From assembly GCF_000517445.1 (NCBI RefSeq), contig NZ_CP006965.1:968681-1032680 (forward strand): a DNA stretch of 64,000 bases. The letters run 5' to 3'. Each line of letters begins with the position of its first letter. Positions within the stretch are counted from its first letter, which is position 1. A program made the translations under genes and the position numbers. This stretch comes from Thermococcus paralvinellae (lineage in GTDB: Archaea; Methanobacteriota_B; Thermococci; Thermococcales; Thermococcaceae). Of this stretch, positions 1-64,000 are shown in pieces. The notes below the pieces were generated by a model. That model ran no database searches. It was not told the DNA's origin and saw only the letters and a program-made list of their open reading frames with translations.

Positions 1-292
1 CAAATTTTTGAGGATTTGATAACACCCATGCGTAAAGTTTCTTTCCCTTTGCATATTTTTTCAAAAATTCATAGTCTGCCAGATGCTTATCTTTATGATT
101 TGCAAGTTCTTCTGGTGTAAAAGGTCCAAGAACATCAACAATTTCAACTTTTCCAATTGCTTTCTTTTTAGTTATTATGAAAATCTCTCCTCTGATTTTT
201 GTATTGCTTTTCCTAATTTCCCAGACTTTCTTACCTTCCACTATCCATGAAGCAAAGGGTTCTTTCACTATTAGGCCCTTCATTTTCCTCAT
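1..292 (-). CDS. ASCH-domain protein, partial at window edge
   Basis: Translation of the reverse strand from ATG at 292 gives MRKMKGLIVKEPFASWIVEG and continues through KKVWEIRK to the window edge, so about 97 N-terminal residues are visible. The lysine-rich start, the 'W-E-I-R' segment and the beta strands that follow (GEIFII, KAIGKVEIVDV) are typical of ASCH domains, a PUA-related fold thought to bind RNA or modified nucleotides. A second ATG at 283 has GAGG three bases upstream, so the start is uncertain. The C-terminus lies outside the window. It is divergent from the metallo-beta-lactamase gene. The substrate cannot be read from the sequence. Confidence 0.75.
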   Translation of the reverse strand, partial: MRKMKGLIVKEPFASWIVEGKKVWEIRKSNTKIRGEIFIITKKKAIGKVEIVDVLGPFTPEELANHKDKHLADYEFLKKYAKGKKLYAWVLSNPQKF

Positions 293-423
293 TACTTTGT
301 AGTTTGGATGTCATTTATAAATTCAACTATTTACTATGAATCGTTCTGAGGTTTTAGTGAAATAAAGCAAATGGAAAGGTTTAAGTTTAAGGACACAAAA
401 CTCTTATTTTGGAGGCAGAGCCA

Positions 424-1059
424 ATGAAGATTGTGTGGTATGGGCACGCATGTTTTCTCATTGAAACTAATGGAGTGAGAATTTTAATTGACCCTTACCC
501 GGATGTTGATGATGACAAAATTGGCGAGATAGATTATATCCTAGTTACTCATGAACACAGTGACCATTATGGCAAAACACCCCTTCTGGCAAGACTTAGA
601 AAAGCAAAGGTAATTGGACCCAAAACAGTGTATCTAATGGCAATCAGCGATGGATTAACAGATGTCCAAACTATTGAAGAAGATCAAGAGATCGAGCTTA
701 AAAATGGTGTTAAAGTCAAAGCAGTCTATGCTGAGCATCCATCAAGCCAGTATCCCCTTAGCTACATAATATTTGGCGAGAGGAGTGTCTGGCATACTGG
801 TGACACATATTATACACCATCGTTTAAACAATTGAGAGGAATGGTGGATATTCTGCTAGTTCCAATAAGTGGTCGCTCTACGGCAAATGAGAGAGAAGCA
901 GCTGATATAATCGAGGCTGTTAGACCAAAGATCGTTATACCAATGCATTATGGAGTTTATGGATATGGAAGTGTTGAAAAACTTCAGACAGAACTTAGAA
1001 GAAGGAGAGTCTGGACATTAATAAAGCCTCTTAAAGTTGGAGAAGTGTTCTATGTTTAA
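424..1059 (+). CDS. Metallo-beta-lactamase fold metal-dependent hydrolase (UPF0173-like)
   Basis: The product (211 residues) begins [14 protein letters not shown] and carries the metal-binding motif THEHSDHYG (HxHxDH), followed by AEHPSS, HTGDT and PMHYG, which supply the remaining histidine and aspartate ligands of a two-metal hydrolase. I chose ATG at 424 because GGAGG lies eight bases upstream; the frame stays open to an upstream TTG. The family resembles the UPF0173/UlaG-like hydrolases; its substrate is not known. radB follows 11 bases later on the same strand, so the two are probably co-transcribed. Confidence 0.85.
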
Positions 1060-1070
1060 CTGGTGATTCT

Positions 1071-1736
1071 ATGGACAAACTCACAACCGGAAGCAGGAGT
1101 CTGGATGAACTTCTTGGTGGGGGGATTGAGAGAGGAATTTTAACTCAGGTGTATGGAGCATTTGCTACAGGAAAGACAACTCTTGCAATGCAGATAGGCC
1201 TCCTCAATAGGGGAAAAGTTGCTTACATTGATACAGAAGGTGGTTTTTCTCCGGAGAGACTTAAACTTATGGCAGAAACAAGAGGACTAAATGCTGATGA
1301 AACTCTCCAGAAGTTTATAATTTTTGAGCCACAAGACTTTAAAGAACAGAAGAGGATTATATCAAAGCTCAAAACAATAGTTAACGAGCGTTTTTCCCTT
1401 GTTGTTGTTGACTCAATAACGTCCCATTACAGAGTGGAGAAGAACAAACAGAGCTTGAATGTTGAGCTGGGAAAGCAGCTTCAAGTACTTCTCTGGCTTG
1501 CGAGAAAGTATAATTTGGCTGTGATAGTTGTCAACCAGGTTTATTTTGATTCAAATTCGAATTCTCTCAAACCAATTGCTGAGCATACTTTGGGTTATAA
1601 GTGTAAGGATATCTTGCGATTAGAAAAGCTGAGCAGACCTGGAATCAGAATAGCAGTACTGGAGAGGCACCGCTTTAGGCCAGAAGGGGGGATAGTTTAC
1701 TTCAAAATTACCGACAAAGGGATTGAGGACATTTGA
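1071..1736 (+). CDS. radB: DNA repair and recombination protein RadB
   Basis: The 221-residue protein is a single RecA-type ATPase core without the N-terminal helix-hairpin-helix domain of RadA, which is the hallmark of RadB. It opens MDKLTTGSRSLDELLGGGIE, has a Walker A at about residues 30-38 (GAFATGKTT) and a Walker B-like strand FSLVVVDSI, and ends at normal family length. RadB is a euryarchaeal paralogue that assists RadA in homologous recombination and binds DNA and Hjc resolvase. The start has GGTGATTCT just upstream. It follows the hydrolase gene in the same direction and converges on the FAU-1 gene. Confidence 0.95.
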   Translation: MDKLTTGSRSLDELLGGGIERGILTQVYGAFATGKTTLAMQIGLLNRGKVAYIDTEGGFSPERLKLMAETRGLNADETLQKFIIFEPQDFKEQKRIISKLKTIVNERFSLVVVDSITSHYRVEKNKQSLNVELGKQLQVLLWLARKYNLAVIVVNQVYFDSNSNSLKPIAEHTLGYKCKDILRLEKLSRPGIRIAVLERHRFRPEGGIVYFKITDKGIEDI

Positions 1737-1764
1737 TTATTGAGAAAAAGAGAAAAGTGAGGAT

Positions 1765-3180
1765 TTAAATCTTTTCAAAAACTTCCTGTGTAATTCTGAG
1801 AGTCGCCTTATAGAGCTTCTCACTTATTATGCCATCTTCATAATGCCTCTTAAGGTCATCCTTATCGATTATTTCCTTCTTTCCATCTGGCCACTTAACG
1901 ATGTCAACCTCAAGATCTATGTACCTTGCCTTATCTGGATAAATTTCAATCGGTGTGTTTATGTTATAATATTCTCCTTTCAAGTTGCCGTCCTTGTCAT
2001 AGTAGCTGTGCTTGTACCACCATTTGCCTTCCTCGATTTCAGTTATGGCGTAGTCCCCATACTCAATTGGTATCTCTAAGCCATCATATATTTTCCCAGG
2101 CTTAAGATTTCGTTTAATTTTTATTTTAAGAGGATTAACAGATACTTCAAGAATTTCTCCAGGCCCAATTCTCACTTTTTGGCCGTCAGGCTTGATGTGT
2201 TCTAGTGTGAATAACCATCCAATTTTTGGCCCTTTATTGCTTATCAACGCCTCAATAAATCCTTCTCTTACTTTTATTCTCTGAGAAGGCATTTTAGCCA
2301 AAATACCCTCTGCAATTTCTACTGCAAAGCTGAATTCTGGATCATAAGCTTTAAACTGGTGATGTCCATCTATTGTTGGTAAGACTTCATTTCTAATGTT
2401 GTCGAGTTTTTTCCTTGTACCTCCCCCGAATTCGACCTCATAAATGTCTCTTCCTTCGATTATTTTTGCAGGTGCAGAAGATTTGTCAGCATCTTTAAGC
2501 TTATCCGCAAGCTTTGAAAGTTTAACAAGTTCATCTCTTAGGGTGTTCCAATCTTTGTATGCAGCAGCAGTCCTCCAAAGAATTCCCCACTCTCCTAGAT
2601 CAATACTTAGTCCTAAAATCCTGAGCCTCTCTCTTTCTTCCGGATATCTAATTTTTCTTGAAATCTTCACGTGTCTCTGAGCACCAATAGGTTTGGGAAT
2701 TAACACGGCATAATCTCCAGGAATTGTTAGTAAGGTGCTTAAGTGGGGCAATACGTTGTGTTTTTTAACCTGAACAAGAACTTCATCTCCTTCTGCAGCA
2801 TCTGGCAACTCTTCAATTAGCACTGTTCCAATTGCACTTCCGATATCAACATAGATATATTGCTCATCTCTCTTAATTACTATTCCCTTGTAAATTCCAT
2901 AAAGCTGATATGGCATTTTTCTAAAAAAGACATCAATAAATTCCTCTTCAAAGACTTTCTTGATTTCTTCAACCTTAGTTCCAACCAAGATAACACCTTG
3001 ATTGTCCTTTTTGTCATATATATCAACATCAAATTCACTATAAGTCTTTTCAAGGTTCAATCTTTCCGCTATTTTCTGGCTGGGCTGACTAATTTTAAAT
3101 CCTCTGTCAAGCAAAAGTTTAGTCAGTGCAGTGCTGTATATCCCTCTAATCCTCACCGAAACCCCTGAGTTTGTAGACAC
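1765..3180 (-). CDS. FAU-1 type ribonuclease / AU-rich RNA-binding protein (RNase E/G homologue)
   Basis: The product matches the archaeal FAU-1 family: an N-terminal RNase E/G-like part with an S1-like segment ([20 protein letters not shown], about residues 96-115) and a C-terminal DUF402-type beta domain with the acidic WWYKHSYYD region. The family in Pyrococcus binds AU-rich RNA and has been reported to process 5S rRNA precursors. I prefer the GTG at 3180 (product VSTNSGVSV..., about 471 residues) because GGGGTGGTG lies directly upstream; the frame is open to 3210. The start lies inside the 3' end of the upstream coiled-coil gene, which suggests translational coupling. Confidence 0.88.
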
Positions 3181-3904
3181 TTTCACCACCCCTTTTCTTT
3201 TTTTCCACAATACCGATGAGAGTTAGACCTTCTAATATTTGAGCCACATGGACTCTATCAATCCCAGTATTTTGCTCTACATTTCTCGATTCAACCCAAA
3301 GCAATCCCTTGGAATGCCACTCTCTCAAGGATTCCTCAACTTTATGAACCCATGATGGATGAGAGTAAATATGAAACACGAAAGTTGTTAAAGTATTTAA
3401 TTTCTCTTCAAGATCTTCAATTTTTTTAAGCCTCTCAATTATACTCGTTGGGGACTTTTTCTCTTTTTCGCTTATGAAGATTAAACTATCAATCTCAGCA
3501 CTTAACTTTTGTAATGTTTGAGTCACTGAGTAATCATAAATTCTATGAAATTGAAACAATCTCTGAAGGGCAGCTTTTGTTTTGAGCTTTTCGCTGAAAC
3601 TTCCTTTTGAATGACCTAACAAGGTTATTATCTCTTCAATTCTAAATCTCATCTGATGCTCATTTTTCTGAAGTTCTCTCCCTGTTTTTTCAAGATTTCC
3701 TCCAACTGAAGCAAGCACTTTATAAATCTGTGATGCAGTTTCAAATTTTTCATCACTTAACTCATGGAGCTTGAGAATGACTTCACTAATACCCTTAAAA
3801 TAGTCTTGATTTGCATACTCGTAGAGCTTTAAGAACAGCCTCTCGAAGTCTTTATGGAGCATCTCTGCTTTTGAAATTAGCTCTTCCAATTTTTCCACAT
3901 TCAC
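3146..3904 (-). CDS. Coiled-coil protein with C-terminal winged-helix domain, unknown function
   Basis: I do not recognise this 252-residue family. Residues 1 to about 185 are almost entirely helical with heptad-like charge patterns and few hydrophobic stretches, so a soluble coiled coil is likely. The last 60 residues ([20 protein letters not shown], then [21 protein letters not shown]) look like a winged helix ending in a glycine-rich wing. Translation starts at GTG 3904, with GGAGGG seven bases upstream. The stop lies within the FAU-1 coding region (35-base overlap), so the pair is probably an operon and the protein may work with FAU-1 in RNA metabolism; this is inference from position only. 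Confidence 0.75.
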
Positions 3905-4026
3905 ATTTATTCCCTCCTATAACTCTATACCCATATCCCATACTTTTACTTTTCGTTGTCAAATAGAAGTGTTTACCCATAAGGTTTTTTTAAGTGAGTA
4001 AATTAAATCAGGGTGAGGGTGAAATC

Positions 4027-4950
4027 ATGGCGTTAGTCGATAGATATGGGAGGCCTGTAACTAACCTCAGGATTTCTATAACTAAGGATTGTAACTTAAA
4101 TTGTTTTTACTGCCACAGAGAAGGACAGATGAAAGGAAAGAGAGAAATGACACCAGAAGAGATTGAAAGAATAGTTAAAATTGCTTCTCGCCTTGGTATA
4201 AAAAAGGTTAAACTTACAGGAGGAGAACCTACAATAAGGAGTGATATCATTGAAATCATAAAAAGGATCAGGCCTTATGTAGTTGATCTGTCTTTGACTA
4301 CAAATGGAACTGTCATGTATAGATTGGCTGAGGAACTAAAAGAGGCGGGACTTGACAGAGTGAATATAAGTCTTGATACGTTAGATAGAGATAAATACAA
4401 AAAGATAACTGGCTTTGATGTTCTCCCATGGGTCTTGAAGGGTATTGAAAAATCTGTTAAACTTTTCAAGCTCGTAAAACTCAACATGGTTGTTATGAAA
4501 GATTTAAATCACATGGAAATATGGGATATGATCAACTATGCAGCCAGAATTGGAGCCGTTCTTCAACTTATTGAAATTGAGGTCCCAAGAGAACTCATGG
4601 ATTCTTGGTTCTTTAAAAGGTACTTCTACCCGTTAAAACCGCTTGAAGAGGAATTTGCCAAAAAAGCCGTAAAAATTAAGGAAAGAAGGCTTCATAGAAG
4701 AAAAAAATACTTCATTCCAACTGAAAATGGGGTAGCTGAAGTGGAGGTAGTTCGTTCAATGCATAATACAGTATTCTGCGCGAATTGTACGAGAATAAGA
4801 TTAACAGCTGATGGACATCTAAAAACATGCCTTCTCAGAAAAGATGATCTAATTGACATACTAACCCCAATCAGAGAAGGAGCCAGTGACGAAGAGCTAG
4901 TGGAAATATTTAAGAAAGCTATGATGATGAGGAAACCCTATTGGATATAA
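4027..4950 (+). CDS. moaA: GTP 3',8-cyclase MoaA (molybdopterin biosynthesis)
   Basis: The 307-residue protein shows the radical SAM cluster CNLNCFYC (Cys22, 26, 29), the KLTGGEPT glycine-rich SAM site, and the second cluster motif [19 protein letters not shown] near the C-terminus that binds GTP. MoaA catalyses the first step of molybdenum/tungsten cofactor synthesis, turning GTP into 3',8-cyclo-7,8-dihydro-GTP. This fits the tungstopterin enzymes of Thermococcales. ATG 4027 is chosen because GGTGAGGGTGAAATC precedes it. It stands alone, divergent from the FAU-1 operon. The C-terminal GG expected in the bacterial enzyme is absent (it ends KPYWI). Confidence 0.92.
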
Positions 4951-5107
4951 TCCCGATTATTTGGATGTATATGAAATTATTTAAGCTAAGATATTATCTT
5001 CCCTAGCTCTTCGAGACGGATTTACCCTTTGAGTTATGATTATTAGAAGTAGAATAAACTTGATGATAATTTTTATAATCCTTCTCCGTATTTTATTTGG
5101 TGGTCAA

Positions 5108-5581
5108 ATGAAGCTGTTGGTTTTAGATTTGGATGGCACTTTATGGGATCATGAGGATGCTTCTCAGCTTGTACCACCTTTTGAAGTTCATGAGGACACC
5201 GTGATTGATGCCTATGGCAATGAGCTTTCACTGTTCCCAGGCGTTAGAGAATTCCTAAACTGGGCAAAGGATAAGTCCATCCTAAGCATCGCAAGCTGGA
5301 ATATAGAAGAACTTGTCAGACCAATTCTTGAAGCTCTTGGTCTCTGGGATTATTTTACATTCCCCAAAATTGAGAACCACCCAGACAAGGCAGGCATGAT
5401 TTCAAGAACAGTTGAACAGCTTAAGAGCATAGGGTATGAAGTTGATGAAATAATTTATATTGATGACAGAACACTCCACCTTGGAAACATAAAAAGGGAA
5501 ATCCCAAACATTAAGTTTATTCAAATGTGGGTTGATGTAAAAAGTTTTGAAGAGCTGAAAAAAGTTTTGGAGGGTCTATGA
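5108..5581 (+). CDS. HAD-superfamily phosphatase, magnesium-dependent phosphatase-1 (MDP-1) type
   Basis: The 157-residue protein starts MKLLVLDLDGTLWDHEDA, giving the HAD motif I with its nucleophilic aspartate. It keeps a Ser/Thr motif II region (SIASWN), a lysine region (PDKAGM) and motif III IIYIDDR. The short length and the DLDGTLW signature match the MDP-1-like group, which has no large cap and often acts on phosphotyrosine or small phosphosugars in vitro. Start chosen at ATG 5108 with GGTGGTCAA upstream. The stop overlaps the start of the DUF366 gene (ATGA type), so the two form an operon. Confidence 0.85.
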   Translation: MKLLVLDLDGTLWDHEDASQLVPPFEVHEDTVIDAYGNELSLFPGVREFLNWAKDKSILSIASWNIEELVRPILEALGLWDYFTFPKIENHPDKAGMISRTVEQLKSIGYEVDEIIYIDDRTLHLGNIKREIPNIKFIQMWVDVKSFEELKKVLEGL

Positions 5582-6147
5582 TGGAACTTCTGGTTGTTAA
5601 AGACAAAAGAATTGATTACGATGGCTCGGCGATAAGAAGCCACTGGGCTTATAGAAATTTTGGGATTCTTGGAAACTCCATAGTTGTTTTTAGAGGTAAG
5701 TGTGATGTGAAAGTCGAAGAGATGATTGACATTGAAGACGTGAGAGCTCAAAAAGAAATCAAAAGCGATGATATGGTCCATTACATAATCGAGGTTTTTG
5801 ACTTTCCCAATGTCCTACTTGCATCAGCATTGCAAAAGCTGTTCATAGCAAAAATCTGCGAACTCCTGTCTGAATATGGTGTGAAAATCAAACGAAAAGG
5901 AGACGACATATACATTAAAGACAAAAAGCTCAGCATCTCAATAGCAACTGTTTCTCCGGTTAGCATTAAAATCCACATAGGTATAAACGTTGAAGCTAAA
6001 GGAATACCCAAAGATGTCAATGCTATTGGCTTAAAGGAAATTGGAATTGATGACATCGAAGCATTTATGGAAAAAAGCGGGAAGGCTTTACAAGATGAGT
6101 TCAATAAGATAAAAAAAGACAGCTTAAAGGTTAGATGGACCGAGTAA
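5578..6147 (+). CDS. DUF366 family protein
   Basis: The 189-residue product (MMELLVVKDKRIDYDGSAIR...) matches the archaeal DUF366 family as I know it: an N-terminal 'YDGSAIRSHWAY' segment and a conserved centre (VHYIIEVFDFPN) followed by a basic C-terminal half. No catalytic motif or membrane segment is obvious. The function is not established. It overlaps the HAD phosphatase by four bases, with GGAGGGTCT as its ribosome-binding site, so the genes are translated together. Its stop abuts the stop of the convergent membrane protein. Confidence 0.8.
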   Translation: MMELLVVKDKRIDYDGSAIRSHWAYRNFGILGNSIVVFRGKCDVKVEEMIDIEDVRAQKEIKSDDMVHYIIEVFDFPNVLLASALQKLFIAKICELLSEYGVKIKRKGDDIYIKDKKLSISIATVSPVSIKIHIGINVEAKGIPKDVNAIGLKEIGIDDIEAFMEKSGKALQDEFNKIKKDSLKVRWTE

Positions 6148-6747
6148 TTACAAAATCCCCTTTATTAAAACTCCAACAAGAGGAACTGCTAAGTTATCAT
6201 CAAGAAATCTTTGATACTCTGCCAATGTAAGTATCCCAGCCCAAATAATCTTTGATACAATCGAAGATTGTGGGAAAATAATTGCCACTATTATAACCGC
6301 AGAAATTAAGTAGCCTACGCTACCAATCCAATGCTTTCTGAGCCTAACATTGAATCCCTTTGCCTTAAAGTAGAAAAACCTCAGTATTCCAGTGACACCG
6401 TCACTTATTGCCATCACAAGAAGGATTACAACGGCGTATTCCTTCTCAATAAACCAAACAACAGCTGCCGCTGAAAATGCAAAGAAAACTTCTCCATAGT
6501 TATTTCTTATTTGGTACCAAGAAAGCTCATCTCTTTTTATATGGGTGAGCAGTTGAAAAGCTCCAAATAAAAATGCAGCTACTGCAAAGATTTCTCGAGC
6601 AATCAACCCAGCATTATAAAACAACACAGCTGGAACAATGCTAAAATGAATTATCTTCCTGTTTATCCATGCATATTCTTCTCCGAGATACCTAGTTATC
6701 CATATTGCAAAGAGAATAAATGCCGCCGCAATCCCAGCATAGAGCAT
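6148..6747 (-). CDS. Polyprenol/dolichol kinase-like integral membrane protein
   Basis: The 199-residue protein has about six or seven hydrophobic segments. The motif NRKIIHF near residue 30 is the 'RK..H' signature of the dolichol kinase/phytol kinase (SEC59/VTE5) family, and the later acidic AISDGVTG and the RLRKHWIGSVGY segment correspond to its CTP-binding loop and GS motif. Such enzymes phosphorylate isoprenoid alcohols with CTP, here possibly for archaeal lipid or glycosylation carriers. RBS GGTGAAATC precedes ATG. The assignment rests on motifs, so the substrate is open. Confidence 0.7.
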   Translation of the reverse strand: MLYAGIAAAFILFAIWITRYLGEEYAWINRKIIHFSIVPAVLFYNAGLIAREIFAVAAFLFGAFQLLTHIKRDELSWYQIRNNYGEVFFAFSAAAVVWFIEKEYAVVILLVMAISDGVTGILRFFYFKAKGFNVRLRKHWIGSVGYLISAVIIVAIIFPQSSIVSKIIWAGILTLAEYQRFLDDNLAVPLVGVLIKGIL

Positions 6748-6815
6748 GATTTCACCAAATGAAAAATTGAAAATGGGACTAATATATTTTTCGTCTGATG
6801 CCTAACATTGGGTAG

Positions 6816-7715
6816 CTAAAAGCCGAAAGCATTCTTGGTATTTAGAAGAGCCCAATAGAAGTCATTGGAATGAACTATAACAAAGTGCTCCTTCTCCTTA
6901 CTAAGCTCTCCTCTTGACTTTCCTTCCAGCTCTCCATAAAGCCCGGCAATCTTAATTTTTGGATATGTTGTTGAAAGCCTAAGTGTTATCCTCTCTGCCT
7001 TTCCTTCTCTCCATACTATGCCAACCTTTAAGCCAGCTTTTGTTTCCTTTCTCTTTTTCAAGCCTAGCTTAAGATATGGCAAAACTTCATTGTTTACTCT
7101 ATTTTGCTCTGCCTTTTCGTTTAGGTACTCTTTAACCAGTTCAAATGACTCTAAGCTCAGATTGTAGCCAAAAACGGGGATGCCAAGATTTTTGGCTTTC
7201 CTTCCTTTATAGGAATAAACCTCAATCTCTTTTCCATTGCTTTTTGATGCAAAATACATACCTTTCGGTCTTTCATTAACGAATCCTTCGAGTTTTTCGC
7301 TTATATTCTCAAAAATGTTGGTGGACAACGAAAAGCTAGCCCAAGTACTCCAGATTCTCGGAGGCACTCTCACAAAACCTAAATCCTCAAGATGGTAAGT
7401 TTCAACTTTAAATTCCAATTTCAAGAACCCTTTCTCATTTATTAGCACTCTCAAAAGTGCTTTTTCTGGACTAATCTCAGCAAAATTACCGTTCTCTTTA
7501 ATTTTCCTACTCTTCAACAGCTTATCTTTTCTGAGTTTTCTAGCAGTTTTAAAGGCTACTACAACTGGTATTGGAGTTGCAATGCCTTTTTCTTTATCAT
7601 AGGGCACTTTGAATCCTGCTTTTAGAAGTTCTTCTTGGATTTCCAAAGATGCTGGAAAGAACACTTGAAAACTTTCAAGTTCATAGCTTCCCAATTCCTC
7701 CCAACTCATTTTCAT
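6816..7715 (-). CDS. Uncharacterised protein, apparently lineage-restricted
   Basis: I do not recognise this protein of about 299 residues. It is soluble by composition, lysine- and glutamate-rich as usual for hyperthermophiles, with mixed alpha/beta segments and no signal peptide, membrane segment or known motif. A conserved-looking core is GFVRVPPRIWSTWASFSL; the C-terminus ends NDFYWALLNTKNAFGF. The start is uncertain among GTG 7721, ATG 7715 and ATG 7709, and no strong ribosome-binding site is present, so a short-leader transcript is possible. It is divergent from lysS and not clearly in an operon. Confidence 0.7.
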   Translation of the reverse strand: MKMSWEELGSYELESFQVFFPASLEIQEELLKAGFKVPYDKEKGIATPIPVVVAFKTARKLRKDKLLKSRKIKENGNFAEISPEKALLRVLINEKGFLKLEFKVETYHLEDLGFVRVPPRIWSTWASFSLSTNIFENISEKLEGFVNERPKGMYFASKSNGKEIEVYSYKGRKAKNLGIPVFGYNLSLESFELVKEYLNEKAEQNRVNNEVLPYLKLGLKKRKETKAGLKVGIVWREGKAERITLRLSTTYPKIKIAGLYGELEGKSRGELSKEKEHFVIVHSNDFYWALLNTKNAFGF

Positions 7716-7836
7716 CAACACTTTTAGTTTTAAATTTACTTTTTATATTCGTTATATATAAACAACTTTATAAAGTTTTCGGAGAAAGAGCCAAAGCTTA
7801 AAAAGTATCCCTCATATTTACCAGCAGGTGGTGAGA

Positions 7837-9417
7837 ATGGTTCATTGGGCAGATTATATGGCTGAAAAGATAATACGAGAGAGAGGGAACAAAGAGGAGT
7901 ACGTCGTTGAAAGTGGCATAACTCCGAGTGGATACGTCCATATCGGCAATTTTAGAGAACTTTTTACCGCTTACATTGTCGGTCATGCACTAAAAGATAA
8001 AGGGAAAAAGGTTAGGCACATTCACATGTGGGATGATTACGATAGATTCAGAAAAGTTCCAAAAAATATTCCAAGCGAATGGAAAGAATACTTGACAATG
8101 CCGGTCAGTGAAGTTCCCGATCCTTGGGGATGTCATAATAGCTATGCAGAGCATTTCATGGAGCTCTTTGAAAGTGAAGTTGAAAAACTCGGTATAGAAG
8201 TTGATTTCCTGAGAGCAAGCAAGCTTTACAAGAGTGGAGAATACGCCAACGATATAAGAAAAGCTCTTGAGAATAGGGACAAAATAGTCGCAATTCTTAA
8301 CAAATTCCGTGACATGGCGAAACAGCCCCATTTAGAAGAAAACTGGCAACCAGTTCAGATTTACTGTCCAAAGTGCAGAAAAGAGGCGGATTTTATCCAA
8401 TGGGATGGTGAATGGAAAATAAAATACAAGTGCCCACATTGTGGAAGTGAAGGAGATACAGACATAAGAGAAGGAAATGTAAAGCTGAGGTGGCGTGTGG
8501 ATTGGCCCATGAGATGGGCACATTTTGAAGTTGACTTCGAGCCTGCAGGAAAAGATCACCTAGCAGCTGGTTCGAGCTTTGATACTGGAAGGGAAATCAT
8601 AAAAGCAGTTTACGGCAAAGAGCCTCCACTAACACTCATGTATGAGTTTGTTGGAATAAAAGGGCAAAAAGGCAAAATGAGCGGCTCAAAGGGCAACGTT
8701 ATCTTACTTAGTGATCTCTATGAAGTTCTTGAGCCCGGAGTGATAAGATTCCTATATGCCAGACACAGGCCAAATAAGGAGATTAAGATTGACCTCGGCT
8801 TGGGTTTGCTGAACCTCTATGATGAGTTCGACAAAGTCGAGCGCATATACTTTGGTCTCGAAAAGGCAAAAAATGAGGAAGAAGAAATTGAGCTCAAGAG
8901 AACGTATGAACTCTCAATGCCAAAGATCCCAGAACGATTAGTTGCCCAAGCACCATTTAGATTCCTTGTTGTACTAGTGCAGATGCCTCATTTGGATGAG
9001 GGTAGAATTATTGAAATCCTCAAAAAGCAAGGTCACGTCCCCCAGAATCTTACCGAAGAGGATACTGAAAGGATTAAACTTAGGATTACGCTTGCAAAGA
9101 ATTGGGTAAGCAAATACGCTCCAGATACCGTGAAATTCTCAATCCTCCAGGAGGTTCCAAAAATCGAGGTAAGTGAAGAAATTAAAGAAGCTCTCAGAGA
9201 GGTTGCTGAGTGGTTGGAGAGTAGGAAAGAGTTTAGTGTTGATGAGCTTAACAATATAATTTTTGATGCTGCAAAGAAGAGAGACATTCCAAGCAAACAG
9301 TGGTTCAAAGTTCTCTATCAGCTATTCATAGGTAAAGACAGAGGGCCAAGATTAGCAAGCTTCTTGGCTTCTCTTGACAAAGAATTCATAATTAGAAGAC
9401 TTAAGCTTGAAGCCTAA
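7837..9417 (+). CDS. lysS: Class I lysyl-tRNA synthetase
   Basis: The 526-residue protein has the class I signatures: HIGN in the segment [10 protein letters not shown], and the KMSKS equivalent GKMSGSKG. An inserted zinc finger is visible (CPKC then CPHC). Class I LysRS is the usual archaeal enzyme that charges tRNA-Lys, in contrast to the class II bacterial enzyme. ATG 7837 is used because GGTGGTGAG lies before it; GTG 7828 is in frame but overlaps that site. It is preceded by an AT-rich promoter region shared with the divergent 6816-7715 gene and followed by a T-rich stretch. Confidence 0.96.
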
Positions 9418-9554
9418 AATTTCTTGTGTCCTTTTCTGTTTTCGATTATATTTTGCTCAAAAAAGAAAAAGCCTCAAAATTTTCAGAAGATCATGCATTT
9501 ACTCCTGCACTAGCTTTTTAACATTTTATTTTCAAATCTCTATGGTGATAACGA

Positions 9555-10136
9555 ATGGAGTTTAATCTCATCATTACTGGCGTTGGAGGCCAAGGAGGAC
9601 TAACTCTTTCAAGGATAATTGGAAGTGCCGCAATGCATGAGGGTTACAAGGTCAGGATAGGGGAAACACTTGGCATGAGTCAGCGATATGGTAGTGTTCT
9701 CTCATATCTGCGCTTTGGTGAAGACGTTTATTCTCCACTTATTGAAGAGGGTGAAGCCAATTTAATGCTCGCTTTAGAGCCAGCAGAAGCTTTAAGAAAT
9801 GCACGCTTCTTAAGCAAAAAGAGCTATGCTATTGTCAATGCATATCTGATACACACAGCAACTACACTTGTAGGAAAAGAGAGATATCCAGATTTAGATG
9901 AGATAAAAGAAGCGCTCTCAAAGATTTGTCCTACTGATATGTTCAATTTCCAAGAGGTAGCAGATAAGATAAATCCAAGAACTCTTGGGGTTATTATGCT
10001 TGGCTACGCATATGGGAAGGGCCTTATACCCCTCAAGAAAGAAAGCTTAAAAGAAGGAATAAAAGAGACACTCAAAGAAAAACTTTGGGAAATCAATTTC
10101 AGGGCCCTTGAGAGGGGTATAAAACTAGCTCGTTAA
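9555..10136 (+). CDS. iorB: Indolepyruvate ferredoxin oxidoreductase beta subunit
   Basis: The 193-residue protein begins MEFNLIITGVGGQGG, the gamma-type domain signature of 2-oxoacid:ferredoxin oxidoreductases, and continues with the family segment GETLGMSQRYGSV. IorB pairs with the large TPP-containing IorA to oxidise aryl pyruvates during aromatic amino acid fermentation. No iorA gene is adjacent here; the next genes are unrelated. It is preceded by a T-rich region and GGTGATAACGA just before the ATG. Confidence 0.85.
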   Translation: MEFNLIITGVGGQGGLTLSRIIGSAAMHEGYKVRIGETLGMSQRYGSVLSYLRFGEDVYSPLIEEGEANLMLALEPAEALRNARFLSKKSYAIVNAYLIHTATTLVGKERYPDLDEIKEALSKICPTDMFNFQEVADKINPRTLGVIMLGYAYGKGLIPLKKESLKEGIKETLKEKLWEINFRALERGIKLAR

Positions 10137-10266
10137 TTTACTTTTCTCACAATCTTTATATATACCACTTAATCTATATAGACACTGACTGTTAATAATC
10201 TGGATATTATGAGATATTGTGAAGATATCTATTAAAACTGTCAAGATGGTTCCTAAGGTGATTGAG

Positions 10267-11181
10267 ATGGAGTTCAGAAAAATTCAATTTACTGGCAGGA
10301 GCTCCTACATAATCTCCTTACCAAAAAAATGGATTAAAGAAAACAATCTGAAGCAGGGGGATGTTGTGCCGTTAATTGTTAATCCCGATGGTTCGATAAC
10401 GATATTCCCTAAGGAACCTAAGGAAATTAGTGAAAAGAAAGAACTAACAATCTCAGAGGAATACTCGCCGGATATGGCTGTCAGACTAATTATTTCAGCA
10501 TATGTCCAGGGTTATGATGTTCTCGAAGTCAAATTTACAAAAGAGTTGCCCCACTACAAAGTCAAAATTAGAAAGGTTATTCAAAGCCTACCAGGAGTAG
10601 AGATAATCCTCGATGAACCTACAAGAATAGTTGGTAAAAGCTTGCTTGCCGATGAGGAAATAAACCTTAGAGAAATACTAGAGAGAATAAATTCAATAAT
10701 AGTCTCCATGTTTGAGGACTTATACTTCATGAAGAAATCACAGACAAAAGAATTAATCAGAGACATAAATGACCTAGAAAACGAGCTTGATAGATTTTAT
10801 TTCCTCACAATTAGGGCTGTCAATAAGATACTTTCTAAGAGAAGTTTAATTGAAGAAAGTGGAATTGTCAAAAGAAGCTTTGATTTAATTGGGATTTTGT
10901 TTATGGTCCGCAACATTGAAAGAATTGGGGATCATATCATCAGGATTGCCGAGAACTTTGATTATGACATTGAAGTTGAATACGTAAAAGAAATGTACAT
11001 CGAAATGCTAAGTCAGATAACCAAGAAAGATCTAAAGAAAATAGATTCCCTCATGCTTGCCCTAAAGGAAAAAATCAAACAAATTGACTACAAAAAGTCT
11101 ATCGCAATGGATAGCTATCGCAGAATTCTTGAATATCTTGAAAATATAGGTGAGACAATAATTAATATGGCACTAAGCTGA
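10267..11181 (+). CDS. AbrB/SpoVT-type DNA-binding plus PhoU-domain regulator
   Basis: Two parts are visible. Residues 1 to about 50 (FTGRSSYIISLPKKWIKENN, then GDVVPLIV) form a swapped-hairpin AbrB/SpoVT DNA-binding domain. The remaining 250 residues are helical and contain the PhoU motif NIERIGDHIIRIAENF. Such AbrB-PhoU fusions are common in archaea and are thought to regulate phosphate uptake. ATG 10267 has AGGTGATTGAG directly before it; in-frame GTG 10219 and ATG 10246 are possible. No phosphate transporter lies beside it, so the target is unknown. Confidence 0.82.
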   Translation: MEFRKIQFTGRSSYIISLPKKWIKENNLKQGDVVPLIVNPDGSITIFPKEPKEISEKKELTISEEYSPDMAVRLIISAYVQGYDVLEVKFTKELPHYKVKIRKVIQSLPGVEIILDEPTRIVGKSLLADEEINLREILERINSIIVSMFEDLYFMKKSQTKELIRDINDLENELDRFYFLTIRAVNKILSKRSLIEESGIVKRSFDLIGILFMVRNIERIGDHIIRIAENFDYDIEVEYVKEMYIEMLSQITKKDLKKIDSLMLALKEKIKQIDYKKSIAMDSYRRILEYLENIGETIINMALS

Positions 11182-11243
11182 TTATTTTCTCGCTTCCACA
11201 ACTTTTTTAACATTCTCAAATTCATTAAATAGCGGTGGTTTTG

Positions 11244-12164
11244 ATGGTTGCGATTATCGTTCATGGGGGAGCTGGGACTATCAAAAAAGAGGAAAAAATT
11301 CCAAAGGTCATTAAAGGAGTGAAAGAGGCAGTTCTAGCAGGTTGGAAAGAACTTAAGAACGGTTCAGCGCTAGATGCCGTTGAAGAGGCTATTAAAGCTC
11401 TAGAGGATAATCCTGTCTTTAATGCTGGTACTGGGAGTGTGCTAACCTTAGATGGCAAAGTCGAAATGGATGCTGCTATTATGATGGGTAAAACCCTTGA
11501 GGCTGGAGCAGTTGCTAGCATATGGGGAGTTAAAAATCCAATAAGTGTCGCAAGGAAAGTTATGGAAAAGACCGACCACGTTCTTTTGGTTGGTGAAGGA
11601 GCCCTCAAATTTGCCCGCATAATGGGTTTTGAAGAATATGACCCAACAACTGAGGAGAGAATGAGACAATGGAAAGAACTTAGAGAAAAACTCCTAAAAG
11701 AGGGTACAATCCCATATTGGAAGAGAATCAGTGAGTTAATCAAAGAATATCCTGAAGTTCTAAGGAGCACAGTTGGAGCCGTTGCTTTTGATGGAGAGGA
11801 AATTGTAGCTGGAACTTCAACGGGAGGAGTTTTCTTAAAAATATTCGGCAGGGTAGGTGATACTCCAATAATCGGTGCTGGAACTTATGCTAATGAATTC
11901 GCTGGGGCGTCTTGTACTGGGCTTGGAGAAGTTGCCATAAAGCTGTCTTTGGCAAAGACTGCAGTTGATTTTGTCAGACTTGGGTTAAGCGCACAAAAGG
12001 CAAGTGAAGCAGCGATTGAACTAGCAACCAAGCACTTTGGAAGAGACACCATGGGAATAATCATGATTGACCGAGAGGGAAACGTTGGATTTGCAAAGAA
12101 CACAAAGCATATGAGCGTTGCATATCTGAAGGATGGAATGAATGAGCCATTTGCAGGGATATGA
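11244..12164 (+). CDS. Isoaspartyl peptidase/L-asparaginase (Thr-type Ntn hydrolase)
   Basis: The 306-residue precursor starts MVAIIVHGGAGTI and has FNAGTGSVLT and the autocleavage site STVGAVAFD, where the threonine becomes the N-terminal nucleophile after self-processing into alpha and beta chains; GTSTGG and GAGTYAN follow as expected. Plant-type asparaginases hydrolyse isoaspartyl dipeptides and asparagine. ATG 11244 with GGTGG upstream is preferred to GTG 11235. The stop overlaps the MFS transporter start by four bases, which hints that the carrier moves a substrate or product of this enzyme. Confidence 0.9.
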   Translation: MVAIIVHGGAGTIKKEEKIPKVIKGVKEAVLAGWKELKNGSALDAVEEAIKALEDNPVFNAGTGSVLTLDGKVEMDAAIMMGKTLEAGAVASIWGVKNPISVARKVMEKTDHVLLVGEGALKFARIMGFEEYDPTTEERMRQWKELREKLLKEGTIPYWKRISELIKEYPEVLRSTVGAVAFDGEEIVAGTSTGGVFLKIFGRVGDTPIIGAGTYANEFAGASCTGLGEVAIKLSLAKTAVDFVRLGLSAQKASEAAIELATKHFGRDTMGIIMIDREGNVGFAKNTKHMSVAYLKDGMNEPFAGI

Positions 12165-13372
12165 TTATGACATTCAAGAAGTTTTCAAAAGACATCTGGC
12201 TACTCCACTTTTCAACGTTTTTCTTTTTCCTTGGCATTGCGTTAGTTTTTCCTTTAATCTCTCCTCTAGCAATTCTTTTAGGTGCAACTCCACTCATAGT
12301 CGGTTCAATAGCGTCAATATCCTCAATAGTTGCTCTTTTTTTAAAGCCTTTTGGAGGATTTCTCGGAGACAAAGGTTGGAAGTTTCAAGTTATGATGCTA
12401 GGTAGCATTTTAGGTGCTGTTGCTGGAGTCTTTTATGTACTATCTGTCTCACTTGGAAATTTAACACTGTTTGCAGTTGGAAGAGGTATTCACGGTTTTG
12501 GTATGGCATTATTTTTCCCATCTTCACTTGCAACGGCAATCGAGCTGGCTCCAAAAGGCAGGGTTGGAGAAACCCTCGGCTGGCGTGGAATGATGTTCTC
12601 TTTGAGCAATCTAATTGGTCCCGCAGTTGGTGGTTTTGTTGCTGACTATTTTGGCTTCCAATCAGCTTTCATCTTTACAATATTGCTATCTCTGATTGCA
12701 GCGGGTTTTGTATCGACGGCATACAGGACTAACCAAAAGAAGAATAAGCAAAAAAAGACAGAAACTTCCGAAAATGTTTCCTATCGTTTACTCCTAAATC
12801 CATTCTTTATTGCAGCAAGTCTATCTTTACTTTTGCTCTCGCTTGCATATAGTGGAATGTTCACATTTCTTCCAGCATTGTATAAAGTTATAGGTTTAGG
12901 AACAAGCGCCTTTGGAATTTATGCAAGCATAATGGGAGGTTTTAGCCTTCTTACGAGAGTCTTCGGAGGGAGAGAGGCCGATAGAAGAGGTCCAATCCCA
13001 GTTGCAACTTTTGGATTTTTACTGTTATTATTGGCCTATGCCTTGTTAGCATTAAATCCAACCCCACCTAAAGCATATCTAAGCGCAATTCCTCTAGGAA
13101 TGGGTTTTGGTTTTGCCATCCCTTCCCTTCAAATGATGGCATTGGCAAAATTGCCTCAGAAGATTAGGACATTCGGCTCAAGTATTTACACAATGTTCTT
13201 TGACCTTGGCTATCTATCTGGTCCCCTTATATTTGGCTACATCGCTCAATTGAAAGATAGTTATTGGGTTGTTTTCCCAATCCTTCCAGCTGTGATTTTA
13301 ATAGCCGTGATTATTCTTCAGCTCCCAAGGTTTTTTAAAGGAAAAAAGCCAAAGCAAAAAAGGTGTAGCTGA
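12161..13372 (+). CDS. Major facilitator superfamily transporter
   Basis: The 403-residue protein has about twelve hydrophobic helices, the loop 2-3 motif FGGFLGDKG and a basic central loop (RTNQKKNKQKK), which is the usual MFS layout of two six-helix halves. A repeat of the loop motif appears in the second half as FGGREADRRG. The substrate is not predictable. It overlaps the asparaginase gene by four bases and the radical SAM gene by one base, forming a three-gene operon. Confidence 0.85.
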   Translation: MIMTFKKFSKDIWLLHFSTFFFFLGIALVFPLISPLAILLGATPLIVGSIASISSIVALFLKPFGGFLGDKGWKFQVMMLGSILGAVAGVFYVLSVSLGNLTLFAVGRGIHGFGMALFFPSSLATAIELAPKGRVGETLGWRGMMFSLSNLIGPAVGGFVADYFGFQSAFIFTILLSLIAAGFVSTAYRTNQKKNKQKKTETSENVSYRLLLNPFFIAASLSLLLLSLAYSGMFTFLPALYKVIGLGTSAFGIYASIMGGFSLLTRVFGGREADRRGPIPVATFGFLLLLLAYALLALNPTPPKAYLSAIPLGMGFGFAIPSLQMMALAKLPQKIRTFGSSIYTMFFDLGYLSGPLIFGYIAQLKDSYWVVFPILPAVILIAVIILQLPRFFKGKKPKQKRCS

Positions 13373-14325
13373 TGCTCATTAGAGTCTCATATGGGACAGC
13401 CATTGCAATGGGATTGATAAAAGCAAAAATGCTCGCAAGACCAACAACAGCATACTTAATGATTTACCATAATGGAAGGTGCATAAATAACTGCGCTTTC
13501 TGCCCCCAAGCAAGAGAGAGTAAAGCGGATTTAAGAAAACTCTCAAGGATAACATGGCCAGCTTTTGACCTTAAGACCGTTCTTGAAAAGTTAAAGGATG
13601 GGAAATTTGCGAGGATATGCTTACAAACTATTGATTATGAAGGTTTAGAGGAAGATGTGCTGACACTTCTTGGTGCCTTTTATCATCTAAATCTACCAAT
13701 CTCTATTTCTATAACTCCCGTTGATAGAAACTATCTTGAAAAGTTCAAGGAACTGGGCGTTGATTATGTTGGCGTTGGATTGGATGTCGCTAGTGAGAGA
13801 CTCTATAAAGAGATAAAGGAATCATTGTACTCATGGAATGACATGTGGGAATTTGCCGATGAGATAATTGATGTATTTGGTAAAGGAAAGGCTTTCATTC
13901 ATCTGATAATTGGGTTAGGGGAGACAGATAAAGAAGCAATTGAGACAATTCAGAGGGCATATGACATTGGGGCTGAAGTTTCCATCTTTGCTTTCACCCC
14001 AATAAAAGGAACGAGGCTTGAAGATCACAAACCACCAGAGCTTATTAGATACAGGAAAATTCAAATTGCAAGATATCTAATTCAGAAAAGGATAAAAAGA
14101 GCTGAGGATTTCAAATTTAATACGAACGGGGATCTAGTTGATTTTAGAATGAGCAAAGACGAGTTTACTCAACTTCTCAGTGAGGAAGCATTTATGACCC
14201 ACGGCTGTCCAGGATGTAACAGACCATACTACAACGAGAAGCCAAGTAAAGAGCCCTACAACTTTCCAATTGTTCCAGGAAGGGGATATTTGGAAGAAGT
14301 GACATCAAAATTACTCCCGGATTAA
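13372..14325 (+). CDS. Biotin-synthase-like radical SAM protein (candidate archaeal lipoyl synthase subunit)
   Basis: The 317-residue protein has the radical SAM cluster CINNCAFC near residue 37, a GVDYVGVGLDVASE segment typical of the biotin synthase-like group, and a C-terminal HGCPGCNRPYYNE that could bind a second cluster. Genomes usually label it biotin synthase-like. From memory, two such proteins of Thermococcus kodakarensis, LipS1 and LipS2, together form a lipoyl synthase; this gene could be one of them, but I cannot verify which. AGGTGTAGCTG precedes ATG 13372. It is the last gene of the asparaginase-MFS operon and converges with a helical-repeat gene (15-base overlap). Confidence 0.75.
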   Translation: MLIRVSYGTAIAMGLIKAKMLARPTTAYLMIYHNGRCINNCAFCPQARESKADLRKLSRITWPAFDLKTVLEKLKDGKFARICLQTIDYEGLEEDVLTLLGAFYHLNLPISISITPVDRNYLEKFKELGVDYVGVGLDVASERLYKEIKESLYSWNDMWEFADEIIDVFGKGKAFIHLIIGLGETDKEAIETIQRAYDIGAEVSIFAFTPIKGTRLEDHKPPELIRYRKIQIARYLIQKRIKRAEDFKFNTNGDLVDFRMSKDEFTQLLSEEAFMTHGCPGCNRPYYNEKPSKEPYNFPIVPGRGYLEEVTSKLLPD

Positions 14326-14835
14326 CATAGTCAGGATTTCCTTAATCTCTGGGGTGCTGATATCATCTAAATATTTTTCAATTTCTCTGTTCCCTTCGGC
14401 AATTGAAATTAGGGCCTTTACAAATGAGCACAGCTCTGGATTGCCCTCAATAAGTTTGCATGTTAGAGCCATATTTTCTTTAAAACTATCAAGCAGTCCA
14501 CGCTGCTTGAGAACAAAAAGAACATCTCTCAGTCTCTTTGCACCCAAGATATATAAATCCCAGCTTGGAGCATAGTACAAAGCCCGCAAAGCACACTTCA
14601 CACAGCCCCTGTAGTTTTCTTCCTCATAGAAAACCTCAGCCAGCTTGAAGCATGCTTCAAAGTAAATTTCAGGAAATTCATCTCTCGAGAGTTCCATTAT
14701 CTCATCAAGCTTTTTCTTTGCTATTTCAAGCTCTCCCCTATTTTCGGCTTCTAAAGCCTCTCTAAAAAGCTCAGCTATCTTACGCCTCTTCTCCCACACT
14801 TCAAACTTCTTCAGAAATCTTGGCTTCTCTCCCAT
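14311..14835 (-). CDS. Helical-repeat (TPR-like) protein, unknown function
   Basis: The 174-residue product is all alpha-helical by composition, with helix pairs such as FREALEAENRGELEIAKKKL and EACFKLAEVFYEEENYRGC that resemble tetratricopeptide repeats. It contains several cysteines (CVKCALRA, ALTCKL, ELCSF). There is no membrane segment. The start ATG 14835 has only a weak GAAGTGAG upstream. It lies 34 bases downstream of rio2 on the same strand, so it may be co-transcribed and could be a partner of RIO2 in ribosome biogenesis; that is inference from position. Confidence 0.7.
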   Translation of the reverse strand: MGEKPRFLKKFEVWEKRRKIAELFREALEAENRGELEIAKKKLDEIMELSRDEFPEIYFEACFKLAEVFYEEENYRGCVKCALRALYYAPSWDLYILGAKRLRDVLFVLKQRGLLDSFKENMALTCKLIEGNPELCSFVKALISIAEGNREIEKYLDDISTPEIKEILTMLIRE

Positions 14836-14869
14836 CTCACTTCGCCACTCATTGGTACTCGCTTAATCC

Positions 14870-15799
14870 TTAATTATCTTTCCCTTCTCGACTTTCTAAC
14901 CAAGCCTCATAAAACTCCTTCCAAACCTCATTAAAGTCCTTTTTTACCCTCCATCTTCTATGAAATGCATTTAACAAAACGGATATATCCCTCTTTAGAT
15001 ATTCAAGGCTCTCAGGATATGCGGTTGGCAGATACTGAGGCCAGTCAATGATCAAGATATCATCATTTTCCGTCAGAACTATGTTGAACTCGCTCATATC
15101 AGAATGAACAATCCCAAAACGTACAATCTTAAGGTATTCTTTTAAAACCTTGTTGAGGATTTCCTCAGCCTCATCTCTCGTTAAGTCATCATCCCTAAGC
15201 TCGCTCAGCTCAACTCCTTCAATAAACTCCATCACTATTGCATGTCTGTTCCATGCTATAGGCTTTGGAACTTTCGCTATAGGAGAAAGCAGCTGCAGTG
15301 CCTCATATTCTCTCTCAGCAACTAAACGGGAAATGTAAAGCCAGCTTATGTGGTGTTTGTCAATGAAATCCCTTCTATATAGCTTAATTCTGGTAAAGCT
15401 TGTCCTACCAATGCGGTTGAACTTAACCGCAACTTTCTCTCCTTGAGGAGTTATTCCAACATAAACGTCAGCCTCTTTCCCAACACCAATCTGGGTCTGA
15501 CTTATCGCCTCAATCACACCCTTCTTTGCAAAAGCTCTAATTGCCAGAACATCATACCCGTGAATCGTGAGCTGATATCCAATGTACCCGATATCACTCC
15601 TTCTCCTTACAAGCATCCAGTTGTCAAGCCTTCCTAAACGGTATGATGCAGTTTCAACATCAGTCCTAGCAAATTTTGCAATATCCTCCAATGGAACCCA
15701 CTGATGATAGCGCATATTCAGCTCTACTCCTCTCAATATTCGGAAATCTATGTCTTTGAGATTGTGATAAACTTCAAGCGCCACTAGTTTGCTGACCAT
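14870..15799 (-). CDS. RIO2-type serine protein kinase/ATPase
   Basis: The 309-residue protein has an N-terminal winged-helix domain (about residues 1-90), diagnostic of RIO2, followed by a minimal kinase: nucleotide loop GVGKEADVYVG, catalytic lysine in VAVKFNR, hinge MEFIEG, catalytic loop HSDMSEFN and metal-binding IIDWPQ. RIO2 acts in maturation of the small ribosomal subunit. Length fits archaeal homologues. It is divergent from the MFS gene at 15891 and followed by the TPR-like gene. Confidence 0.93.
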   Translation of the reverse strand: MVSKLVALEVYHNLKDIDFRILRGVELNMRYHQWVPLEDIAKFARTDVETASYRLGRLDNWMLVRRRSDIGYIGYQLTIHGYDVLAIRAFAKKGVIEAISQTQIGVGKEADVYVGITPQGEKVAVKFNRIGRTSFTRIKLYRRDFIDKHHISWLYISRLVAEREYEALQLLSPIAKVPKPIAWNRHAIVMEFIEGVELSELRDDDLTRDEAEEILNKVLKEYLKIVRFGIVHSDMSEFNIVLTENDDILIIDWPQYLPTAYPESLEYLKRDISVLLNAFHRRWRVKKDFNEVWKEFYEAWLESREGKDN

Positions 15800-15890
15800 C
15801 TTTACCCCAGTAAGGAGTTGTGGAGGATTATTTTTAACTCTTGCCTTATCTCAGATAAACTTTTAAACGCTTAACTCTTTATCTAAAAGC

Positions 15891-17003
15891 ATGCGGAAGA
15901 AACTTTTACTGCTCCTCTCCCTCGGCTGGATATTCAACTATGCTCACAGAATGGCTATTCCACCCCTCATTCCTATAATCAAGGCGGAGCTTGGAATTAA
16001 CAACGCCCAAGCAGGGCTTTTAATGACTTCCCTCCTCTTGCCTTATGCTTTAATCCAAGTCCCCGCTGGATATTTAGGAGATAGGTTTGGAAGAAAAAAG
16101 CTTGTTGTAGTCAGCATTCTTGGTTATTCCTTTGCAAGTGCGTTCATAATTTTTGCAAAAGATTATTGGGAATTGTTAACCATAAGAGCCCTTTACGGCA
16201 TTTTTGCAGGCCTTTATTATGCTCCAGCAACAGCTCTAATCAGTGACATTTATAAGGAGAAAAAAGGCTCAGCACTCGGTGTTTTTATGGTTGGCCCACC
16301 AATAGGAAGTGGAATCGCACCTTTAATTGTTGTCCCTATTGCATTAACTCTAGAGTGGAGATATTCATTTTTGATTCTCTCCATTATGAGTGCAATAATA
16401 GGCATTGCGTTACTGATTTCAATAAAAGGTGAAGTCCACGAAATCAAACATGCAAGGCTTAAGATTCCAAAGCACGTAATTGGGCTGAGCATTATGAATT
16501 TTATTGGCTTAGCTGCATTTTTTGGCATGCTGACTTTTCTTCCGGACTTCTTTGTAAATAAAGGAAGAAGCTTGGGAGAAGCTTCATTATATTTTTCCAT
16601 TCTTTCAATAGTTGGAATTATAGGCTCTTTGACAGGTGGAGTAATTTACGACAAACTCAAAAAGAAGAGCTTACTTTTATCACTCAGCTTCAATACTGTT
16701 CTCTCATTTTTACTAGCAAAAACAGCTTTGCCATTAATAGTTCCAATTCTTGGTTTGTTCTTTTATTCAGTTGGACCAATAGTTACAGCCTATACCGCAG
16801 AACAAGCAACAGATGAAAACAAAGGTGCAGTGATGGGATTTGTCAATATGATGGGATTCTTTGGAGCCACTCTTGGCCCCTATCTTTTGGGAATTCTGAT
16901 TGATAACCTAAGCTATGAAAAAGCCTTTTACTCAATCCCCTTGATGTATTTAATCGCATTGAGTATAATTGGAATAGAAAAGAGAAACGTCATCCGTACA
17001 TAA
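15891..17003 (+). CDS. Major facilitator superfamily transporter
   Basis: The 370-residue protein has about twelve hydrophobic helices, the loop motif [11 protein letters not shown] after helix 2, and a matching [11 protein letters not shown] in the second half, all standard for MFS carriers. No substrate can be assigned. ATG 15891 has no ribosome-binding site; a TATA-like CTTTTAAACGC about 30 bases upstream suggests a leaderless transcript. The 3' end overlaps the convergent pan gene by 14 bases. Confidence 0.83.
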
Positions 17004-18189
17004 CTTCGTGCATAGCTATTTGTTGAGCTAACCTTTGCTCTGAGCCTATGACCTTCTCAACAGCCTTTATGAAGTCTTCGTGAATTACGTACTCTCTTCT
17101 CTCTCTAATGGCGAACATTCCAGCCTCAGTTGCTATTGCCTTCAGGTCAGCACCACTTGCACCTTCTGTCATCTCCGCTATTGCTCTTAGATCAACGCCT
17201 TTAAGGTTCATCTTTCTTGTGTGGACCTTAAGTATTTCCAGTCTTCCTTCAAAGTTGGGCAATGGAACTTCAATGAGTCTGTCAAATCTACCCGGTCTGA
17301 GTAATGCTGGATCTAAAATATCCGGCCTGTTGGTTGCTGCTATAACCTTAACATTGCCTCTTGGATCAAACCCATCAAGTTCTGCTAAAAGCTGCATGAG
17401 AGTTCTGTTGACTTCCCTTTCTCCACCGGTTGTTTCTTCCAATCTTTTAGCACCAATCGCATCAATCTCGTCAATGAAGATTATTGTTGGAGCTTTTTCT
17501 TTTGCTAATTCAAAGAGCTCATGGACTAACCTTGCACCCTCTCCAATATACTTTCTCACAAGCTCACTACCAACAACCCTAATGAACGTTGCGTTAACTT
17601 CACGAGCCAATGCTTTAGCCATCAATGTTTTCCCACATCCCGGTGGACCATAGAGCAACACTCCCTTTGGAGGTTCTATTCCAACCTTCTCAAAAAGCTC
17701 CGGGTGTTTAAGAGGAAGTTCTACTGCTTCTCTAAGCTCCTGAAGCTGCTTTTTCAAACCACCAATGTCGTTATAGGTAACGTTTGGTTTTTCAATTACT
17801 TCAAATCCAAGAACTGATGGATCCTTTGGTGATGGCAATATTTCAACAACCGCCATAGTTCTCTGATCAAGTGCTACTCTACTCCCGGGTTTGAGTTTTT
17901 CTTTTTCAATCCATGGTGCTATTCTGACCACAAACCTTGGGCCGTTATAGTTCTGAACTATCGCTCTGTCATCATCAAGGAGTTCGAGAAGGGTTCCAGC
18001 AAATGCTGGAGGTTGCCTTAACCTCGACATTTCCATCCTTAAACGTGAGAGCTCCCTCTCCAGTCTCTCCTTATCGGCCTCAAGTGTTCTCACTTGGAGT
18101 TCAAGCTGTCTTATACGTCTCTTTAGATAGATGATGTAATCATCATATTCATCATGAGATTTAATTTCTACATCATTAATGTCACTCAT
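16990..18189 (-). CDS. pan: Proteasome-activating nucleotidase PAN
   Basis: The 399-residue AAA ATPase has an N-terminal coiled coil (about residues 15-65), an OB-like domain, Walker A GPPGCGKT, Walker B IIFIDEID, a sensor/arginine-finger region RPGRFDRL, and the C-terminal HbYX tail MYG that docks into the 20S proteasome alpha ring. PAN unfolds substrates for the archaeal proteasome; a beta subunit gene lies at 53376-53975 in this window. Divergent from cas6. Confidence 0.97.
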
Positions 18190-18390
18190 AATTTAATCCC
18201 CCCATAATTAACTTTGCGAGAAGAACTTTTAACTCTATCTAAACTTGTTCTCATTAGACTCTCCTAACTCCCACTTTCCCCATTTCTTTATAAAGTTTTG
18301 GTATATCCCCTTGTGCATACTAATCCCACTCGAAATTCTTATTAACAATGAATGCGTATATTGTAATGCTTAATCAGGAGGGTGGGTTTA

Positions 18391-19140
18391 ATGAGAATAG
18401 AAATCAAGCTCAAACCTAGAGATGAGGGGACAATTCTCCCGTTTAATTATAACTATGATGTTTATAATCAGATCATCCAGAAAGTTGCCCTTACCTCACC
18501 AGAACTTGCTAGACTCTTAGAAACCACACATAAAGATTACTTTACATTCTCGAGAATTATGGTCAGAAAAAGAGAGTTAATCCCAGATAAGGGCATTAAA
18601 ATTCTCTCTGATGAAGTTTGTCTCTACATTTCCTCTTCAGTTATTGATGTAATAAAATCCATAGTTGAGGGATTTATTGAAAATCCTATACTTCAGATTG
18701 AAAATTCTATCTTCGTTATGGATGGGGTTAAAGTTCTCAGGGAACCAAAAATAAAGGACGGCACCTTATTTTCAACTCTTAGCCCAATAATGGTCAGAAC
18801 AGTAAAGCTTGATGGAAATAAGATGAAAATCTGGGATTTATATCCAAATGAGGAAGCATTTCACGATAAGCTGAGAAAGATAATGCTGATGCGTTTTTCT
18901 GAAATAGAAGAAAGAATGCCGGAGGAAAAGGAATTCAAAATAGAAGTTATAAAATACAAACCCGTAAGAATCAAAGTTAAAGATACCTATTTCCGCGGTT
19001 CTCTTATGGTTTTCAGGTACTATGGCTCAAGGGAGATAGCAAAATTCGGTTATGAAAATGGATTTGGAGAAAAAACAAAATATGGATTTGGCATGGTCAA
19101 AGTAATTGATGAAGAAGAAGTACAACGAAACCAAGAGTAA
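18391..19140 (+). CDS. cas6: CRISPR-associated endoribonuclease Cas6
   Basis: The 249-residue protein shows two ferredoxin-like folds and the C-terminal glycine-rich loop GFGEKTKYGFGMVKV that marks Cas6. It starts MRIEIKLKPRDEGTILPFNY, a typical N-terminal strand with the LP turn. Cas6 cuts CRISPR precursor RNA within repeats. ATG 18391 is chosen with GGAGGGTG upstream. It is an orphan: no other cas gene and no repeat array is present in this window. Its 3' end overlaps the convergent glycosyl-1-phosphate transferase gene by 44 bases. Confidence 0.9.
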   Translation: MRIEIKLKPRDEGTILPFNYNYDVYNQIIQKVALTSPELARLLETTHKDYFTFSRIMVRKRELIPDKGIKILSDEVCLYISSSVIDVIKSIVEGFIENPILQIENSIFVMDGVKVLREPKIKDGTLFSTLSPIMVRTVKLDGNKMKIWDLYPNEEAFHDKLRKIMLMRFSEIEERMPEEKEFKIEVIKYKPVRIKVKDTYFRGSLMVFRYYGSREIAKFGYENGFGEKTKYGFGMVKVIDEEEVQRNQE

Positions 19141-20002
19141 TCTCAATTGCCCAAACAATTGCAACAAGTTCGTACTCTTTTACTCTCTTTATCCTCATTA
19201 TCAACCCCAAAAAACTCAGATATGGTGGCGCTTTCAATGTTCCATCTTCTAGAACTTCCGTTTTTCCTAATGGACGTCCTTTAAACCTTATTTTTGTTTT
19301 AAGCAAGAAATCAAGTGCATGAGGAACAAGAAGAATTGCAGCAAAAAGCTCTACTTTCCCAAGTATCCCTACCAATCCTATCAAAGCCCCCAAGCTTAAA
19401 GTCCCAGTGTCTCCTGGAAAAACCCTTGCAGGATACTTATTCCACCATAAAAATCCAAGAGCAACCGCAAAGCTCACAAAGGCTAATATCTGGGCATCAC
19501 CTGAAGTTATTAAGCCCAAAAAGAGCAGAGCTATCGCTGAAGTTCCAACTTCAAGTCCATTGAAGCCCGCAAGCATGTTAACCAAGTTTGCAGAACCAGT
19601 TACAAATAAGACAGCGAATAGGTAGTACAGTATTTTCAAATTAACTGTGAGAATTAGTAAATCAATCTCCTTATTTACATCCAAACTCAAAAGGGGCAAA
19701 GAAACTAACAGAGACAGCAAAACTTTATGTGACTGCTTGAGATTTGTTAGATCATCAAGAATCCCAACCAATCCAAAGAGTAGAAATACTAACAGAGCTT
19801 TTGAGAGATTACCATTCAAAGCAGGTATCAGAGCCAATGGTAGAGATACTAGAATGGCAATTCCTCCCATCTCAGCAACTTCTGGTTTGTGTAGCTTGTG
19901 TATGTCCCTTCCCACTATCCCCGCTTTCTTCATAAGACTTGCTACGTAGGGAGTTAAGATCAATGAGAGGGATAACCCTATAAATATCAGTACCCAAATC
20001 AT
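19097..20002 (-). CDS. UDP-GlcNAc:polyprenyl-phosphate GlcNAc-1-phosphate transferase (MraY/Alg7/AglH family)
   Basis: The 301-residue protein has about ten membrane helices. It carries the family motifs: HKPEVAEMGG near the N-terminus, LDDLTN (metal site), NLVNMLAGFNGLE and FPGDTGTLSLGA. These enzymes transfer sugar-1-phosphate from a UDP-sugar to dolichyl or undecaprenyl phosphate in the membrane; in archaea this starts N-glycan or cell-surface glycan assembly. ATG 20002 with GGGGTTGAAG before it is preferred to upstream TTG codons. It is divergent from the HAD-GT2 fusion gene, which is also a polyprenol-sugar enzyme, so the two likely share a role. Confidence 0.9.
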   Translation of the reverse strand: MIWVLIFIGLSLSLILTPYVASLMKKAGIVGRDIHKLHKPEVAEMGGIAILVSLPLALIPALNGNLSKALLVFLLFGLVGILDDLTNLKQSHKVLLSLLVSLPLLSLDVNKEIDLLILTVNLKILYYLFAVLFVTGSANLVNMLAGFNGLEVGTSAIALLFLGLITSGDAQILAFVSFAVALGFLWWNKYPARVFPGDTGTLSLGALIGLVGILGKVELFAAILLVPHALDFLLKTKIRFKGRPLGKTEVLEDGTLKAPPYLSFLGLIMRIKRVKEYELVAIVWAIEITLGFVVLLLHQLL

Positions 20003-20056
20003 CTTCAACCCCAAAGAAGTGAGAGGAAAGACAAAATAAATCCTTCGGTGATTTCA

Positions 20057-21379
20057 ATGGACATAAAGTTGGCAATCTTTGACTTGGACGGAACACTCAT
20101 AGGCGCCCCCACATCCTTTGCAGAGATTAAAGAAAAGCTGAAGGAAGAACTCCTCGAGATTGGAATTCCCAAGGAAATCATAGGTGATCTAACGCCTATG
20201 TATGAGAGCCTATTCAGAATTGCTGAGGAAACTGGAAGAGACGTCAATGAGTTAAAAAAGTTGCTCGAAGATTTAGAAGTCCAAAGAGTCGACGAAAGCT
20301 TTCTATTTGAGGGCACAAAAGAAGTTTTGGAGTTCTTAAAGAGCCAAGGAATAAAATTAGCAATTATGACCAGAAATTGCAGGAGAGCTACTCTTAAAGC
20401 TTTAGAAATGCACGAAATAAAAGACTACTTCGAGTTAATTCTCACACGAGATGATGTCTCTTGGAGAGAAGTTAAGCCCAATGAAATGCATATTAAAAGA
20501 ATCCTTGAACATTTCAAAGTTCCCCCCACAAAAGCCGTCGTTATTGGCGATCATGGATATGACATCATCCCAGCAAAAAAGGTTGGAGCTTTAAGCATTC
20601 TAATAACGGAGCATGAAAGCGGAAGAATGAGCTTCTCTGTTGAAGAAAAAGCTGACTTTGAAGTTCCAACCATGAAAGAACTTTTATTTCTCTTTCACAG
20701 AATTTTAAATGCCTATGTTGTTGTTCCAGCATACAATGAAGAGCTTACTATCGGGAAGGTTCTCGATGACCTCCTGATGTACTTCAGACCGAAGCATATA
20801 ATTGTAGTTAATGATGGGAGCAGGGACAAAACAGAAGAAATAGCAAAAAGCAAAGGCGTCAGAGTTCTAACACACCTCGTCAACAGAGGACTTGGAGGGG
20901 CACTTGGAACAGGGATAACATTTGCTCTCAAAAAAGGAGCAGAGCTTATAATAACTTTTGACGCCGATGGACAACATTTAGTTGGGGATGCGCTTAGAGT
21001 GATGAAGCCCGTAGCTGAAGGAAAAGCTGATTTAGCTATCGGTTCGAGACTTAAAGGAGATGTAAGCCAGATGCCCATTATAAAGCGCTTTGGAAACTTT
21101 GTTCTTGATACCATAACAGCAGTTTTTGCTGGTAAATATGTTAGCGATTCTCAAAGTGGTCTAAGATGCTTTAATAAAGAGTGTGCATCTAAGATTAAAA
21201 TAACATGCGACAGATATGCAGTTTCAAGTGAAATAATAATCGAAGCTAGCAAAAAGGGGTGTAGGATTGTTGAAGTTCCAATCAAGGCAGTTTATACCGA
21301 ATACGCTATGAAAAAAGGGACAAATGTGTTTGAAGGTATTAAAATTGCCCTAAACTTGCTCTTTGATAAATTGAGGTGA
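20057..21379 (+). CDS. HAD phosphatase-GT2 glycosyltransferase fusion (dolichol-phosphate sugar synthase-like)
   Basis: The 440-residue protein joins two enzymes. Residues 1 to about 210 are a capped HAD hydrolase: motif I IFDLDGTLIG, motif II IMTRN, a later lysine (VKPNEMH) and motif III VIGDHGYD. From about residue 218 comes a GT2 domain of the dolichol-phosphate-mannose/glucose synthase type: VVVPAYNEE, VVNDGSRD, and DADGQH as the metal-binding DxD. No C-terminal membrane segments are present. ATG 20057 has GGTGATTTC directly before it. The stop overlaps the upstream region of a DUF2304 gene, a usual companion of such GT2 enzymes. Confidence 0.87.
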   Translation: MDIKLAIFDLDGTLIGAPTSFAEIKEKLKEELLEIGIPKEIIGDLTPMYESLFRIAEETGRDVNELKKLLEDLEVQRVDESFLFEGTKEVLEFLKSQGIKLAIMTRNCRRATLKALEMHEIKDYFELILTRDDVSWREVKPNEMHIKRILEHFKVPPTKAVVIGDHGYDIIPAKKVGALSILITEHESGRMSFSVEEKADFEVPTMKELLFLFHRILNAYVVVPAYNEELTIGKVLDDLLMYFRPKHIIVVNDGSRDKTEEIAKSKGVRVLTHLVNRGLGGALGTGITFALKKGAELIITFDADGQHLVGDALRVMKPVAEGKADLAIGSRLKGDVSQMPIIKRFGNFVLDTITAVFAGKYVSDSQSGLRCFNKECASKIKITCDRYAVSSEIIIEASKKGCRIVEVPIKAVYTEYAMKKGTNVFEGIKIALNLLFDKLR

Positions 21380-21384
21380 TGATG

Positions 21385-21750
21385 ATGTTAGTAGTTCAAT
21401 ATATAGCACTTGTGGGCATAATCAGTCTCATGCTCTATGTTCTGAGCGAATATGGCAAGAAAGAATTCGACTGGAGAGACTTGCTATTTTGGGAATCTCT
21501 ACTTGTGGCAATGCTAATAATTTCTCTTAAGCCAGTAGAGATTTCACTTGAGATAAAAAGAATCCTTGGACTTGGTAGGGGTATAGATTCCCTCTTTGTA
21601 GTAGCCATTGGGATAAGCTACTTAATGATATTCAGAGTTTATCTTGCAGTCGATAAAGCAGAAAGAGAAATAACAGAGCTTACAAGGAAGCTTGCAATAG
21701 AATTGGAAGAAATTAACGAGAAATTGGAGGAAATTAAGAAAAAAGACTAA
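21385..21750 (+). CDS. DUF2304 family small membrane protein
   Basis: The 121-residue product has three hydrophobic segments (YIALVGIISLMLYVL, LLVAMLIISL and SLFVVAIGISYLMIF) and then a charged amphipathic helix with heptad spacing (KAEREITELTRKL onwards). This is the DUF2304 layout. These proteins are often encoded beside polyprenol-phosphate glycosyltransferases and are thought to act in or near the membrane with them. ATG 21385 is used because GAGGTGAT lies just upstream; earlier in-frame ATG and GTG codons overlap that site. Last gene of the GT operon, convergent with dCMP deaminase. Confidence 0.85.
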   Translation: MLVVQYIALVGIISLMLYVLSEYGKKEFDWRDLLFWESLLVAMLIISLKPVEISLEIKRILGLGRGIDSLFVVAIGISYLMIFRVYLAVDKAEREITELTRKLAIELEEINEKLEEIKKKD

Positions 21751-22292
21751 TCTTTCCCACAAAACTCATTTGCAAATAGCTCCTCTAGGAATGCTTTAAC
21801 CCTATCTTTAGAAAGTTTAAACTGCCTAATTTTTATTATACCCTTTTCTTGAGCCTCCTTAAGCAGAATTTCCGTTGCTTCATTAGGGTACATTTCCTCG
21901 TAGACAATTTCTTTTATTCCTGCATTTACTAGGAGCTTGAAGCAAGTATCGCAAGGAAAATGAGTAACATAAAGTGTTGCTCCTTCAAGGCTTATCCCCT
22001 TTCTTGCCGCCATCGCTATAACGTTCTGTTCGGCATGAACTGCTCTGTGGCAATGTCCATCAACAATTAGACAGCCAACATCAATGCAGTGATCCATACC
22101 TCTCGGAGCTCCATTATAGCCTGTTGCAAGGATGTATCCATCTTTAACAGCAACTGCTCCAACCCTCAGCCTTGGGCAGGTGGCTCTAAGTGAAACAAGC
22201 TTTGCTATCAGCATGAAATATTCATCCTTAGTAGGGCGAATGTCCTTTATTTTCTCCGCTTTTTCTCTATCAAGGATAATCTCAACCGCCAC
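21747..22292 (-). CDS. Deoxycytidylate (dCMP) deaminase family protein
   Basis: The protein (about 181 residues) has the zinc-binding motifs of the cytidine deaminase fold: HAEQN (His ligand and proton-shuttling Glu) and FPCDTC (two Cys ligands), plus the dCMP-type RLRVGAVAVKDG and GYNGAPRG segments. It makes dUMP from dCMP for dTTP synthesis. I prefer GTG 22292, four bases after GGTGA; the frame is open upstream to 22355, with ATG 22304 as another option. It sits directly downstream of the M48 peptidase gene and may belong to that operon. Confidence 0.86.
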   Translation of the reverse strand: MAVEIILDREKAEKIKDIRPTKDEYFMLIAKLVSLRATCPRLRVGAVAVKDGYILATGYNGAPRGMDHCIDVGCLIVDGHCHRAVHAEQNVIAMAARKGISLEGATLYVTHFPCDTCFKLLVNAGIKEIVYEEMYPNEATEILLKEAQEKGIIKIRQFKLSKDRVKAFLEELFANEFCGKD

Positions 22293-22351
22293 AATCTCAC
22301 CCATGAAAGAATTGGGGGTTATTCTTAAAGAATTTTTGGAAACTAACGTTA

Positions 22352-23131
22352 TCACTTGAGAGTATCCCTAAACGCCCTCCCTTCAATCTCTACAATAATC
22401 TTCCATATCCTCTCATCGTAACTTGGATGGGTAGCCATAAAACTCTTTTTTTGCTTCCTTTCAATATTTGGCTCAATTCCAGGCAAAGCTGACGCCCTAA
22501 CATTCATTCTCAGATCCTCATAGTATTTAAGCTCCTCGAGTGCTTCTTTAAGAGCAAAAGGCCTGTCCAATAGATAGAGTGCAGTTTCGTCAGCCTTGAA
22601 TTCTCTTTCCTTGAAGAATTTAACCCTCTCGAGCTCATAGAGGATATACAGCCCAAAAGACAAAATCACCGATACTGCCGTATGAACAAATACAGCAATC
22701 ACAATACTAAGAAAGAGCATTAAATATCTGACATATGCCACCAAGGGAAAAAGTATTGTGTCCCCATTCTTAATGTGGCCAATTTCATGAGCAGCAACAC
22801 CTAAAATCTGATCTTCATCAAGAACTTCAAACAGACCTAATGAAAGGACTATGGAATTCCCAAATGAATAAGCATTGGGAATGTAATCATCGAGAATATA
22901 AACATAAGGCATACCTATTCCAGCCTTATTTGCCATCCTTGCAATGCCATCATAAAGCCAAGGCATTTCGTCCCACTGTAACTTTGAGTAATCTTTTGTA
23001 ATGGAGTGTCTTGTTATCCAAATATAGGTTAAAAACAAGAACGAAACAGCACCAAATATAGTAACTAATCCAAATTTACCTAAATATAATAATGTAATGA
23101 GGAGCTGGGCTAATACAATAAACCTCAGCAT
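22352..23131 (-). CDS. M48 family membrane metallopeptidase (HtpX-like)
   Basis: The 259-residue protein has two N-terminal membrane helices, the zinc motif HEIGH, a hydrophobic pair after it, and the third ligand region EFKADETA, which together define M48 peptidases of the HtpX/Ste24 group. They cut membrane or misfolded proteins at the cytoplasmic face. The gene begins five bases after the stop of a BlaI/MecI-type repressor gene, with GAAGTGATCTAG as ribosome-binding site. The pairing recalls bacterial BlaI-BlaR1 modules, although BlaR1 uses an M56 peptidase. Confidence 0.88.
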   Translation of the reverse strand: MLRFIVLAQLLITLLYLGKFGLVTIFGAVSFLFLTYIWITRHSITKDYSKLQWDEMPWLYDGIARMANKAGIGMPYVYILDDYIPNAYSFGNSIVLSLGLFEVLDEDQILGVAAHEIGHIKNGDTILFPLVAYVRYLMLFLSIVIAVFVHTAVSVILSFGLYILYELERVKFFKEREFKADETALYLLDRPFALKEALEELKYYEDLRMNVRASALPGIEPNIERKQKKSFMATHPSYDERIWKIIVEIEGRAFRDTLK

Positions 23132-23136
23132 CTAGA

Positions 23137-23502
23137 TCACTTCTTTATTTTCGAAAGGTATGCAAATGTCGCCTCTTTGAAATTGCTCATTAATGCATTT
23201 AATATTGTCTCAACAACCCTCTTTTCGAATTCCTCTCTGGTTGTTGTTATACTATAAACGTATCTCATGCCTCCCCTTCCTGTTTCAACGCTTCTCTTTA
23301 AAAGCCCTCGCTCACAAAGACGATTCATCAGTATACTAACTGTTGAACGCCTCATCTCCGGGTGCTTCTTCTTCATGTGCTCATAAACCTCTCCAGCCGT
23401 GGCTACCTTTACTTTCCACATATACTCCATAATTTCTGCCTCTAGCGGTGGTAAAACAGCCTTAAGGCCCTCCTCATTAAGCTTAAATTCATGAGGTTCC
23501 AT
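23137..23502 (-). CDS. BlaI/MecI/CopY family transcriptional repressor
   Basis: The 121-residue protein is a winged-helix regulator with the family segments PPLEAEIMEYMWKV, AGEVYEHMKKKHPEMRRSTV (recognition helix) and GLLKRSVETGRGGMRYVYS (wing), followed by a C-terminal dimerisation helix. In bacteria these repressors control beta-lactamase or metal genes and are cleaved after a signal from a membrane peptidase. Here it precedes an M48 peptidase in the same operon, so it probably controls that operon and may be its target. GGGAGAGTGATGG lies before ATG. Confidence 0.87.
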   Translation of the reverse strand: MEPHEFKLNEEGLKAVLPPLEAEIMEYMWKVKVATAGEVYEHMKKKHPEMRRSTVSILMNRLCERGLLKRSVETGRGGMRYVYSITTTREEFEKRVVETILNALMSNFKEATFAYLSKIKK

Positions 23503-23569
23503 TATCCATCACTCTCCCATAAGTGATTTATTTGATAAACATAAATAAGCTTTATGCTTATATAGGTAA

Positions 23570-24343
<774 letters not shown>

Positions 24344-24348
24344 ATTTC

Positions 24349-24367
24349 CGTTTTTTGCTTAATTTTT
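24349..24367 (+). terminator. T-rich terminator after pyrH
   Basis: The stop codon is followed by CCGTTTTTTGCTTAATTTTT. Two T-tracts (six and five T) in a row match the archaeal pattern of intrinsic termination on U-runs without a needed hairpin. The next promoter starts immediately afterwards. Confidence 0.5.
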
Positions 24368-24374
24368 GATAAAA

Positions 24375-24382
24375 TTTTTATA
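24375..24382 (+). promoter_or_regulatory. TATA box of a leaderless transcript
   Basis: TTTTTATA lies centred about 27 bases upstream of the ATG at 24406, and no ribosome-binding site is present before that ATG. The spacing matches an archaeal TATA box with transcription starting at or next to the start codon. Confidence 0.5.
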
Positions 24383-24405
24383 GTTTTGCAGAGTAACATA
24401 CATTC

Positions 24406-26103
24406 ATGTGCAAGATGGCTCATTTTGGGAACTGCGACCCCGAAATGGCTGACCAAGAGTACTGCATTTTTCGCAAGCCGGATAAAGATGAAAAAGAAGC
24501 AAGGAAGTTTTACAATAAGCTAGTTCTGAAGTTTTTTGGTTATGTACTTAATATCAAAGGCATTGCAGTAAGAAAATTAGAGAATTTTGAATACAACCTT
24601 CATTTCTCTAAGAATATTCCTGTGGGTGGCACTACATACTCCCACAGGGCAAATTACAGATTTAGGTTGTCCCTACGTTGTGAAAAGTTTGTATTCCCCG
24701 AGATTCCTACAGATGTGGCATTTTCCTTTGAGTATGCAATTTTTGAAAAGAAGGCAAACTTTAGATCGGCAATATTTATTGGCTACACTACATTTGAAGG
24801 AGCCGTATTCAAAAATGAGGCAATATTTGACTCTGCAATATTTAAAGGAAACACAATCTTTGAAAAAGCACAGTTCAATGGAGTAAGTAGATTTTCAGAT
24901 GCAACGTTTGAAATGTCAGCATACTTTGAGAATTCAATGTTTAATGGAAACGCTGTTTTTGAGAGGACTGAATTTCGTAGAGAAACATACTTTGAGAATG
25001 CAACCTTCGATAAAACAGCAAATTTTGAAGAGACAATGTTTTTTGGCAAATCAAACTTCCAGAAATGCAGATTTCTGGGGGATGCAAAATTTTCGGAGGC
25101 GTGTTTTGAATTAAGTAGTGATTTTGAAAGATGTATTTTTGAGAAAAACGCAGATTTTTCAGCAACTACTTTCAACGGGTATGTATATTTTGACAAAACA
25201 ATATTCAAAGGTGACTGTTTATTTGAAGGTGTTACTTTTAATGAACCGGTTTCACTTAAAGGAAAGCCCAAGGAATATGAATACAAATTCTACGGCAAAC
25301 TTGACTTCTCTAACGTCGATATTAGAAAAGGTATCAGCATTATAGACTACAAAGAAGATGGCAGTCTCTATGAAGAAGGATTCTTATCGTTATTTAAAAG
25401 AACCGACGCCCTGATCGAAGCCGCCCGCGTCCAGCGCCTCAGCTTTGAAAAAGAAGGAAAACGCGAAGAGGCCGATAGGATGTTCGTTATCGAAATGCGC
25501 GCCAAACGAAAACTACGAAAATTGGAGCTATTTAATAGAGCATTAAACCGAGCTTTGAATGTGCGAGTGATTAAGTACTTGCTAAACCTCTCCGAGAAAG
25601 GAACTGGCTGGATGAGGAAAGATTCGGAGAGTCTTTTGGAGTTCCTAAAGTTGATACTACTCACATTCACGATTTATCCTCTAACAGCTTTAGTCGTGAC
25701 ATTCGCAATATTACTAATTAGTACCCTCTATGTTCTAGGATACGTGACTGAGGTAGTCATAGGAGATTGGGTTTCACTATATGGAACAAGCTGGGAACGA
25801 GTTCTGGAATCGTCGTTAATTGTTATTCTTGGTTCTACTCTGCTGTATTGGCTTGGTCAAAAAGCTGGGTTTGGGACAGTTTGTATTCATTCAACTGTCA
25901 CCTCTAACGGCGTTGTGTGCAATGCTCCAATCTCCAGCTTCTGGGATGCCCTCTACTACTCCCTCGTAACCTTCACCACCCTTGGCTATGGCGACATGCA
26001 TCCAACTGGCTGGCTTAAAGCTCTAAGTGCAATAGAAGCCCTCACAGGTGCAGTCTTTATGGCACTTATCGTTGCAGTCATCGCAAGAAAGTGGATGCGC
26101 TGA
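24406..26103 (+). CDS. Pentapeptide-repeat protein with potassium-channel-like pore domain
   Basis: The 565-residue protein has three parts. Residues 1 to about 100 include several cysteines and no known motif. Residues about 105-300 are pentapeptide-type repeats of the form (A/N)xF, e.g. SAIFKGNTIFEKAQFNG, about 38 five-residue units predicted to stack as a quadrilateral beta helix. After a charged helical linker (about 325-415) come three or four membrane segments; the last pair flanks a pore loop VTFTTLGYGDMHP, with the potassium selectivity filter TLGYGD. The transcript looks leaderless (TATA 27 bases upstream). The repeat part of the gene is A/T-rich. Ligand and ion selectivity are inferred only from the filter. 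Confidence 0.87.
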   Translation: MCKMAHFGNCDPEMADQEYCIFRKPDKDEKEARKFYNKLVLKFFGYVLNIKGIAVRKLENFEYNLHFSKNIPVGGTTYSHRANYRFRLSLRCEKFVFPEIPTDVAFSFEYAIFEKKANFRSAIFIGYTTFEGAVFKNEAIFDSAIFKGNTIFEKAQFNGVSRFSDATFEMSAYFENSMFNGNAVFERTEFRRETYFENATFDKTANFEETMFFGKSNFQKCRFLGDAKFSEACFELSSDFERCIFEKNADFSATTFNGYVYFDKTIFKGDCLFEGVTFNEPVSLKGKPKEYEYKFYGKLDFSNVDIRKGISIIDYKEDGSLYEEGFLSLFKRTDALIEAARVQRLSFEKEGKREEADRMFVIEMRAKRKLRKLELFNRALNRALNVRVIKYLLNLSEKGTGWMRKDSESLLEFLKLILLTFTIYPLTALVVTFAILLISTLYVLGYVTEVVIGDWVSLYGTSWERVLESSLIVILGSTLLYWLGQKAGFGTVCIHSTVTSNGVVCNAPISSFWDALYYSLVTFTTLGYGDMHPTGWLKALSAIEALTGAVFMALIVAVIARKWMR

Positions 26104-26147
26104 ATAGATTTTTATACCCTCTTTTCAATTTTCCTTTGGTGGTAGTG

Positions 26148-27467
26148 ATGAGAATTGTTGTTATTGGTTCTGGAACAGCTGGAAGCAATTTTGCACTTTT
26201 TGCAAGGAAAATTGACAGAAAGGCTGAGATTATTGTCATCGGGAAGGAAAAGACCATGCAGTACTCACCCTGTGCCTTGCCGTTTGTTCTCAGCGGAAAA
26301 ATACCAAAGCTTGAAGACATAGTTGTCTTTCCAAACAGCTTTTATGAGAAGCAGAAAATCCAACTGATGCTTGAGACGGAGGCAAAGGAAATTGACAGAG
26401 AGAGGAAAGTTGTGATTACGGACAAAGGTGAAGTTCCCTATGATAAGCTCGTCTTGGCAACGGGTTCAAGAGCCTTCGTGCCTCCAATAAAAGGGGTTGA
26501 AAATGAGGGTGTCTTTACACTTAAGAGCATGGATGATGTGAGAAAAATCAAAGCTTATATCGAGGAGAGAAAGCCGAAGAAAGCTGTTGTTATCGGTGCT
26601 GGCCTCATTGGATTAGAGGGAGCTGTGGCATTCAGAGAGCTCGGTATGGAGGTTTTAGTTGTAGAGCTTTTAGAACATTTATTACCAACCATGCTCGACA
26701 AGGATATGGCAAGAATTGTGCAGCAGTACTTAGAAGAGAAAGGCATAAGCTTTAGATTCGGTGTTGGAGTAAGCGAGATAATTGGAAGCCCAGTCAAAGC
26801 TGTCAAGATTGGAGACGAAGAAATCGAGGCCGATCTCGTTCTTGTAGCTACTGGAGTTAGAGCCAACGTTGATTTAGCTAAAAAAGCAGGTCTCGAAGTC
26901 AATAAAGGAATAGTTGTAAATGAGTATCTACAAACCAGCGACCCAGACATTTACGCTATAGGAGACTGTGCAGAGGTCTTTGATGCAGTAACAGGTAAAC
27001 GAACCCTCAGTCAGCTCGGTACAACTGCTGTGAGGATGGCAAAGGTTGCTGCTGAGAATGTCTTCGGCAAAAACGTGAAGTTCAAGCCCGTGTTCAACAC
27101 GGCAATAACAGAGCTTTTTGATCTTGAAATTGGAACTTTTGGAATGACAGAGGAGAGAGCTAAGAAAGAGGGAATTGATGTTGTCGTTGGAAAATTCAAA
27201 GGCTCAACAAAGCCAGAGTACTATCCTGGCGGAAAGCCAATTCACGTTAAGCTGGTTTTCGGAAAAGAAGACAGAAAATTAATTGGAGCCCAGATAGTAG
27301 GTGGCGAGAGAGTTTGGGGCAGAATAATGACTCTTTCTGCTTTAGCACAGAAAAATGCCACAGTTGAGGACATCATTTACCTCGAAACTGCCTATGCTCC
27401 ACCAATAAGTCCGACCATTGATCCAATAACCGTTGCAGCGGAGATGGCCTTAAGGAGGTTTAAGTGA
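26148..27467 (+). CDS. CoA-disulfide reductase / NAD(P)H:sulfur oxidoreductase-like flavoprotein
   Basis: The 439-residue protein is a two-dinucleotide-binding flavoprotein: FAD motif [10 protein letters not shown], the single active-site cysteine in [13 protein letters not shown](P) motif [13 protein letters not shown], and the FAD-binding [12 protein letters not shown]. The single Cys and the C-terminal dimerisation domain with an AYAPPIS segment fit the CoA-disulfide reductase/NADH oxidase family; in Pyrococcus the homologue Nsr reduces elemental sulfur with NADPH and CoA. ATG 26148 has GGTGGTAGTG upstream. Monocistronic or with kptA (40-base gap). Confidence 0.9.
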
Positions 27468-27487
27468 TTTTTCCCTTCTTTTTACAC
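27468..27487 (+). terminator. T-rich tract after the flavoprotein gene
   Basis: The stop is followed by TTTTTCCCTTCTTTTTACAC, two T5 tracts separated by CCCTTC. This resembles an archaeal U-run terminator, though kptA starts only 40 bases downstream, so partial readthrough is possible. Confidence 0.4.
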
Positions 27488-27507
27488 TCTCTTCTGGTGA
27501 ACTTCCT

Positions 27508-28113
27508 ATGAGGGACATCTACATTCACAACGGCAAATTCACAGAAGAACATAAAGGTAAGCTGTTCTTAGATGGCAGAAGAAGGGTTAAGTTGAGCAAG
27601 CTCATGACTTACATTTTGAGACACTCTCCGTGGGAATTCAACCTCGATCCAGATGATTTCGGCTTTATTGAGCTTGACGAGTTCGTTAAAGCCCTTAAAA
27701 GTGTTTATCCTTGGGTTGAAGAAGAGCACGTCAGAGCTATTGTTGAGCTCGATCCAAAGGGGAGATTCGAAATTAGGGATGGTAAAATTAGAGCCCGCTA
27801 CGGGCATAGCTATGATGTGTTTTTAGACCACGAGGAAGACAAAGAAAGCAGAATCCTCTATCATGGGACACCACGAAAAAACCTAAACAAAATCCTGGGA
27901 GAAGGATTAAAGCCCATGAAGAGGAGATTTGTTCACTTAACGACAGATAAGACTGAGGCATACTACACTGGCTTGAGGCATGGACGGGATGTTGTAATTC
28001 TCGTTGTTGATGCAGAATGCTTAAGGAGAAAGGGTTACAAGATATACAAAGCTGGCAAAAACGTTAGAATAGTCAAATACGTTCCTCCTGAGTGCATTAT
28101 TCTTGAAGTTTAA
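27508..28113 (+). CDS. kptA: RNA 2'-phosphotransferase (Tpt1/KptA)
   Basis: The 201-residue protein has the Tpt1/KptA motifs: [15 protein letters not shown] near the N-terminus, GRFEI and ARYGHS, the ADP-ribosylation-fold signature LYHGT, and [10 protein letters not shown]. The enzyme removes the 2'-phosphate from RNA using NAD+, forming ADP-ribose 1'',2''-cyclic phosphate. Its role in archaea is unclear since their ligase leaves no 2'-phosphate. GGTGAACTTCCT precedes the ATG. The gene converges with the MFS gene by a 17-base overlap. Confidence 0.92.
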
Positions 28114-29332
28114 GGGTTAAGATAAGCGCAAGCCCGAGGGGGACCAAAGTCGAGAGAAACATGAGCCTAAAGCTGATTCCAGCCAAATAACCTCCTAACA
28201 TAGGACCAATGACCCAACCGAGACTCATCATGGTATTTAGAAGTCCCATCGCCTGTGCTTTCTCACTTGTCTTGACCTTCAATGCTACATATGTCGAAGC
28301 AGAGCTAATTGTCATTGACCACTTAATTCCAGAGAACACACAAACTGCAACCATAAGCCAAAGGCTTGTAGCAAAGATATAGCCGGTAAAAACGGCCATA
28401 TAGCCAGCAATTGATAAAATGTAGAAAAGCCTTGTGCCATATCTGTCTATCAGCTTTCCTATAAAAACTGCACTCACTGCAGCAGCTAAAGAATCTACTC
28501 CAAAAAGAATTCCAACCCATCTTTCTCCAAAAAGCTCACCAAAATAAACAGACAAAACAGAGTACACTTCTCCTGACGCTATCATCACCAGAAACACTGA
28601 GATGTAGAAAATCCTTAAATTTCCCTGCATCAGCCTTCTAAAAGCTGCACCTTCAAATGTCACTTTGTCGCTTTCTCTCGCTTCTTGAACTGCTATTATG
28701 CCAAAGTCTCTCTTTTTAGACCTTCCCTTTTCGCTTATCATCAGAATAAACAGAGTGCCAAAGGCAGCAAATAAGAACGCAACAAAGAATACTCCTTTAA
28801 TTCCTAAATATTCAACAATAATACTCCCAAGAAAGTTCCCAAGCATGAAGCCAGCGTTTTCAACGGAGCTAAAGAATCCAAAGGCTGAACCAACCCTGGT
28901 TGAAAGTTCTGAAATTAACGCAGAATGAGCTGGCATCATGGCTGAAGTTAAAGCCCCCTGAAAAGCTCTCAAAGTTAAAAGAAATATTGGTGAAGAAACC
29001 AGAGCCATAAAAACATAGATCAAACCCGAGGAAAAGACACCAAAGGCTATGAAAGGCTTTCTCTTTTGAGTTTTATCTGAGAGATATCCAAATGGATACT
29101 GAAAGACTGTTGAGGTGATGTTGAACACCACACTCAAGAGACCAACGAAGAGCATTGTACCTCCAATTATCCTCATATAGACACTCAGATAGGGAAAGGC
29201 TATACCCCAAGAAACATTTGCAAGAAACATCCCAATAGCAAATAGGACGATATTTCTTTTCTTCTTCCGCTTTACAGCAAATTTATTCGCTCTTTCTCTT
29301 AGAGCTTGCATCACCGCCTTTTCTCTCTTCAT
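28097..29332 (-). CDS. Major facilitator superfamily transporter
   Basis: The protein of about 411 residues has a basic N-terminal cytoplasmic tail (KRKKKRN) and twelve hydrophobic segments, with the loop motif [12 protein letters not shown] after helix 2 and [11 protein letters not shown] in the second half. It resembles multidrug or sugar efflux carriers but no substrate is predictable. The start is uncertain; ATG 29332 was chosen with an AGAGTG segment upstream, and ATG 29311 is also in frame. Confidence 0.8.
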
Positions 29333-29470
29333 CACTCTCAACTTTTTTCAAAAATGTTTTATAAACCTTTATCTGAACATTCAGAGAGAAATCTCATACG
29401 TAAGTTGGGGAAACATAATGTTGAAATCTTCATAATCACTACCTGTTATAATTAAGTCTGTCTCAGAAAC

Positions 29471-29480
29471 CTTTAAATAT
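29471..29480 (+). promoter_or_regulatory. TATA box of tRNA-Leu
   Basis: CTTTAAATAT is centred about 28 bases upstream of the first base of the tRNA, the expected archaeal TATA position for a transcript starting a few bases before the mature 5' end. Confidence 0.6.
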
Positions 29481-29503
29481 CCAGCACATTTCATTAATGC
29501 TGA

Positions 29504-29591
29504 GCGGGGGTTGCCGAGCCTGGTCAAAGGCGCGGGATTTAGGGTCCCGTCCCGCAGGGGTTCCCGGGTTCAAATCCCGGCCCCCGCACCA
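29504..29591 (+). tRNA. tRNA-Leu (anticodon TAG)
   Basis: A complete type II tRNA is visible: acceptor arms GCGGGGG (29504-29510) and CCCCCGC (29581-29587), D-arm GCC...GGC, anticodon stem CGGGA/TCCCG with loop TTTAGGG giving anticodon TAG (29540-29542), a long variable arm (CCCGCAGGG), and T-arm CCGGG/CCCGG around TTCAAAT. Discriminator A and CCA (29589-29591) are encoded. It reads CUA leucine codons. No intron is present. Confidence 0.96.
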
Positions 29592-29648
29592 CAACAAACT
29601 CTTCTGAGAAAAGTTTGACTAAAGCCCCTTTATCTGTTTAAATACAAT

Positions 29649-29676
29649 CTCTTACCAGCTCTTTAAGAGGTAAGAG
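29649..29676. repeat. Perfect inverted repeat downstream of tRNA-Leu
   Basis: CTCTTACC (29649-29656) and GGTAAGAG (29669-29676) are exact inverted copies around a 12-base loop AGCTCTTTAAGA. It lies in the 226-base gap between the tRNA and the pdh operon terminus and could be a transcript end or regulator-binding palindrome. The same gap has the direct repeat TTCGAAT at 29724-29730 and 29734-29740. No protein-coding gene was seen there. Confidence 0.45.
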
Positions 29677-29817
29677 TTTAGTTCCTTGTTCTCTTTACTA
29701 TGGAAGCTTCGTCTCCTAACTTCTTCGAATTTGTTCGAATTTTAAAAAAGTTTGTAAATGCAAAAATCATTAGTTCACAAATCTTCAGTTCTGCTAAAAT
29801 AAAATAAAGAACAAAAC

Positions 29818-30993
29818 TCATCCAATCTGGAATGCTGCACTTCTTAATTCTCCACGCTCGAATCTGTGTGGGTCATACCACTCCCAGTCAAGTGGCACTT
29901 TTGATTTGCCTTTTATTATAAGCTCTGCAATTGCCTCACCGACTCCCGGTGCCATCATGAAACCGTGCCCACTAAATCCTGCAGCTATGTAAAGTTCATC
30001 TACATACTGAATCCTCCCAATTGCAGGATTGCTGTCTGGAGTCTTCGCATAAAATCCTGCCCATTGCCTGACTACATGTACATACTTCAAAGCTGGAATT
30101 ATTCTTGTTGCCCATTTAAGAACCTCTCTCAGGAAATCATAGGTTGGCTGAACATCATCTAAGCTTGTCGGTTCTTTTTCAAGTCCTGTTCCACAGATGA
30201 CGCCTCCATCTTCCCCATCTTGTATGACATAGGAATCGTTCCATGCTGGAGGACACGTCAAAGGCTCAATTTGACCAGGAGCTATTGGTTCAGTTTTTGC
30301 TATTTGATGCTTATACGGCTTTATTGGGACAAAATCTCTGCTTAATCCGGCCATTTCATTTATTATTGGTGCCCAAGCATTTGCAGCATTCACGACTATA
30401 CCAGTCTTTATTACTCCCTTTTCTGTTTTTACACCCTTAATCTCTCCATTCTCAACAATAATTCCAGTTACTGGTGTGTGTTCGTATATCTCAACTCCCA
30501 TTTCCCTAGCCTTCCTTGCAAATGCATGGACAACTCTGAATGGACAAGCCTTACCATCTTCTGGATTCCATGCCCCTGCCAAGAAGGCTTCTGCATTCAA
30601 GGGGGGAACGATTTCTTTGGCTTCCTCTGGTGTTATGAGTCTTGTAGGGACACCAAATTTATTCTGAAGTTTTATATTCTGCTTAAAAGCCTCAATTTCT
30701 TCCTCAGTGGTTGCTAGGAATAAATAGCCTGTCTGTTTGAAGTGAACATCATATTCGAGCTCCTCACTCAAATGTTTCCATCTCTTTTCGATATTATACC
30801 TCTGGAGCTTGATGTTTGCCTCGTCTGTGAACTGTGCCCTGATTCCAGAGGCACACCTAAAGGTTGAGCCTGAGCCAAGATAGTTCTTCTCAAGCAAAAC
30901 AACGTCCTCAACACCAAGTTTTGCCAAGTGATATGCAATTGAAGTTCCTGTGCTTCCACCACCGATAATAACAACTTCAGCCTTACTCTTCAT
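29818..30993 (-). CDS. pdhB: Dye-linked L-proline dehydrogenase beta subunit (PdhB)
   Basis: The protein of about 391 residues is a DAO-family flavoprotein: N-terminal FAD motif VVIIGGGSTGTS, the GSGSTFRCASG segment, ANAWAP, and the C-terminal AGFSGHGFMMAPGVGE typical of sarcosine/proline dehydrogenase beta chains. It is the catalytic subunit that oxidises L-proline to pyrroline-5-carboxylate in the heteromeric PDH complex. Gene order pdhA-F-X-B is the one known from Thermococcus and Pyrococcus. ATG 30993 (MKSKAEVV) is my choice; the frame is open to 31014. It overlaps pdhX by 11 bases. Confidence 0.9.
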   Translation of the reverse strand: MKSKAEVVIIGGGSTGTSIAYHLAKLGVEDVVLLEKNYLGSGSTFRCASGIRAQFTDEANIKLQRYNIEKRWKHLSEELEYDVHFKQTGYLFLATTEEEIEAFKQNIKLQNKFGVPTRLITPEEAKEIVPPLNAEAFLAGAWNPEDGKACPFRVVHAFARKAREMGVEIYEHTPVTGIIVENGEIKGVKTEKGVIKTGIVVNAANAWAPIINEMAGLSRDFVPIKPYKHQIAKTEPIAPGQIEPLTCPPAWNDSYVIQDGEDGGVICGTGLEKEPTSLDDVQPTYDFLREVLKWATRIIPALKYVHVVRQWAGFYAKTPDSNPAIGRIQYVDELYIAAGFSGHGFMMAPGVGEAIAELIIKGKSKVPLDWEWYDPHRFERGELRSAAFQIG

Positions 30994-31276
30994 TCCCATC
31001 ACTCTCCATCTCACCCACCAATACTCCAGCTGGAACAGGCCTCACGGGAATTCTCGTTGCAGGAAGCTTGATCTCATCTGGTTTTTTGCCGGTTTTCCTT
31101 GCAAGAATTGAGATAACCATCGGAAGACAAGTCCTTCCTTGACACGGCCCCATGCCAATTCTTAAAAGCCTCTTTATCATCTCGATGTCAGTAACTCCTT
31201 GGTCTATTAGAGCTTCGATTTCTTCCTGAGTTACTTCATTACAGCGACAAATTATGATGTTTTTCTTGTCACTCAT
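30983..31276 (-). CDS. pdhX: BFD-like [2Fe-2S] subunit of proline dehydrogenase (PdhX)
   Basis: The 97-residue protein contains the four cysteines of a bacterioferritin-associated-ferredoxin type [2Fe-2S] site: ICRCNEVT near residue 9 and GPCQGRTC near residue 43, joined by a helical segment. In the archaeal PDH complex it relays electrons between the flavin subunits. It overlaps pdhF by the ATGA junction and has GGTGGTGAGAAA as ribosome-binding site. A homologous domain is fused to the C-terminus of the second alpha-like subunit at 34517-36004. Confidence 0.88.
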   Translation of the reverse strand: MSDKKNIIICRCNEVTQEEIEALIDQGVTDIEMIKRLLRIGMGPCQGRTCLPMVISILARKTGKKPDEIKLPATRIPVRPVPAGVLVGEMESDGNEE

Positions 31277-31779
31277 TTTCTCACCACCTTGACAGCCCTA
31301 ACATCCCAAGCGAGTTCAATTGGCATTTCAACCGTTATTATTGGCGTGTCTCCCTTGCTCTTTTCTCTTGGCACTACTGTGATCACTTTTCCTCTTCCCA
31401 CTTCTTCTCCAATCCGGTTAAGCAAAATTACTTCCTCTCCAATCTTTGGAACTGGTAAAAGCTCGTGTGGCATGGTTACTCTAGCTTTATCACCAACGTA
31501 GTGAACCATGAAAAACGCCAAGCCGGGACAAATCTGCACACAGAGAGAACAGCCGATGCACTTCTCGTAATCAACAATTGGAATTGCATTTGGGTTTTCC
31601 ATAAGAACAGCATTTGTAGGACAAATTTCCTTACATGGCGTACAAGGGATTTCTTGAGGACATTCCGGAATCGCAACAGGTCTTTTCCTCAAGCGCTCCT
31701 CGCTGGGAAGCTCTATGACTTGCTTGAGCTCCTCAACTGTTATGAACCCTTCTCTGAGGTAGTGTGGAATTTCACTCAT
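31273..31779 (-). CDS. pdhF: Ferredoxin-like subunit of proline dehydrogenase (PdhF)
   Basis: The 168-residue protein has two cysteine clusters, IPCTPCKEICP and CIGCSLCVQICP, typical of 4Fe-4S ferredoxins, and then a beta-rich tail (KVITVVPREKSKG) of unknown role. It would carry electrons out of the PDH complex. It starts at the ATGA overlap with the pdhA stop, with GGTGGTAGA as ribosome-binding site, and overlaps pdhX similarly, so the four genes are tightly coupled. Confidence 0.87.
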   Translation of the reverse strand: MSEIPHYLREGFITVEELKQVIELPSEERLRKRPVAIPECPQEIPCTPCKEICPTNAVLMENPNAIPIVDYEKCIGCSLCVQICPGLAFFMVHYVGDKARVTMPHELLPVPKIGEEVILLNRIGEEVGRGKVITVVPREKSKGDTPIITVEMPIELAWDVRAVKVVRK

Positions 31780-33212
31780 TCTACCACCACCTTCTTAATA
31801 CCCTCAAGAACTTTCCTACCAAATGGCCCAGCTCTAAACTCATCAAGCTCTTTCTGGGCTTTTTGTATTTCCTTGAGCCATTCTGGTGAAGCAATGCCAA
31901 TTTCCAGAGCGGCAGCAATTCCAGCTATCTTTCCTTCAAGCATTGCCGTTGTTGCCTCCTCAATTCCTGCTGAATCTCCTGCAACAAAGATTCCCTTAAT
32001 TGTTGTTTCCATTCTGCTGTCCCTAATCACTACGTGCCCTCCAAGTTCTGGAACGTATTTGATTTGACAGCCAACCTGATGAAGGAGCTCTATGCTTGGC
32101 CTTAATCCAACAGCTAAGGCGATTACATCAACATCAAATACTTTCTCGGTTCCCGGAATTGGTCTCCATCTCTCGTCAATTTGAGCAACAACTGCTTTCT
32201 CAACTTTTTCTTCCCCTTCAGCTTTAAGAATGGTGTGTCTTGTCAGAATTGGAACACCTAATCTTCTAACCTTTGCTGCATGAACGAAATAGCCTCCAAT
32301 CTTTGGCATAGCCTCAACTATTGCTTTTACTTCAACTCCAGCTTGGATTAACTGATAGGCTAAGATTAATCCAACGTTTCCAGCACCAACAATAAGAACC
32401 CTCTCTCCCGGTTTGACCCCATATGTGTTCATTAATGTCTGAATTGCTCCTGCCCCATAAACGCCCGGTAAGTCATTACCTTCAAAGGGTATCATCTTTT
32501 CCATTGCTCCAGTTGCCACAATAACAGCTTTTCCTCTAAACTCAATCAGCTCTTTATTCTTCCTGACCCCAACTACGAGCTTTTCATCTCCATCCTGAAG
32601 AAGCATTATCGCTGAGGTTTCAAGGAAAATCTCTATGTTTTCTCTTTTCCTAACCTCATCCTCTAAAATCTCTGCTATCTTGACTCCCCTAACTCCTGCA
32701 AACTGCTCCCTCTTTCCAAAGAACTTATGAGTCTGCTTTACCAACTGACCTCCAAGCATTGGATTTTCATCAAGAAGGATAACTTTGGCTCCAGCATCGG
32801 CAGCATTTATTGCGGCCATTAAACCTGCTGGACCACCACCAATAATTACAATATCACCGAAAACTTTTTTGGCATCCTTCCATTTGGAAGGCTTTGCATC
32901 CTTGGGCAGTTTTGGCTTATCCCGTTGCATTCTTATATCCATGCCATCCTCAACGAGGGTTATACAAGTTCTTACGTTTGGAATTCCATTCACTGTCATT
33001 AAACACGAAGCACACTTCCCAATTGCACAGAATAAGCCACGAGGTCTGTGTTTGTTAGGAGTATATGCCAGTACCCTTATGCCCGCAGCATGTAGTGCCA
33101 TAACTATTGTTTCTCCTTCATATGCTTCAATTGGTTGCCCTTCAAAATAAATTGTTACTTTTCTGCCACGCTTTTCCTGAAAATTTAGAATAGGATGTTC
33201 GGTGAGTCGCAT
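31776..33212 (-). CDS. pdhA: Proline dehydrogenase alpha subunit (PdhA), NADH-oxidising flavoprotein
   Basis: The 478-residue protein has an N-terminal plant-type [2Fe-2S]-like domain (FCAIGKCASCLMTVNG with a later Cys at PNVRTC, about residues 62-86), then two nucleotide-binding domains: IIGGGPAGLMAA and VLIVGAGNVGLILA, and the FAD-binding GIFVAGDSAG. This matches the alpha subunit of archaeal dye-linked proline dehydrogenase, which also has NADH dehydrogenase activity. GGTGAAACCTT precedes ATG 33212. First gene of the A-F-X-B operon. Confidence 0.9.
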   Translation of the reverse strand: MRLTEHPILNFQEKRGRKVTIYFEGQPIEAYEGETIVMALHAAGIRVLAYTPNKHRPRGLFCAIGKCASCLMTVNGIPNVRTCITLVEDGMDIRMQRDKPKLPKDAKPSKWKDAKKVFGDIVIIGGGPAGLMAAINAADAGAKVILLDENPMLGGQLVKQTHKFFGKREQFAGVRGVKIAEILEDEVRKRENIEIFLETSAIMLLQDGDEKLVVGVRKNKELIEFRGKAVIVATGAMEKMIPFEGNDLPGVYGAGAIQTLMNTYGVKPGERVLIVGAGNVGLILAYQLIQAGVEVKAIVEAMPKIGGYFVHAAKVRRLGVPILTRHTILKAEGEEKVEKAVVAQIDERWRPIPGTEKVFDVDVIALAVGLRPSIELLHQVGCQIKYVPELGGHVVIRDSRMETTIKGIFVAGDSAGIEEATTAMLEGKIAGIAAALEIGIASPEWLKEIQKAQKELDEFRAGPFGRKVLEGIKKVVVE

Positions 33213-33387
33213 AAGGTTTCACCAGCATGAAATATGTAAAACTCATTTATGAGGATTTTTTCATAAAAAAGTTTTGCACCTTTGGTTGTGTCTCTATTTA
33301 ATATCCTGACTTTTTGATAAAAGAAAATTTCATAGAAACATTTGTTAAAGCAAAAAAAATTTCATAGAACAAAAGAAATTCCACAAA

Positions 33388-34524
33388 TTATCCCATCTGG
33401 ATAGCCTTTTCTCTAAGTTCCCCACGTTCAAATCTATATGGGTCGTACCACCAAATCGGTAGGTGAGTTCTTCCTTTGATTATTAACTCAGCTATCATCT
33501 CCCCAACAGCAGGACTCATCATGAAGCCGTGTCCACTGAAACCCGCTGCAATGTACAATTGGTCAATTTCCTCTATTCTGCCAATTGCTGGATTGCTATC
33601 TGGAGTCTTAGCATAGTATCCAGCCCACATTCTTAGAATTCTGAGATTCTTTAATGCTGGAACAATCTGAGGCAGTGTTTTTGTGACTTCTTTTAGGTAT
33701 TCGTAGGTTGGTGTTAGATCATAGGTTGGACCATATTCCAGTCCAATTCCTCCAATGACACCTCCATGGTGGGTTTGGGTAATATAGGCATCATGATGTC
33801 TGAAAGAAATAACCATTGGTTTGATGGAACCTCTCTCTATGGGCTGTGTTATTATTGACTGATGTTTGTATGGCCTAATTGGTATGTCAATTGGTATACC
33901 AGCCATTATGTTTATTAGAGGAGCCCATGCATTTGCGGCATTCACTACTATATCCGCTTTGAAAAACCCTCTATTGGTTTTTACTCCCTTAATCTCACCT
34001 TTCTCAACTAGTATATCTTTAACTTCCGTGTATTCATATATCTTTGCTCCATACTCCTTTGCTTTTCTTGCAAAGGCTGTAACTGCAAAGAATGGGTCTG
34101 CCTTTCCATCAGTTGGATTCCAAGAAGCGGCAATAACTTCGTCAATATTTATTAAAGGTGCTATTTCCTTAGCTTCCTCAGGAGTTATCAACCTAGTGGG
34201 GACCCCAAACTTGTTCTGTAAAGCAATATTCTTCTTAAAGTCCTCAACTTCCTCTTCACTGTAGAGAAGAAATAAATAGCCAGTCTGGTCAAATGGAAAT
34301 TCGTATTCTTCACTGTACTTCTTCCAAAGCTCTACTGAGCGCTTCATAACCTGAATATTGGCCTCATCTCCAAATTGCTGCCTTATACCTGTTGCACATC
34401 TAAAAGTTGAACCAGAACCTATATACCTTTTTTCAAACAAAGTTACATTCTCACCGCGCTTTGCCAATTCATGCGCTATTGACACACCAACAATTCCCCC
34501 ACCAATAACAACAATATCACTCAT
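33388..34524 (-). CDS. Second proline/hydroxyproline dehydrogenase-type beta subunit
   Basis: The 378-residue DAO-family flavoprotein closely parallels PdhB: IVVIGGGIVGVS, GSGSTFRCATG, NAANAWAP and AAGFSGHGFMMSPAVGE are all conserved. Length and ending (FERGELREKAIQMG) also match. It is encoded directly after an alpha-like flavoprotein and overlaps it by eight bases, with AAGGTGATTGGCA as ribosome-binding site. Being next to a hydroxyproline epimerase gene, it may oxidise D-proline, hydroxyproline or another imino acid; the substrate is inferred from context. Confidence 0.85.
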   Translation of the reverse strand: MSDIVVIGGGIVGVSIAHELAKRGENVTLFEKRYIGSGSTFRCATGIRQQFGDEANIQVMKRSVELWKKYSEEYEFPFDQTGYLFLLYSEEEVEDFKKNIALQNKFGVPTRLITPEEAKEIAPLINIDEVIAASWNPTDGKADPFFAVTAFARKAKEYGAKIYEYTEVKDILVEKGEIKGVKTNRGFFKADIVVNAANAWAPLINIMAGIPIDIPIRPYKHQSIITQPIERGSIKPMVISFRHHDAYITQTHHGGVIGGIGLEYGPTYDLTPTYEYLKEVTKTLPQIVPALKNLRILRMWAGYYAKTPDSNPAIGRIEEIDQLYIAAGFSGHGFMMSPAVGEMIAELIIKGRTHLPIWWYDPYRFERGELREKAIQMG

Positions 34525-36004
34525 TGCCAATCACCTTCATTGTAACGGGTTTCAACGGAGGCCTAGCAGTGGGAAGATCTATCTTATCCATATCAATACC
34601 AGAAAGCTTGCTTACAATAACTGCTCCGTTAAATAGACAATATCTCCCTTGACAAAATCCCATTGCTAAGTGAGTGAGACGTTTTACTATTTGGAGATTT
34701 GTAATACCACCGTTGACAACATCAACAACAGATTTCAGTGTAACGTCACACCCACAGATATATGTTTCCTCAAGATTCAGCTTTGATAGGTCTATTTGGG
34801 GCAAAGGTTCTTCAATTTCCTTGTTGATCTTTTCAAATTCTTCTTTGAGCTCTTGAATGCTAACTCCAACTCCAAGCTCATTCAGTATGTACCTGGCAAC
34901 CAGTCTCCCCTCTAAATAATTTGCATAATGACTTTTCAGAGAAGCAACGCTTCCAGCAACGTAAACTCCTTCAATTATTTCATTCTTATCATTCTTTACT
35001 GGAACATATGCACCGTTCTTGAAGATTATTTTTCCTCCCACTAGAGTTATTGGATTCATGTCCGGTCTCCTACCGTCTGACATTATGACTGCATCGACCT
35101 CATAAACATTCCCTTCAATGTCAATTATCCTTTCTACACTCTCTTCTCCTTCTACCCTTTTTGGATTTTTCACAATGATATATTCAATACCAACTCTTTC
35201 AAGTTCTGGCACTATGTCCTCCGGCTTTCTTCCAACAACAGCAACTTTGTTACCCGGTTTAACTCCCCAGACATTTATGAGTTCAAGAGCAAAATCCCGT
35301 CTAAAAACCCCGGGCATTTCATTGTTTTCAAAGAGCATGAAGTTATCAACAGCTCCTGTAGCTAAAATCACTTTTTTAGCATATATCTCAACCAGTCGTT
35401 CTCCTTTGGCTGCAGAAAGCAGGAAAAGATTCCCATCCCTATAAATGCCAAGGAGTGTAGTTCCTTTAAACACTTTAACATTCTTGTTGAGTTTTGTTAC
35501 AAGATCTTTCACGACTTCTTTTGCTTCTTTGTTATCAAATTTCTTCACTGGAACACTTTTTCGTCTCATATCACCCCCAAGGTAGCCTTTTTCTTCTATC
35601 AATGCAACAGTTAGATAATCTTGGAGCTCTAAAGTTGCACCAATGCCAGCTATTCCTCCACCAACAATAGCAACATCAATCACATACTTCTCAGGCGGCT
35701 TGCTTTTATCAACTTCTACGCTCTCTTGGTACTCGAGATATGTCTGCCTTTCAATTCTCATACCGTCTTTGACTTTGGTTTTTCTGGCATCTTTGTTTTT
35801 AATGCCATTTATCTTTACGAGAGCTGGCCCAAATGCAAAAGCACCTCTTTTTCTTCCTTCGCTGCTTATACTAATCCACCGAATTCCATTAGCTAAAAGA
35901 GCAACTGAAATTTTTTCTCCTTCATAAGCTATCAAGGGAGTGCCTTCAAAGTATATTGTTACCTGCTTAGAAGGGTCTTTCTCATATATATCAAGAGGTC
36001 TCAT
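34517..36004 (-). CDS. Second dehydrogenase alpha-like subunit with fused BFD-like [2Fe-2S] domain
   Basis: The 495-residue protein has the PdhA domain order but altered. The N-terminal domain aligns with the [2Fe-2S] domain of PdhA (EGTPLIAYEGEKISVALLAN) yet all four cluster cysteines are missing (RGAFAFGPALVKIN). The FAD motif VAIVGGGIAGIGA is kept and the second nucleotide motif is weakened (VAVVGRKPEDIV). A C-terminal extension of about 90 residues carries a BFD-like site, ICGCDVT and FCQGRYC, which is a separate protein (PdhX) in the other operon. AGGTGAAGAGT precedes ATG 36004. It is translated with the 33388-34524 subunit. Confidence 0.83.
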   Translation of the reverse strand: MRPLDIYEKDPSKQVTIYFEGTPLIAYEGEKISVALLANGIRWISISSEGRKRGAFAFGPALVKINGIKNKDARKTKVKDGMRIERQTYLEYQESVEVDKSKPPEKYVIDVAIVGGGIAGIGATLELQDYLTVALIEEKGYLGGDMRRKSVPVKKFDNKEAKEVVKDLVTKLNKNVKVFKGTTLLGIYRDGNLFLLSAAKGERLVEIYAKKVILATGAVDNFMLFENNEMPGVFRRDFALELINVWGVKPGNKVAVVGRKPEDIVPELERVGIEYIIVKNPKRVEGEESVERIIDIEGNVYEVDAVIMSDGRRPDMNPITLVGGKIIFKNGAYVPVKNDKNEIIEGVYVAGSVASLKSHYANYLEGRLVARYILNELGVGVSIQELKEEFEKINKEIEEPLPQIDLSKLNLEETYICGCDVTLKSVVDVVNGGITNLQIVKRLTHLAMGFCQGRYCLFNGAVIVSKLSGIDMDKIDLPTARPPLKPVTMKVIGNE

Positions 36005-36117
36005 ACTCTTCACCTGCAAAAATCTTCATTCGAAAATAAATTAGGATGTTTTGTAATATAAAACTTTAGGTTCATAAAGACTATTGTCAAACCTATTGTT
36101 AACAAAACTACGCTAAG

Positions 36118-36129
36118 TTTTATTATATA
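36118..36129 (+). promoter_or_regulatory. TATA box for the pyrroline-2-carboxylate reductase-like gene
   Basis: TTTTATTATATAG lies about 35 bases before ATG 36159, leaving room for a short leader with GGGGGTG as ribosome-binding site. The 154-base gap also holds the promoter of the divergent alpha-like subunit gene, so one regulator could control both sides. Confidence 0.5.
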
Positions 36130-36158
36130 GTCATCCCAAAATTTAGGGGGTGTTGTTC

Positions 36159-37136
36159 ATGTTAGTCTTAAGTAGAAATGACTTGGAAAAAATTCTCTCA
36201 ATGAAAGAGGTTATTAAAGCCATAGAAAAAGCATTTCTTGAACTTTATAATAGAACAGCTAAAGTTCCATTAAGAATCATAATCGATATAGAGAAACATA
36301 AAGGCACTATGCTTTATATGCCTTGCTATCTTGAAGAAAATGATGCATTGGCAATAAAAGTTGTATCGGTCTATGGGGAAAATCTGAAAAAAGGTTTCCC
36401 CACAATCTTTGCAACTGTTCTCGTAAATGATCCTGAAACAGGAAAACCTTTAGCAATCATGGAAGGAGGATACTTAACTGCCATGAGAACTGGAGCAACA
36501 AGCGGTGTTGCAACTAAGTATCTTGCAAGGAAAGATTCCAGAACTGTCGGAATAATTGGAGCTGGGGTGCAAGCAAGAACCCAGCTATGGGCAGTCTATG
36601 AAGTCAGACCACTTAAAAAAGTCTTTGTCTATGACATATCCATGGAGCGAGCAAAAAGTTTCGCTGATTATATGTCCAAAAAGCTTGGGATTGAAATTAT
36701 AATCGCGAAAAGTCCCGAAGAAGTCGTTAGAAATTCGGATATACTTATCTTAGCAACCACTGCAAAACAGCCTGTAATAGATGGAGACTGGATAAGAGAA
36801 GGTACTCACATAAATTCCATAGGATGGGTAGGTCCAGAAGGCAGAGAACTCGATTCAAAAACTGTAAGAAAAGCAAAACTCATTGTTGATTCAAAAGATG
36901 CCGTCTTAAAAGAGTCAGGGGATATAATTATCCCAATAAAAGAGGGTATTATTGATGAAAGCCATATATACGCCGAGCTTGGAGAGATTGTAAGCGGAGC
37001 CAAAAAAGGCAGAACTTCTAATGAGGAAATAACACTGTTTAAGAGTGTTGGACTAGCGATTGAAGACGCCATTACTGCAAAACTTGCTTATGAGAAAGCC
37101 ATCAAAGAAAACATTGGTAAAGAGATAGAATTTTGA
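36159..37136 (+). CDS. OCD/mu-crystallin family: candidate pyrroline-2-carboxylate reductase
   Basis: The 325-residue protein has the ornithine cyclodeaminase/mu-crystallin signatures: MEGGYLTAMRTGATSGVATK, the NAD(P) motif GIIGAGVQARTQL, and INSIGWVGPEGREL. ATG 36159 has GGGGGTG upstream. From the literature as I recall it, a Thermococcus litoralis homologue in a similar cluster reduces 1-pyrroline-2-carboxylate to L-proline. That activity would suit trans-3-hydroxyproline or D-proline breakdown here. The neighbour is a proline racemase-family gene. Alanine dehydrogenase or true OCD activity is an alternative. Confidence 0.83.
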   Translation: MLVLSRNDLEKILSMKEVIKAIEKAFLELYNRTAKVPLRIIIDIEKHKGTMLYMPCYLEENDALAIKVVSVYGENLKKGFPTIFATVLVNDPETGKPLAIMEGGYLTAMRTGATSGVATKYLARKDSRTVGIIGAGVQARTQLWAVYEVRPLKKVFVYDISMERAKSFADYMSKKLGIEIIIAKSPEEVVRNSDILILATTAKQPVIDGDWIREGTHINSIGWVGPEGRELDSKTVRKAKLIVDSKDAVLKESGDIIIPIKEGIIDESHIYAELGEIVSGAKKGRTSNEEITLFKSVGLAIEDAITAKLAYEKAIKENIGKEIEF

Positions 37137-37166
37137 CCCATTATTTTGATTTTTATCCATCAAGAG

Positions 37167-37177
37167 TTTTATATATA
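37167..37177 (+). promoter_or_regulatory. TATA box for the proline racemase-family gene
   Basis: TTTTATATATA is centred about 37 bases before ATG 37209, giving this gene its own promoter although it is co-directional with the reductase gene upstream. Confidence 0.5.
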
Positions 37178-37208
37178 ACAAGTTCTCTTATGATATTTGG
37201 TGAATTTA

Positions 37209-38204
37209 ATGCTAGCTAAAAATGTCCTATATGTTGTTGATACCCATACTGAAGGAGAACCAACTAGAATTCTTCTTTCAGGAGTACATGTCAAAGGAAA
37301 GGACATTATAGAAAAAAGGGAGTACTTCAAAAAGCATTATGACTGGATAAGGACAGTTCTCCTACATGAACCCAGAGGACATGCAGACCAATTTGGAGCC
37401 GTGTTAGTTTCTTCTGAAATAGCAGATTTTGGAGTTATATACATGGATACCTCGGGCTATTTAGATATGTGCGGACATGCAACCATGGGAATTGCGACTG
37501 CATTAGTTGAATTGGGCATAGTTGAAGCCAAAGAGCCTTACACTACCGTGAAACTTGAAACACCTGCGGGGTTAGTGAAGGCAAAGGCAAGGATCGAGGA
37601 TGGGACTGTTAAAGAAGTCACCGTTGTCGATGTTCCAAGCTTCCATGTGGGAGAGTTTGATATAGAGTTTCCCAATGTGGGAAAAGTGAATGTAGATGTA
37701 GCATTCGGTGGTAATTTCTACGTGATAGCGGATGCAAGAGAGTTGGGTACTAGGGTTAGAAGAGAGTATATACGAGAGTTAATTCCCACAGCCCTAAAGC
37801 TGATTAAGGTTGCCAATGAACAAATAAAAGTTCATCATCCAAGAAGGGGTGTTCAAAATAGAATAAACTTGGCTATGCTTACCGATGAGCCAGAAAGAGA
37901 AGACTCCAATGGTAAGAATGTTGTGATATGGGGAGAAGGAAGTGTTGATAGAAGTCCCTGTGGCACTGGAAGTGCAGCAAGAGTGGCAACACTTTACTCA
38001 AAAGGCATCCTTAAGATTGGAGACACATTTGTCCATGAGAGCATACTCGGAACGCAATTTAAGATTAAAATTATAGATACCACAAGGATCGGAGAGTACA
38101 CTGCCATAATCCCAGAGATAACAGGAAGTGCATACATAACAAAGGTATCTCAGGACATAATTTCCAGAAATGATCCTCTATGGAAAGGATTCCTATTAAG
38201 ATAA
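37209..38204 (+). CDS. Proline racemase / hydroxyproline epimerase family enzyme
   Basis: The 331-residue protein starts [20 protein letters not shown], the family opening. Both catalytic cysteines are present: the first in [10 protein letters not shown] and the second in [12 protein letters not shown]. The dehydratases of this family replace the second Cys by Thr, so the sequence favours a two-base racemase/2-epimerase. A homologue from Thermococcus litoralis has been described as a bifunctional proline racemase and hydroxyproline epimerase. GGTGAATTTA precedes the ATG. Context with two dehydrogenases and a reductase supports hydroxyproline or D-proline metabolism. Confidence 0.9.
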
Positions 38205-38215
38205 AGGCTAACTAA

Positions 38216-38229
38216 AATAAAAAAGAAAA
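38216..38229 (-). terminator. T-rich terminator of the NSS transporter operon
   Basis: On the reverse strand the MetS-like stop is followed by TTTTCTTTTTTATTTTAG, three T-tracts. The convergent racemase gene ends 25 bases away, so the tract can serve this operon's end. Confidence 0.45.
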
Positions 38230-38349
38230 TCAAGAAGCAGCCTTCTCTTTTTCTTTTTCCTTTTCTAGTGCCAACTTGACGAAATAAAGGGTTAACCCCC
38301 AATAGAATCCAAGGACTATTATCATTGAGAGTATAACTGACGCCTCCAT
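38230..38349 (-). CDS. MetS-like small subunit of NSS transporter
   Basis: A 39-residue reading frame begins at ATG 38349: it reads MEASVILSMIIVLGFYWGLT and then YFVKLALEKEKEKEKAAS, a single membrane helix followed by a charged tail. This is the pattern of MetS, the small partner that the neurotransmitter:sodium symporter MetP of Corynebacterium needs for activity. GGAGG lies seven bases upstream, inside the end of the transporter gene, and the alternative ATG 38355 overlaps the transporter stop. Stop codon at 38230-38232. Genes this short are easily missed in annotation. Confidence 0.75.
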   Translation of the reverse strand: MEASVILSMIIVLGFYWGLTLYFVKLALEKEKEKEKAAS

Positions 38350-38351
38350 CG

Positions 38352-39824
38352 TCATCCCTCCTCTGCAAGTCTTGCCTCAATCTTTGGCATGAGGAACTTG
38401 TTAACTACCACATAGATTACTATCATTGCTAATGCCCACTGGAATATCACAGTACCAGTGCTATAGATCTCTGTGGGCTTCCACCAAGTGTCTGGATACC
38501 ATGAGATTGACTGCTTAATCCACCAGAGCATGACAATGATTATGCTTAGCGGTGTAACATAACCGACTAAGATGTCCCACCACTTGCCAATCTTGATATC
38601 TGAACCTCTGTTGGCGATCTCTCTGTTCTTCTCTAATCCTGTCTTGAGCATCACGTATGATATCACAACTGAGCTGACAAGCAATCCGACACCCCATGCC
38701 CAGTCTTGATTGTTGAGCCAGTTAATGCTGATTGCTGCTGGAATCCCGGCAACAAGACCTACAACAGCAGCGTATGTGGCTGCCTTCTTTCTTGGAACTC
38801 CAAAGTCAACAACGTTCTTAACGAAGACATCTGTAATAGCAATTTGGGATGTAAATGCTGCAAAGAACAGCGCTAGGTAGAACAGTGTTCCAATTAGGAA
38901 CCCTAATGGGACTTTCGGGAACAGCTCAGTGAGCCAGATGAATGTTAAACCGACGTTACCTTCTGCGTACACCTTGAATGGATCAAGACCGATGAGTGGA
39001 GCAGTAACAGCTACTGTTGTAATCACGGCAAGTCCACCGAGCAAAGCACCGCTTGTATCACCGAATCCTGTGATATGTGCGTTTAAGTTTATATCATCAT
39101 TCTTCCTGAAGTATGATGTATATGTTAGGAATATACCCCATCCAGCACCTGTACTCCAGAGCACCTGACTATATGCCTGAAGCCAAGCTTCTGCATTTGA
39201 AAGCTTAGAGATATCAAACTTAAACATGTAGTTCAGGGCAACTTCTGAGCCAGGCATTAATATTGCTCTTATTGCGACAATTGCCAAAAACACCAACAAT
39301 GATGGTACCATAAACGTTGCAACTTTTTCAATTCCTCTGACTCCCTTTGCCATTACGTACCATGTAAATATCCAAACTAATATCGTGAATAGCAGTGGTT
39401 GCCATCCAGAAATGAATGCATTCCATGTTTCTAGACCCTTACCTGGGGCATAGCTGGCATAGAGACCTGTCAATCCTTTAACGAAATATGCCAGTGCCCA
39501 ACCGTTGACAACAGCGTAATAGAACATAATTGCAATGTTAACCCATGCAACCCATGCTCCCAACCATGCATACTTTTTCCCTGCATATTTTGCGAATCCG
39601 AGAATAGTGCTCTTTCCAGTTTCTCTTCCAATGATACCCTCTGCAATTAACAATGGAATTGCAACTGTGAACAGTGCAATACTGTATGGAATTAAGAACG
39701 CTCCACCACCGTACATTGCCATCATTCTTGGGAAACGCCAGATGTTTCCACTTCCAATCATTGCACCAAGTATTGCAAAAATAAAACCCAATCTAGTACC
39801 CCAATGTTCACCCTTTTCTGCCAA
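38352..39824 (-). CDS. NSS-family sodium-dependent amino acid transporter
   Basis: The protein of about 490 residues has twelve hydrophobic helices and the NSS signature in helix 1, GAMIGSGNIWRFPRMMA (sodium and substrate site). Other family features are the helix 6 region AWLQAYSQVLWSTGAGWG. These symporters import amino acids with sodium. A TTG start at 39824 (product starting LAEKGEHWGTR) is preferred because GGAGGTG lies six bases upstream; GTG 39833 overlaps that site. It is followed by the MetS-like gene. Its position beside the proline catabolic genes suggests proline, hydroxyproline or other amino acid uptake. Confidence 0.88.
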   Translation of the reverse strand: MAEKGEHWGTRLGFIFAILGAMIGSGNIWRFPRMMAMYGGGAFLIPYSIALFTVAIPLLIAEGIIGRETGKSTILGFAKYAGKKYAWLGAWVAWVNIAIMFYYAVVNGWALAYFVKGLTGLYASYAPGKGLETWNAFISGWQPLLFTILVWIFTWYVMAKGVRGIEKVATFMVPSLLVFLAIVAIRAILMPGSEVALNYMFKFDISKLSNAEAWLQAYSQVLWSTGAGWGIFLTYTSYFRKNDDINLNAHITGFGDTSGALLGGLAVITTVAVTAPLIGLDPFKVYAEGNVGLTFIWLTELFPKVPLGFLIGTLFYLALFFAAFTSQIAITDVFVKNVVDFGVPRKKAATYAAVVGLVAGIPAAISINWLNNQDWAWGVGLLVSSVVISYVMLKTGLEKNREIANRGSDIKIGKWWDILVGYVTPLSIIIVMLWWIKQSISWYPDTWWKPTEIYSTGTVIFQWALAMIVIYVVVNKFLMPKIEARLAEEG

Positions 39825-40140
39825 TAGCCACACCTCCTCTATTGGAGTTCATAGAAGTGCCCCTCCGGCATAGATTTATACATAAGCAGTTATATTTATA
39901 CTTTTCTATATGTCCAACTATCTATTAGTATTAGACAAAAGTAGTACACTGGAAAATTTTGATTTGGATTAAAATTAACCCAAATTTGACAATACTAAAT
40001 ATTTGTTCATATATTCTGTTTGGAAGAAACCTTAATACAGTACATTAAATCACAAACCTAAGGAAGTAAATCATAAAATAAAGTTAAAAGGGTGAGTATT
40101 CCTATTCCTGCTGGAATAAATAACTAAAATTAACTTCCAA
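39825..40140. other. Intergenic region with divergent-end signals
   Basis: This 316-base gap holds no gene that I can support. On the reverse strand a TATA-like TATAAATATAA (about 39888-39902) can drive the NSS transporter, with a second at about 39872-39882. Near the end of the GTPase gene a perfect hairpin TATTCC/GGAATA with loop TGCT lies at 40104-40119. The rest is AT-rich. Confidence 0.4.
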
Positions 40141-41304
40141 TTATCGGGCGTGAATCTCAACAATATCACCATCTTCTAATACATGATCCGCCCCTACCCT
40201 TTGCCCTGGGAACTTTACGCTCTTACCCCACACTCGAGCATATTTAAAGTTCTTAGCAAAATCCTTATGGATTCTCTTTGCAACATCTAAAACAGTTGAA
40301 CCCTTCTTAAGAGCAATAGGTGGATAAGCTGGCTCCTCCCCTGGTGATTTAGTGAAAACTCTTATTATGTCAGCCAGCTCATAGAGAGCATCCTTAACAG
40401 CATCAATATTTATTCCCTTTTCCGCTGAAACAGGAACTATCTTAAAGCGGTCTCCATATGCTTTGACCAATTTCTCATAATTCTCTTTGCTTCCCGGAGC
40501 ATCGCCCTTGTTTGCTATAATAATAGCCCTCCTCCAAACCAAGCTATCATCTAAAGCATCAGCAAACTCTTCAAGGGTTACGGGCTCTTTAACAGTTATC
40601 TCAGCTGAGTGGATCTTCTCCTCACGGAGCATTTTCATGACTTCCTCAATATCACCCTTGATGTTTTCCTGTCCATTAATTATAATTCCCCCATAGGGCA
40701 TCTTTTTGATTTCAATTCTGGGCCTTCTCTTGTTGAGTTTTATTCCAGCTCTTTCAAACTCTTTCAAAATTATTCCCATCTGCTTGATAGGATCCTGTGA
40801 GAGGTCAATAACAATGGCAATTGCATCAGCATTCCTAATCACAGCCAAAAGCTGAGTTCCCATTCCTTTCCCCAATGCCGCACCTTCAACCAAACCCGGA
40901 ACCTCAACTACCTGGATTTGAACATCTTTATGTTTCATCATTCCCGGAATGGGCTCAACAGTTGTGAATGGGTAATCAGCAACATCAGTATCTACTCCAG
41001 TGAGCTGCCTTAGAAGGGAAGATTTACCTACATTTGGAAGACCAGCAAGGACTATCTGGGCTGCACCTTCTTTTTTAACACTAAACGAATACCCACCTCC
41101 CTTCCTCTGAGCTTGTTGCTTTTCGAGTTCCTTCCTAAGCTCTGCTAGTCTTCGCTTTATTTGGAGTCTGAGCTTTTCTGTTCCTTTATGCTTTGGAACA
41201 GTTGCATACATTTTTTCAAGTGCTCTAATTTTCTCTGCAATTGTTCTTGCGTTTCTATACTCTTCCTCGGCTGCTAAGTACTCTGCTGTAACATTGGTCG
41301 GCAT
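40141..41304 (-). CDS. DRG-type GTPase with C-terminal TGS domain
   Basis: The 387-residue protein has an N-terminal helical arm (residues 1-60), a G domain with G1 GLPNVGKSS, G2 in DYPFTTVEP, G3 VEVPGLVEG and G4 IANKGD, an inserted S5D2L-like part, and a C-terminal TGS domain ending GADHVLEDGDIVEIHAR. This is the archaeal developmentally regulated GTP-binding (DRG/Obg) family, linked to translation and ribosomes. ATG 41304 with AGAGGTGATTTCT upstream is preferred over GTG 41313. Confidence 0.92.
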   Translation of the reverse strand: MPTNVTAEYLAAEEEYRNARTIAEKIRALEKMYATVPKHKGTEKLRLQIKRRLAELRKELEKQQAQRKGGGYSFSVKKEGAAQIVLAGLPNVGKSSLLRQLTGVDTDVADYPFTTVEPIPGMMKHKDVQIQVVEVPGLVEGAALGKGMGTQLLAVIRNADAIAIVIDLSQDPIKQMGIILKEFERAGIKLNKRRPRIEIKKMPYGGIIINGQENIKGDIEEVMKMLREEKIHSAEITVKEPVTLEEFADALDDSLVWRRAIIIANKGDAPGSKENYEKLVKAYGDRFKIVPVSAEKGINIDAVKDALYELADIIRVFTKSPGEEPAYPPIALKKGSTVLDVAKRIHKDFAKNFKYARVWGKSVKFPGQRVGADHVLEDGDIVEIHAR

Positions 41305-41398
41305 AGAAATCACCTCTCTAAGAGCTCCACTCTCGCATTAGATGTTAATGAAGTGGTTTTATAAAGATATGGTTCTCAAGCCCCTCGTTCAAATATCG

Positions 41399-41411
41399 TC
41401 AAATTTATATA
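41399..41411 (+). promoter_or_regulatory. TATA box of the Lrp-type regulator
   Basis: AAATTTATATAG lies about 35 bases before ATG 41442. GGTGAG is the ribosome-binding site between them. Lrp-type genes are often autoregulated near this position. Confidence 0.45.
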
Positions 41412-41441
41412 GTTTGTCGAAAAATTTTAGATGGGTGAGTA

Positions 41442-41897
41442 ATGGTGAGAGGTACCTTAGATGAAACTGATAAAAAAATTTTAGGAATACTTCAAAAGAA
41501 CAGCCGGACTCCTCTGAGGGAGATTTCTAAGGCTGTTGGATTAGCCGAATCCACGATTTATGAAAGGATAAAAAAGCTTAAAGAAAATGGAATAATCAGA
41601 AAATTCACCGTTATCCTCGATCCAGAAGCCCTTGGGTTTACAATGTTGTCCTTTATTTTGATTAAAGCAAAAGCAGGAAAATATTCTTATGTCGCTCAGG
41701 AGCTTGTTAAATATCCTGAAATTGTCGAGATTTATGAAACCACAGGGGATTACGACATGATAGTTAAGATTAGAACAAGGGGTAGCGAAGAGCTGAATGA
41801 GTTCCTTGATAGAATTGGAGAAATTGATGGAGTTGAGGCAACTCATACAATGGTGGTTCTCAAAGTCCATAAAGAAACAACCGAGTTACCACTCTAA
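41442..41897 (+). CDS. Lrp/AsnC family transcriptional regulator
   Basis: The 151-residue protein has the N-terminal helix-turn-helix (LDETDKKILGILQKNSRTPL, then AVGLAESTIYERIKKL) and a C-terminal RAM domain (VEIYETTGDYDMIVKI) that binds amino acids and forms octamers. The function would be feast-or-famine control of amino acid genes. No obvious target is adjacent; the proline catabolic island lies 2 kb away on the far side of the GTPase, so a link is speculative. Single gene with its own TATA. Confidence 0.9.
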   Translation: MVRGTLDETDKKILGILQKNSRTPLREISKAVGLAESTIYERIKKLKENGIIRKFTVILDPEALGFTMLSFILIKAKAGKYSYVAQELVKYPEIVEIYETTGDYDMIVKIRTRGSEELNEFLDRIGEIDGVEATHTMVVLKVHKETTELPL

Positions 41898-41990
41898 TCT
41901 TTGCTACTCATTTTTGTCCTCTCTTGAATGAAAATGTTTATAAATGTCCTACTTCTAATTTTGTCTAAACGCTATTATGGGGTGAACATG

Positions 41991-42491
41991 ATGAAAGTAC
42001 TGTTTTTGAGTGCGGACGATTTTGAGGACATTGAGCTGATTTATCCTTTCCACCGTATAAAGGAGGAAGGCCATAAAGTGTTTATAGCAAGCAACAAGAA
42101 GGATTACATAACTGGAAAGCACGGCTACAAAGTTAAGGTTGATTTAACTTTTGATGAAGTTAGCCCAGACGAATTCGATGCTCTTGTTCTCCCAGGAGGA
42201 AAAGCACCAGAGAGAGTCAGGATTAATGAAAAAGCTGTGGCAATAGCAAGAAAGATGTTCAATGATGGAAAGCCAGTGGCGACAATCTGTCATGGGCCCC
42301 AAATTTTAATATCAGCTGGTGTTCTAAAAGGAAGAAAGGGAACATGCGTAATAACAATTAAAGACGATTTGATAAACGCAGGTGCAGAGTTTATCGACAA
42401 GGAAGTCGTCGTCGATGGAAATTGGGTAAGCTCAAGGCATCCTGGTGACCTATACGCCTGGATGAGAGAGTTTGTTAAGCTGCTGAAGTGA
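41991..42491 (+). CDS. pfpI: Intracellular protease/glyoxalase PfpI (DJ-1/PfpI family)
   Basis: The 166-residue product, MKVLFLSADDFEDIELIYPF..., matches Pyrococcus PfpI in length and sequence. The nucleophile elbow ATICHGPQILISAG contains the catalytic Cys100-His101, and the partner Glu sits in the ELIYPF segment or in the neighbouring subunit. It forms hexameric or dodecameric rings in the cytoplasm and cleaves peptides; deglycase activity has been claimed for the family. GGGGTGAAC is upstream; ATG 41988 is one codon earlier. Confidence 0.95.
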   Translation: MKVLFLSADDFEDIELIYPFHRIKEEGHKVFIASNKKDYITGKHGYKVKVDLTFDEVSPDEFDALVLPGGKAPERVRINEKAVAIARKMFNDGKPVATICHGPQILISAGVLKGRKGTCVITIKDDLINAGAEFIDKEVVVDGNWVSSRHPGDLYAWMREFVKLLK

Positions 42492-42564
42492 TACTCTTTA
42501 TAACTTTTTTTAATGGTAATTTTTATATACTTTTCTTGAGATTCTGTGACTAAGAATAACCACT

Positions 42565-42576
42565 GTTTATATAAAC
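42565..42576 (+). promoter_or_regulatory. TATA box of the PspC operon
   Basis: GTTTATATAAAC is a perfect palindrome centred about 41 bases before ATG 42612. The ribosome-binding site GGAGGTG is at 42600-42606, close to the predicted transcript start. Confidence 0.5.
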
Positions 42577-42611
42577 TATGATCACTAGACTTGCATGATG
42601 GAGGTGTAAAA

Positions 42612-43073
42612 ATGGAAAAGAAAAGGCTTTGTCGTGCAAAGGATGAGAGAGTATTTTTGGGTGTTTTGGGAGGAATAGCAAAGTATCTTGATGTCGATCC
42701 TACAGTTGTAAGGATAATCTATATTGTTCTACTGTTTCTAGCCCCTGTAACGGCAATACTGCTCTACTTCGTTCTAGCCATCATAATGCCAGAAGAACCT
42801 GAGGAAGAGATATCTCTCGACAAGTTGCCTGAAAAAGCGGAAAAAATTGCAAAAGAAATTGATAAAACACTAACACAAGCATTTAGCTCTAAAAAGCCAG
42901 CCCCAACAGTTAAAGATCACAACAATGAAAAGCTCCTTGCAATAATTTTAATTATTCTCGGCGGGGTTTTGATTTTAAGAAAGATAACTCCCTTCATGTG
43001 GTATCTCCAAGGAGACGTTCTTTTAGCAACACTGTTGATTCTATTTGGAATATACTTGCTGATGAGGGGGTGA
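42612..43073 (+). CDS. PspC-domain membrane protein
   Basis: The 153-residue protein opens with the PspC domain (FLGVLGGIAKYLDVDPTVVR, then two hydrophobic segments to FVLAIIMPEEP), followed by a soluble charged linker and a second membrane pair at the C-terminus (IIILGGVLILRKITP and LLILFGIYLLMRG). PspC proteins are membrane stress sensors in bacteria. Only four bases separate it from the next gene, a membrane protein with an adhesin-like beta domain. GGAGGTGTAAAA precedes the ATG. Confidence 0.86.
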   Translation: MEKKRLCRAKDERVFLGVLGGIAKYLDVDPTVVRIIYIVLLFLAPVTAILLYFVLAIIMPEEPEEEISLDKLPEKAEKIAKEIDKTLTQAFSSKKPAPTVKDHNNEKLLAIILIILGGVLILRKITPFMWYLQGDVLLATLLILFGIYLLMRG

Positions 43074-43077
43074 AAAC

Positions 43078-43947
43078 ATGGGAAGAACACTCGGACTTTT
43101 CCTTTTGTTTCTTGGAGCATTAATACTCCTTAAAAAGCTCTACCCCGAGACACTAACATATTTAGCTCCCTATGCTCATTACATAAAGGCATCATTTTGG
43201 GGTGTTGCTCTCGTTTGCTTTGGTTTATACTTGCTCTCAAAGAATAAAGCTTGGAGAACTACAATTAGTGTAATCTTTGTCCTCTATGTTGCCCTTTACC
43301 TAGTAATTCCTGACGTCAGCACTACTTCTTGGTACTCGATAGGAGATTGGTTTGCGGAGAAAATTGAGGGAGAAATGCACACCGTTGGAGAATTTCAAGC
43401 CTCTGAGCTGATTATCCAGAACATAGTGGCCGAAACTAAAATAGTAAGCACTGATGGGAACTCAATAAAAGTCACCTCAAATCTTCCTATTCAAGCAGAA
43501 GTAAATGGGAATGTCCTCATTCTTAAATGTACTAAGATGTGCAGCAGATATAAAAACGGCAAGCTGATTGTGGAAGTAGGCAAAGGACTCTTAAAGAGCC
43601 TTGAAATAAGCGACACTGTTGGAGATTATTATATAAATCTCAAAGACAGCCTAAGCCAAATCACGATAAAAAACACCGTTGGAAGATTCAGCATCTCACA
43701 GATGAGAAGTGAAAATCTTTATTTGAACGACTTCGTTGGGGATTTCAACATAGAGATTGAGGACTGCTCTCAGATTACAATAGAAGATGGAATCGGTGAT
43801 GTAACAATTGACATACCCTCAGAATATAAAGTGATTCCAGTCGTAAGAGATTCTGCAACAAAGCTTGAAATCAATTCCAATGAGAGTGGCACAAAGACAT
43901 TAGAGCTAACAATTGATAGCATAATAGGAAGAGTTAAGGTGAGCTGA
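43078..43947 (+). CDS. Membrane protein with LiaF/DUF4097-like beta-solenoid domain
   Basis: The 289-residue protein has four N-terminal hydrophobic segments up to about residue 90, then a soluble domain made of repeating short strands (e.g. SDTVGDYYIN, NTVGRFSI, NDFVGDFNIEI, EDGIGDVTIDI) with a regular spacing of about 20 residues. The pattern suggests a beta-solenoid like those of LiaF/DUF4097 proteins, which in bacteria regulate the cell-envelope stress response together with PspC-like proteins. It is co-transcribed with the PspC gene; GGGGGTGAAAAC is the ribosome-binding site. Confidence 0.8.
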   Translation: MGRTLGLFLLFLGALILLKKLYPETLTYLAPYAHYIKASFWGVALVCFGLYLLSKNKAWRTTISVIFVLYVALYLVIPDVSTTSWYSIGDWFAEKIEGEMHTVGEFQASELIIQNIVAETKIVSTDGNSIKVTSNLPIQAEVNGNVLILKCTKMCSRYKNGKLIVEVGKGLLKSLEISDTVGDYYINLKDSLSQITIKNTVGRFSISQMRSENLYLNDFVGDFNIEIEDCSQITIEDGIGDVTIDIPSEYKVIPVVRDSATKLEINSNESGTKTLELTIDSIIGRVKVS

Positions 43948-43952
43948 GAGAA

Positions 43953-44843
43953 ATGGAGAGGTGGAAAATAATTAAAGCTTTTACACTCGGACCCTTACTT
44001 GAGGCCGCAATCCCGAAGCCCGGCAATGTAAATAGGTTTAGAGATTTCGAGGATTTAACCCTTTATCATTTTCTCTTTGGAAATGTGGCCGTTGTTGATA
44101 TGCTCTATGAAGCAACAGAAGTGGGTAAATTAATTAGGAGAGGATATTATCAGCTAAGTGAAGCTAATATAGGAGAAATGATAAAGAGGGCTGTCCAAAA
44201 TGCAAAAACTGTGCAAGATGCAAATCCAAATTTTGGCATAATAGCACTGGAGATTCCTCTCGTAATTGCTCTAGTTATTTCAAGACATATCTATGATGCC
44301 AGAGAAGTTGTAAAAAGATTGATTGCCCACTCAACAGTCAGGGATACAATGGAGTTCTATAAAGCCATAAGAATTGCTAATCCTAAAGGAATAAAGAGTG
44401 GAGTTAAATATGATGTTTACGATGAGAATGTTTTTGATGAACTTTTTAAAGATAGGATTAACCTCAAGCGTTTAGCAGAAATCAGCTGTGAAAGAGAGCT
44501 TATCTTCTGTGAATGGCTCAACGGTTATGAGCTGAGCTACAAAACATTCTTGAGACTCAAAGAACTGACCGAAGAACTTAATCTTGAAGAAGCAGTTTTA
44601 AGAGCATTTCTTGAACTTCTAGCATCAACACCCGACACCCTTATTATCAGAAAAGCTGGAAAGGCTGAGGCTGAACTCGTAATGAGGATGGCAAAAGAAG
44701 TATTGGATGGAAATCTCAGTATTAATGAACTGGATAAATTCCTAAGAGAAAAAGAAGATTTAAGGAATCCTGGGAGCTTGGCAGATATAATGGCAATTGC
44801 TTTGAGTTTGCTAATTCTTGACGGCTACAAACTCAATCTTTAA
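43953..44843 (+). CDS. CitG-like triphosphoribosyl-dephospho-CoA synthase family protein
   Basis: The 296-residue protein is all-helical and has the CitG/MdcB family motifs: PKPGNVNRFRDFEDL near the N-terminus (phosphate loop), NPNFGII in the centre, and late NPGSLADIMA. CitG makes the prosthetic group precursor of citrate or malonate lyase. No lyase or malonate decarboxylase gene is visible here, so the archaeal protein may use ATP and another acceptor. It follows the PspC pair by five bases and converges with the DUF1884 gene (11-base overlap). Confidence 0.82.
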   Translation: MERWKIIKAFTLGPLLEAAIPKPGNVNRFRDFEDLTLYHFLFGNVAVVDMLYEATEVGKLIRRGYYQLSEANIGEMIKRAVQNAKTVQDANPNFGIIALEIPLVIALVISRHIYDAREVVKRLIAHSTVRDTMEFYKAIRIANPKGIKSGVKYDVYDENVFDELFKDRINLKRLAEISCERELIFCEWLNGYELSYKTFLRLKELTEELNLEEAVLRAFLELLASTPDTLIIRKAGKAEAELVMRMAKEVLDGNLSINELDKFLREKEDLRNPGSLADIMAIALSLLILDGYKLNL

Positions 44844-45117
44844 TTACCCTTATCCTCTTTGCTCCTCCCAGTCCAACTCCAAGCATTTTGGAGTCTATAA
44901 CAACGGCATCTTTGCCAAGCTCTTCAAGTAGTTTTACTTTTAAGCCTGAAATCTCTGTGACCTTTTCATCACCACCAAATTCCGCATCAACTTGAGCCTT
45001 TAAGAACTCATAGGCCTCTTTTCCAAAGAGAACAATATCTGGCTCAAAACCGTCCATCTTGAGTTCGTTGGCCTTTTCTTCAACTGCACTTAAAACCCTA
45101 ATCAGCTCTCCCCTCAT
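44833..45117 (-). CDS. DUF1884 protein: candidate Family 4 (A-domain) encapsulin
   Basis: The 94-residue protein (MRGELIRVLSAVEEKANELK..., FGKEAYEFLKAQV, GLKVKLLEEL, GVGLGGAKRIRVIKD) matches DUF1884 (PF08967), a small Thermococcales family. From memory of the large-scale encapsulin survey, these were classed as Family 4 encapsulins: the A domain of the HK97 capsid fold alone, encoded beside enzymes such as OsmC, GAPOR or a sulfhydrogenase. Here OsmC lies directly upstream on the same strand. AAGGTGATCTGA precedes ATG, and the 63-base gap contains a TATA-like CTTTAAATG, so it may have its own promoter. Capsid formation is not shown by sequence. Confidence 0.78.
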   Translation of the reverse strand: MRGELIRVLSAVEEKANELKMDGFEPDIVLFGKEAYEFLKAQVDAEFGGDEKVTEISGLKVKLLEELGKDAVVIDSKMLGVGLGGAKRIRVIKD

Positions 45118-45180
45118 TCAGATCACCTTGAAATAGCCTATGAAGTTCAAACATTTAAAGTTTTTCATGCTTGTAAAACT

Positions 45181-45576
45181 TCATTCATTGATGACCTCAA
45201 ATGTGTATGCAACCTCAGTTCCACTGAGCTTCAAATGGGCTGAGGCCGAGCAATATTTGTTTTGACTGAGTTCTATTGCTCGCTTAGCTTTCTCTGGCCT
45301 TACATTTCCATAGATTTTGTAGTGGATGTGAACCTTCTTGTAAATCCTAGGGTGTTCTTCTCTCCTTTCTCCACTTATCTCAACTTCAAGCCCCTCGATC
45401 GGCTCTCTCATCTTTTGGAGAATCATGACAACATCAATAGCTGTGCATCCGGCAACAGCCAGGAGGAGAGTCTTCATGGGAGAAATGCCCTTTTCGCCAA
45501 AGATTATCTTTCCACCCTCTTCAACACTTGCTTCAAATTTTCCATCTTCAAGCCACTTAACTTTCCCTGTTATCAT
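45181..45576 (-). CDS. OsmC/Ohr family peroxiredoxin-like protein
   Basis: The 131-residue protein carries the two family cysteines: the peroxidatic one in LAVAGCTAIDVV and the resolving one in NKYCSASAHL, with the arginine-rich ISGERREEHPR between. OsmC enzymes reduce organic hydroperoxides. ATG 45576 with GGTGGTC upstream is the family-length start; the frame continues open to 45726 but that extension has no family support. It is followed by the DUF1884 gene, so OsmC could be cargo of a nano-compartment. Divergent from a radical SAM gene. Confidence 0.87.
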   Translation of the reverse strand: MITGKVKWLEDGKFEASVEEGGKIIFGEKGISPMKTLLLAVAGCTAIDVVMILQKMREPIEGLEVEISGERREEHPRIYKKVHIHYKIYGNVRPEKAKRAIELSQNKYCSASAHLKLSGTEVAYTFEVINE

Positions 45577-45636
45577 TTGACCACCCAAAAAAATAATAGG
45601 AAAATACTTTTTAAATAGCTTTGTAAACTTTCCTTC

Positions 45637-46479
45637 ATGTATATAAGACCGTTTGACCCTTGGAAATCGAAACTCTGTACATGTCCTTTCAAATACACGC
45701 TGAACATTTACACGGGCTGTGACCATGCCTGTGTTTACTGCTATATAACCGCTTATATCCCCAAAGCTTTTAAGGTTAGAATTAAAGAGAACCTCCTTCC
45801 TAGTCTCGAGAGGGAGCTCAGAAAATTTGATAGAAGGTTCATAATTTCGCTCTCCTACTCATCTGATCCATACCCAACGATTGAGAGGCAATTTGGCATT
45901 ACACGAAAAGTTCTCCAGCTCTTCAAAAGATACAATATAAGATGCATAATTTTGACAAAATCAGATATTTTTGAGCGTGATTTGGACATTCTAAGAGAAC
46001 TCAAATGTGCTGTTGGCATAACAGTGACGACAATAGATGAAGAAAAAGCTAAGGCATTAGAGCCAAATGCGCCATCACCTAAAGACAGAATAAGAGCTCT
46101 AAAAAGAGCAAAAGATAGTGGAATTCCAGTTTATGCAAGGATAGATCCAATAATACCCTTTTACACATGGGGAGACTTTGAGGAAACTGTCAATGCATTA
46201 AGCTTTGTCTCCCATATAACAGTTTCAACTCTGAAGCTCAGAGCAGATTCATGGAAAAGAATGAAAGCGAAGTTTCCAGCACTCATGAAGAAACTTGAGC
46301 CACTATATAAAAGAGGGGAGAGAATTAGTGGATATTATTACCTACCAAGAGATTTCAGATTAGAGATTTTGGAAGGAGCAAGAAGGATCATTGAAGAGAA
46401 AGGGATTACCTTTGGCTCATGCAGAGAAGGCTACTATTTTTATCCTACGTGTGACGGCTCTCACTTAGTTCCTCTATAA
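45637..46479 (+). CDS. Radical SAM protein (spore photoproduct lyase-like, SplB group)
   Basis: The 280-residue protein has the cluster motif GCDHACVYCYITAYIPK around residue 30 and a long SAM-binding barrel (SYSSDPYPTIERQF, ITVTTIDEEKAKALEP). The CxxxCxxC plus YCYI pattern matches the SplB-like/Rv2578c group of unknown function. The N-terminal MYIRPFDPWKSKLCTCPFKY adds two cysteines. It appears leaderless: no ribosome-binding site, and TTTTTAAATAG lies about 26 bases upstream. Converges with the amidotransferase-like gene by 35 bases. Confidence 0.85.
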   Translation: MYIRPFDPWKSKLCTCPFKYTLNIYTGCDHACVYCYITAYIPKAFKVRIKENLLPSLERELRKFDRRFIISLSYSSDPYPTIERQFGITRKVLQLFKRYNIRCIILTKSDIFERDLDILRELKCAVGITVTTIDEEKAKALEPNAPSPKDRIRALKRAKDSGIPVYARIDPIIPFYTWGDFEETVNALSFVSHITVSTLKLRADSWKRMKAKFPALMKKLEPLYKRGERISGYYYLPRDFRLEILEGARRIIEEKGITFGSCREGYYFYPTCDGSHLVPL

Positions 46480-47296
46480 GTTCCTCAATTATTTTCTCAG
46501 CGGCTTCTCCAGTTTCACTCTCTTGCCTCTTAATTTCCTCCCCTATTTCTTCCCTAATTTTGTTTTTCTTGTACTCTAACGCCTTTTCAACCAGAGCATC
46601 AAAGAGAGGCTGCATCTCGTCCAAATATTCAGCGAGCCACTGAACACCAATTGCAAATTTTTCTGGAATTTCAATCCCTTCAATTATCCCATCGTCAGCA
46701 TAGGCAACGGGTTTAATACCCTCACCTAGCTTTCTAATTGCTTGATGATGGAAACTGTTGACTCCGATGAAAACCTCATTTGTTCCTTCAATGTTTAATT
46801 TTTCCTTCAAGATTTCAAAAAGCATTGAATTTGTTTTTATCCTAACTTCATGAACTTTGCAACTCGGATGGACTAAGAATCTACCCCCGCTTGTCCAGTC
46901 ATGCTTTATTGCCTTTGGAATCTCACTAACAACATCTTGATATAGACTACCTCCGAGGGCAACGTTCAGTGCTTGGGCACCTCTTCCAATTCCCAAGATA
47001 GGGAGGTTCCGTTCGAGAGCAGCTCTGATTAAAGTAAGCTCAAATTCATCCCTCTGCACATCCAAACTTCTTATTTTTGTCGTTAGCTCTCCCCCATAGT
47101 ATTTGGGATGGATATCCGGCCCTTCTGGGAAAATCAAACCATCCATTGCTTCAAGAACATCTGTTATTCCAACAAGAGGAGGGATAGCTACGGGTATCCC
47201 TCCAGCTTTTTTAATCCTTTTAACATACATATCATTTATTGTCAGAGCACCAGTTTCCCAATCAAACTGAGCAACAATACCTATAATAGGTTTCAT
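46445..47296 (-). CDS. Class I glutamine amidotransferase-like protein lacking catalytic Cys and His
   Basis: The 283-residue protein has the fold of gamma-glutamyl-GABA hydrolase (peptidase C26): MKPIIGIVAQ, PEGPDIHPKYYGGE, VNSFHHQAI and a C-terminal extension of about 55 charged residues. The nucleophile elbow that normally reads GICRGMQ is GIGRGAQ (Gly104 instead of Cys), and the QWHPE motif is QWLAE (Leu221 instead of His; Glu223 kept). Thus the hydrolase triad is lost in both key positions, seen directly in the codons. GGTGGTGATAATT precedes ATG 47296. A binding or regulatory role is likely. Confidence 0.86.
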   Translation of the reverse strand: MKPIIGIVAQFDWETGALTINDMYVKRIKKAGGIPVAIPPLVGITDVLEAMDGLIFPEGPDIHPKYYGGELTTKIRSLDVQRDEFELTLIRAALERNLPILGIGRGAQALNVALGGSLYQDVVSEIPKAIKHDWTSGGRFLVHPSCKVHEVRIKTNSMLFEILKEKLNIEGTNEVFIGVNSFHHQAIRKLGEGIKPVAYADDGIIEGIEIPEKFAIGVQWLAEYLDEMQPLFDALVEKALEYKKNKIREEIGEEIKRQESETGEAAEKIIEELIEELSESRHT

Positions 47297-47384
47297 AATT
47301 ATCACCACCAGATAATAATTACTAGGGGAGTATAAAAATGCAACTGCATAAAAATGATGAGAAAAGTGGAAAAGATTACGGAGA

Positions 47385-48737
47385 TCACTCTTTCTTCTTA
47401 AGCTTCTCGCACTTCTCGACGAAGTCCTTGAGGATGTCGTAGAGCTTTGGCTGTCCAATTTCCTCGAGCTCATATCTAACACGAACAGCTGGCTTGTTGA
47501 TGTTGAGGATTCTTCTCAAGTCAATTGGTGTTCCAATGACAACGACATCAGCATCTGCTCTGTTGATAGTTTCTTCAAGCTCCTTGATCTGCTTCTTGCC
47601 ATATCCCATTGCTGGAAGGATAACATCTAAGTGTGGATACTTCTTGTATGTCTCAACTATTGAGCCAACTGCATATGGTCTTGGGTCAATGATTTCCTTA
47701 GCTCCGAACTTCTTGGCAGCAACGTAACCGGCACCGTACTTCATGCCGCCGTGTGTGAGTGTTGGACCGTCTTCAACAACAAGAACCCTCTTGCCTTTAA
47801 TTAATTCTGGCTTGTCAACAAAGATTGGTGATGCTGCTTCAATAACAATAGCGTTTGGATTGACCTTCTCGATGTTCTCTCTAACCTTCTGCACGTTCTC
47901 GGGATAAGCTGTCTCAACCTTGTTGATGATTATAACATCAGCAGCTCTGAAGTTGGTCTCACCTGGGTGATACTTGAGCTCGTGTCCAGGTCTGTGTGGG
48001 TCAGCTACAACAATCCAAAGGTCTGGCTCGTAGAATGGGAAGTCGTTGTTTCCTCCATCCCAGAGGATTATGTCAGCCTCTTTCTCTGCCTCTCTGAGAA
48101 TCTTCTCGTAGTCAACACCGGCATAAACTACATGACCATAGTCAATGTGTGGCTCGTACTCCTCTCTCTCCTCGATTGTACATTCGTACTTGTCGAGATC
48201 TTCATAGGTTGCAAATCTCTGGACGATTTGCTTCCTCAAGTCACCATAAGGCATTGGATGTCTTATGACTGCAACCTTGTATCCAAGATCCTTCAAAATC
48301 TTGGCAACTTTTCTTGATGTCTGGCTCTTTCCACAGCCTGTTCTAACAGCTGTAACAGCTATAACTGGCTTGCTTGACTTGAGCATTGTGCTCTTAGGTC
48401 CAAGAAGCCAAAAGTCAGCACCAGCAGCATGAACTCTTGATGCTAAGTGCATAACGTGTTCATGTGATACGTCAGAGTAAGCGAAGACTGCAATATCGAT
48501 GTTGTGCTCCTTGATGATTTTTTCCAAATCATCCTCGCTCCAGATTGGGATTCCATTTGGATAAAGTGGACCAGCTAATTCTGGTGGGTAAATTCTACCC
48601 TCAATATCTGGGATCTGAGTGGCTGTAAATGCAACGACTTCATAATCAGGGTTGTTTCTAAAGAAGACGTTGAAGTTGTGGAAATCTCTTCCAGCAGCTC
48701 CCAGAATAATAACTCTTCTCTTTTTCTTCTCAGCCAT
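47385..48737 (-). CDS. Cyclic 2,3-diphosphoglycerate synthetase-like P-loop protein
   Basis: The 450-residue protein has an N-terminal Rossmann-like part (RRVIILGAAGRDFHNFN), a P-loop TGCGKSQTSRKVAKIL near residue 135, WDGGNNDFPFY, and HRPGHELKYHPGETNFR, which define the family named after cyclic 2,3-diphosphoglycerate synthetase of methanogens. Few Thermococcales are known to hold that osmolyte, so the substrate here is open. The gene has GAGGTGATTG before ATG 48737. It stands alone between two long gaps. Confidence 0.82.
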   Translation of the reverse strand: MAEKKKRRVIILGAAGRDFHNFNVFFRNNPDYEVVAFTATQIPDIEGRIYPPELAGPLYPNGIPIWSEDDLEKIIKEHNIDIAVFAYSDVSHEHVMHLASRVHAAGADFWLLGPKSTMLKSSKPVIAVTAVRTGCGKSQTSRKVAKILKDLGYKVAVIRHPMPYGDLRKQIVQRFATYEDLDKYECTIEEREEYEPHIDYGHVVYAGVDYEKILREAEKEADIILWDGGNNDFPFYEPDLWIVVADPHRPGHELKYHPGETNFRAADVIIINKVETAYPENVQKVRENIEKVNPNAIVIEAASPIFVDKPELIKGKRVLVVEDGPTLTHGGMKYGAGYVAAKKFGAKEIIDPRPYAVGSIVETYKKYPHLDVILPAMGYGKKQIKELEETINRADADVVVIGTPIDLRRILNINKPAVRVRYELEEIGQPKLYDILKDFVEKCEKLKKKE

Positions 48738-48952
48738 TTTCAATCACCTCAAAATATTTCATATCGGCAAAAAGGTATCAATCTTGGCATTTATAACCAT
48801 TTTCGTTGAATAATGACAGATTATGGCAAAAATTCTTTGGATGTGCATTTTTAAATTGGAATAAGCTTCGAAAATTGAATAGCAATCTTTGATTCACAAT
48901 TACCAGCAAACTTAATAATTCTAAAAAACTACCTTAATTTCTGGTGTCTCTA

Positions 48953-49408
48953 ATGAATGAGATTGAGGTCAAAACTCACACAGCCTTGCATGTTATTAAA
49001 GGCGCAGTTGTTAAAGTGTTAGGGGAGAAAGCAAAGTGGACTGCAAGCGTTTATGTCAACGGAAATCACGGAAGATTAACAGTTAAATTTGGCAGAAAGC
49101 CAACTCCGAAGGAGATTGCTGAAATTGAAAGGCTAGCAAATGAGAAAGTTAAGGAAAATGTTCCCATTCATGTGTATGAACTGCCAAGAGAAGAAGCCGA
49201 AAGGAGATTTGGTGAAGATATGTACGATTTATTCCCAATTCCCCCAGAGATTAAGACTCTGAAGGTAGTGGTTATTGAAGATTGGAATGTCAATGCATGC
49301 AACAAACAGCACACAAAAACAACGGGAGAAGTTGGAGAGATAAAAATCAAGAAAGTGAGGTTTAGAAAGAGCAAAGAACTGCTCGAGATTAGCTTTGATG
49401 TGATTTAG
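48953..49408 (+). CDS. alaX: Alanyl-tRNA editing protein AlaX-S
   Basis: The 151-residue protein is the short form of AlaX, homologous to the editing domain of AlaRS. The zinc-binding motifs are HTALHVIKG (HxxxH) and VNACNKQHT (CxxxH). It hydrolyses mischarged Ser-tRNA-Ala or Gly-tRNA-Ala. ATG 48953 is preferred (GGTGTC upstream), with in-frame GTG 48944 as a longer option. Converges with thrC by four bases. Confidence 0.9.
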
Positions 49409-50559
49409 CTTTTCAATAGGCATTCTTCCAGCTTTTCCATTTCAAATTCTCTAACTTCAAATCTTCCCAACTGATGCAGTGTTTTGAGTCCAGCTCCCGT
49501 TAGTATACTCACAACCCTTTCATCTCCCTTAATTCTGCCTTCTTCTCTGAGCTTTTTTACAGCCGCTATACCTGTTGCAGAAGCTGGCTGGACAAATATA
49601 CCTTCTTGCGCGAGCATTCTCTGGGCGTTAAGGATTTCTTCATCGCTAACAGCAACACATATGCCGTTGAGTTTTTTCAAAAGCCTCAATACAGCATTCC
49701 CGCTCGGCGGATATGGATTTTCAATTGCATGCGCTATTGTGTGCGGATTTTCAAATCTTTCAATTTTTTCTTTCTCTTCAATGAAAGCTTTGTAAATCGG
49801 TGAACAGCCTTCAGCTTGAACACAAACAAATGTAGGTAGCCTATCAATAAGCTCACTCTTTTTAAGCTCAAGGAAGCCCTTTATGATACCTCTAATTAGC
49901 CCACCAGAGCTTGTTGGAACTATGACATAGTCTGGCATCATCTCTTCCACAATTTCAAAGCTTATACTCTTATATCCCTCTATACGGAATGGATCGTCAG
50001 AATTTATGAAGTAAATGCCAAGTTTTTGCCCAAGCTTAAGGCTTTCATAGTAGAGTTTCCCATAATCACCCCTAACTTTTATAACTTCAGCCCCATAAAC
50101 AGCAATCTGCTTGAGCTTTTCCTCTGCTATATTTGAAGAGACGAGAATGTAAGCCTTCACTCCTGCTCTTGATGCATAAGCCGCAACACTTGCAGCCATA
50201 TTGCCCGTTGAAACAGTCCCAACTTTGTCAAAGCCTAGCTGTAAAACCCTATGGATTCCTAAAAACGTCCCCCTATCCTTAAAGCTCCAAGTTGGATTAA
50301 CAGTTTCGTTTTTTAAATAAAGCTGGATTCCAAGCTTTTTTGAGAGTTTTCTTGCTCTTATAAGTGGAGTATCTCCCTCCCCGAGACTTAAATCCAAGTC
50401 AAGTTCAAAAGGAAAGAACTGAATAAAGCGCTCCCAAACACTTTTCCCGATTCCAGCAAAGCCTTCAAAAAGCTCAAGCTCTAAAGGCTCTCCACATTCA
50501 CACCTCTGATATGGCTTTCTCAAAGAATATTCTCTACCACAAGCTGTACATCTAAGCAT
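49405..50559 (-). CDS. thrC: Threonine synthase
   Basis: The 384-residue PLP enzyme has an N-terminal zinc ribbon (RCTACGREY and CECGEPLE), the fold II start [10 protein letters not shown], the PLP lysine in TWSFKDRGT, and the phosphate-binding [11 protein letters not shown]. It makes threonine from O-phosphohomoserine. The gene has GGAGGCTGAAGA just before the ATG, within the 3' end of the upstream metallopeptidase gene. No other threonine pathway genes are in the window. Confidence 0.93.
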
Positions 50560-51670
50560 TCTTCAGCCTCCTAACCGCTGTAAAAATAACATATCTTCCT
50601 TCTTGCTTAATTGTAAACGATAACTCAAATTCTGGATGTGCCTTAACGTAGTTATCTCCAATTGTCTTGAGTGCATTATAGAACTTCTCAGCACTGCTCT
50701 CATCTTTCCAAGCAGTTTTCCAAGCTAAGATTAAGCTTGTGGAATTTTGAGCCAAAACTAACTTATCCCCTCTCCACCCATCTGCAATCTCCTTTGCTTC
50801 TTTTTCCTCATAATTGTGAACAAGTAAGAGCAAATAGATATAAAATTCCCCCATCGTGTCTTCATGGACTACCTCACCATTTTTAACGCTTAAACTCACG
50901 TTTTCTGGAAATGTATAGCTCAGATACATTTCTGGATTCATTACTTGTTGGGTTGTGATTGGTAACTTTGAGTAGGCCCTATTAACCAATCCCCAACCAC
51001 CCTTTTCGTAGAGATACTGAACGAATTTATCACCAAAAACGTAAGGGAAAGCGTTCAAACTCCAAACGGGGTCTTCGAGGTACAGAGATGTTATTTTTTC
51101 TATTGGAATGTGGTATCTTTTGCAGTACAAATCAGCGACTAAGTCAGCATCTCCTTCGACCAAGGCCCTTATAGCAAGGGTTGAATCCAAAGTTGGCCCA
51201 GAATAAGGAGCGTTAAAATTCTGCTTCTGCAAAACATGAGTTAGCTCATGAGCGACAACTCTATAAGCAGTTTCTCCACTTTCTAAGAAATTTTCCTCAA
51301 TGATATAGACTTTATTTCCCATGGTTACAGCAATCCATGAAGCTGTTTGCTCTTTTCTCTCTCTTGTTAAATTATAGCTTGGAGGAACAAGAAAAGTCAT
51401 CTCATAGATTGCTCCCCATATTCTGAGCTCAAATATATCCCCCTTCGAAGGACCCCATTTTTCTAAGGCTTCTTGCCTTGTAATCACAATTATTTTAGGC
51501 GATTCTTTGAATGTGAGATTTCTAATCTCCTGAACTTCACTCTCAATCTCTTGAACCTTCTGGAGTACTTGTTTAGCCCTTTCATCTATTGACCCAACTC
51601 TGATTTGATAAAATGATGCGATAAGAATGACAATCAATGTCAATGCTATTAACCCAGATTTCTTTTTCAC
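50552..51670 (-). CDS. Membrane-anchored zinc metallopeptidase (HExxH type)
   Basis: The protein of about 372 residues has one N-terminal membrane helix (SGLIALTLIVILIASFY), a short coiled coil, and a zinc motif VVAHELTHVLQ with a downstream acidic region (VEGDADLVADLY) that can supply the third ligand, typical of gluzincins. I place the start at GTG 51670 (VKKKSGLIAL), five bases after AAGGTGAGTGAT; the frame is open to ATG 51718. The domain is probably outside the cell. Substrate unknown. Overlaps the thrC start by eight bases. Confidence 0.78.
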   Translation of the reverse strand: MKKKSGLIALTLIVILIASFYQIRVGSIDERAKQVLQKVQEIESEVQEIRNLTFKESPKIIVITRQEALEKWGPSKGDIFELRIWGAIYEMTFLVPPSYNLTRERKEQTASWIAVTMGNKVYIIEENFLESGETAYRVVAHELTHVLQKQNFNAPYSGPTLDSTLAIRALVEGDADLVADLYCKRYHIPIEKITSLYLEDPVWSLNAFPYVFGDKFVQYLYEKGGWGLVNRAYSKLPITTQQVMNPEMYLSYTFPENVSLSVKNGEVVHEDTMGEFYIYLLLLVHNYEEKEAKEIADGWRGDKLVLAQNSTSLILAWKTAWKDESSAEKFYNALKTIGDNYVKAHPEFELSFTIKQEGRYVIFTAVRRLKNA

Positions 51671-51731
51671 ATCACTCACCTTCGAAAGGTTATTTAGTGG
51701 AATACGCTTATAATCCATTTGGTGTCGTTAC

Positions 51732-53357
51732 ATGGGAAGGATTGTGGAGGTAAATGAAGCCATTGATGAAATTCCAGACAATTCAGTGATAGCTGTTTCA
51801 GGCTTTAATCTGCTTGTAGCCCCAGAGTATTTGATCCTCAAACTGTTTGAGCACTATAAAGAAACAGGACATCCAAAGAATATTTTCTTGGAAGTCAATC
51901 CAATTCCAACAGCCCCCAATGGTGTTCTCGACAGGGTAATGGAAGAGATCTACAATGATCCAGACCAAGATTTCCTCTCAGGAATCCTTGTTACCTATCC
52001 AGGCTGGTCTCCCTATCTGCAAAAGCTGATTCAAGAAAATAGAATTGAGGGATACACATGGTCTATTGGGACGGCTTCGTGGTTTTTCAGAGAAGTTGCG
52101 AGAGGCTTTCCAGGAGTTATAACGAAAGTTGGAATAGGGACGTTCCTTGATGGAAGACAAGATGCCGGGTATTTAAATGACCTCGCAAAAGAAAAGAAGA
52201 GATGTAAGGTTCAGCCGATCGAAATTAACGGAGATGAATATCTCCTATACACCGCTCCGAAGCCAAATGTTACATTCATAAGAGGAACAACAAGCGATGA
52301 AATCGGAAACATAACGACAGAAAGAGAGGGAGCATTTACAGACATTTTGAATATGGCTCAGGCTGCTAAATCCCTACCAAATCCAGGGATTGTGATAGCC
52401 CAAGTTGAAAGGATTGCAAGATTTGGCTCTCTTCACCCCCAAGATGTGAAGGTTCCAGCACCCTTAGTGGATTATGTAGTCATTGCCCCAAAGGAATACC
52501 ACAAGCAGAGCGCAAACATCCAGTATGATCCAAGAATTTCCGGTGAGATTATCCCTCCAGCTAAGCCAAGAATTCCAGAAATCCCATTAAATATCCGAAA
52601 AGTCATTGCAAGAAGAATTCTGCTTGAGATGGTTGAGATTATCAAAAAGCTTGGCAGACCAATCTTAGTTAACTTAGGAATTGGCATCCCATCAGAGGTA
52701 GCAGCAATTGCAACCGAGGAAGGCGTTCAAGATTATCTCTTTACTACAGTCGAATCAGGGCCTTTTGGAGGTGTCGCATTGGGTGGGCCAGATTTTGGAG
52801 CATCAATAGGACCATTTGCAATAATATCTATGGCAGATCAGTTTGCCAATTATGAAGGTGGGGTTATTGATGCTGCGAGCTTAGGATTCATGCAAGTGGA
52901 CAAGTATGGAAACGTCAATCCTTCAATTCTGCCTGGCAGATTGCCTGGGCCTGGAGGTTTCCCAGTGATATCATTTGGCTCTCCAAGAATAATCTTTGCT
53001 GGAGGATTTACTGCAGGAAAGAGGGACATCAGAGTCAAAGATGGGCAATTAAAGATTGTCAAAGATGGTAGCATTATCAAATTCGTAAATCAAGTTTACA
53101 AGATAGTCTACAACGGTAAAGTTGGCCTAGAAAGGGGTCAGAGAGTCATATATGTAACAGAAAGGGCAGTATTCAGGCTTACAAAAGAGGGATTAATCCT
53201 TGAGGAAGTTGCTCCAGGTGTAGATGTAGAAAAAGACATCTTGACAAAAATGGAATTTAAACCTAAAGTAAGTCCAGTGCTAAAAGAGATGGACAAAAGG
53301 TTGTTCCTAGCAGGAAAAATGGGATTGAAAGAGGAAATCAAAGAAGCACTCAGTTAA
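51732..53357 (+). CDS. Fused acyl-CoA:acetate/3-ketoacid CoA transferase (YdiF/family I type)
   Basis: The 541-residue protein contains an alpha-like half (residues 1 to about 290) and a beta-like half. The second half has the oxyanion loop VNLGIGIPSEVAA and the catalytic glutamate in FTTVESGPFGG, followed by MADQFANYEGG. This is the single-chain propionate/acetate CoA transferase layout. The enzyme moves CoA between acyl-CoA and short-chain acids, possibly in amino acid fermentation. GGTGTCGTTAC precedes the ATG. The gene is divergent from the metallopeptidase and converges with psmB. Confidence 0.88.
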   Translation: MGRIVEVNEAIDEIPDNSVIAVSGFNLLVAPEYLILKLFEHYKETGHPKNIFLEVNPIPTAPNGVLDRVMEEIYNDPDQDFLSGILVTYPGWSPYLQKLIQENRIEGYTWSIGTASWFFREVARGFPGVITKVGIGTFLDGRQDAGYLNDLAKEKKRCKVQPIEINGDEYLLYTAPKPNVTFIRGTTSDEIGNITTEREGAFTDILNMAQAAKSLPNPGIVIAQVERIARFGSLHPQDVKVPAPLVDYVVIAPKEYHKQSANIQYDPRISGEIIPPAKPRIPEIPLNIRKVIARRILLEMVEIIKKLGRPILVNLGIGIPSEVAAIATEEGVQDYLFTTVESGPFGGVALGGPDFGASIGPFAIISMADQFANYEGGVIDAASLGFMQVDKYGNVNPSILPGRLPGPGGFPVISFGSPRIIFAGGFTAGKRDIRVKDGQLKIVKDGSIIKFVNQVYKIVYNGKVGLERGQRVIYVTERAVFRLTKEGLILEEVAPGVDVEKDILTKMEFKPKVSPVLKEMDKRLFLAGKMGLKEEIKEALS

Positions 53358-53359
53358 GT

Positions 53360-53378
53360 GCTTTTGTTTTTATCTTTA
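53360..53378 (+). terminator. T-rich region between CoA transferase and psmB
   Basis: TGCTTTTGTTTTTATCTTT follows the CoA transferase stop in an 18-base convergent gap. Its T-runs can end the CoA transferase transcript; it overlaps the end of psmB by three bases. Confidence 0.4.
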
Positions 53379-53975
53379 TTCTTTGAATTCAACGAACTCC
53401 TCTTTCATGCCATCTTTTGTGATCACAACAACTTGTATCTTCCTGTCCCCTGTATAAACGTCTCTCTTACCAGCTGTTCTGACAGCTCTAATAGCCAATT
53501 CTCTTGCTTCTTTAATGCTCATATCTTTCTTGTATCCTTCTTCGAGAATAGCTATTGCAAAAGGTGAACCGGAGCCCGTTGCTGTATAGTTGTCAAATAT
53601 CAAGCCTCCAAGTGGGTCTAGATTTGCTAGAGTTGGTTCCTCAACATATCCGCCGATAATTATCTGCACTAGATATGGGAACCATTTGTTCTCATTTAAT
53701 ATGTTGCTCAAGAGATTAGCCATCGCTTTTGCAGTCATTGGTCTTCCCCATGTGAACTGGTAATAGCGAGCCTCAGCCTCAAGCATTCTCGCAAGCATTT
53801 GAACATCTCCAACGCTTCCTGCAGTTGTTATTGCTATTCTATCAGTAATCGGGATAATTTTTCTGATGTTAAGCGTCTCAACCATGTGGTCAAGTGAAGC
53901 TTGAGTATCAGCTGCCAAAACAACACCTTCATTTACTTTAATTCCGACTGTTGTGGTTCCAGTTTTCTTTTCCAT
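53376..53975 (-). CDS. psmB: Proteasome beta subunit
   Basis: The 199-residue precursor reads [24 protein letters not shown]: a six-residue propeptide and then the catalytic N-terminal Thr7. The family residues LAADTQASL (Asp17 equivalent), NIRKIIPI (Lys33 equivalent) and GSVGD (Ser129 region) are present. The subunit forms the inner rings of the 20S proteasome served by PAN (16990-18189). ATG 53975 has GGGGGTGAGATT upstream; the longer frame to 54044 is not needed. Thermococcales have two beta genes; which one this is cannot be settled here. Confidence 0.94.
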
Positions 53976-54100
53976 AATCTCACCCCCTAAAAGTGGATAG
54001 ACAAAAGAAGTTTTTAAAGTTTGGCTTAAATATGAATAGTCCAAGAAGAAACAAGAAACCCACTAACCTAAAAGAGAATTCAAAAGCAGTGCTTAGAAAT

Positions 54101-54640
54101 TTATTGCTCTATTGAGTCTTTACAGTTTTCACAGACCCACTTCTCTTGTCCACCAATATAAACTTTATATAGTGGACCGTACTGTCCACAAATCTCACAG
54201 ATTCCATAGACTTCAGTCTCGGTTTCCAATTCTTCTGTCTCTTTTTCCTCGCTGTTATACATCGCCAGCGCTGCAAGTAGGTCAGCAGCAGTTACAAATC
54301 CTATAGGCTTGCCCAGTTTTGTAACAAGAATTCTTCTAACTCCCTTGTCCATCATGAGCTCGATAGCATCCTGGATGTCATAGTCGTATTCGATTCTAAC
54401 TGGATTTTTAGTCATTATTTCCTTGACTTTAACCCCCTTAGGACTCTTTCCTTTAGCAACAACTTTATCCAGAATGTCTCTGTCAGTTAATATGCCCACT
54501 ATCTCTTCATTCTCAACAACAACTGCACTGCTAACTTTATTTTTGGCCAGTATCTTGGCAACTTTATCAATTGTATCATCTGGCCCAACAACCACTGCCC
54601 TTCTCTTAAGCACTTGTTCCACAGTTATTTTTGGCATCAT
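54101..54640 (-). CDS. CBS-pair protein with C-terminal zinc ribbon
   Basis: The 179-residue protein has two CBS motifs (KVAKILAKNKVSSAVVV..., then MDKGVRRILVTKLGKPIGFV) and a C-terminal ribbon CEICGQYG and CENCKDS. The CBS pair may bind adenosine nucleotides; the ribbon suggests a metal-stabilised interaction domain. GGGAGGGAATAGCA precedes two in-frame ATGs. It sits between psmB and a membrane-anchored winged-helix gene, all on the same strand, but gaps of over 50 bases speak against tight coupling. Confidence 0.85.
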   Translation of the reverse strand: MMPKITVEQVLKRRAVVVGPDDTIDKVAKILAKNKVSSAVVVENEEIVGILTDRDILDKVVAKGKSPKGVKVKEIMTKNPVRIEYDYDIQDAIELMMDKGVRRILVTKLGKPIGFVTAADLLAALAMYNSEEKETEELETETEVYGICEICGQYGPLYKVYIGGQEKWVCENCKDSIEQ

Positions 54641-54697
54641 TGCTATTCCCTCCCATTCATGTGGAGATATGAGAAGAAACTTAAAAATGTTTTGGGA

Positions 54698-55369
54698 TCA
54701 GAGGTTTCTTTTTGCAAGCCAGTGTGTAAACGCTAAGAAGAGAATTATAAACGTTACAATTACAATATAAGGAAGGTATAATACCGGAGGAGTTGCAGAT
54801 TTCTGAAGTGCTGGTGTGGTTGTAGATGTAACTGTTAAAGGAGTTGTAACTGTTGATACCCTCTCTATCGTTGCCTGAGTAACTGTCTCAGTTACAGTCT
54901 TTGTTAAATTCTGAGTAATATTCTGAACAGCATACTCTTGTGCAAACTTTGAACCAGCTTTCATTGGAGTCAGGAGGACTTTCGAAAACTTGTAAACCCC
55001 ATAAGCAATTAAACCTGCAATACTCAAACTAATAATTTGAATTTTCTCAAAAGTTCTCAATATTCTATCCTTTACAGATATTTTTCTTGGGAGAAGAAGT
55101 ATCGGCCTTGGGGATGCACGATAAAGTTTAACTTCTTGCAGTCTTTTTCCATACTTTTTACCTACAATCTCGACTAAGCCTACTTTGATCATTTTATCGA
55201 TATGATATGAGACCGTTGAAAGGGGAAGATCTAACTCTCGAGCAATCTCAGAAAGAGAAAGCGTTTTCTCTTGAAGAAGTCTCAAAATAGCCAGAGATTT
55301 CTCATTCATTAATATTTGAGCGAGCTCCTTAGCTTTTTCATCATCAACACTAATAGTCTCAAATTCCAC
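54698..55369 (-). CDS. Membrane-anchored winged-helix regulator with Thr-rich extracellular stalk
   Basis: The 223-residue product has an N-terminal ArsR-type winged helix (LQEKTLSLSEIARELDLP, STVSYHIDKMIKVGLVE), a first membrane segment (IISLSIAGLIAYGVY), a Thr/Val-rich region of about 65 residues (TKTVTETVTQATIE, STVTTPLTVTSTTTP), and a second membrane segment at the C-terminus (YIVIVTFIILFLAF). The topology places the HTH inside and the Thr-rich stalk outside. GTG 55369 has GGTGGGG upstream. It could be a one-component surface sensor; ligand unknown. Confidence 0.8.
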   Translation of the reverse strand: MEFETISVDDEKAKELAQILMNEKSLAILRLLQEKTLSLSEIARELDLPLSTVSYHIDKMIKVGLVEIVGKKYGKRLQEVKLYRASPRPILLLPRKISVKDRILRTFEKIQIISLSIAGLIAYGVYKFSKVLLTPMKAGSKFAQEYAVQNITQNLTKTVTETVTQATIERVSTVTTPLTVTSTTTPALQKSATPPVLYLPYIVIVTFIILFLAFTHWLAKRNL

Positions 55370-55494
55370 AAAACCCCACCAATAGAACTAGTGAGCAACG
55401 GAATATTAAGATTTCCTTTAACTTCAACGTAATCTGAACTAAAATTCGAAATTTGTAAAGTGATGAAAAGGAAAGAAAAGCTAAACTATTAAAT

Positions 55495-55770
55495 TCATGG
55501 CTTCTCCAAAATGATCTCAATTGTTGAGGTGTTTGCTGTTCTTCCGTCTGCAGTTGGAAGTTCCTCTGTACCGATCTTGATCTCCTTAACTCTAACCTCT
55601 GGCAAGAATCTGTTCCTGACGATCTCTGCAACGTCAACAGCTCTGCTGATAGCCCTTCCTCTTGCCTTAATTGAGACCTCCTTTGCACCCTCGTTGAACT
55701 GGGTTATAACGGCAAGGACGTAGTTCATAACAGGCTTCTTTCCGATGTAAACAACATGTTCCTCTGCCAT
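55495..55770 (-). CDS. albA: Alba DNA/RNA-binding chromatin protein
   Basis: The 91-residue protein reads [20 protein letters not shown], with the Alba lysine (equivalent to the acetylated Lys16) in the GKKPV loop, and [20 protein letters not shown] and [13 protein letters not shown] further on. Alba dimers coat DNA and RNA and are abundant in hyperthermophiles. ATG 55770 has GGAGGTGCCAAAG directly upstream; an in-frame ATG at 55797 is too early for the family. It is divergent from purB. Confidence 0.96.
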
Positions 55771-55944
55771 CTTTGGCACCTCCGAAAGTTTTGTCATAGC
55801 CTTTTCGTGATTTTTACGTTAAATACTTTTCGGTTGCTTGGATATTTCAGCAAAAATGTACCATGAAGTGTTCGAACTGCTTAACATGAAAATGTTCATA
55901 GCAAATGCTTTTAAGATGTATTATCACATGTATTTGGTGATATC

Positions 55945-57306
55945 ATGGCCGTCCATCCGATCGATTATCGCTATGGTAGTGAAGAGATGAGAAGAATTTG
56001 GGAAGAAGAAAATAAGCTGCAAAAGATCCTTGACGTTGAGGCAGCTTTAGCGAGAGCACATGCGAAAGTTGGGAATATTCCGGAAGAGAGTGCAAAAGTA
56101 ATAAGCGAAAAAGCTAATATAAAATACGTTAAGCTTGAAAGAGTGAAAGAAATTGAAGCTGAAATTCATCATGATATTATGGCTATAGTAAAAGCTTTAA
56201 GTGAAGTTTGCGGTGAGCACGGTAGGTACGTTCATCTTGGAGCCACTTCAAATGATATAATTGACACTGCAAATGCTCTTCTTATTAGAGAATCCTTAGA
56301 GATAGTTCTTAAAGATTTAAGGGAGATAAGGATAATCCTAAAAGAACTCGCAAAAGAGCACAAATACACCGTTTGTATTGGAAGAACTCACGGACAACAC
56401 GCTGTTCCTACAACTTATGGGATGAAGTTTGCTATATGGCTTGATGAGATACAGAGACACATTGAAAGAATAGAGCAAGCAAAAGATAGGATTTTAGTTG
56501 GACAGATGAGCGGTGCTGTTGGAACCATGGCATCTTTCGGAGAAAAAGGTCTGGAAATCCAACGCTTAGTTATGAAAGATTTAGGACTAAAACCTGCAAG
56601 AATAAGTAATCAGATAATCCAAAGAGATATTTATGCTGAGCTCATGATGATTCTAGCTTTGATCGCGTCCACACTTGACAAAATTGCTCTTGAGATTAGA
56701 AACCTCCAAAGAACTGAAATTCTTGAAGTTAGCGAGCCTTTTGGAAAGAAGCAAGTTGGCTCATCAACAATGCCTCACAAGAGGAATCCAATAAGGAGCG
56801 AAAAAATCTGTGGACTTGCGAGAATCATATACTCTAATGTTATCCCAGCACTTCTGAACAACCCATTATGGCACGAGAGAGACTTAACGAACTCTTCAGT
56901 GGAGAGAGTAATCCTTCCAGAGACATTCATGCTGTTGGATGAAATGTTAAAAAATACAAAAAAAGTGCTCTCTGGCCTGGAATTTTTCCCGGAAAATATA
57001 AAACGCAACCTCTACTTAACAAACAACCTTATAATGGCAGAACCATTGATGCTAAAGCTAACAGAGAAGGGAATAGGAAGACAAGAGGCTCATGAAATTG
57101 TTAGACAAATCGCTATGAAAGCATTCTATGAAAAAAGAGACTTAATCGAGGTTGCTAGAGAAAATGAAGTTGTGAGAGAATACTTAGATGACAAGGATTT
57201 TGAGGAGTTAAAACCGGAGAACTACATTGGACTTGCTCCTCAGATAGTAGATGATGTAATTCAATATATAGAAGAAATTGAACAAAAAGAAGCTCAAGAA
57301 TCTTAG
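55945..57306 (+). CDS. purB: Adenylosuccinate lyase
   Basis: The 453-residue protein has the fumarase/aspartase superfamily signature SSTMPHKRNPIRSEK (catalytic loop), the catalytic histidine region GRTHGQHAVPTTYGMK and HLGATSNDI. It acts twice in purine synthesis: on SAICAR and on adenylosuccinate. GGTGATATC precedes the ATG. No other purine gene is adjacent; the start is preceded by an AT-rich promoter shared with alba. Confidence 0.95.
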   Translation: MAVHPIDYRYGSEEMRRIWEEENKLQKILDVEAALARAHAKVGNIPEESAKVISEKANIKYVKLERVKEIEAEIHHDIMAIVKALSEVCGEHGRYVHLGATSNDIIDTANALLIRESLEIVLKDLREIRIILKELAKEHKYTVCIGRTHGQHAVPTTYGMKFAIWLDEIQRHIERIEQAKDRILVGQMSGAVGTMASFGEKGLEIQRLVMKDLGLKPARISNQIIQRDIYAELMMILALIASTLDKIALEIRNLQRTEILEVSEPFGKKQVGSSTMPHKRNPIRSEKICGLARIIYSNVIPALLNNPLWHERDLTNSSVERVILPETFMLLDEMLKNTKKVLSGLEFFPENIKRNLYLTNNLIMAEPLMLKLTEKGIGRQEAHEIVRQIAMKAFYEKRDLIEVARENEVVREYLDDKDFEELKPENYIGLAPQIVDDVIQYIEEIEQKEAQES

Positions 57307-57623
57307 GCATCTGTTTTCTTGCTGTGTCCATTTTTATTAACTTTTTGTTAGTTTATAACTTCATTATTGGGCATCTCTCAATATTTTCAGAGAATTTTTA
57401 CTTATAATAATTGTGTAATTTATATTTTTTAATATTTTAATTCAAAACTTTCATTTATAGTATTTATAAATTTCAATAAATTACAAAAATCAAACTTCAA
57501 CAATTTATGATAAAATATTAGACTTAAAATAGTAAAAAATTTGAAAAAATTACGATATTTGATATTAAAATTGACAAAAAGATTTAATAACATGCCCAAG
57601 AACTCAAAAATGAGGAGAACAGT
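57307..57623. other. AT-rich intergenic region, no gene seen
   Basis: This 317-base gap begins with a T-rich stretch (CCATTTTTATTAACTTTTTG at about 57328-57348) that may end purB transcription. The rest is very AT-rich without an open frame I can support. A TATA-like GATTTAATAAC near 57580 is well placed for the methyltransferase gene. Confidence 0.4.
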
Positions 57624-59021
57624 ATGGAAGAGCTCTTAAATGCCATAATACAACTTATTGAGAAAGAAAAAGAGGGAGAAAAGAAATTATCTATTCCCCC
57701 AAAAGGAGTTAGAGCACTAATTGAGGCAGTTAGATTAGCAGAGATTATAAAGCCCAGCCAATATGCAAAGAGGGAGGCGTTTAAAAAACACCAGATTGAT
57801 GAGTATTATCTAAACAGAATGCTTACAATGCTTTTTTATGACATCATGAAGAAACAAGGGTTAATAGACAGAGCAATTGAAGATATTGTCGGTGTCAACC
57901 CTTTAATTCTTGATCCCTGGTTAAGGGCAGCTCTCAGGGTTGTAATAGACGTGTCACTCTTTCATCCTTCTAAACCCAGTACTCTCAAGGCTTTAAAATG
58001 GAAAGGATCAGACTTTATATCCTCTAAGACACATCCCTATGTTGGCATGTATTATTGGGACATCTTTGATAAAGTCATTAGCTATAAGCCAAGACCCAAG
58101 AGTAGAGATGAATTCCTCGAATGGAAGTATACTGCACCCATTTGGTTTATAAAGAGAATTAAGAGATTATTGGGTGAGGAAACAGAACAGTTCTTCCAAG
58201 CTGTGAACTCAAAACACAACTGGACAAGTATTAGGGTGAACACCCTCAAAGCTACCGTAGAAGAGGTAGTAGAAACTCTAAGAAGCGAAGGAAAAGAAGT
58301 AAAGGTAAACGAAAGAGTTCCAACTATAGTGAAAATAAAGGGACCATACGATTTTGATAGAAGCAAACTCTTCAGAGAAGGAACGATTTTGGTACAAGAA
58401 GAGGCAAGTGCAGTAGCTTCTCTAATTCTTGATCCTAAACCTGGAATGACTGTTGTGGATTTAGCCGCAGCTCCAGGGGGTAAAACAAGTCACATTGCAG
58501 AACTTATGAAGAATAAAGGAAAGATTTATGCATTTGACATTGATGAATTCAGGATAAAGCGGATGAGAGAAATCCTGAAAAGAATGGGTATAAACATAGT
58601 CAAGATAATCAAAAAAAATGGCAGGAAAGCTCCTAAAATTCTTGGGAAAGAAATTGCAGATAGAGTTCTGCTAGATGCACCATGTACTTCATCTGGAACC
58701 ATAGGTAAGAATCCAGAATTAAGATGGAGATTAAGGGAAGTGAAGATCCAAGAAATGGCTGAGCTACAGAAAGATTTACTTAAAGCGGCTGCCCAGCTCC
58801 TAAAGCCAGGAGGTAGGCTATTGTATGCAACATGCAGTCTTTTCCCTGAGGAGAATGAGGAGAATATAGAGTGGTTTTTAGAGATACACGACAACTTTAG
58901 ATTAATACCGTTAAATGACCCATATGATGAATCTCCACTGTTGAAAGGCACTATGAGGGCATATCCACATAGACACAATACCATAGGGTTCTTCTATGCT
59001 CTTCTAGAAAAAGTTGAATGA
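57624..59021 (+). CDS. RsmB/NSUN-type RNA m5C methyltransferase
   Basis: The 465-residue protein has an N-terminal helical NusB-like part (residues 1 to about 150) and then the RsmB/Nop2/Sun methyltransferase core: SAM site DLAAAPGGKTSHIAE, catalytic motif IV LDAPCTSSGTIGKNPEL and motif VI YATCSLFPEENEEN. Both catalytic cysteines are present. It would methylate cytosine C5 in rRNA or tRNA. GAGGAGAACAGT precedes the ATG. The stop overlaps the start of the small 4-TM gene. Confidence 0.9.
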   Translation: MEELLNAIIQLIEKEKEGEKKLSIPPKGVRALIEAVRLAEIIKPSQYAKREAFKKHQIDEYYLNRMLTMLFYDIMKKQGLIDRAIEDIVGVNPLILDPWLRAALRVVIDVSLFHPSKPSTLKALKWKGSDFISSKTHPYVGMYYWDIFDKVISYKPRPKSRDEFLEWKYTAPIWFIKRIKRLLGEETEQFFQAVNSKHNWTSIRVNTLKATVEEVVETLRSEGKEVKVNERVPTIVKIKGPYDFDRSKLFREGTILVQEEASAVASLILDPKPGMTVVDLAAAPGGKTSHIAELMKNKGKIYAFDIDEFRIKRMREILKRMGINIVKIIKKNGRKAPKILGKEIADRVLLDAPCTSSGTIGKNPELRWRLREVKIQEMAELQKDLLKAAAQLLKPGGRLLYATCSLFPEENEENIEWFLEIHDNFRLIPLNDPYDESPLLKGTMRAYPHRHNTIGFFYALLEKVE

Positions 59022-59412
59022 ATGTAATTATGATGGATAAAGTTAAAAATATAACCATCAATGGAATTAAGGTGCCAAAGATGCTGGAGATATTGGGGTT
59101 CATATTCTACGCTGGAGCAGCATTAGTGATACTATTTATAGCAGCGTTTTCTGGAGGAATTTCGAGAATACTAGCATTTCCAGCAGCAATAGGCTATATG
59201 CTTCTTGCATTTTGGTCAATAGAGCAGGTGGGGCTGACATAGTTTCAAGAGGTCAAAACAGAGATAAAAGACTGATGCTTGCATTAAACTTAGCTTCCTT
59301 TGGTCTAGGGGCAGTTTCGTTCTATATCTACATGGAAAGCATTGCAACACCAGCTTTGCTCCTTGGACCTGCCTTTGTCATTGGGCTTTGGAAGAGCTTT
59401 AAGGAACATTAA
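59018..59412 (+). pseudogene. Small membrane protein split by a -1 frameshift
   Basis: Two overlapping frames, 59018-59242 and 59212-59412, together encode a protein of about 131 residues with four hydrophobic segments: ILGFIFYAGAALVILF, LAFPAAIGYMLLAFW, LMLALNLASFGLGAVSF and TPALLLGPAFVIGLW. One extra G in the GGGG run at 59230-59233 would join them as IEQVGADIVSRGQN. Alone, each half would have two TM segments. I cannot tell a sequencing error from a real mutation. No recognised family; the start overlaps the methyltransferase stop by ATGA. Confidence 0.6.
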
Positions 59413-59507
59413 CTCTTGTTTTCTTTTCTTATCATTTTTTATGGCCTTTTGTATTCATCTGTTCAAAAACTTTAGATATAATGAATCTTATATGACAATT
59501 ATGTATA

Positions 59508-60295
59508 GTGGTAAAATTAACAAGGTTTAAAAAGACTCGGAAACATTACTTGGTTATGGGGAGAGAGATGTGTGGAGCATATAATTTGGCAAAACATGAA
59601 GGCCTATATCTAAACCTTACCCCCTGGAGGGAAGATAATATTCTGAAGCCCTTTCGATGGTACTACTCAAAACAGCTTAGGATTGGGGGTTTAAATCCGA
59701 GAACTACTGCCATTTTGCTAACACGAGCAGAAACAGGAGCTGATACATATACCACAGCAATATACCTGAATCATATTCTAAAGACAAAGCTAACAAGTCT
59801 TCAGTCTGTAGCATCATGGAAACGCCAGATAACAGCAGAGGATATAGTTAAAACTGTAAGAAAAACACCCAAATCGTTAACACAGGAGAGTATTTTGGAT
59901 ACAATAAAATCTGGAGTGGAAAATGCAGTCAATAAACTCAGTGGGATTTCAATTGATAACACAAAATCAAAAGTACCCCACTGGCTAATAAAAACACACA
60001 TTTCTAAGACACTTTCTGAGCATACAATAAGCCTGATAGAATGGACATTAGACAACAGTCGATATGATATTTATCTACCGTTGGAAAATGTAGCGATTGA
60101 GGTAAAATATGTCTGGGGATATACCATAAATTATCGTGAATATGCTGAGAGAGACAAAGCTATCTATGTCATCGTGGGTAAAATGTCTCATGGGAAAAAC
60201 TCAAAAGAATAAGCGAGGCTAAAGGTATAAATTACATTCTGTACCGTACAGATTATGGTAGGTTCTTTTCGAATCTTGCGGATCTAGGTGAGTAA
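59508..60295 (+). pseudogene. PD-(D/E)XK nuclease-like protein with apparent -1 frameshift
   Basis: The open frame runs 59508-60212. Shifting by -1 at the TGGGAAAAA run (60191-60199) adds EKLKRISEAKGINYILYRTD and a further 14 residues to a stop at 60293-60295, just two bases before the next gene's ATG. Residues 187-200 show the nuclease pattern: Asp187 in RYDIYL and Glu198-x-Lys200 in VAIEVKY, a PD-(D/E)XK fold core. The continuation has the plausible end of this fold. The start is uncertain (GTG 59508, ATG 59556). The family is not recognised; it may be a mobile or defence nuclease. Confidence 0.6.
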
Positions 60296-60296
60296 C

Positions 60297-60668
60297 ATGG
60301 TAGAGGATGGCACTGTAAAGTATACCCACCTTGGTCCCCTTGCAATGGAAATAATCATGACAAAGCTCCAACAGGCCGTTCTCTATCGGAATATGACCCA
60401 ACCATTTTTCAGAGAAAATCAGAAAAATGGATATCTTGAACTGGTGATCCCCGTTAACTGCCTCTCTCCACTAGAAAAATATGTTTTGGAAGCGGCTGGT
60501 TATCCGAAAAAGCCTGTACGGCTTGGAGATAGCATCATCAGAGCGTTTATAATAAATGTCTATCACATAGAACAGGACAACCCAGAACTATCGAAGAAGA
60601 TAATCGATATCTACAATAAACGTCTGGAAGAGAGTTGCGTTGGCCCGTGTTACAAATATGAAAAATAA
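60297..60668 (+). CDS. Uncharacterised protein following the nuclease-like gene
   Basis: I do not recognise this 123-residue protein (MVEDGTVKYTHLGPLAMEII, CLSPLEKYVLEAAGYP, SCVGPCYKYEK). It is soluble, mixed helical, with a CxxxxC at the C-terminus. It begins two bases after the corrected stop of the nuclease-like gene, with GGTGAG as ribosome-binding site, so the two are one operon and the protein may be a nuclease partner or inhibitor. No toxin or antitoxin motif is visible. Confidence 0.6.
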   Translation: MVEDGTVKYTHLGPLAMEIIMTKLQQAVLYRNMTQPFFRENQKNGYLELVIPVNCLSPLEKYVLEAAGYPKKPVRLGDSIIRAFIINVYHIEQDNPELSKKIIDIYNKRLEESCVGPCYKYEK

Positions 60669-61074
60669 CCACCATGAATCGTAACCAATTTTTGTGTTGT
60701 TAAAGCGGGGTTAGAGAATAAAAATATGTAGTTTTGAACAACATGTCAAGGCACAGGTAAATGCTTGTCAGCTTTCCATAATACATCATTAAACGTAAAA
60801 ATCTTAATTATGATTATTGTAATATTTCAAAAATTTTTACAATTATGTTTAATTTACTATTATAATTACCAAATAAAGAAAAGTTTATGATACCTTAAGG
60901 TTTTATTTTTGATGATAGTCATTTAAACTAATAAAATTAAAATTATGCTACATGTCAAAAATTACTTATAATCAACGTTAAAATTCCCACAAAATTCTGA
61001 GAGATAATTTCACAATTTTTGCATATGCACAAAATTTTTAAACTTTTAGGTTCCCCTAATTTTGGGGTGAAGAT
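60669..61074. other. AT-rich intergenic region with promoter of the ATPase pair
   Basis: No gene can be supported in these 406 bases. A TATA-like TTTTTAAAC lies at about 61035-61043, followed by CCCC (61053-61056) and GGGG (61064-61067), an inverted repeat whose 3' arm is part of the ribosome-binding site GGGGTGA of the gene at 61075. The rest is A/T-rich. Confidence 0.45.
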
Positions 61075-61935
61075 ATGCAAATAGCAGTTAGCGGAGGAAA
61101 GGGAGGAACTGGAAAATCAACGGTTGTAATTAACTTAGCTATTGCTCTGAGGGATTACTTTGACCTGACTTTGGCAGATTTGGATGTTGAAGCTCCTAAT
61201 GACCACATACTCTTAGGGATAAAACTCCAAAATGAAGAACCTGTCAAGCTTTTCATGCCACGTTTTGACTATTTCAAATGTATCAGATGCAAAAAATGTG
61301 CGGAGGTTTGTGAGGAGCACGCAATAATCACTATGAAAGATGGAACACCCTTTTTAATGCCAACATTGTGTTCTGGTTGTGGTGCCTGTCAGATTGTCTG
61401 TCCCGTCGAAGGAGCAATTTTAGAAGGTAAAAAGCTGATGGGTTACACATACTTAACCGAAACTCCATATGGCTTCCCTTTAGTTACCGGTAAGCTGTTA
61501 GAGGGAGAAGAGAGGGCAATGCCTATAGTCGTTGCAGCAAAGAAAAGAGCAAAAGCACTCAATAAAGAACTTTTGATCGTTGATACTGCTGCAGGAACGA
61601 GCAATACTGTTTCTAAAGCTTTAGAGGATTCCCAGCTTATTATTGCTGTCACTGAACCCACGCCGTTAGGTCTTCATGATTTAGAGTTAATTCTCAAGCT
61701 CGCAGATATTATTGGAATTAAAACATGGGTTGTTATCAATAGAAGTGATTTAGGAAATAAGGATGCTGTGAAAGAACTCGCAAGAAAATATAACGCCAGA
61801 ATTATTGCTGAGATTCCCTATAGTGAAAACATACTAAAGAGCTACGTTGAAGGGAAACCAATTGTTTTAAGTGATTGCGAGGAAGCGGAAATTTTCAGAA
61901 AGCTTGCTGAAGAGGTTGCTAACTATTTGAGGTGA
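61075..61935 (+). CDS. MinD/Mrp-type P-loop ATPase with inserted 4Fe-4S ferredoxin domain
   Basis: The 286-residue protein begins with the deviant Walker A SGGKGGTGKSTV and LADLDVEAPN, then an inserted two-cluster ferredoxin domain at about residues 60-110 (CIRCKKCAEVC and CSGCGACQIVC), then returns to the ATPase fold (VDTAAGTSN and IAVTEPTPLG). Such archaeal paralogues (COG1149-like) are thought to act in Fe-S cluster handling. GGGGTGA precedes the ATG. A close paralogue follows directly, so the two could form a heterodimer. Confidence 0.86.
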   Translation: MQIAVSGGKGGTGKSTVVINLAIALRDYFDLTLADLDVEAPNDHILLGIKLQNEEPVKLFMPRFDYFKCIRCKKCAEVCEEHAIITMKDGTPFLMPTLCSGCGACQIVCPVEGAILEGKKLMGYTYLTETPYGFPLVTGKLLEGEERAMPIVVAAKKRAKALNKELLIVDTAAGTSNTVSKALEDSQLIIAVTEPTPLGLHDLELILKLADIIGIKTWVVINRSDLGNKDAVKELARKYNARIIAEIPYSENILKSYVEGKPIVLSDCEEAEIFRKLAEEVANYLR

Positions 61936-61940
61936 TTAAA

Positions 61941-62828
61941 ATGCAGATTGTCATTGCAAGCGGTAAAGGAGGAGTTGGAAAGTCAACAGTTGCAGCCTCA
62001 CTCATATATCTGCTCAAGGACAGGTACAAACTTATAGTGGTTGATGCGGATGCCGATGCTCCAAATCTCCACCTGCTCTTTGGGGTTGAAAAGTGGGAAG
62101 AAGAGAAAGAGCTAACAGGAGCTAAAGTTGCAAGGATAAATCAAGATACGTGTATCAGATGCGGTATTTGCTATGAGAGATGTCCCTATGAAAGCATAAA
62201 GCTTGTGGATGGAAAATACGTTGTGAATGAGCTCACATGTGAAGGCTGTGGGGTATGTAAACTCGTGTGCCCAGTTAGAGGGACAATAACTCTTGAAGAA
62301 GCTCGCTCTGGAGTAATTAAGAAGACAACAACAAGGTATGGGTTCCCATTGATTTCGGCTCAATTGGACGTGGGGAGGCCAAACTCTGGAAAGCTCGTTA
62401 CAGAGGAAAAAGAGTGGGCAAAAAGAATAATGCAGGAGCAGAGATTAGATCACATGATAGTCGATTCAGCAGCTGGAATTGGATGTCAAGTGATTGCCAG
62501 CATTGGTGGAGCAGATGTCGCTATCCTTGTCGCAGAGCCAACTCCAGCATCACTGAGCGATGTTAAGAGGGTTTACAAGGTTGTCCAGCATTTTAGAGAG
62601 CCCGCTTACTTAATAATCAACAAAGCAGACATTAATCCTGGCTTCAAGGGACTTTATGAGTTTGCGGAGCAAGAGGGAATACCAATTTTGGGTGAAATAC
62701 CCTATGATAGGGCAATTCCATACAGTATGACAATGCTTAAGCCATTTGTTGAAGCATTCCCAGAATCAAAAGCTAGCAAAGCGCTTAAGGAAATTGCAAA
62801 AGCTGTGGAAGATGAAATTTTAAAGTAG
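61941..62828 (+). CDS. MinD/Mrp-type P-loop ATPase with inserted 4Fe-4S domain (second paralogue)
   Basis: The 295-residue protein mirrors its upstream neighbour: ASGKGGVGKSTV, VDADADAPNLH, inserted ferredoxin domain (CIRCGICYERC and CEGCGVCKLVC), VDSAAGIGC and VAEPTPAS. The closeness in layout indicates an old duplication. ATG 61941 has GAGGTGATTAAA upstream; the open frame starts slightly earlier at GTG 61932. The pair is probably co-translated, six bases apart. Confidence 0.86.
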   Translation: MQIVIASGKGGVGKSTVAASLIYLLKDRYKLIVVDADADAPNLHLLFGVEKWEEEKELTGAKVARINQDTCIRCGICYERCPYESIKLVDGKYVVNELTCEGCGVCKLVCPVRGTITLEEARSGVIKKTTTRYGFPLISAQLDVGRPNSGKLVTEEKEWAKRIMQEQRLDHMIVDSAAGIGCQVIASIGGADVAILVAEPTPASLSDVKRVYKVVQHFREPAYLIINKADINPGFKGLYEFAEQEGIPILGEIPYDRAIPYSMTMLKPFVEAFPESKASKALKEIAKAVEDEILK

Positions 62829-62995
62829 TTTTAATTTTTATTTTCTCTAATCTAAATTATGTAATGATAAACTGTGACAAAAACATGTCTTGATAACATT
62901 GAGATGGCCTTTTTGGTCCTGCTCGTCTTTAGGATCTTAATCTGTGTTATATCACTGGTTTAGTTGTTAGACACTACCGATAAGCCTAAAGCTAT

Positions 62996-64000
62996 ATGGG
63001 TGCAATATTACACGAAATGACAAAGTGCAAGTTGTGTGGTCATGAGTCCGAAGAGATAAGCAAATCAATTGGAGTATGTGTTAACTGCCTTAGAAAAGAT
63101 AAGCAAGCCGTGAAAACAGCAATGGAAAGCCACTTCAAGTGGCGCGAACTTATGGGGCTTCCCCCAGAGCCGCCAAAAAATGGAGAGCTTCAATGCAAAA
63201 TCTGTGTTAATGAGTGCAAGATTCCAAGAGATAGTTCAGGTTACTGCGGAATAATATGGAACAAAGGTGGAAGGTTAACCACAATAACTGGGACATTCGA
63301 TAAAGGTTATTTTCACTGGTATCTCGATCCTCATCCAACAAACTGTGTTGCTGAACCTGTCTGTCCTGAGCGAGAGCATTACGGCTTTTACAACTTGGCT
63401 GTCTTCTTTGCTGGATGCAACTTGAACTGCCTCTTCTGCCAGAACATCCACCACAAATACATGATAAAAGAAGGCAGAATTGATATGGGAGAAGGCGTTG
63501 TATTAAGTACTAATGAGCTTGCAAATATCGCTATGCAGAGACGGGTTACTTGTGTCTGCTACTTCGGAGGTGATCCAACACCGCACAGCATTTATGCCCT
63601 GAAAGTCTCAAGGAAAATTCTAAAGCGAACTGAAGAGAGTAAGAGAATTAAAAGAATTTGCTGGGAAACAAACGGTCTAGAGAATCCAAGGATAATGAAA
63701 GAGATGGCAGAACTCAGTCTCAAAAGTGGAGGAATCCTTAAGATTGACTGGAAAGCATATACGCCAAGAGTTTATCAAGCTCTGACAGGCATAAATGGGA
63801 AAAAGCTATCGAAAGGATAAAGGAGAACGTTAGGCTTGTCTTGAAGATGGGGGAGGGGAGAGAGCCACCTCTTTTGGTTGTCAGCACTCTTGTAGTTCCT
63901 CACTACGTTGATGAACACGAGATATTCAATATTGCAAACTATATAGCTGAAATAAATCCAGAAACGCCTTATGTACTGTTAGCTTTTGCTCCTCAGCACT
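62996..64000 (+). CDS. Radical SAM protein (PFL-activase-like, COG1180 group), apparent -1 frameshift, partial
   Basis: The N-terminal part has a zinc ribbon-like pair (CKLCGHES, CVNCLR), a further CKICVNECK, and the radical SAM motif GCNLNCLFCQN at about residue 140, followed by YFGGDPTP. The frame stops at 63818-63820, but shifting by -1 at TGGGAAAAA (63796-63804) continues with EKAIERIKENVRLVLKMG and LLVVSTLVVPHYVDEHEI to the window edge, the expected C-terminal part of this family. So the gene is broken at one base, or misread, or recoded. The true C-terminus is outside. No clear ribosome-binding site. Confidence 0.72.

Follow-up and report, generated by a model that had tools for sequence, protein, structure and literature searches.

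A Family 4A encapsulin-like protein beside OsmC in Thermococcus paralvinellae: promoter and linkage evidence across the Thermococcales

Four operon types have been reported for archaeal Family 4 encapsulins; the pairing with OsmC is among them and often comes with a MarC gene, and the published partners of the family are NiFe hydrogenase, OsmC, GAPDH and DeoC (PMC8346489). Assembly of Family 4 proteins into facets or a shell was offered in the same work as a hypothesis, and the solved structure 2PK8 was crystallised as a dimer (PMC8346489). According to a 2024 review, Family 4 had not yet been experimentally characterised and a shell had been shown for no member (PMC11202242). Our literature search found no experimental work on Family 4, and no mention of DUF1884 beyond these two papers in the literature searched. 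The OsmC-4A pairing is already known, and what the present analysis usefully adds is promoter and linkage evidence.

The OsmC and 4A genes at the locus

The DNA analysed (the window) is a whole stretch of 64,000 nucleotides of T. paralvinellae (NZ_CP006965.1, positions 968,681 to 1,032,680), and the features around the 4A gene are as follows, in window positions.

43953-44843, plus strand: CitG-family (PF01874) protein, convergent with 4A (PF01874, 184.6 bits)
44833-45117, minus strand: Family 4A A-domain encapsulin-like protein (DUF1884/ENCP4), 94 aa (PF08967, NF041190 and 2PK8 matches)
45122-45127, minus strand: GGTGAT, the ribosome site of 4A (from the sequence; GGTG lies shortly before the start in 77 of 87 genomes)
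45153-45165, minus strand: AAAAACTTTAAAT, BRE/TATA-like promoter element for 4A (located with a matrix that was trained on the window's other genes)
45181-45576, minus strand: OsmC-family protein, 131 aa, YhfA-like, with both cysteines and no tail (PF02566, 61.9 bits; alignment of 70 orthologues)
45606-45620, minus strand: putative TATA-like element CTATTTAAAAAG of the OsmC promoter, in the divergent gap between OsmC and the radical-SAM gene (read from the sequence)
45637-46479, plus strand: SplB-like radical SAM protein, in divergent orientation to OsmC (orthologue: PF04055, 73.6 bits; PF20903, 27.9 bits)

The original prediction had placed the OsmC gene directly upstream of the 94-residue gene on the same strand, and the open reading frames are as it described: OsmC ends 63 nt upstream of 4A, which starts with ATG, and both lie on the minus strand. 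The end of the 4A gene is overlapped by 11 nt by the CitG-family gene. Two adjacent small membrane-protein genes, PspC-like and LiaF-like by eye, occupy 42591-43947, and small genes similar to this pair come after CitG in many genomes of group g4 (genome groups are numbered g1 to g6). The OsmC start, an ATG at 45576, is preceded by the ribosome site GGGTGGT; a longer 181-aa OsmC frame in the mechanical ORF list was set aside, because the orthologues and this ribosome site favour the 131-aa start. The protein has the length, the fold family and both cysteines of the YhfA-like branch of the OsmC/Ohr family (2e8c, 1ml8, 1vla), and the cysteines, in AGCT and KYCS, are conserved in the 70-sequence alignment. 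Against the YhfA equivalog model NF008009 it scored 94.1 bits, below the cut-off of 138, and peroxidase activity of this branch is putative.

The locus resembles the published OsmC operon type of Family 4A (PMC8346489) in family (by two curated profiles), size, upstream neighbour and archaeal order. It differs from the published operon reading in that 4A has its own promoter-like element, the linkage is separable and OsmC has no cargo tail. The partners that the original prediction gave for DUF1884 agree with the published list as far as OsmC is concerned (PMC8346489), but ferredoxin-dependent enzymes in general do not stand, the published partners being the four named above.

Family, fold and distribution of 4A

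Profile search of the 94-aa protein, a check that had been proposed beforehand, matched PF08967.16 (now named ENCP4) with E 3.1e-31 and 107.8 bits (cut-off 31.4). The NCBIfam model NF041190 (encap_f4a) gave 161.4 bits (cut-off 90), while the 4B model gave only 43.5 bits. This bears out the assignment of the DUF1884 protein to the Family 4 encapsulin type and makes it specifically 4A; the Pfam text for PF08967 reads "4B", but the sequence of the 94-aa protein is 4A. The nearest solved structure by sequence was the Pyrococcus DUF1884 crystal structure with which comparison had been suggested, namely 2PK8, PF0899 of Pyrococcus furiosus (E 1e-29), and it was also the best fold match of the AF2 model (pLDDT 73; E 1.4e-9, TM 0.84). 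PF0899 is the orthologue of 4A; judged by Pyrococcus-like genomes, it differs in lying behind hydrogenase genes, in having probably a leaderless promoter and in a short N-terminal extension. After 2pk8, the fold search returned mostly HK97 capsids and encapsulins with weak scores (E 0.08-1, TM about 0.5), so that a common ancestry of capsids and 4A is argued from the fold and nothing else.

The model consists only of a helix, a strand, a helix and three strands. No P-domain, E-loop or N-arm, which are the shell-closing parts of HK97, was found in the 94-aa ORF or its model. Family 1 encapsulins (PF04454) are like 4A in their HK97-type A-domain fold, by structure only, and unlike it they have the full HK97 fold, a closed shell and cargo peptides; profile-profile comparison of 4A with ten Thermococcales family 1 proteins gave an hhalign probability of 4.7% with shallow alignments. 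These data bear on the published interpretation, shared by the original prediction, that 4A subunits would build a small shell, or pentameric facets, around OsmC and thereby a peroxide-detoxifying compartment. The A-domain fold of 4A fits it, but the missing shell-closing parts and the dimer in the 2PK8 crystal (PMC8346489) speak against it, and together with the promoter and linkage results below they make it quite unlikely in our judgement.

For distribution, 94 Thermococcales genomes were searched, 74 of them of good quality. A 4A gene above the cut-off was present in single copy in 88 of the 94, including all 74 good ones, and the 4A family was absent from all ten good genomes of the same phylum outside the order, which upholds the claim, within the phylum, that the family is nearly limited to Thermococcales. 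Most Thermococcales genomes have a second family copy, 4B, which is linked to DeoC or GAPDH, is paralogous to 4A and shares with it the motifs EL..G..P..L.G and EL...A...D....G. No 4B was found in the genome of the window (one contig, 99.9% complete), and match counts put it in all six genus-mates; one-match counts suggest that 4B is likewise missing from G074, G077, G079 and G093. The genome of the window also had no family 1 encapsulin and no close alpha subunit of the soluble NiFe hydrogenase SHI (best 42% identity). Since 4A is kept there while 4B, family 1 and a close SHI are all missing, 4A is retained where its proposed partners vary.

Alignment of 4A from 87 genomes revealed 20 invariant columns, regardless of the neighbouring gene. 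Nine of them are charged, and most of these nine belong to the N-terminal helix or the first strand. This pattern suggests one common interface whatever gene is next to 4A.

It is also conceivable, but extremely improbable, that 4A is a defence protein which joins and spoils the HK97-type capsids of infecting viruses. It is indeed an isolated capsid A-domain, and a viral fold search returned capsid proteins and small phage proteins; but 4A is universal, single-copy and slowly changing, as the invariant columns show, unlike patchy and fast-evolving defence genes. A search of phage proteins gave no sequence match, and PHROGs gave only one weak hit (E 0.036). The viral fold matches of the 94-aa model include uncharacterised phage proteins of 76-128 aa (weak, E 1e-3 to 0.03), with examples from Haloferax tailed virus 1 and from the Bacillus phages SP-15 and CP-51, and free-standing A-domain-like proteins may occur in tailed viruses.

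The promoter-like element before 4A

The gap 45118-45180, for which a test for a separate promoter had been proposed, does contain a promoter-like element, and its distance from the 4A start is nearly fixed across the order. The element AAAAACTTTAAAT is identical in all six g1 genomes, and the 4A transcript is expected to begin some 10-15 nt upstream of the ATG. The matrix trained on this AT-rich window finds the element and scores GC-rich relatives poorly, so we used a position test, in which the simple core YTTWA was counted before the 4A start in 87 Thermococcales genomes. The core starts at -46 to -30 in 82 of these 87 genomes, which are related and not independent, compared with 11.4 +/- 3.1 (maximum 20) in shuffles. 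Moving the range by a single base (-45 to -29) raised the count to 84, and four neighbouring stretches of equal size gave 3 to 15. The TATA-like core is present behind OsmC, MarC, hydrogenase and other upstream genes alike. A scan of the region for bacterial sigma-70 promoters and terminators gave nothing above shuffles; this promoter type is not the right one here.

Two groups of genomes differ in detail. In all ten g5 genomes (L146-L155) the OsmC stop codon TAA is part of the TATA-like core of 4A, and stop codon and promoter appear to share bases. In g3, which we called Pyrococcus-like from the hydrogenase-4A arrangement described in PMC8346489, the core is nearer the 4A start and eight of the nine genomes lack the GGTG site. 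This suggests that 4A, which in these genomes (L079-L086) comes right after the hydrogenase genes, is made from a leaderless transcript.

The same test gave another result for 4B. Ten DeoC-linked 4B genes (L002, L003, L004, L008, L017, L023, L024, L025, L028, L029) begin within the last codons of DeoC, with an overlap of 4 or 8 nt, and a TATA-like core at the 4A-type range is absent from all ten. With 82 of 87 for 4A and 0 of 10 for 4B, the position test separates operon partners from genes with a promoter of their own. In these ten loci the coupling of DeoC and 4B is much tighter than that of OsmC and 4A. Even with a promoter-like element before it, 4A may receive extra read-through from OsmC.

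Linkage across relatives and the role of 4A

Near the 88 4A loci, OsmC was found at 59, CitG, the most frequent neighbour, at 77 and hydrogenase at 8. Among the 83 genomes with enough sequence to judge, OsmC and 4A were linked in 59 and apart in 24. All 17 genomes of g1, g5 and g6 in which both genes were found have OsmC at most 150 nt upstream of 4A, so this is no chance neighbourhood. In 38 g4 genomes OsmC lies 0.7-3 kb from 4A, usually with MarC between, and several other g4 genomes have 4A with no OsmC, MarC or radical-SAM gene near it. G011 (99% complete) has 4A and no OsmC orthologue, only a distant OsmC paralogue. CitG is kept as the convergent neighbour of 4A in 77 of 79 genomes outside Pyrococcus, and 4A still faces CitG in the separated g2 and g4 genomes; the exception is g3, where 4A has neither OsmC nor CitG beside it. 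The radical-SAM gene is beside OsmC in all 59 linked loci and faces it in all 12 separated OsmC loci fetched (71 of 71 overall), and OsmC is paired more constantly with this SplB-like gene than with 4A.

On a quick tree from four concatenated proteins with missing data, the linkage changed at least 8 times for OsmC-4A, 2 times for 4A-CitG and once for hydrogenase-4A; the genomes are related and not independent, and these counts are minima, not a test. The contrast of 8 with 2 is modest, and the pairs compared with OsmC-4A are divergent or convergent, not co-directional.

The single hydrogenase change lies inside Pyrococcus and bears on the idea that 4A is an accessory factor of SHI, as its Pyrococcus position suggests, which sits elsewhere in other genera. 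In most g3 genomes 4A is behind four SHI genes, and most genomes of the order have an SHI alpha orthologue. However, 4A is kept in the genome of the window and in G089, where the best SHI alpha match has only 41-42% identity, and in G012, which is sister to the other g3 genomes, SHI is not beside 4A. We regard such a role as very improbable.

The original prediction had made OsmC the cargo of a peroxide-detoxifying assembly. OsmC upstream on the same strand with a 63-nt gap, the adjacency conserved in g1, g5 and g6 and the published proposal for the OsmC operon type (PMC8346489) all favour this, but the promoter-like element of 4A in 82 of 87 genomes, the separation in 24 of 83 with 4A kept, and G011 count against it. 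In linked genomes OsmC is 131-140 aa long, and the alignment of 70 orthologues showed no shared extension or targeting tail on linked OsmC compared with unlinked. The only shared tail, which gives 143 aa, occurs in Pyrococcus-like genomes, where OsmC is unlinked, and a single unlinked OsmC of g4 has 146 aa; the longest conserved tails are those of the unlinked Pyrococcus-like OsmC. OsmC as cargo of 4A is possible but disfavoured.

OsmC and 4A might also be partly co-expressed in a stress-responsive neighbourhood (C26, radical SAM, OsmC, MarC, 4A) without being physical partners. The block order is conserved in g1, g4, g5 and g6, and read-through across 33-63 nt is plausible; but 4A keeps its own promoter-like element, and it occurs apart from OsmC, MarC and the radical-SAM gene in the g4 genomes mentioned above. 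We consider this unlikely.

The reading we prefer, with a probability of about 0.62, is that 4A is an order-wide small HK97 A-domain protein with its own promoter, which is independent of OsmC and likely forms a small oligomer with a common partner, OsmC not being a dedicated cargo. 4A would be a stand-alone domain that folds like the A-domain of the HK97 capsid, one in essentially every member of the Thermococcales. Its own promoter, whose activity we infer, would drive its transcription, and it would act independently of OsmC. The protein would most probably be a small oligomer, ring-shaped or dimeric like 2PK8 in its crystal, and the strongly conserved N-terminal helix and first strand would bind a partner common to all these archaea. 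OsmC would be a neighbour of 4A within a conserved chromosomal segment with the order peptidase C26, radical SAM, OsmC, sometimes MarC, 4A and CitG. Two points weigh against independence: OsmC and 4A are adjacent in every g1, g5 and g6 genome that has both, which goes beyond a fleeting neighbourhood, and joint action of two genes does not require linkage.

A further step, tentative and a little short of even odds, is that 4A is a domesticated capsid A-domain, universal in the Thermococcales and expressed independently, that is part of no encapsulation system and serves a common cellular partner, with only 4B a true partner in an enzyme operon. If this is true, 4A and 4B, which have been published together as enzyme-shell operons, would need to be classified apart. 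Pfam and NCBI label the family as encapsulin shell from fold and gene neighbourhood alone; by the promoter and linkage tests, the argument from neighbourhood becomes weaker for 4A and stronger for the DeoC-linked 4B. The contrast between 4A and 4B indicates which of them merits purification with its neighbour first, and the own-promoter reading of 4A makes a simple prediction that is checkable in existing Thermococcales transcript maps.
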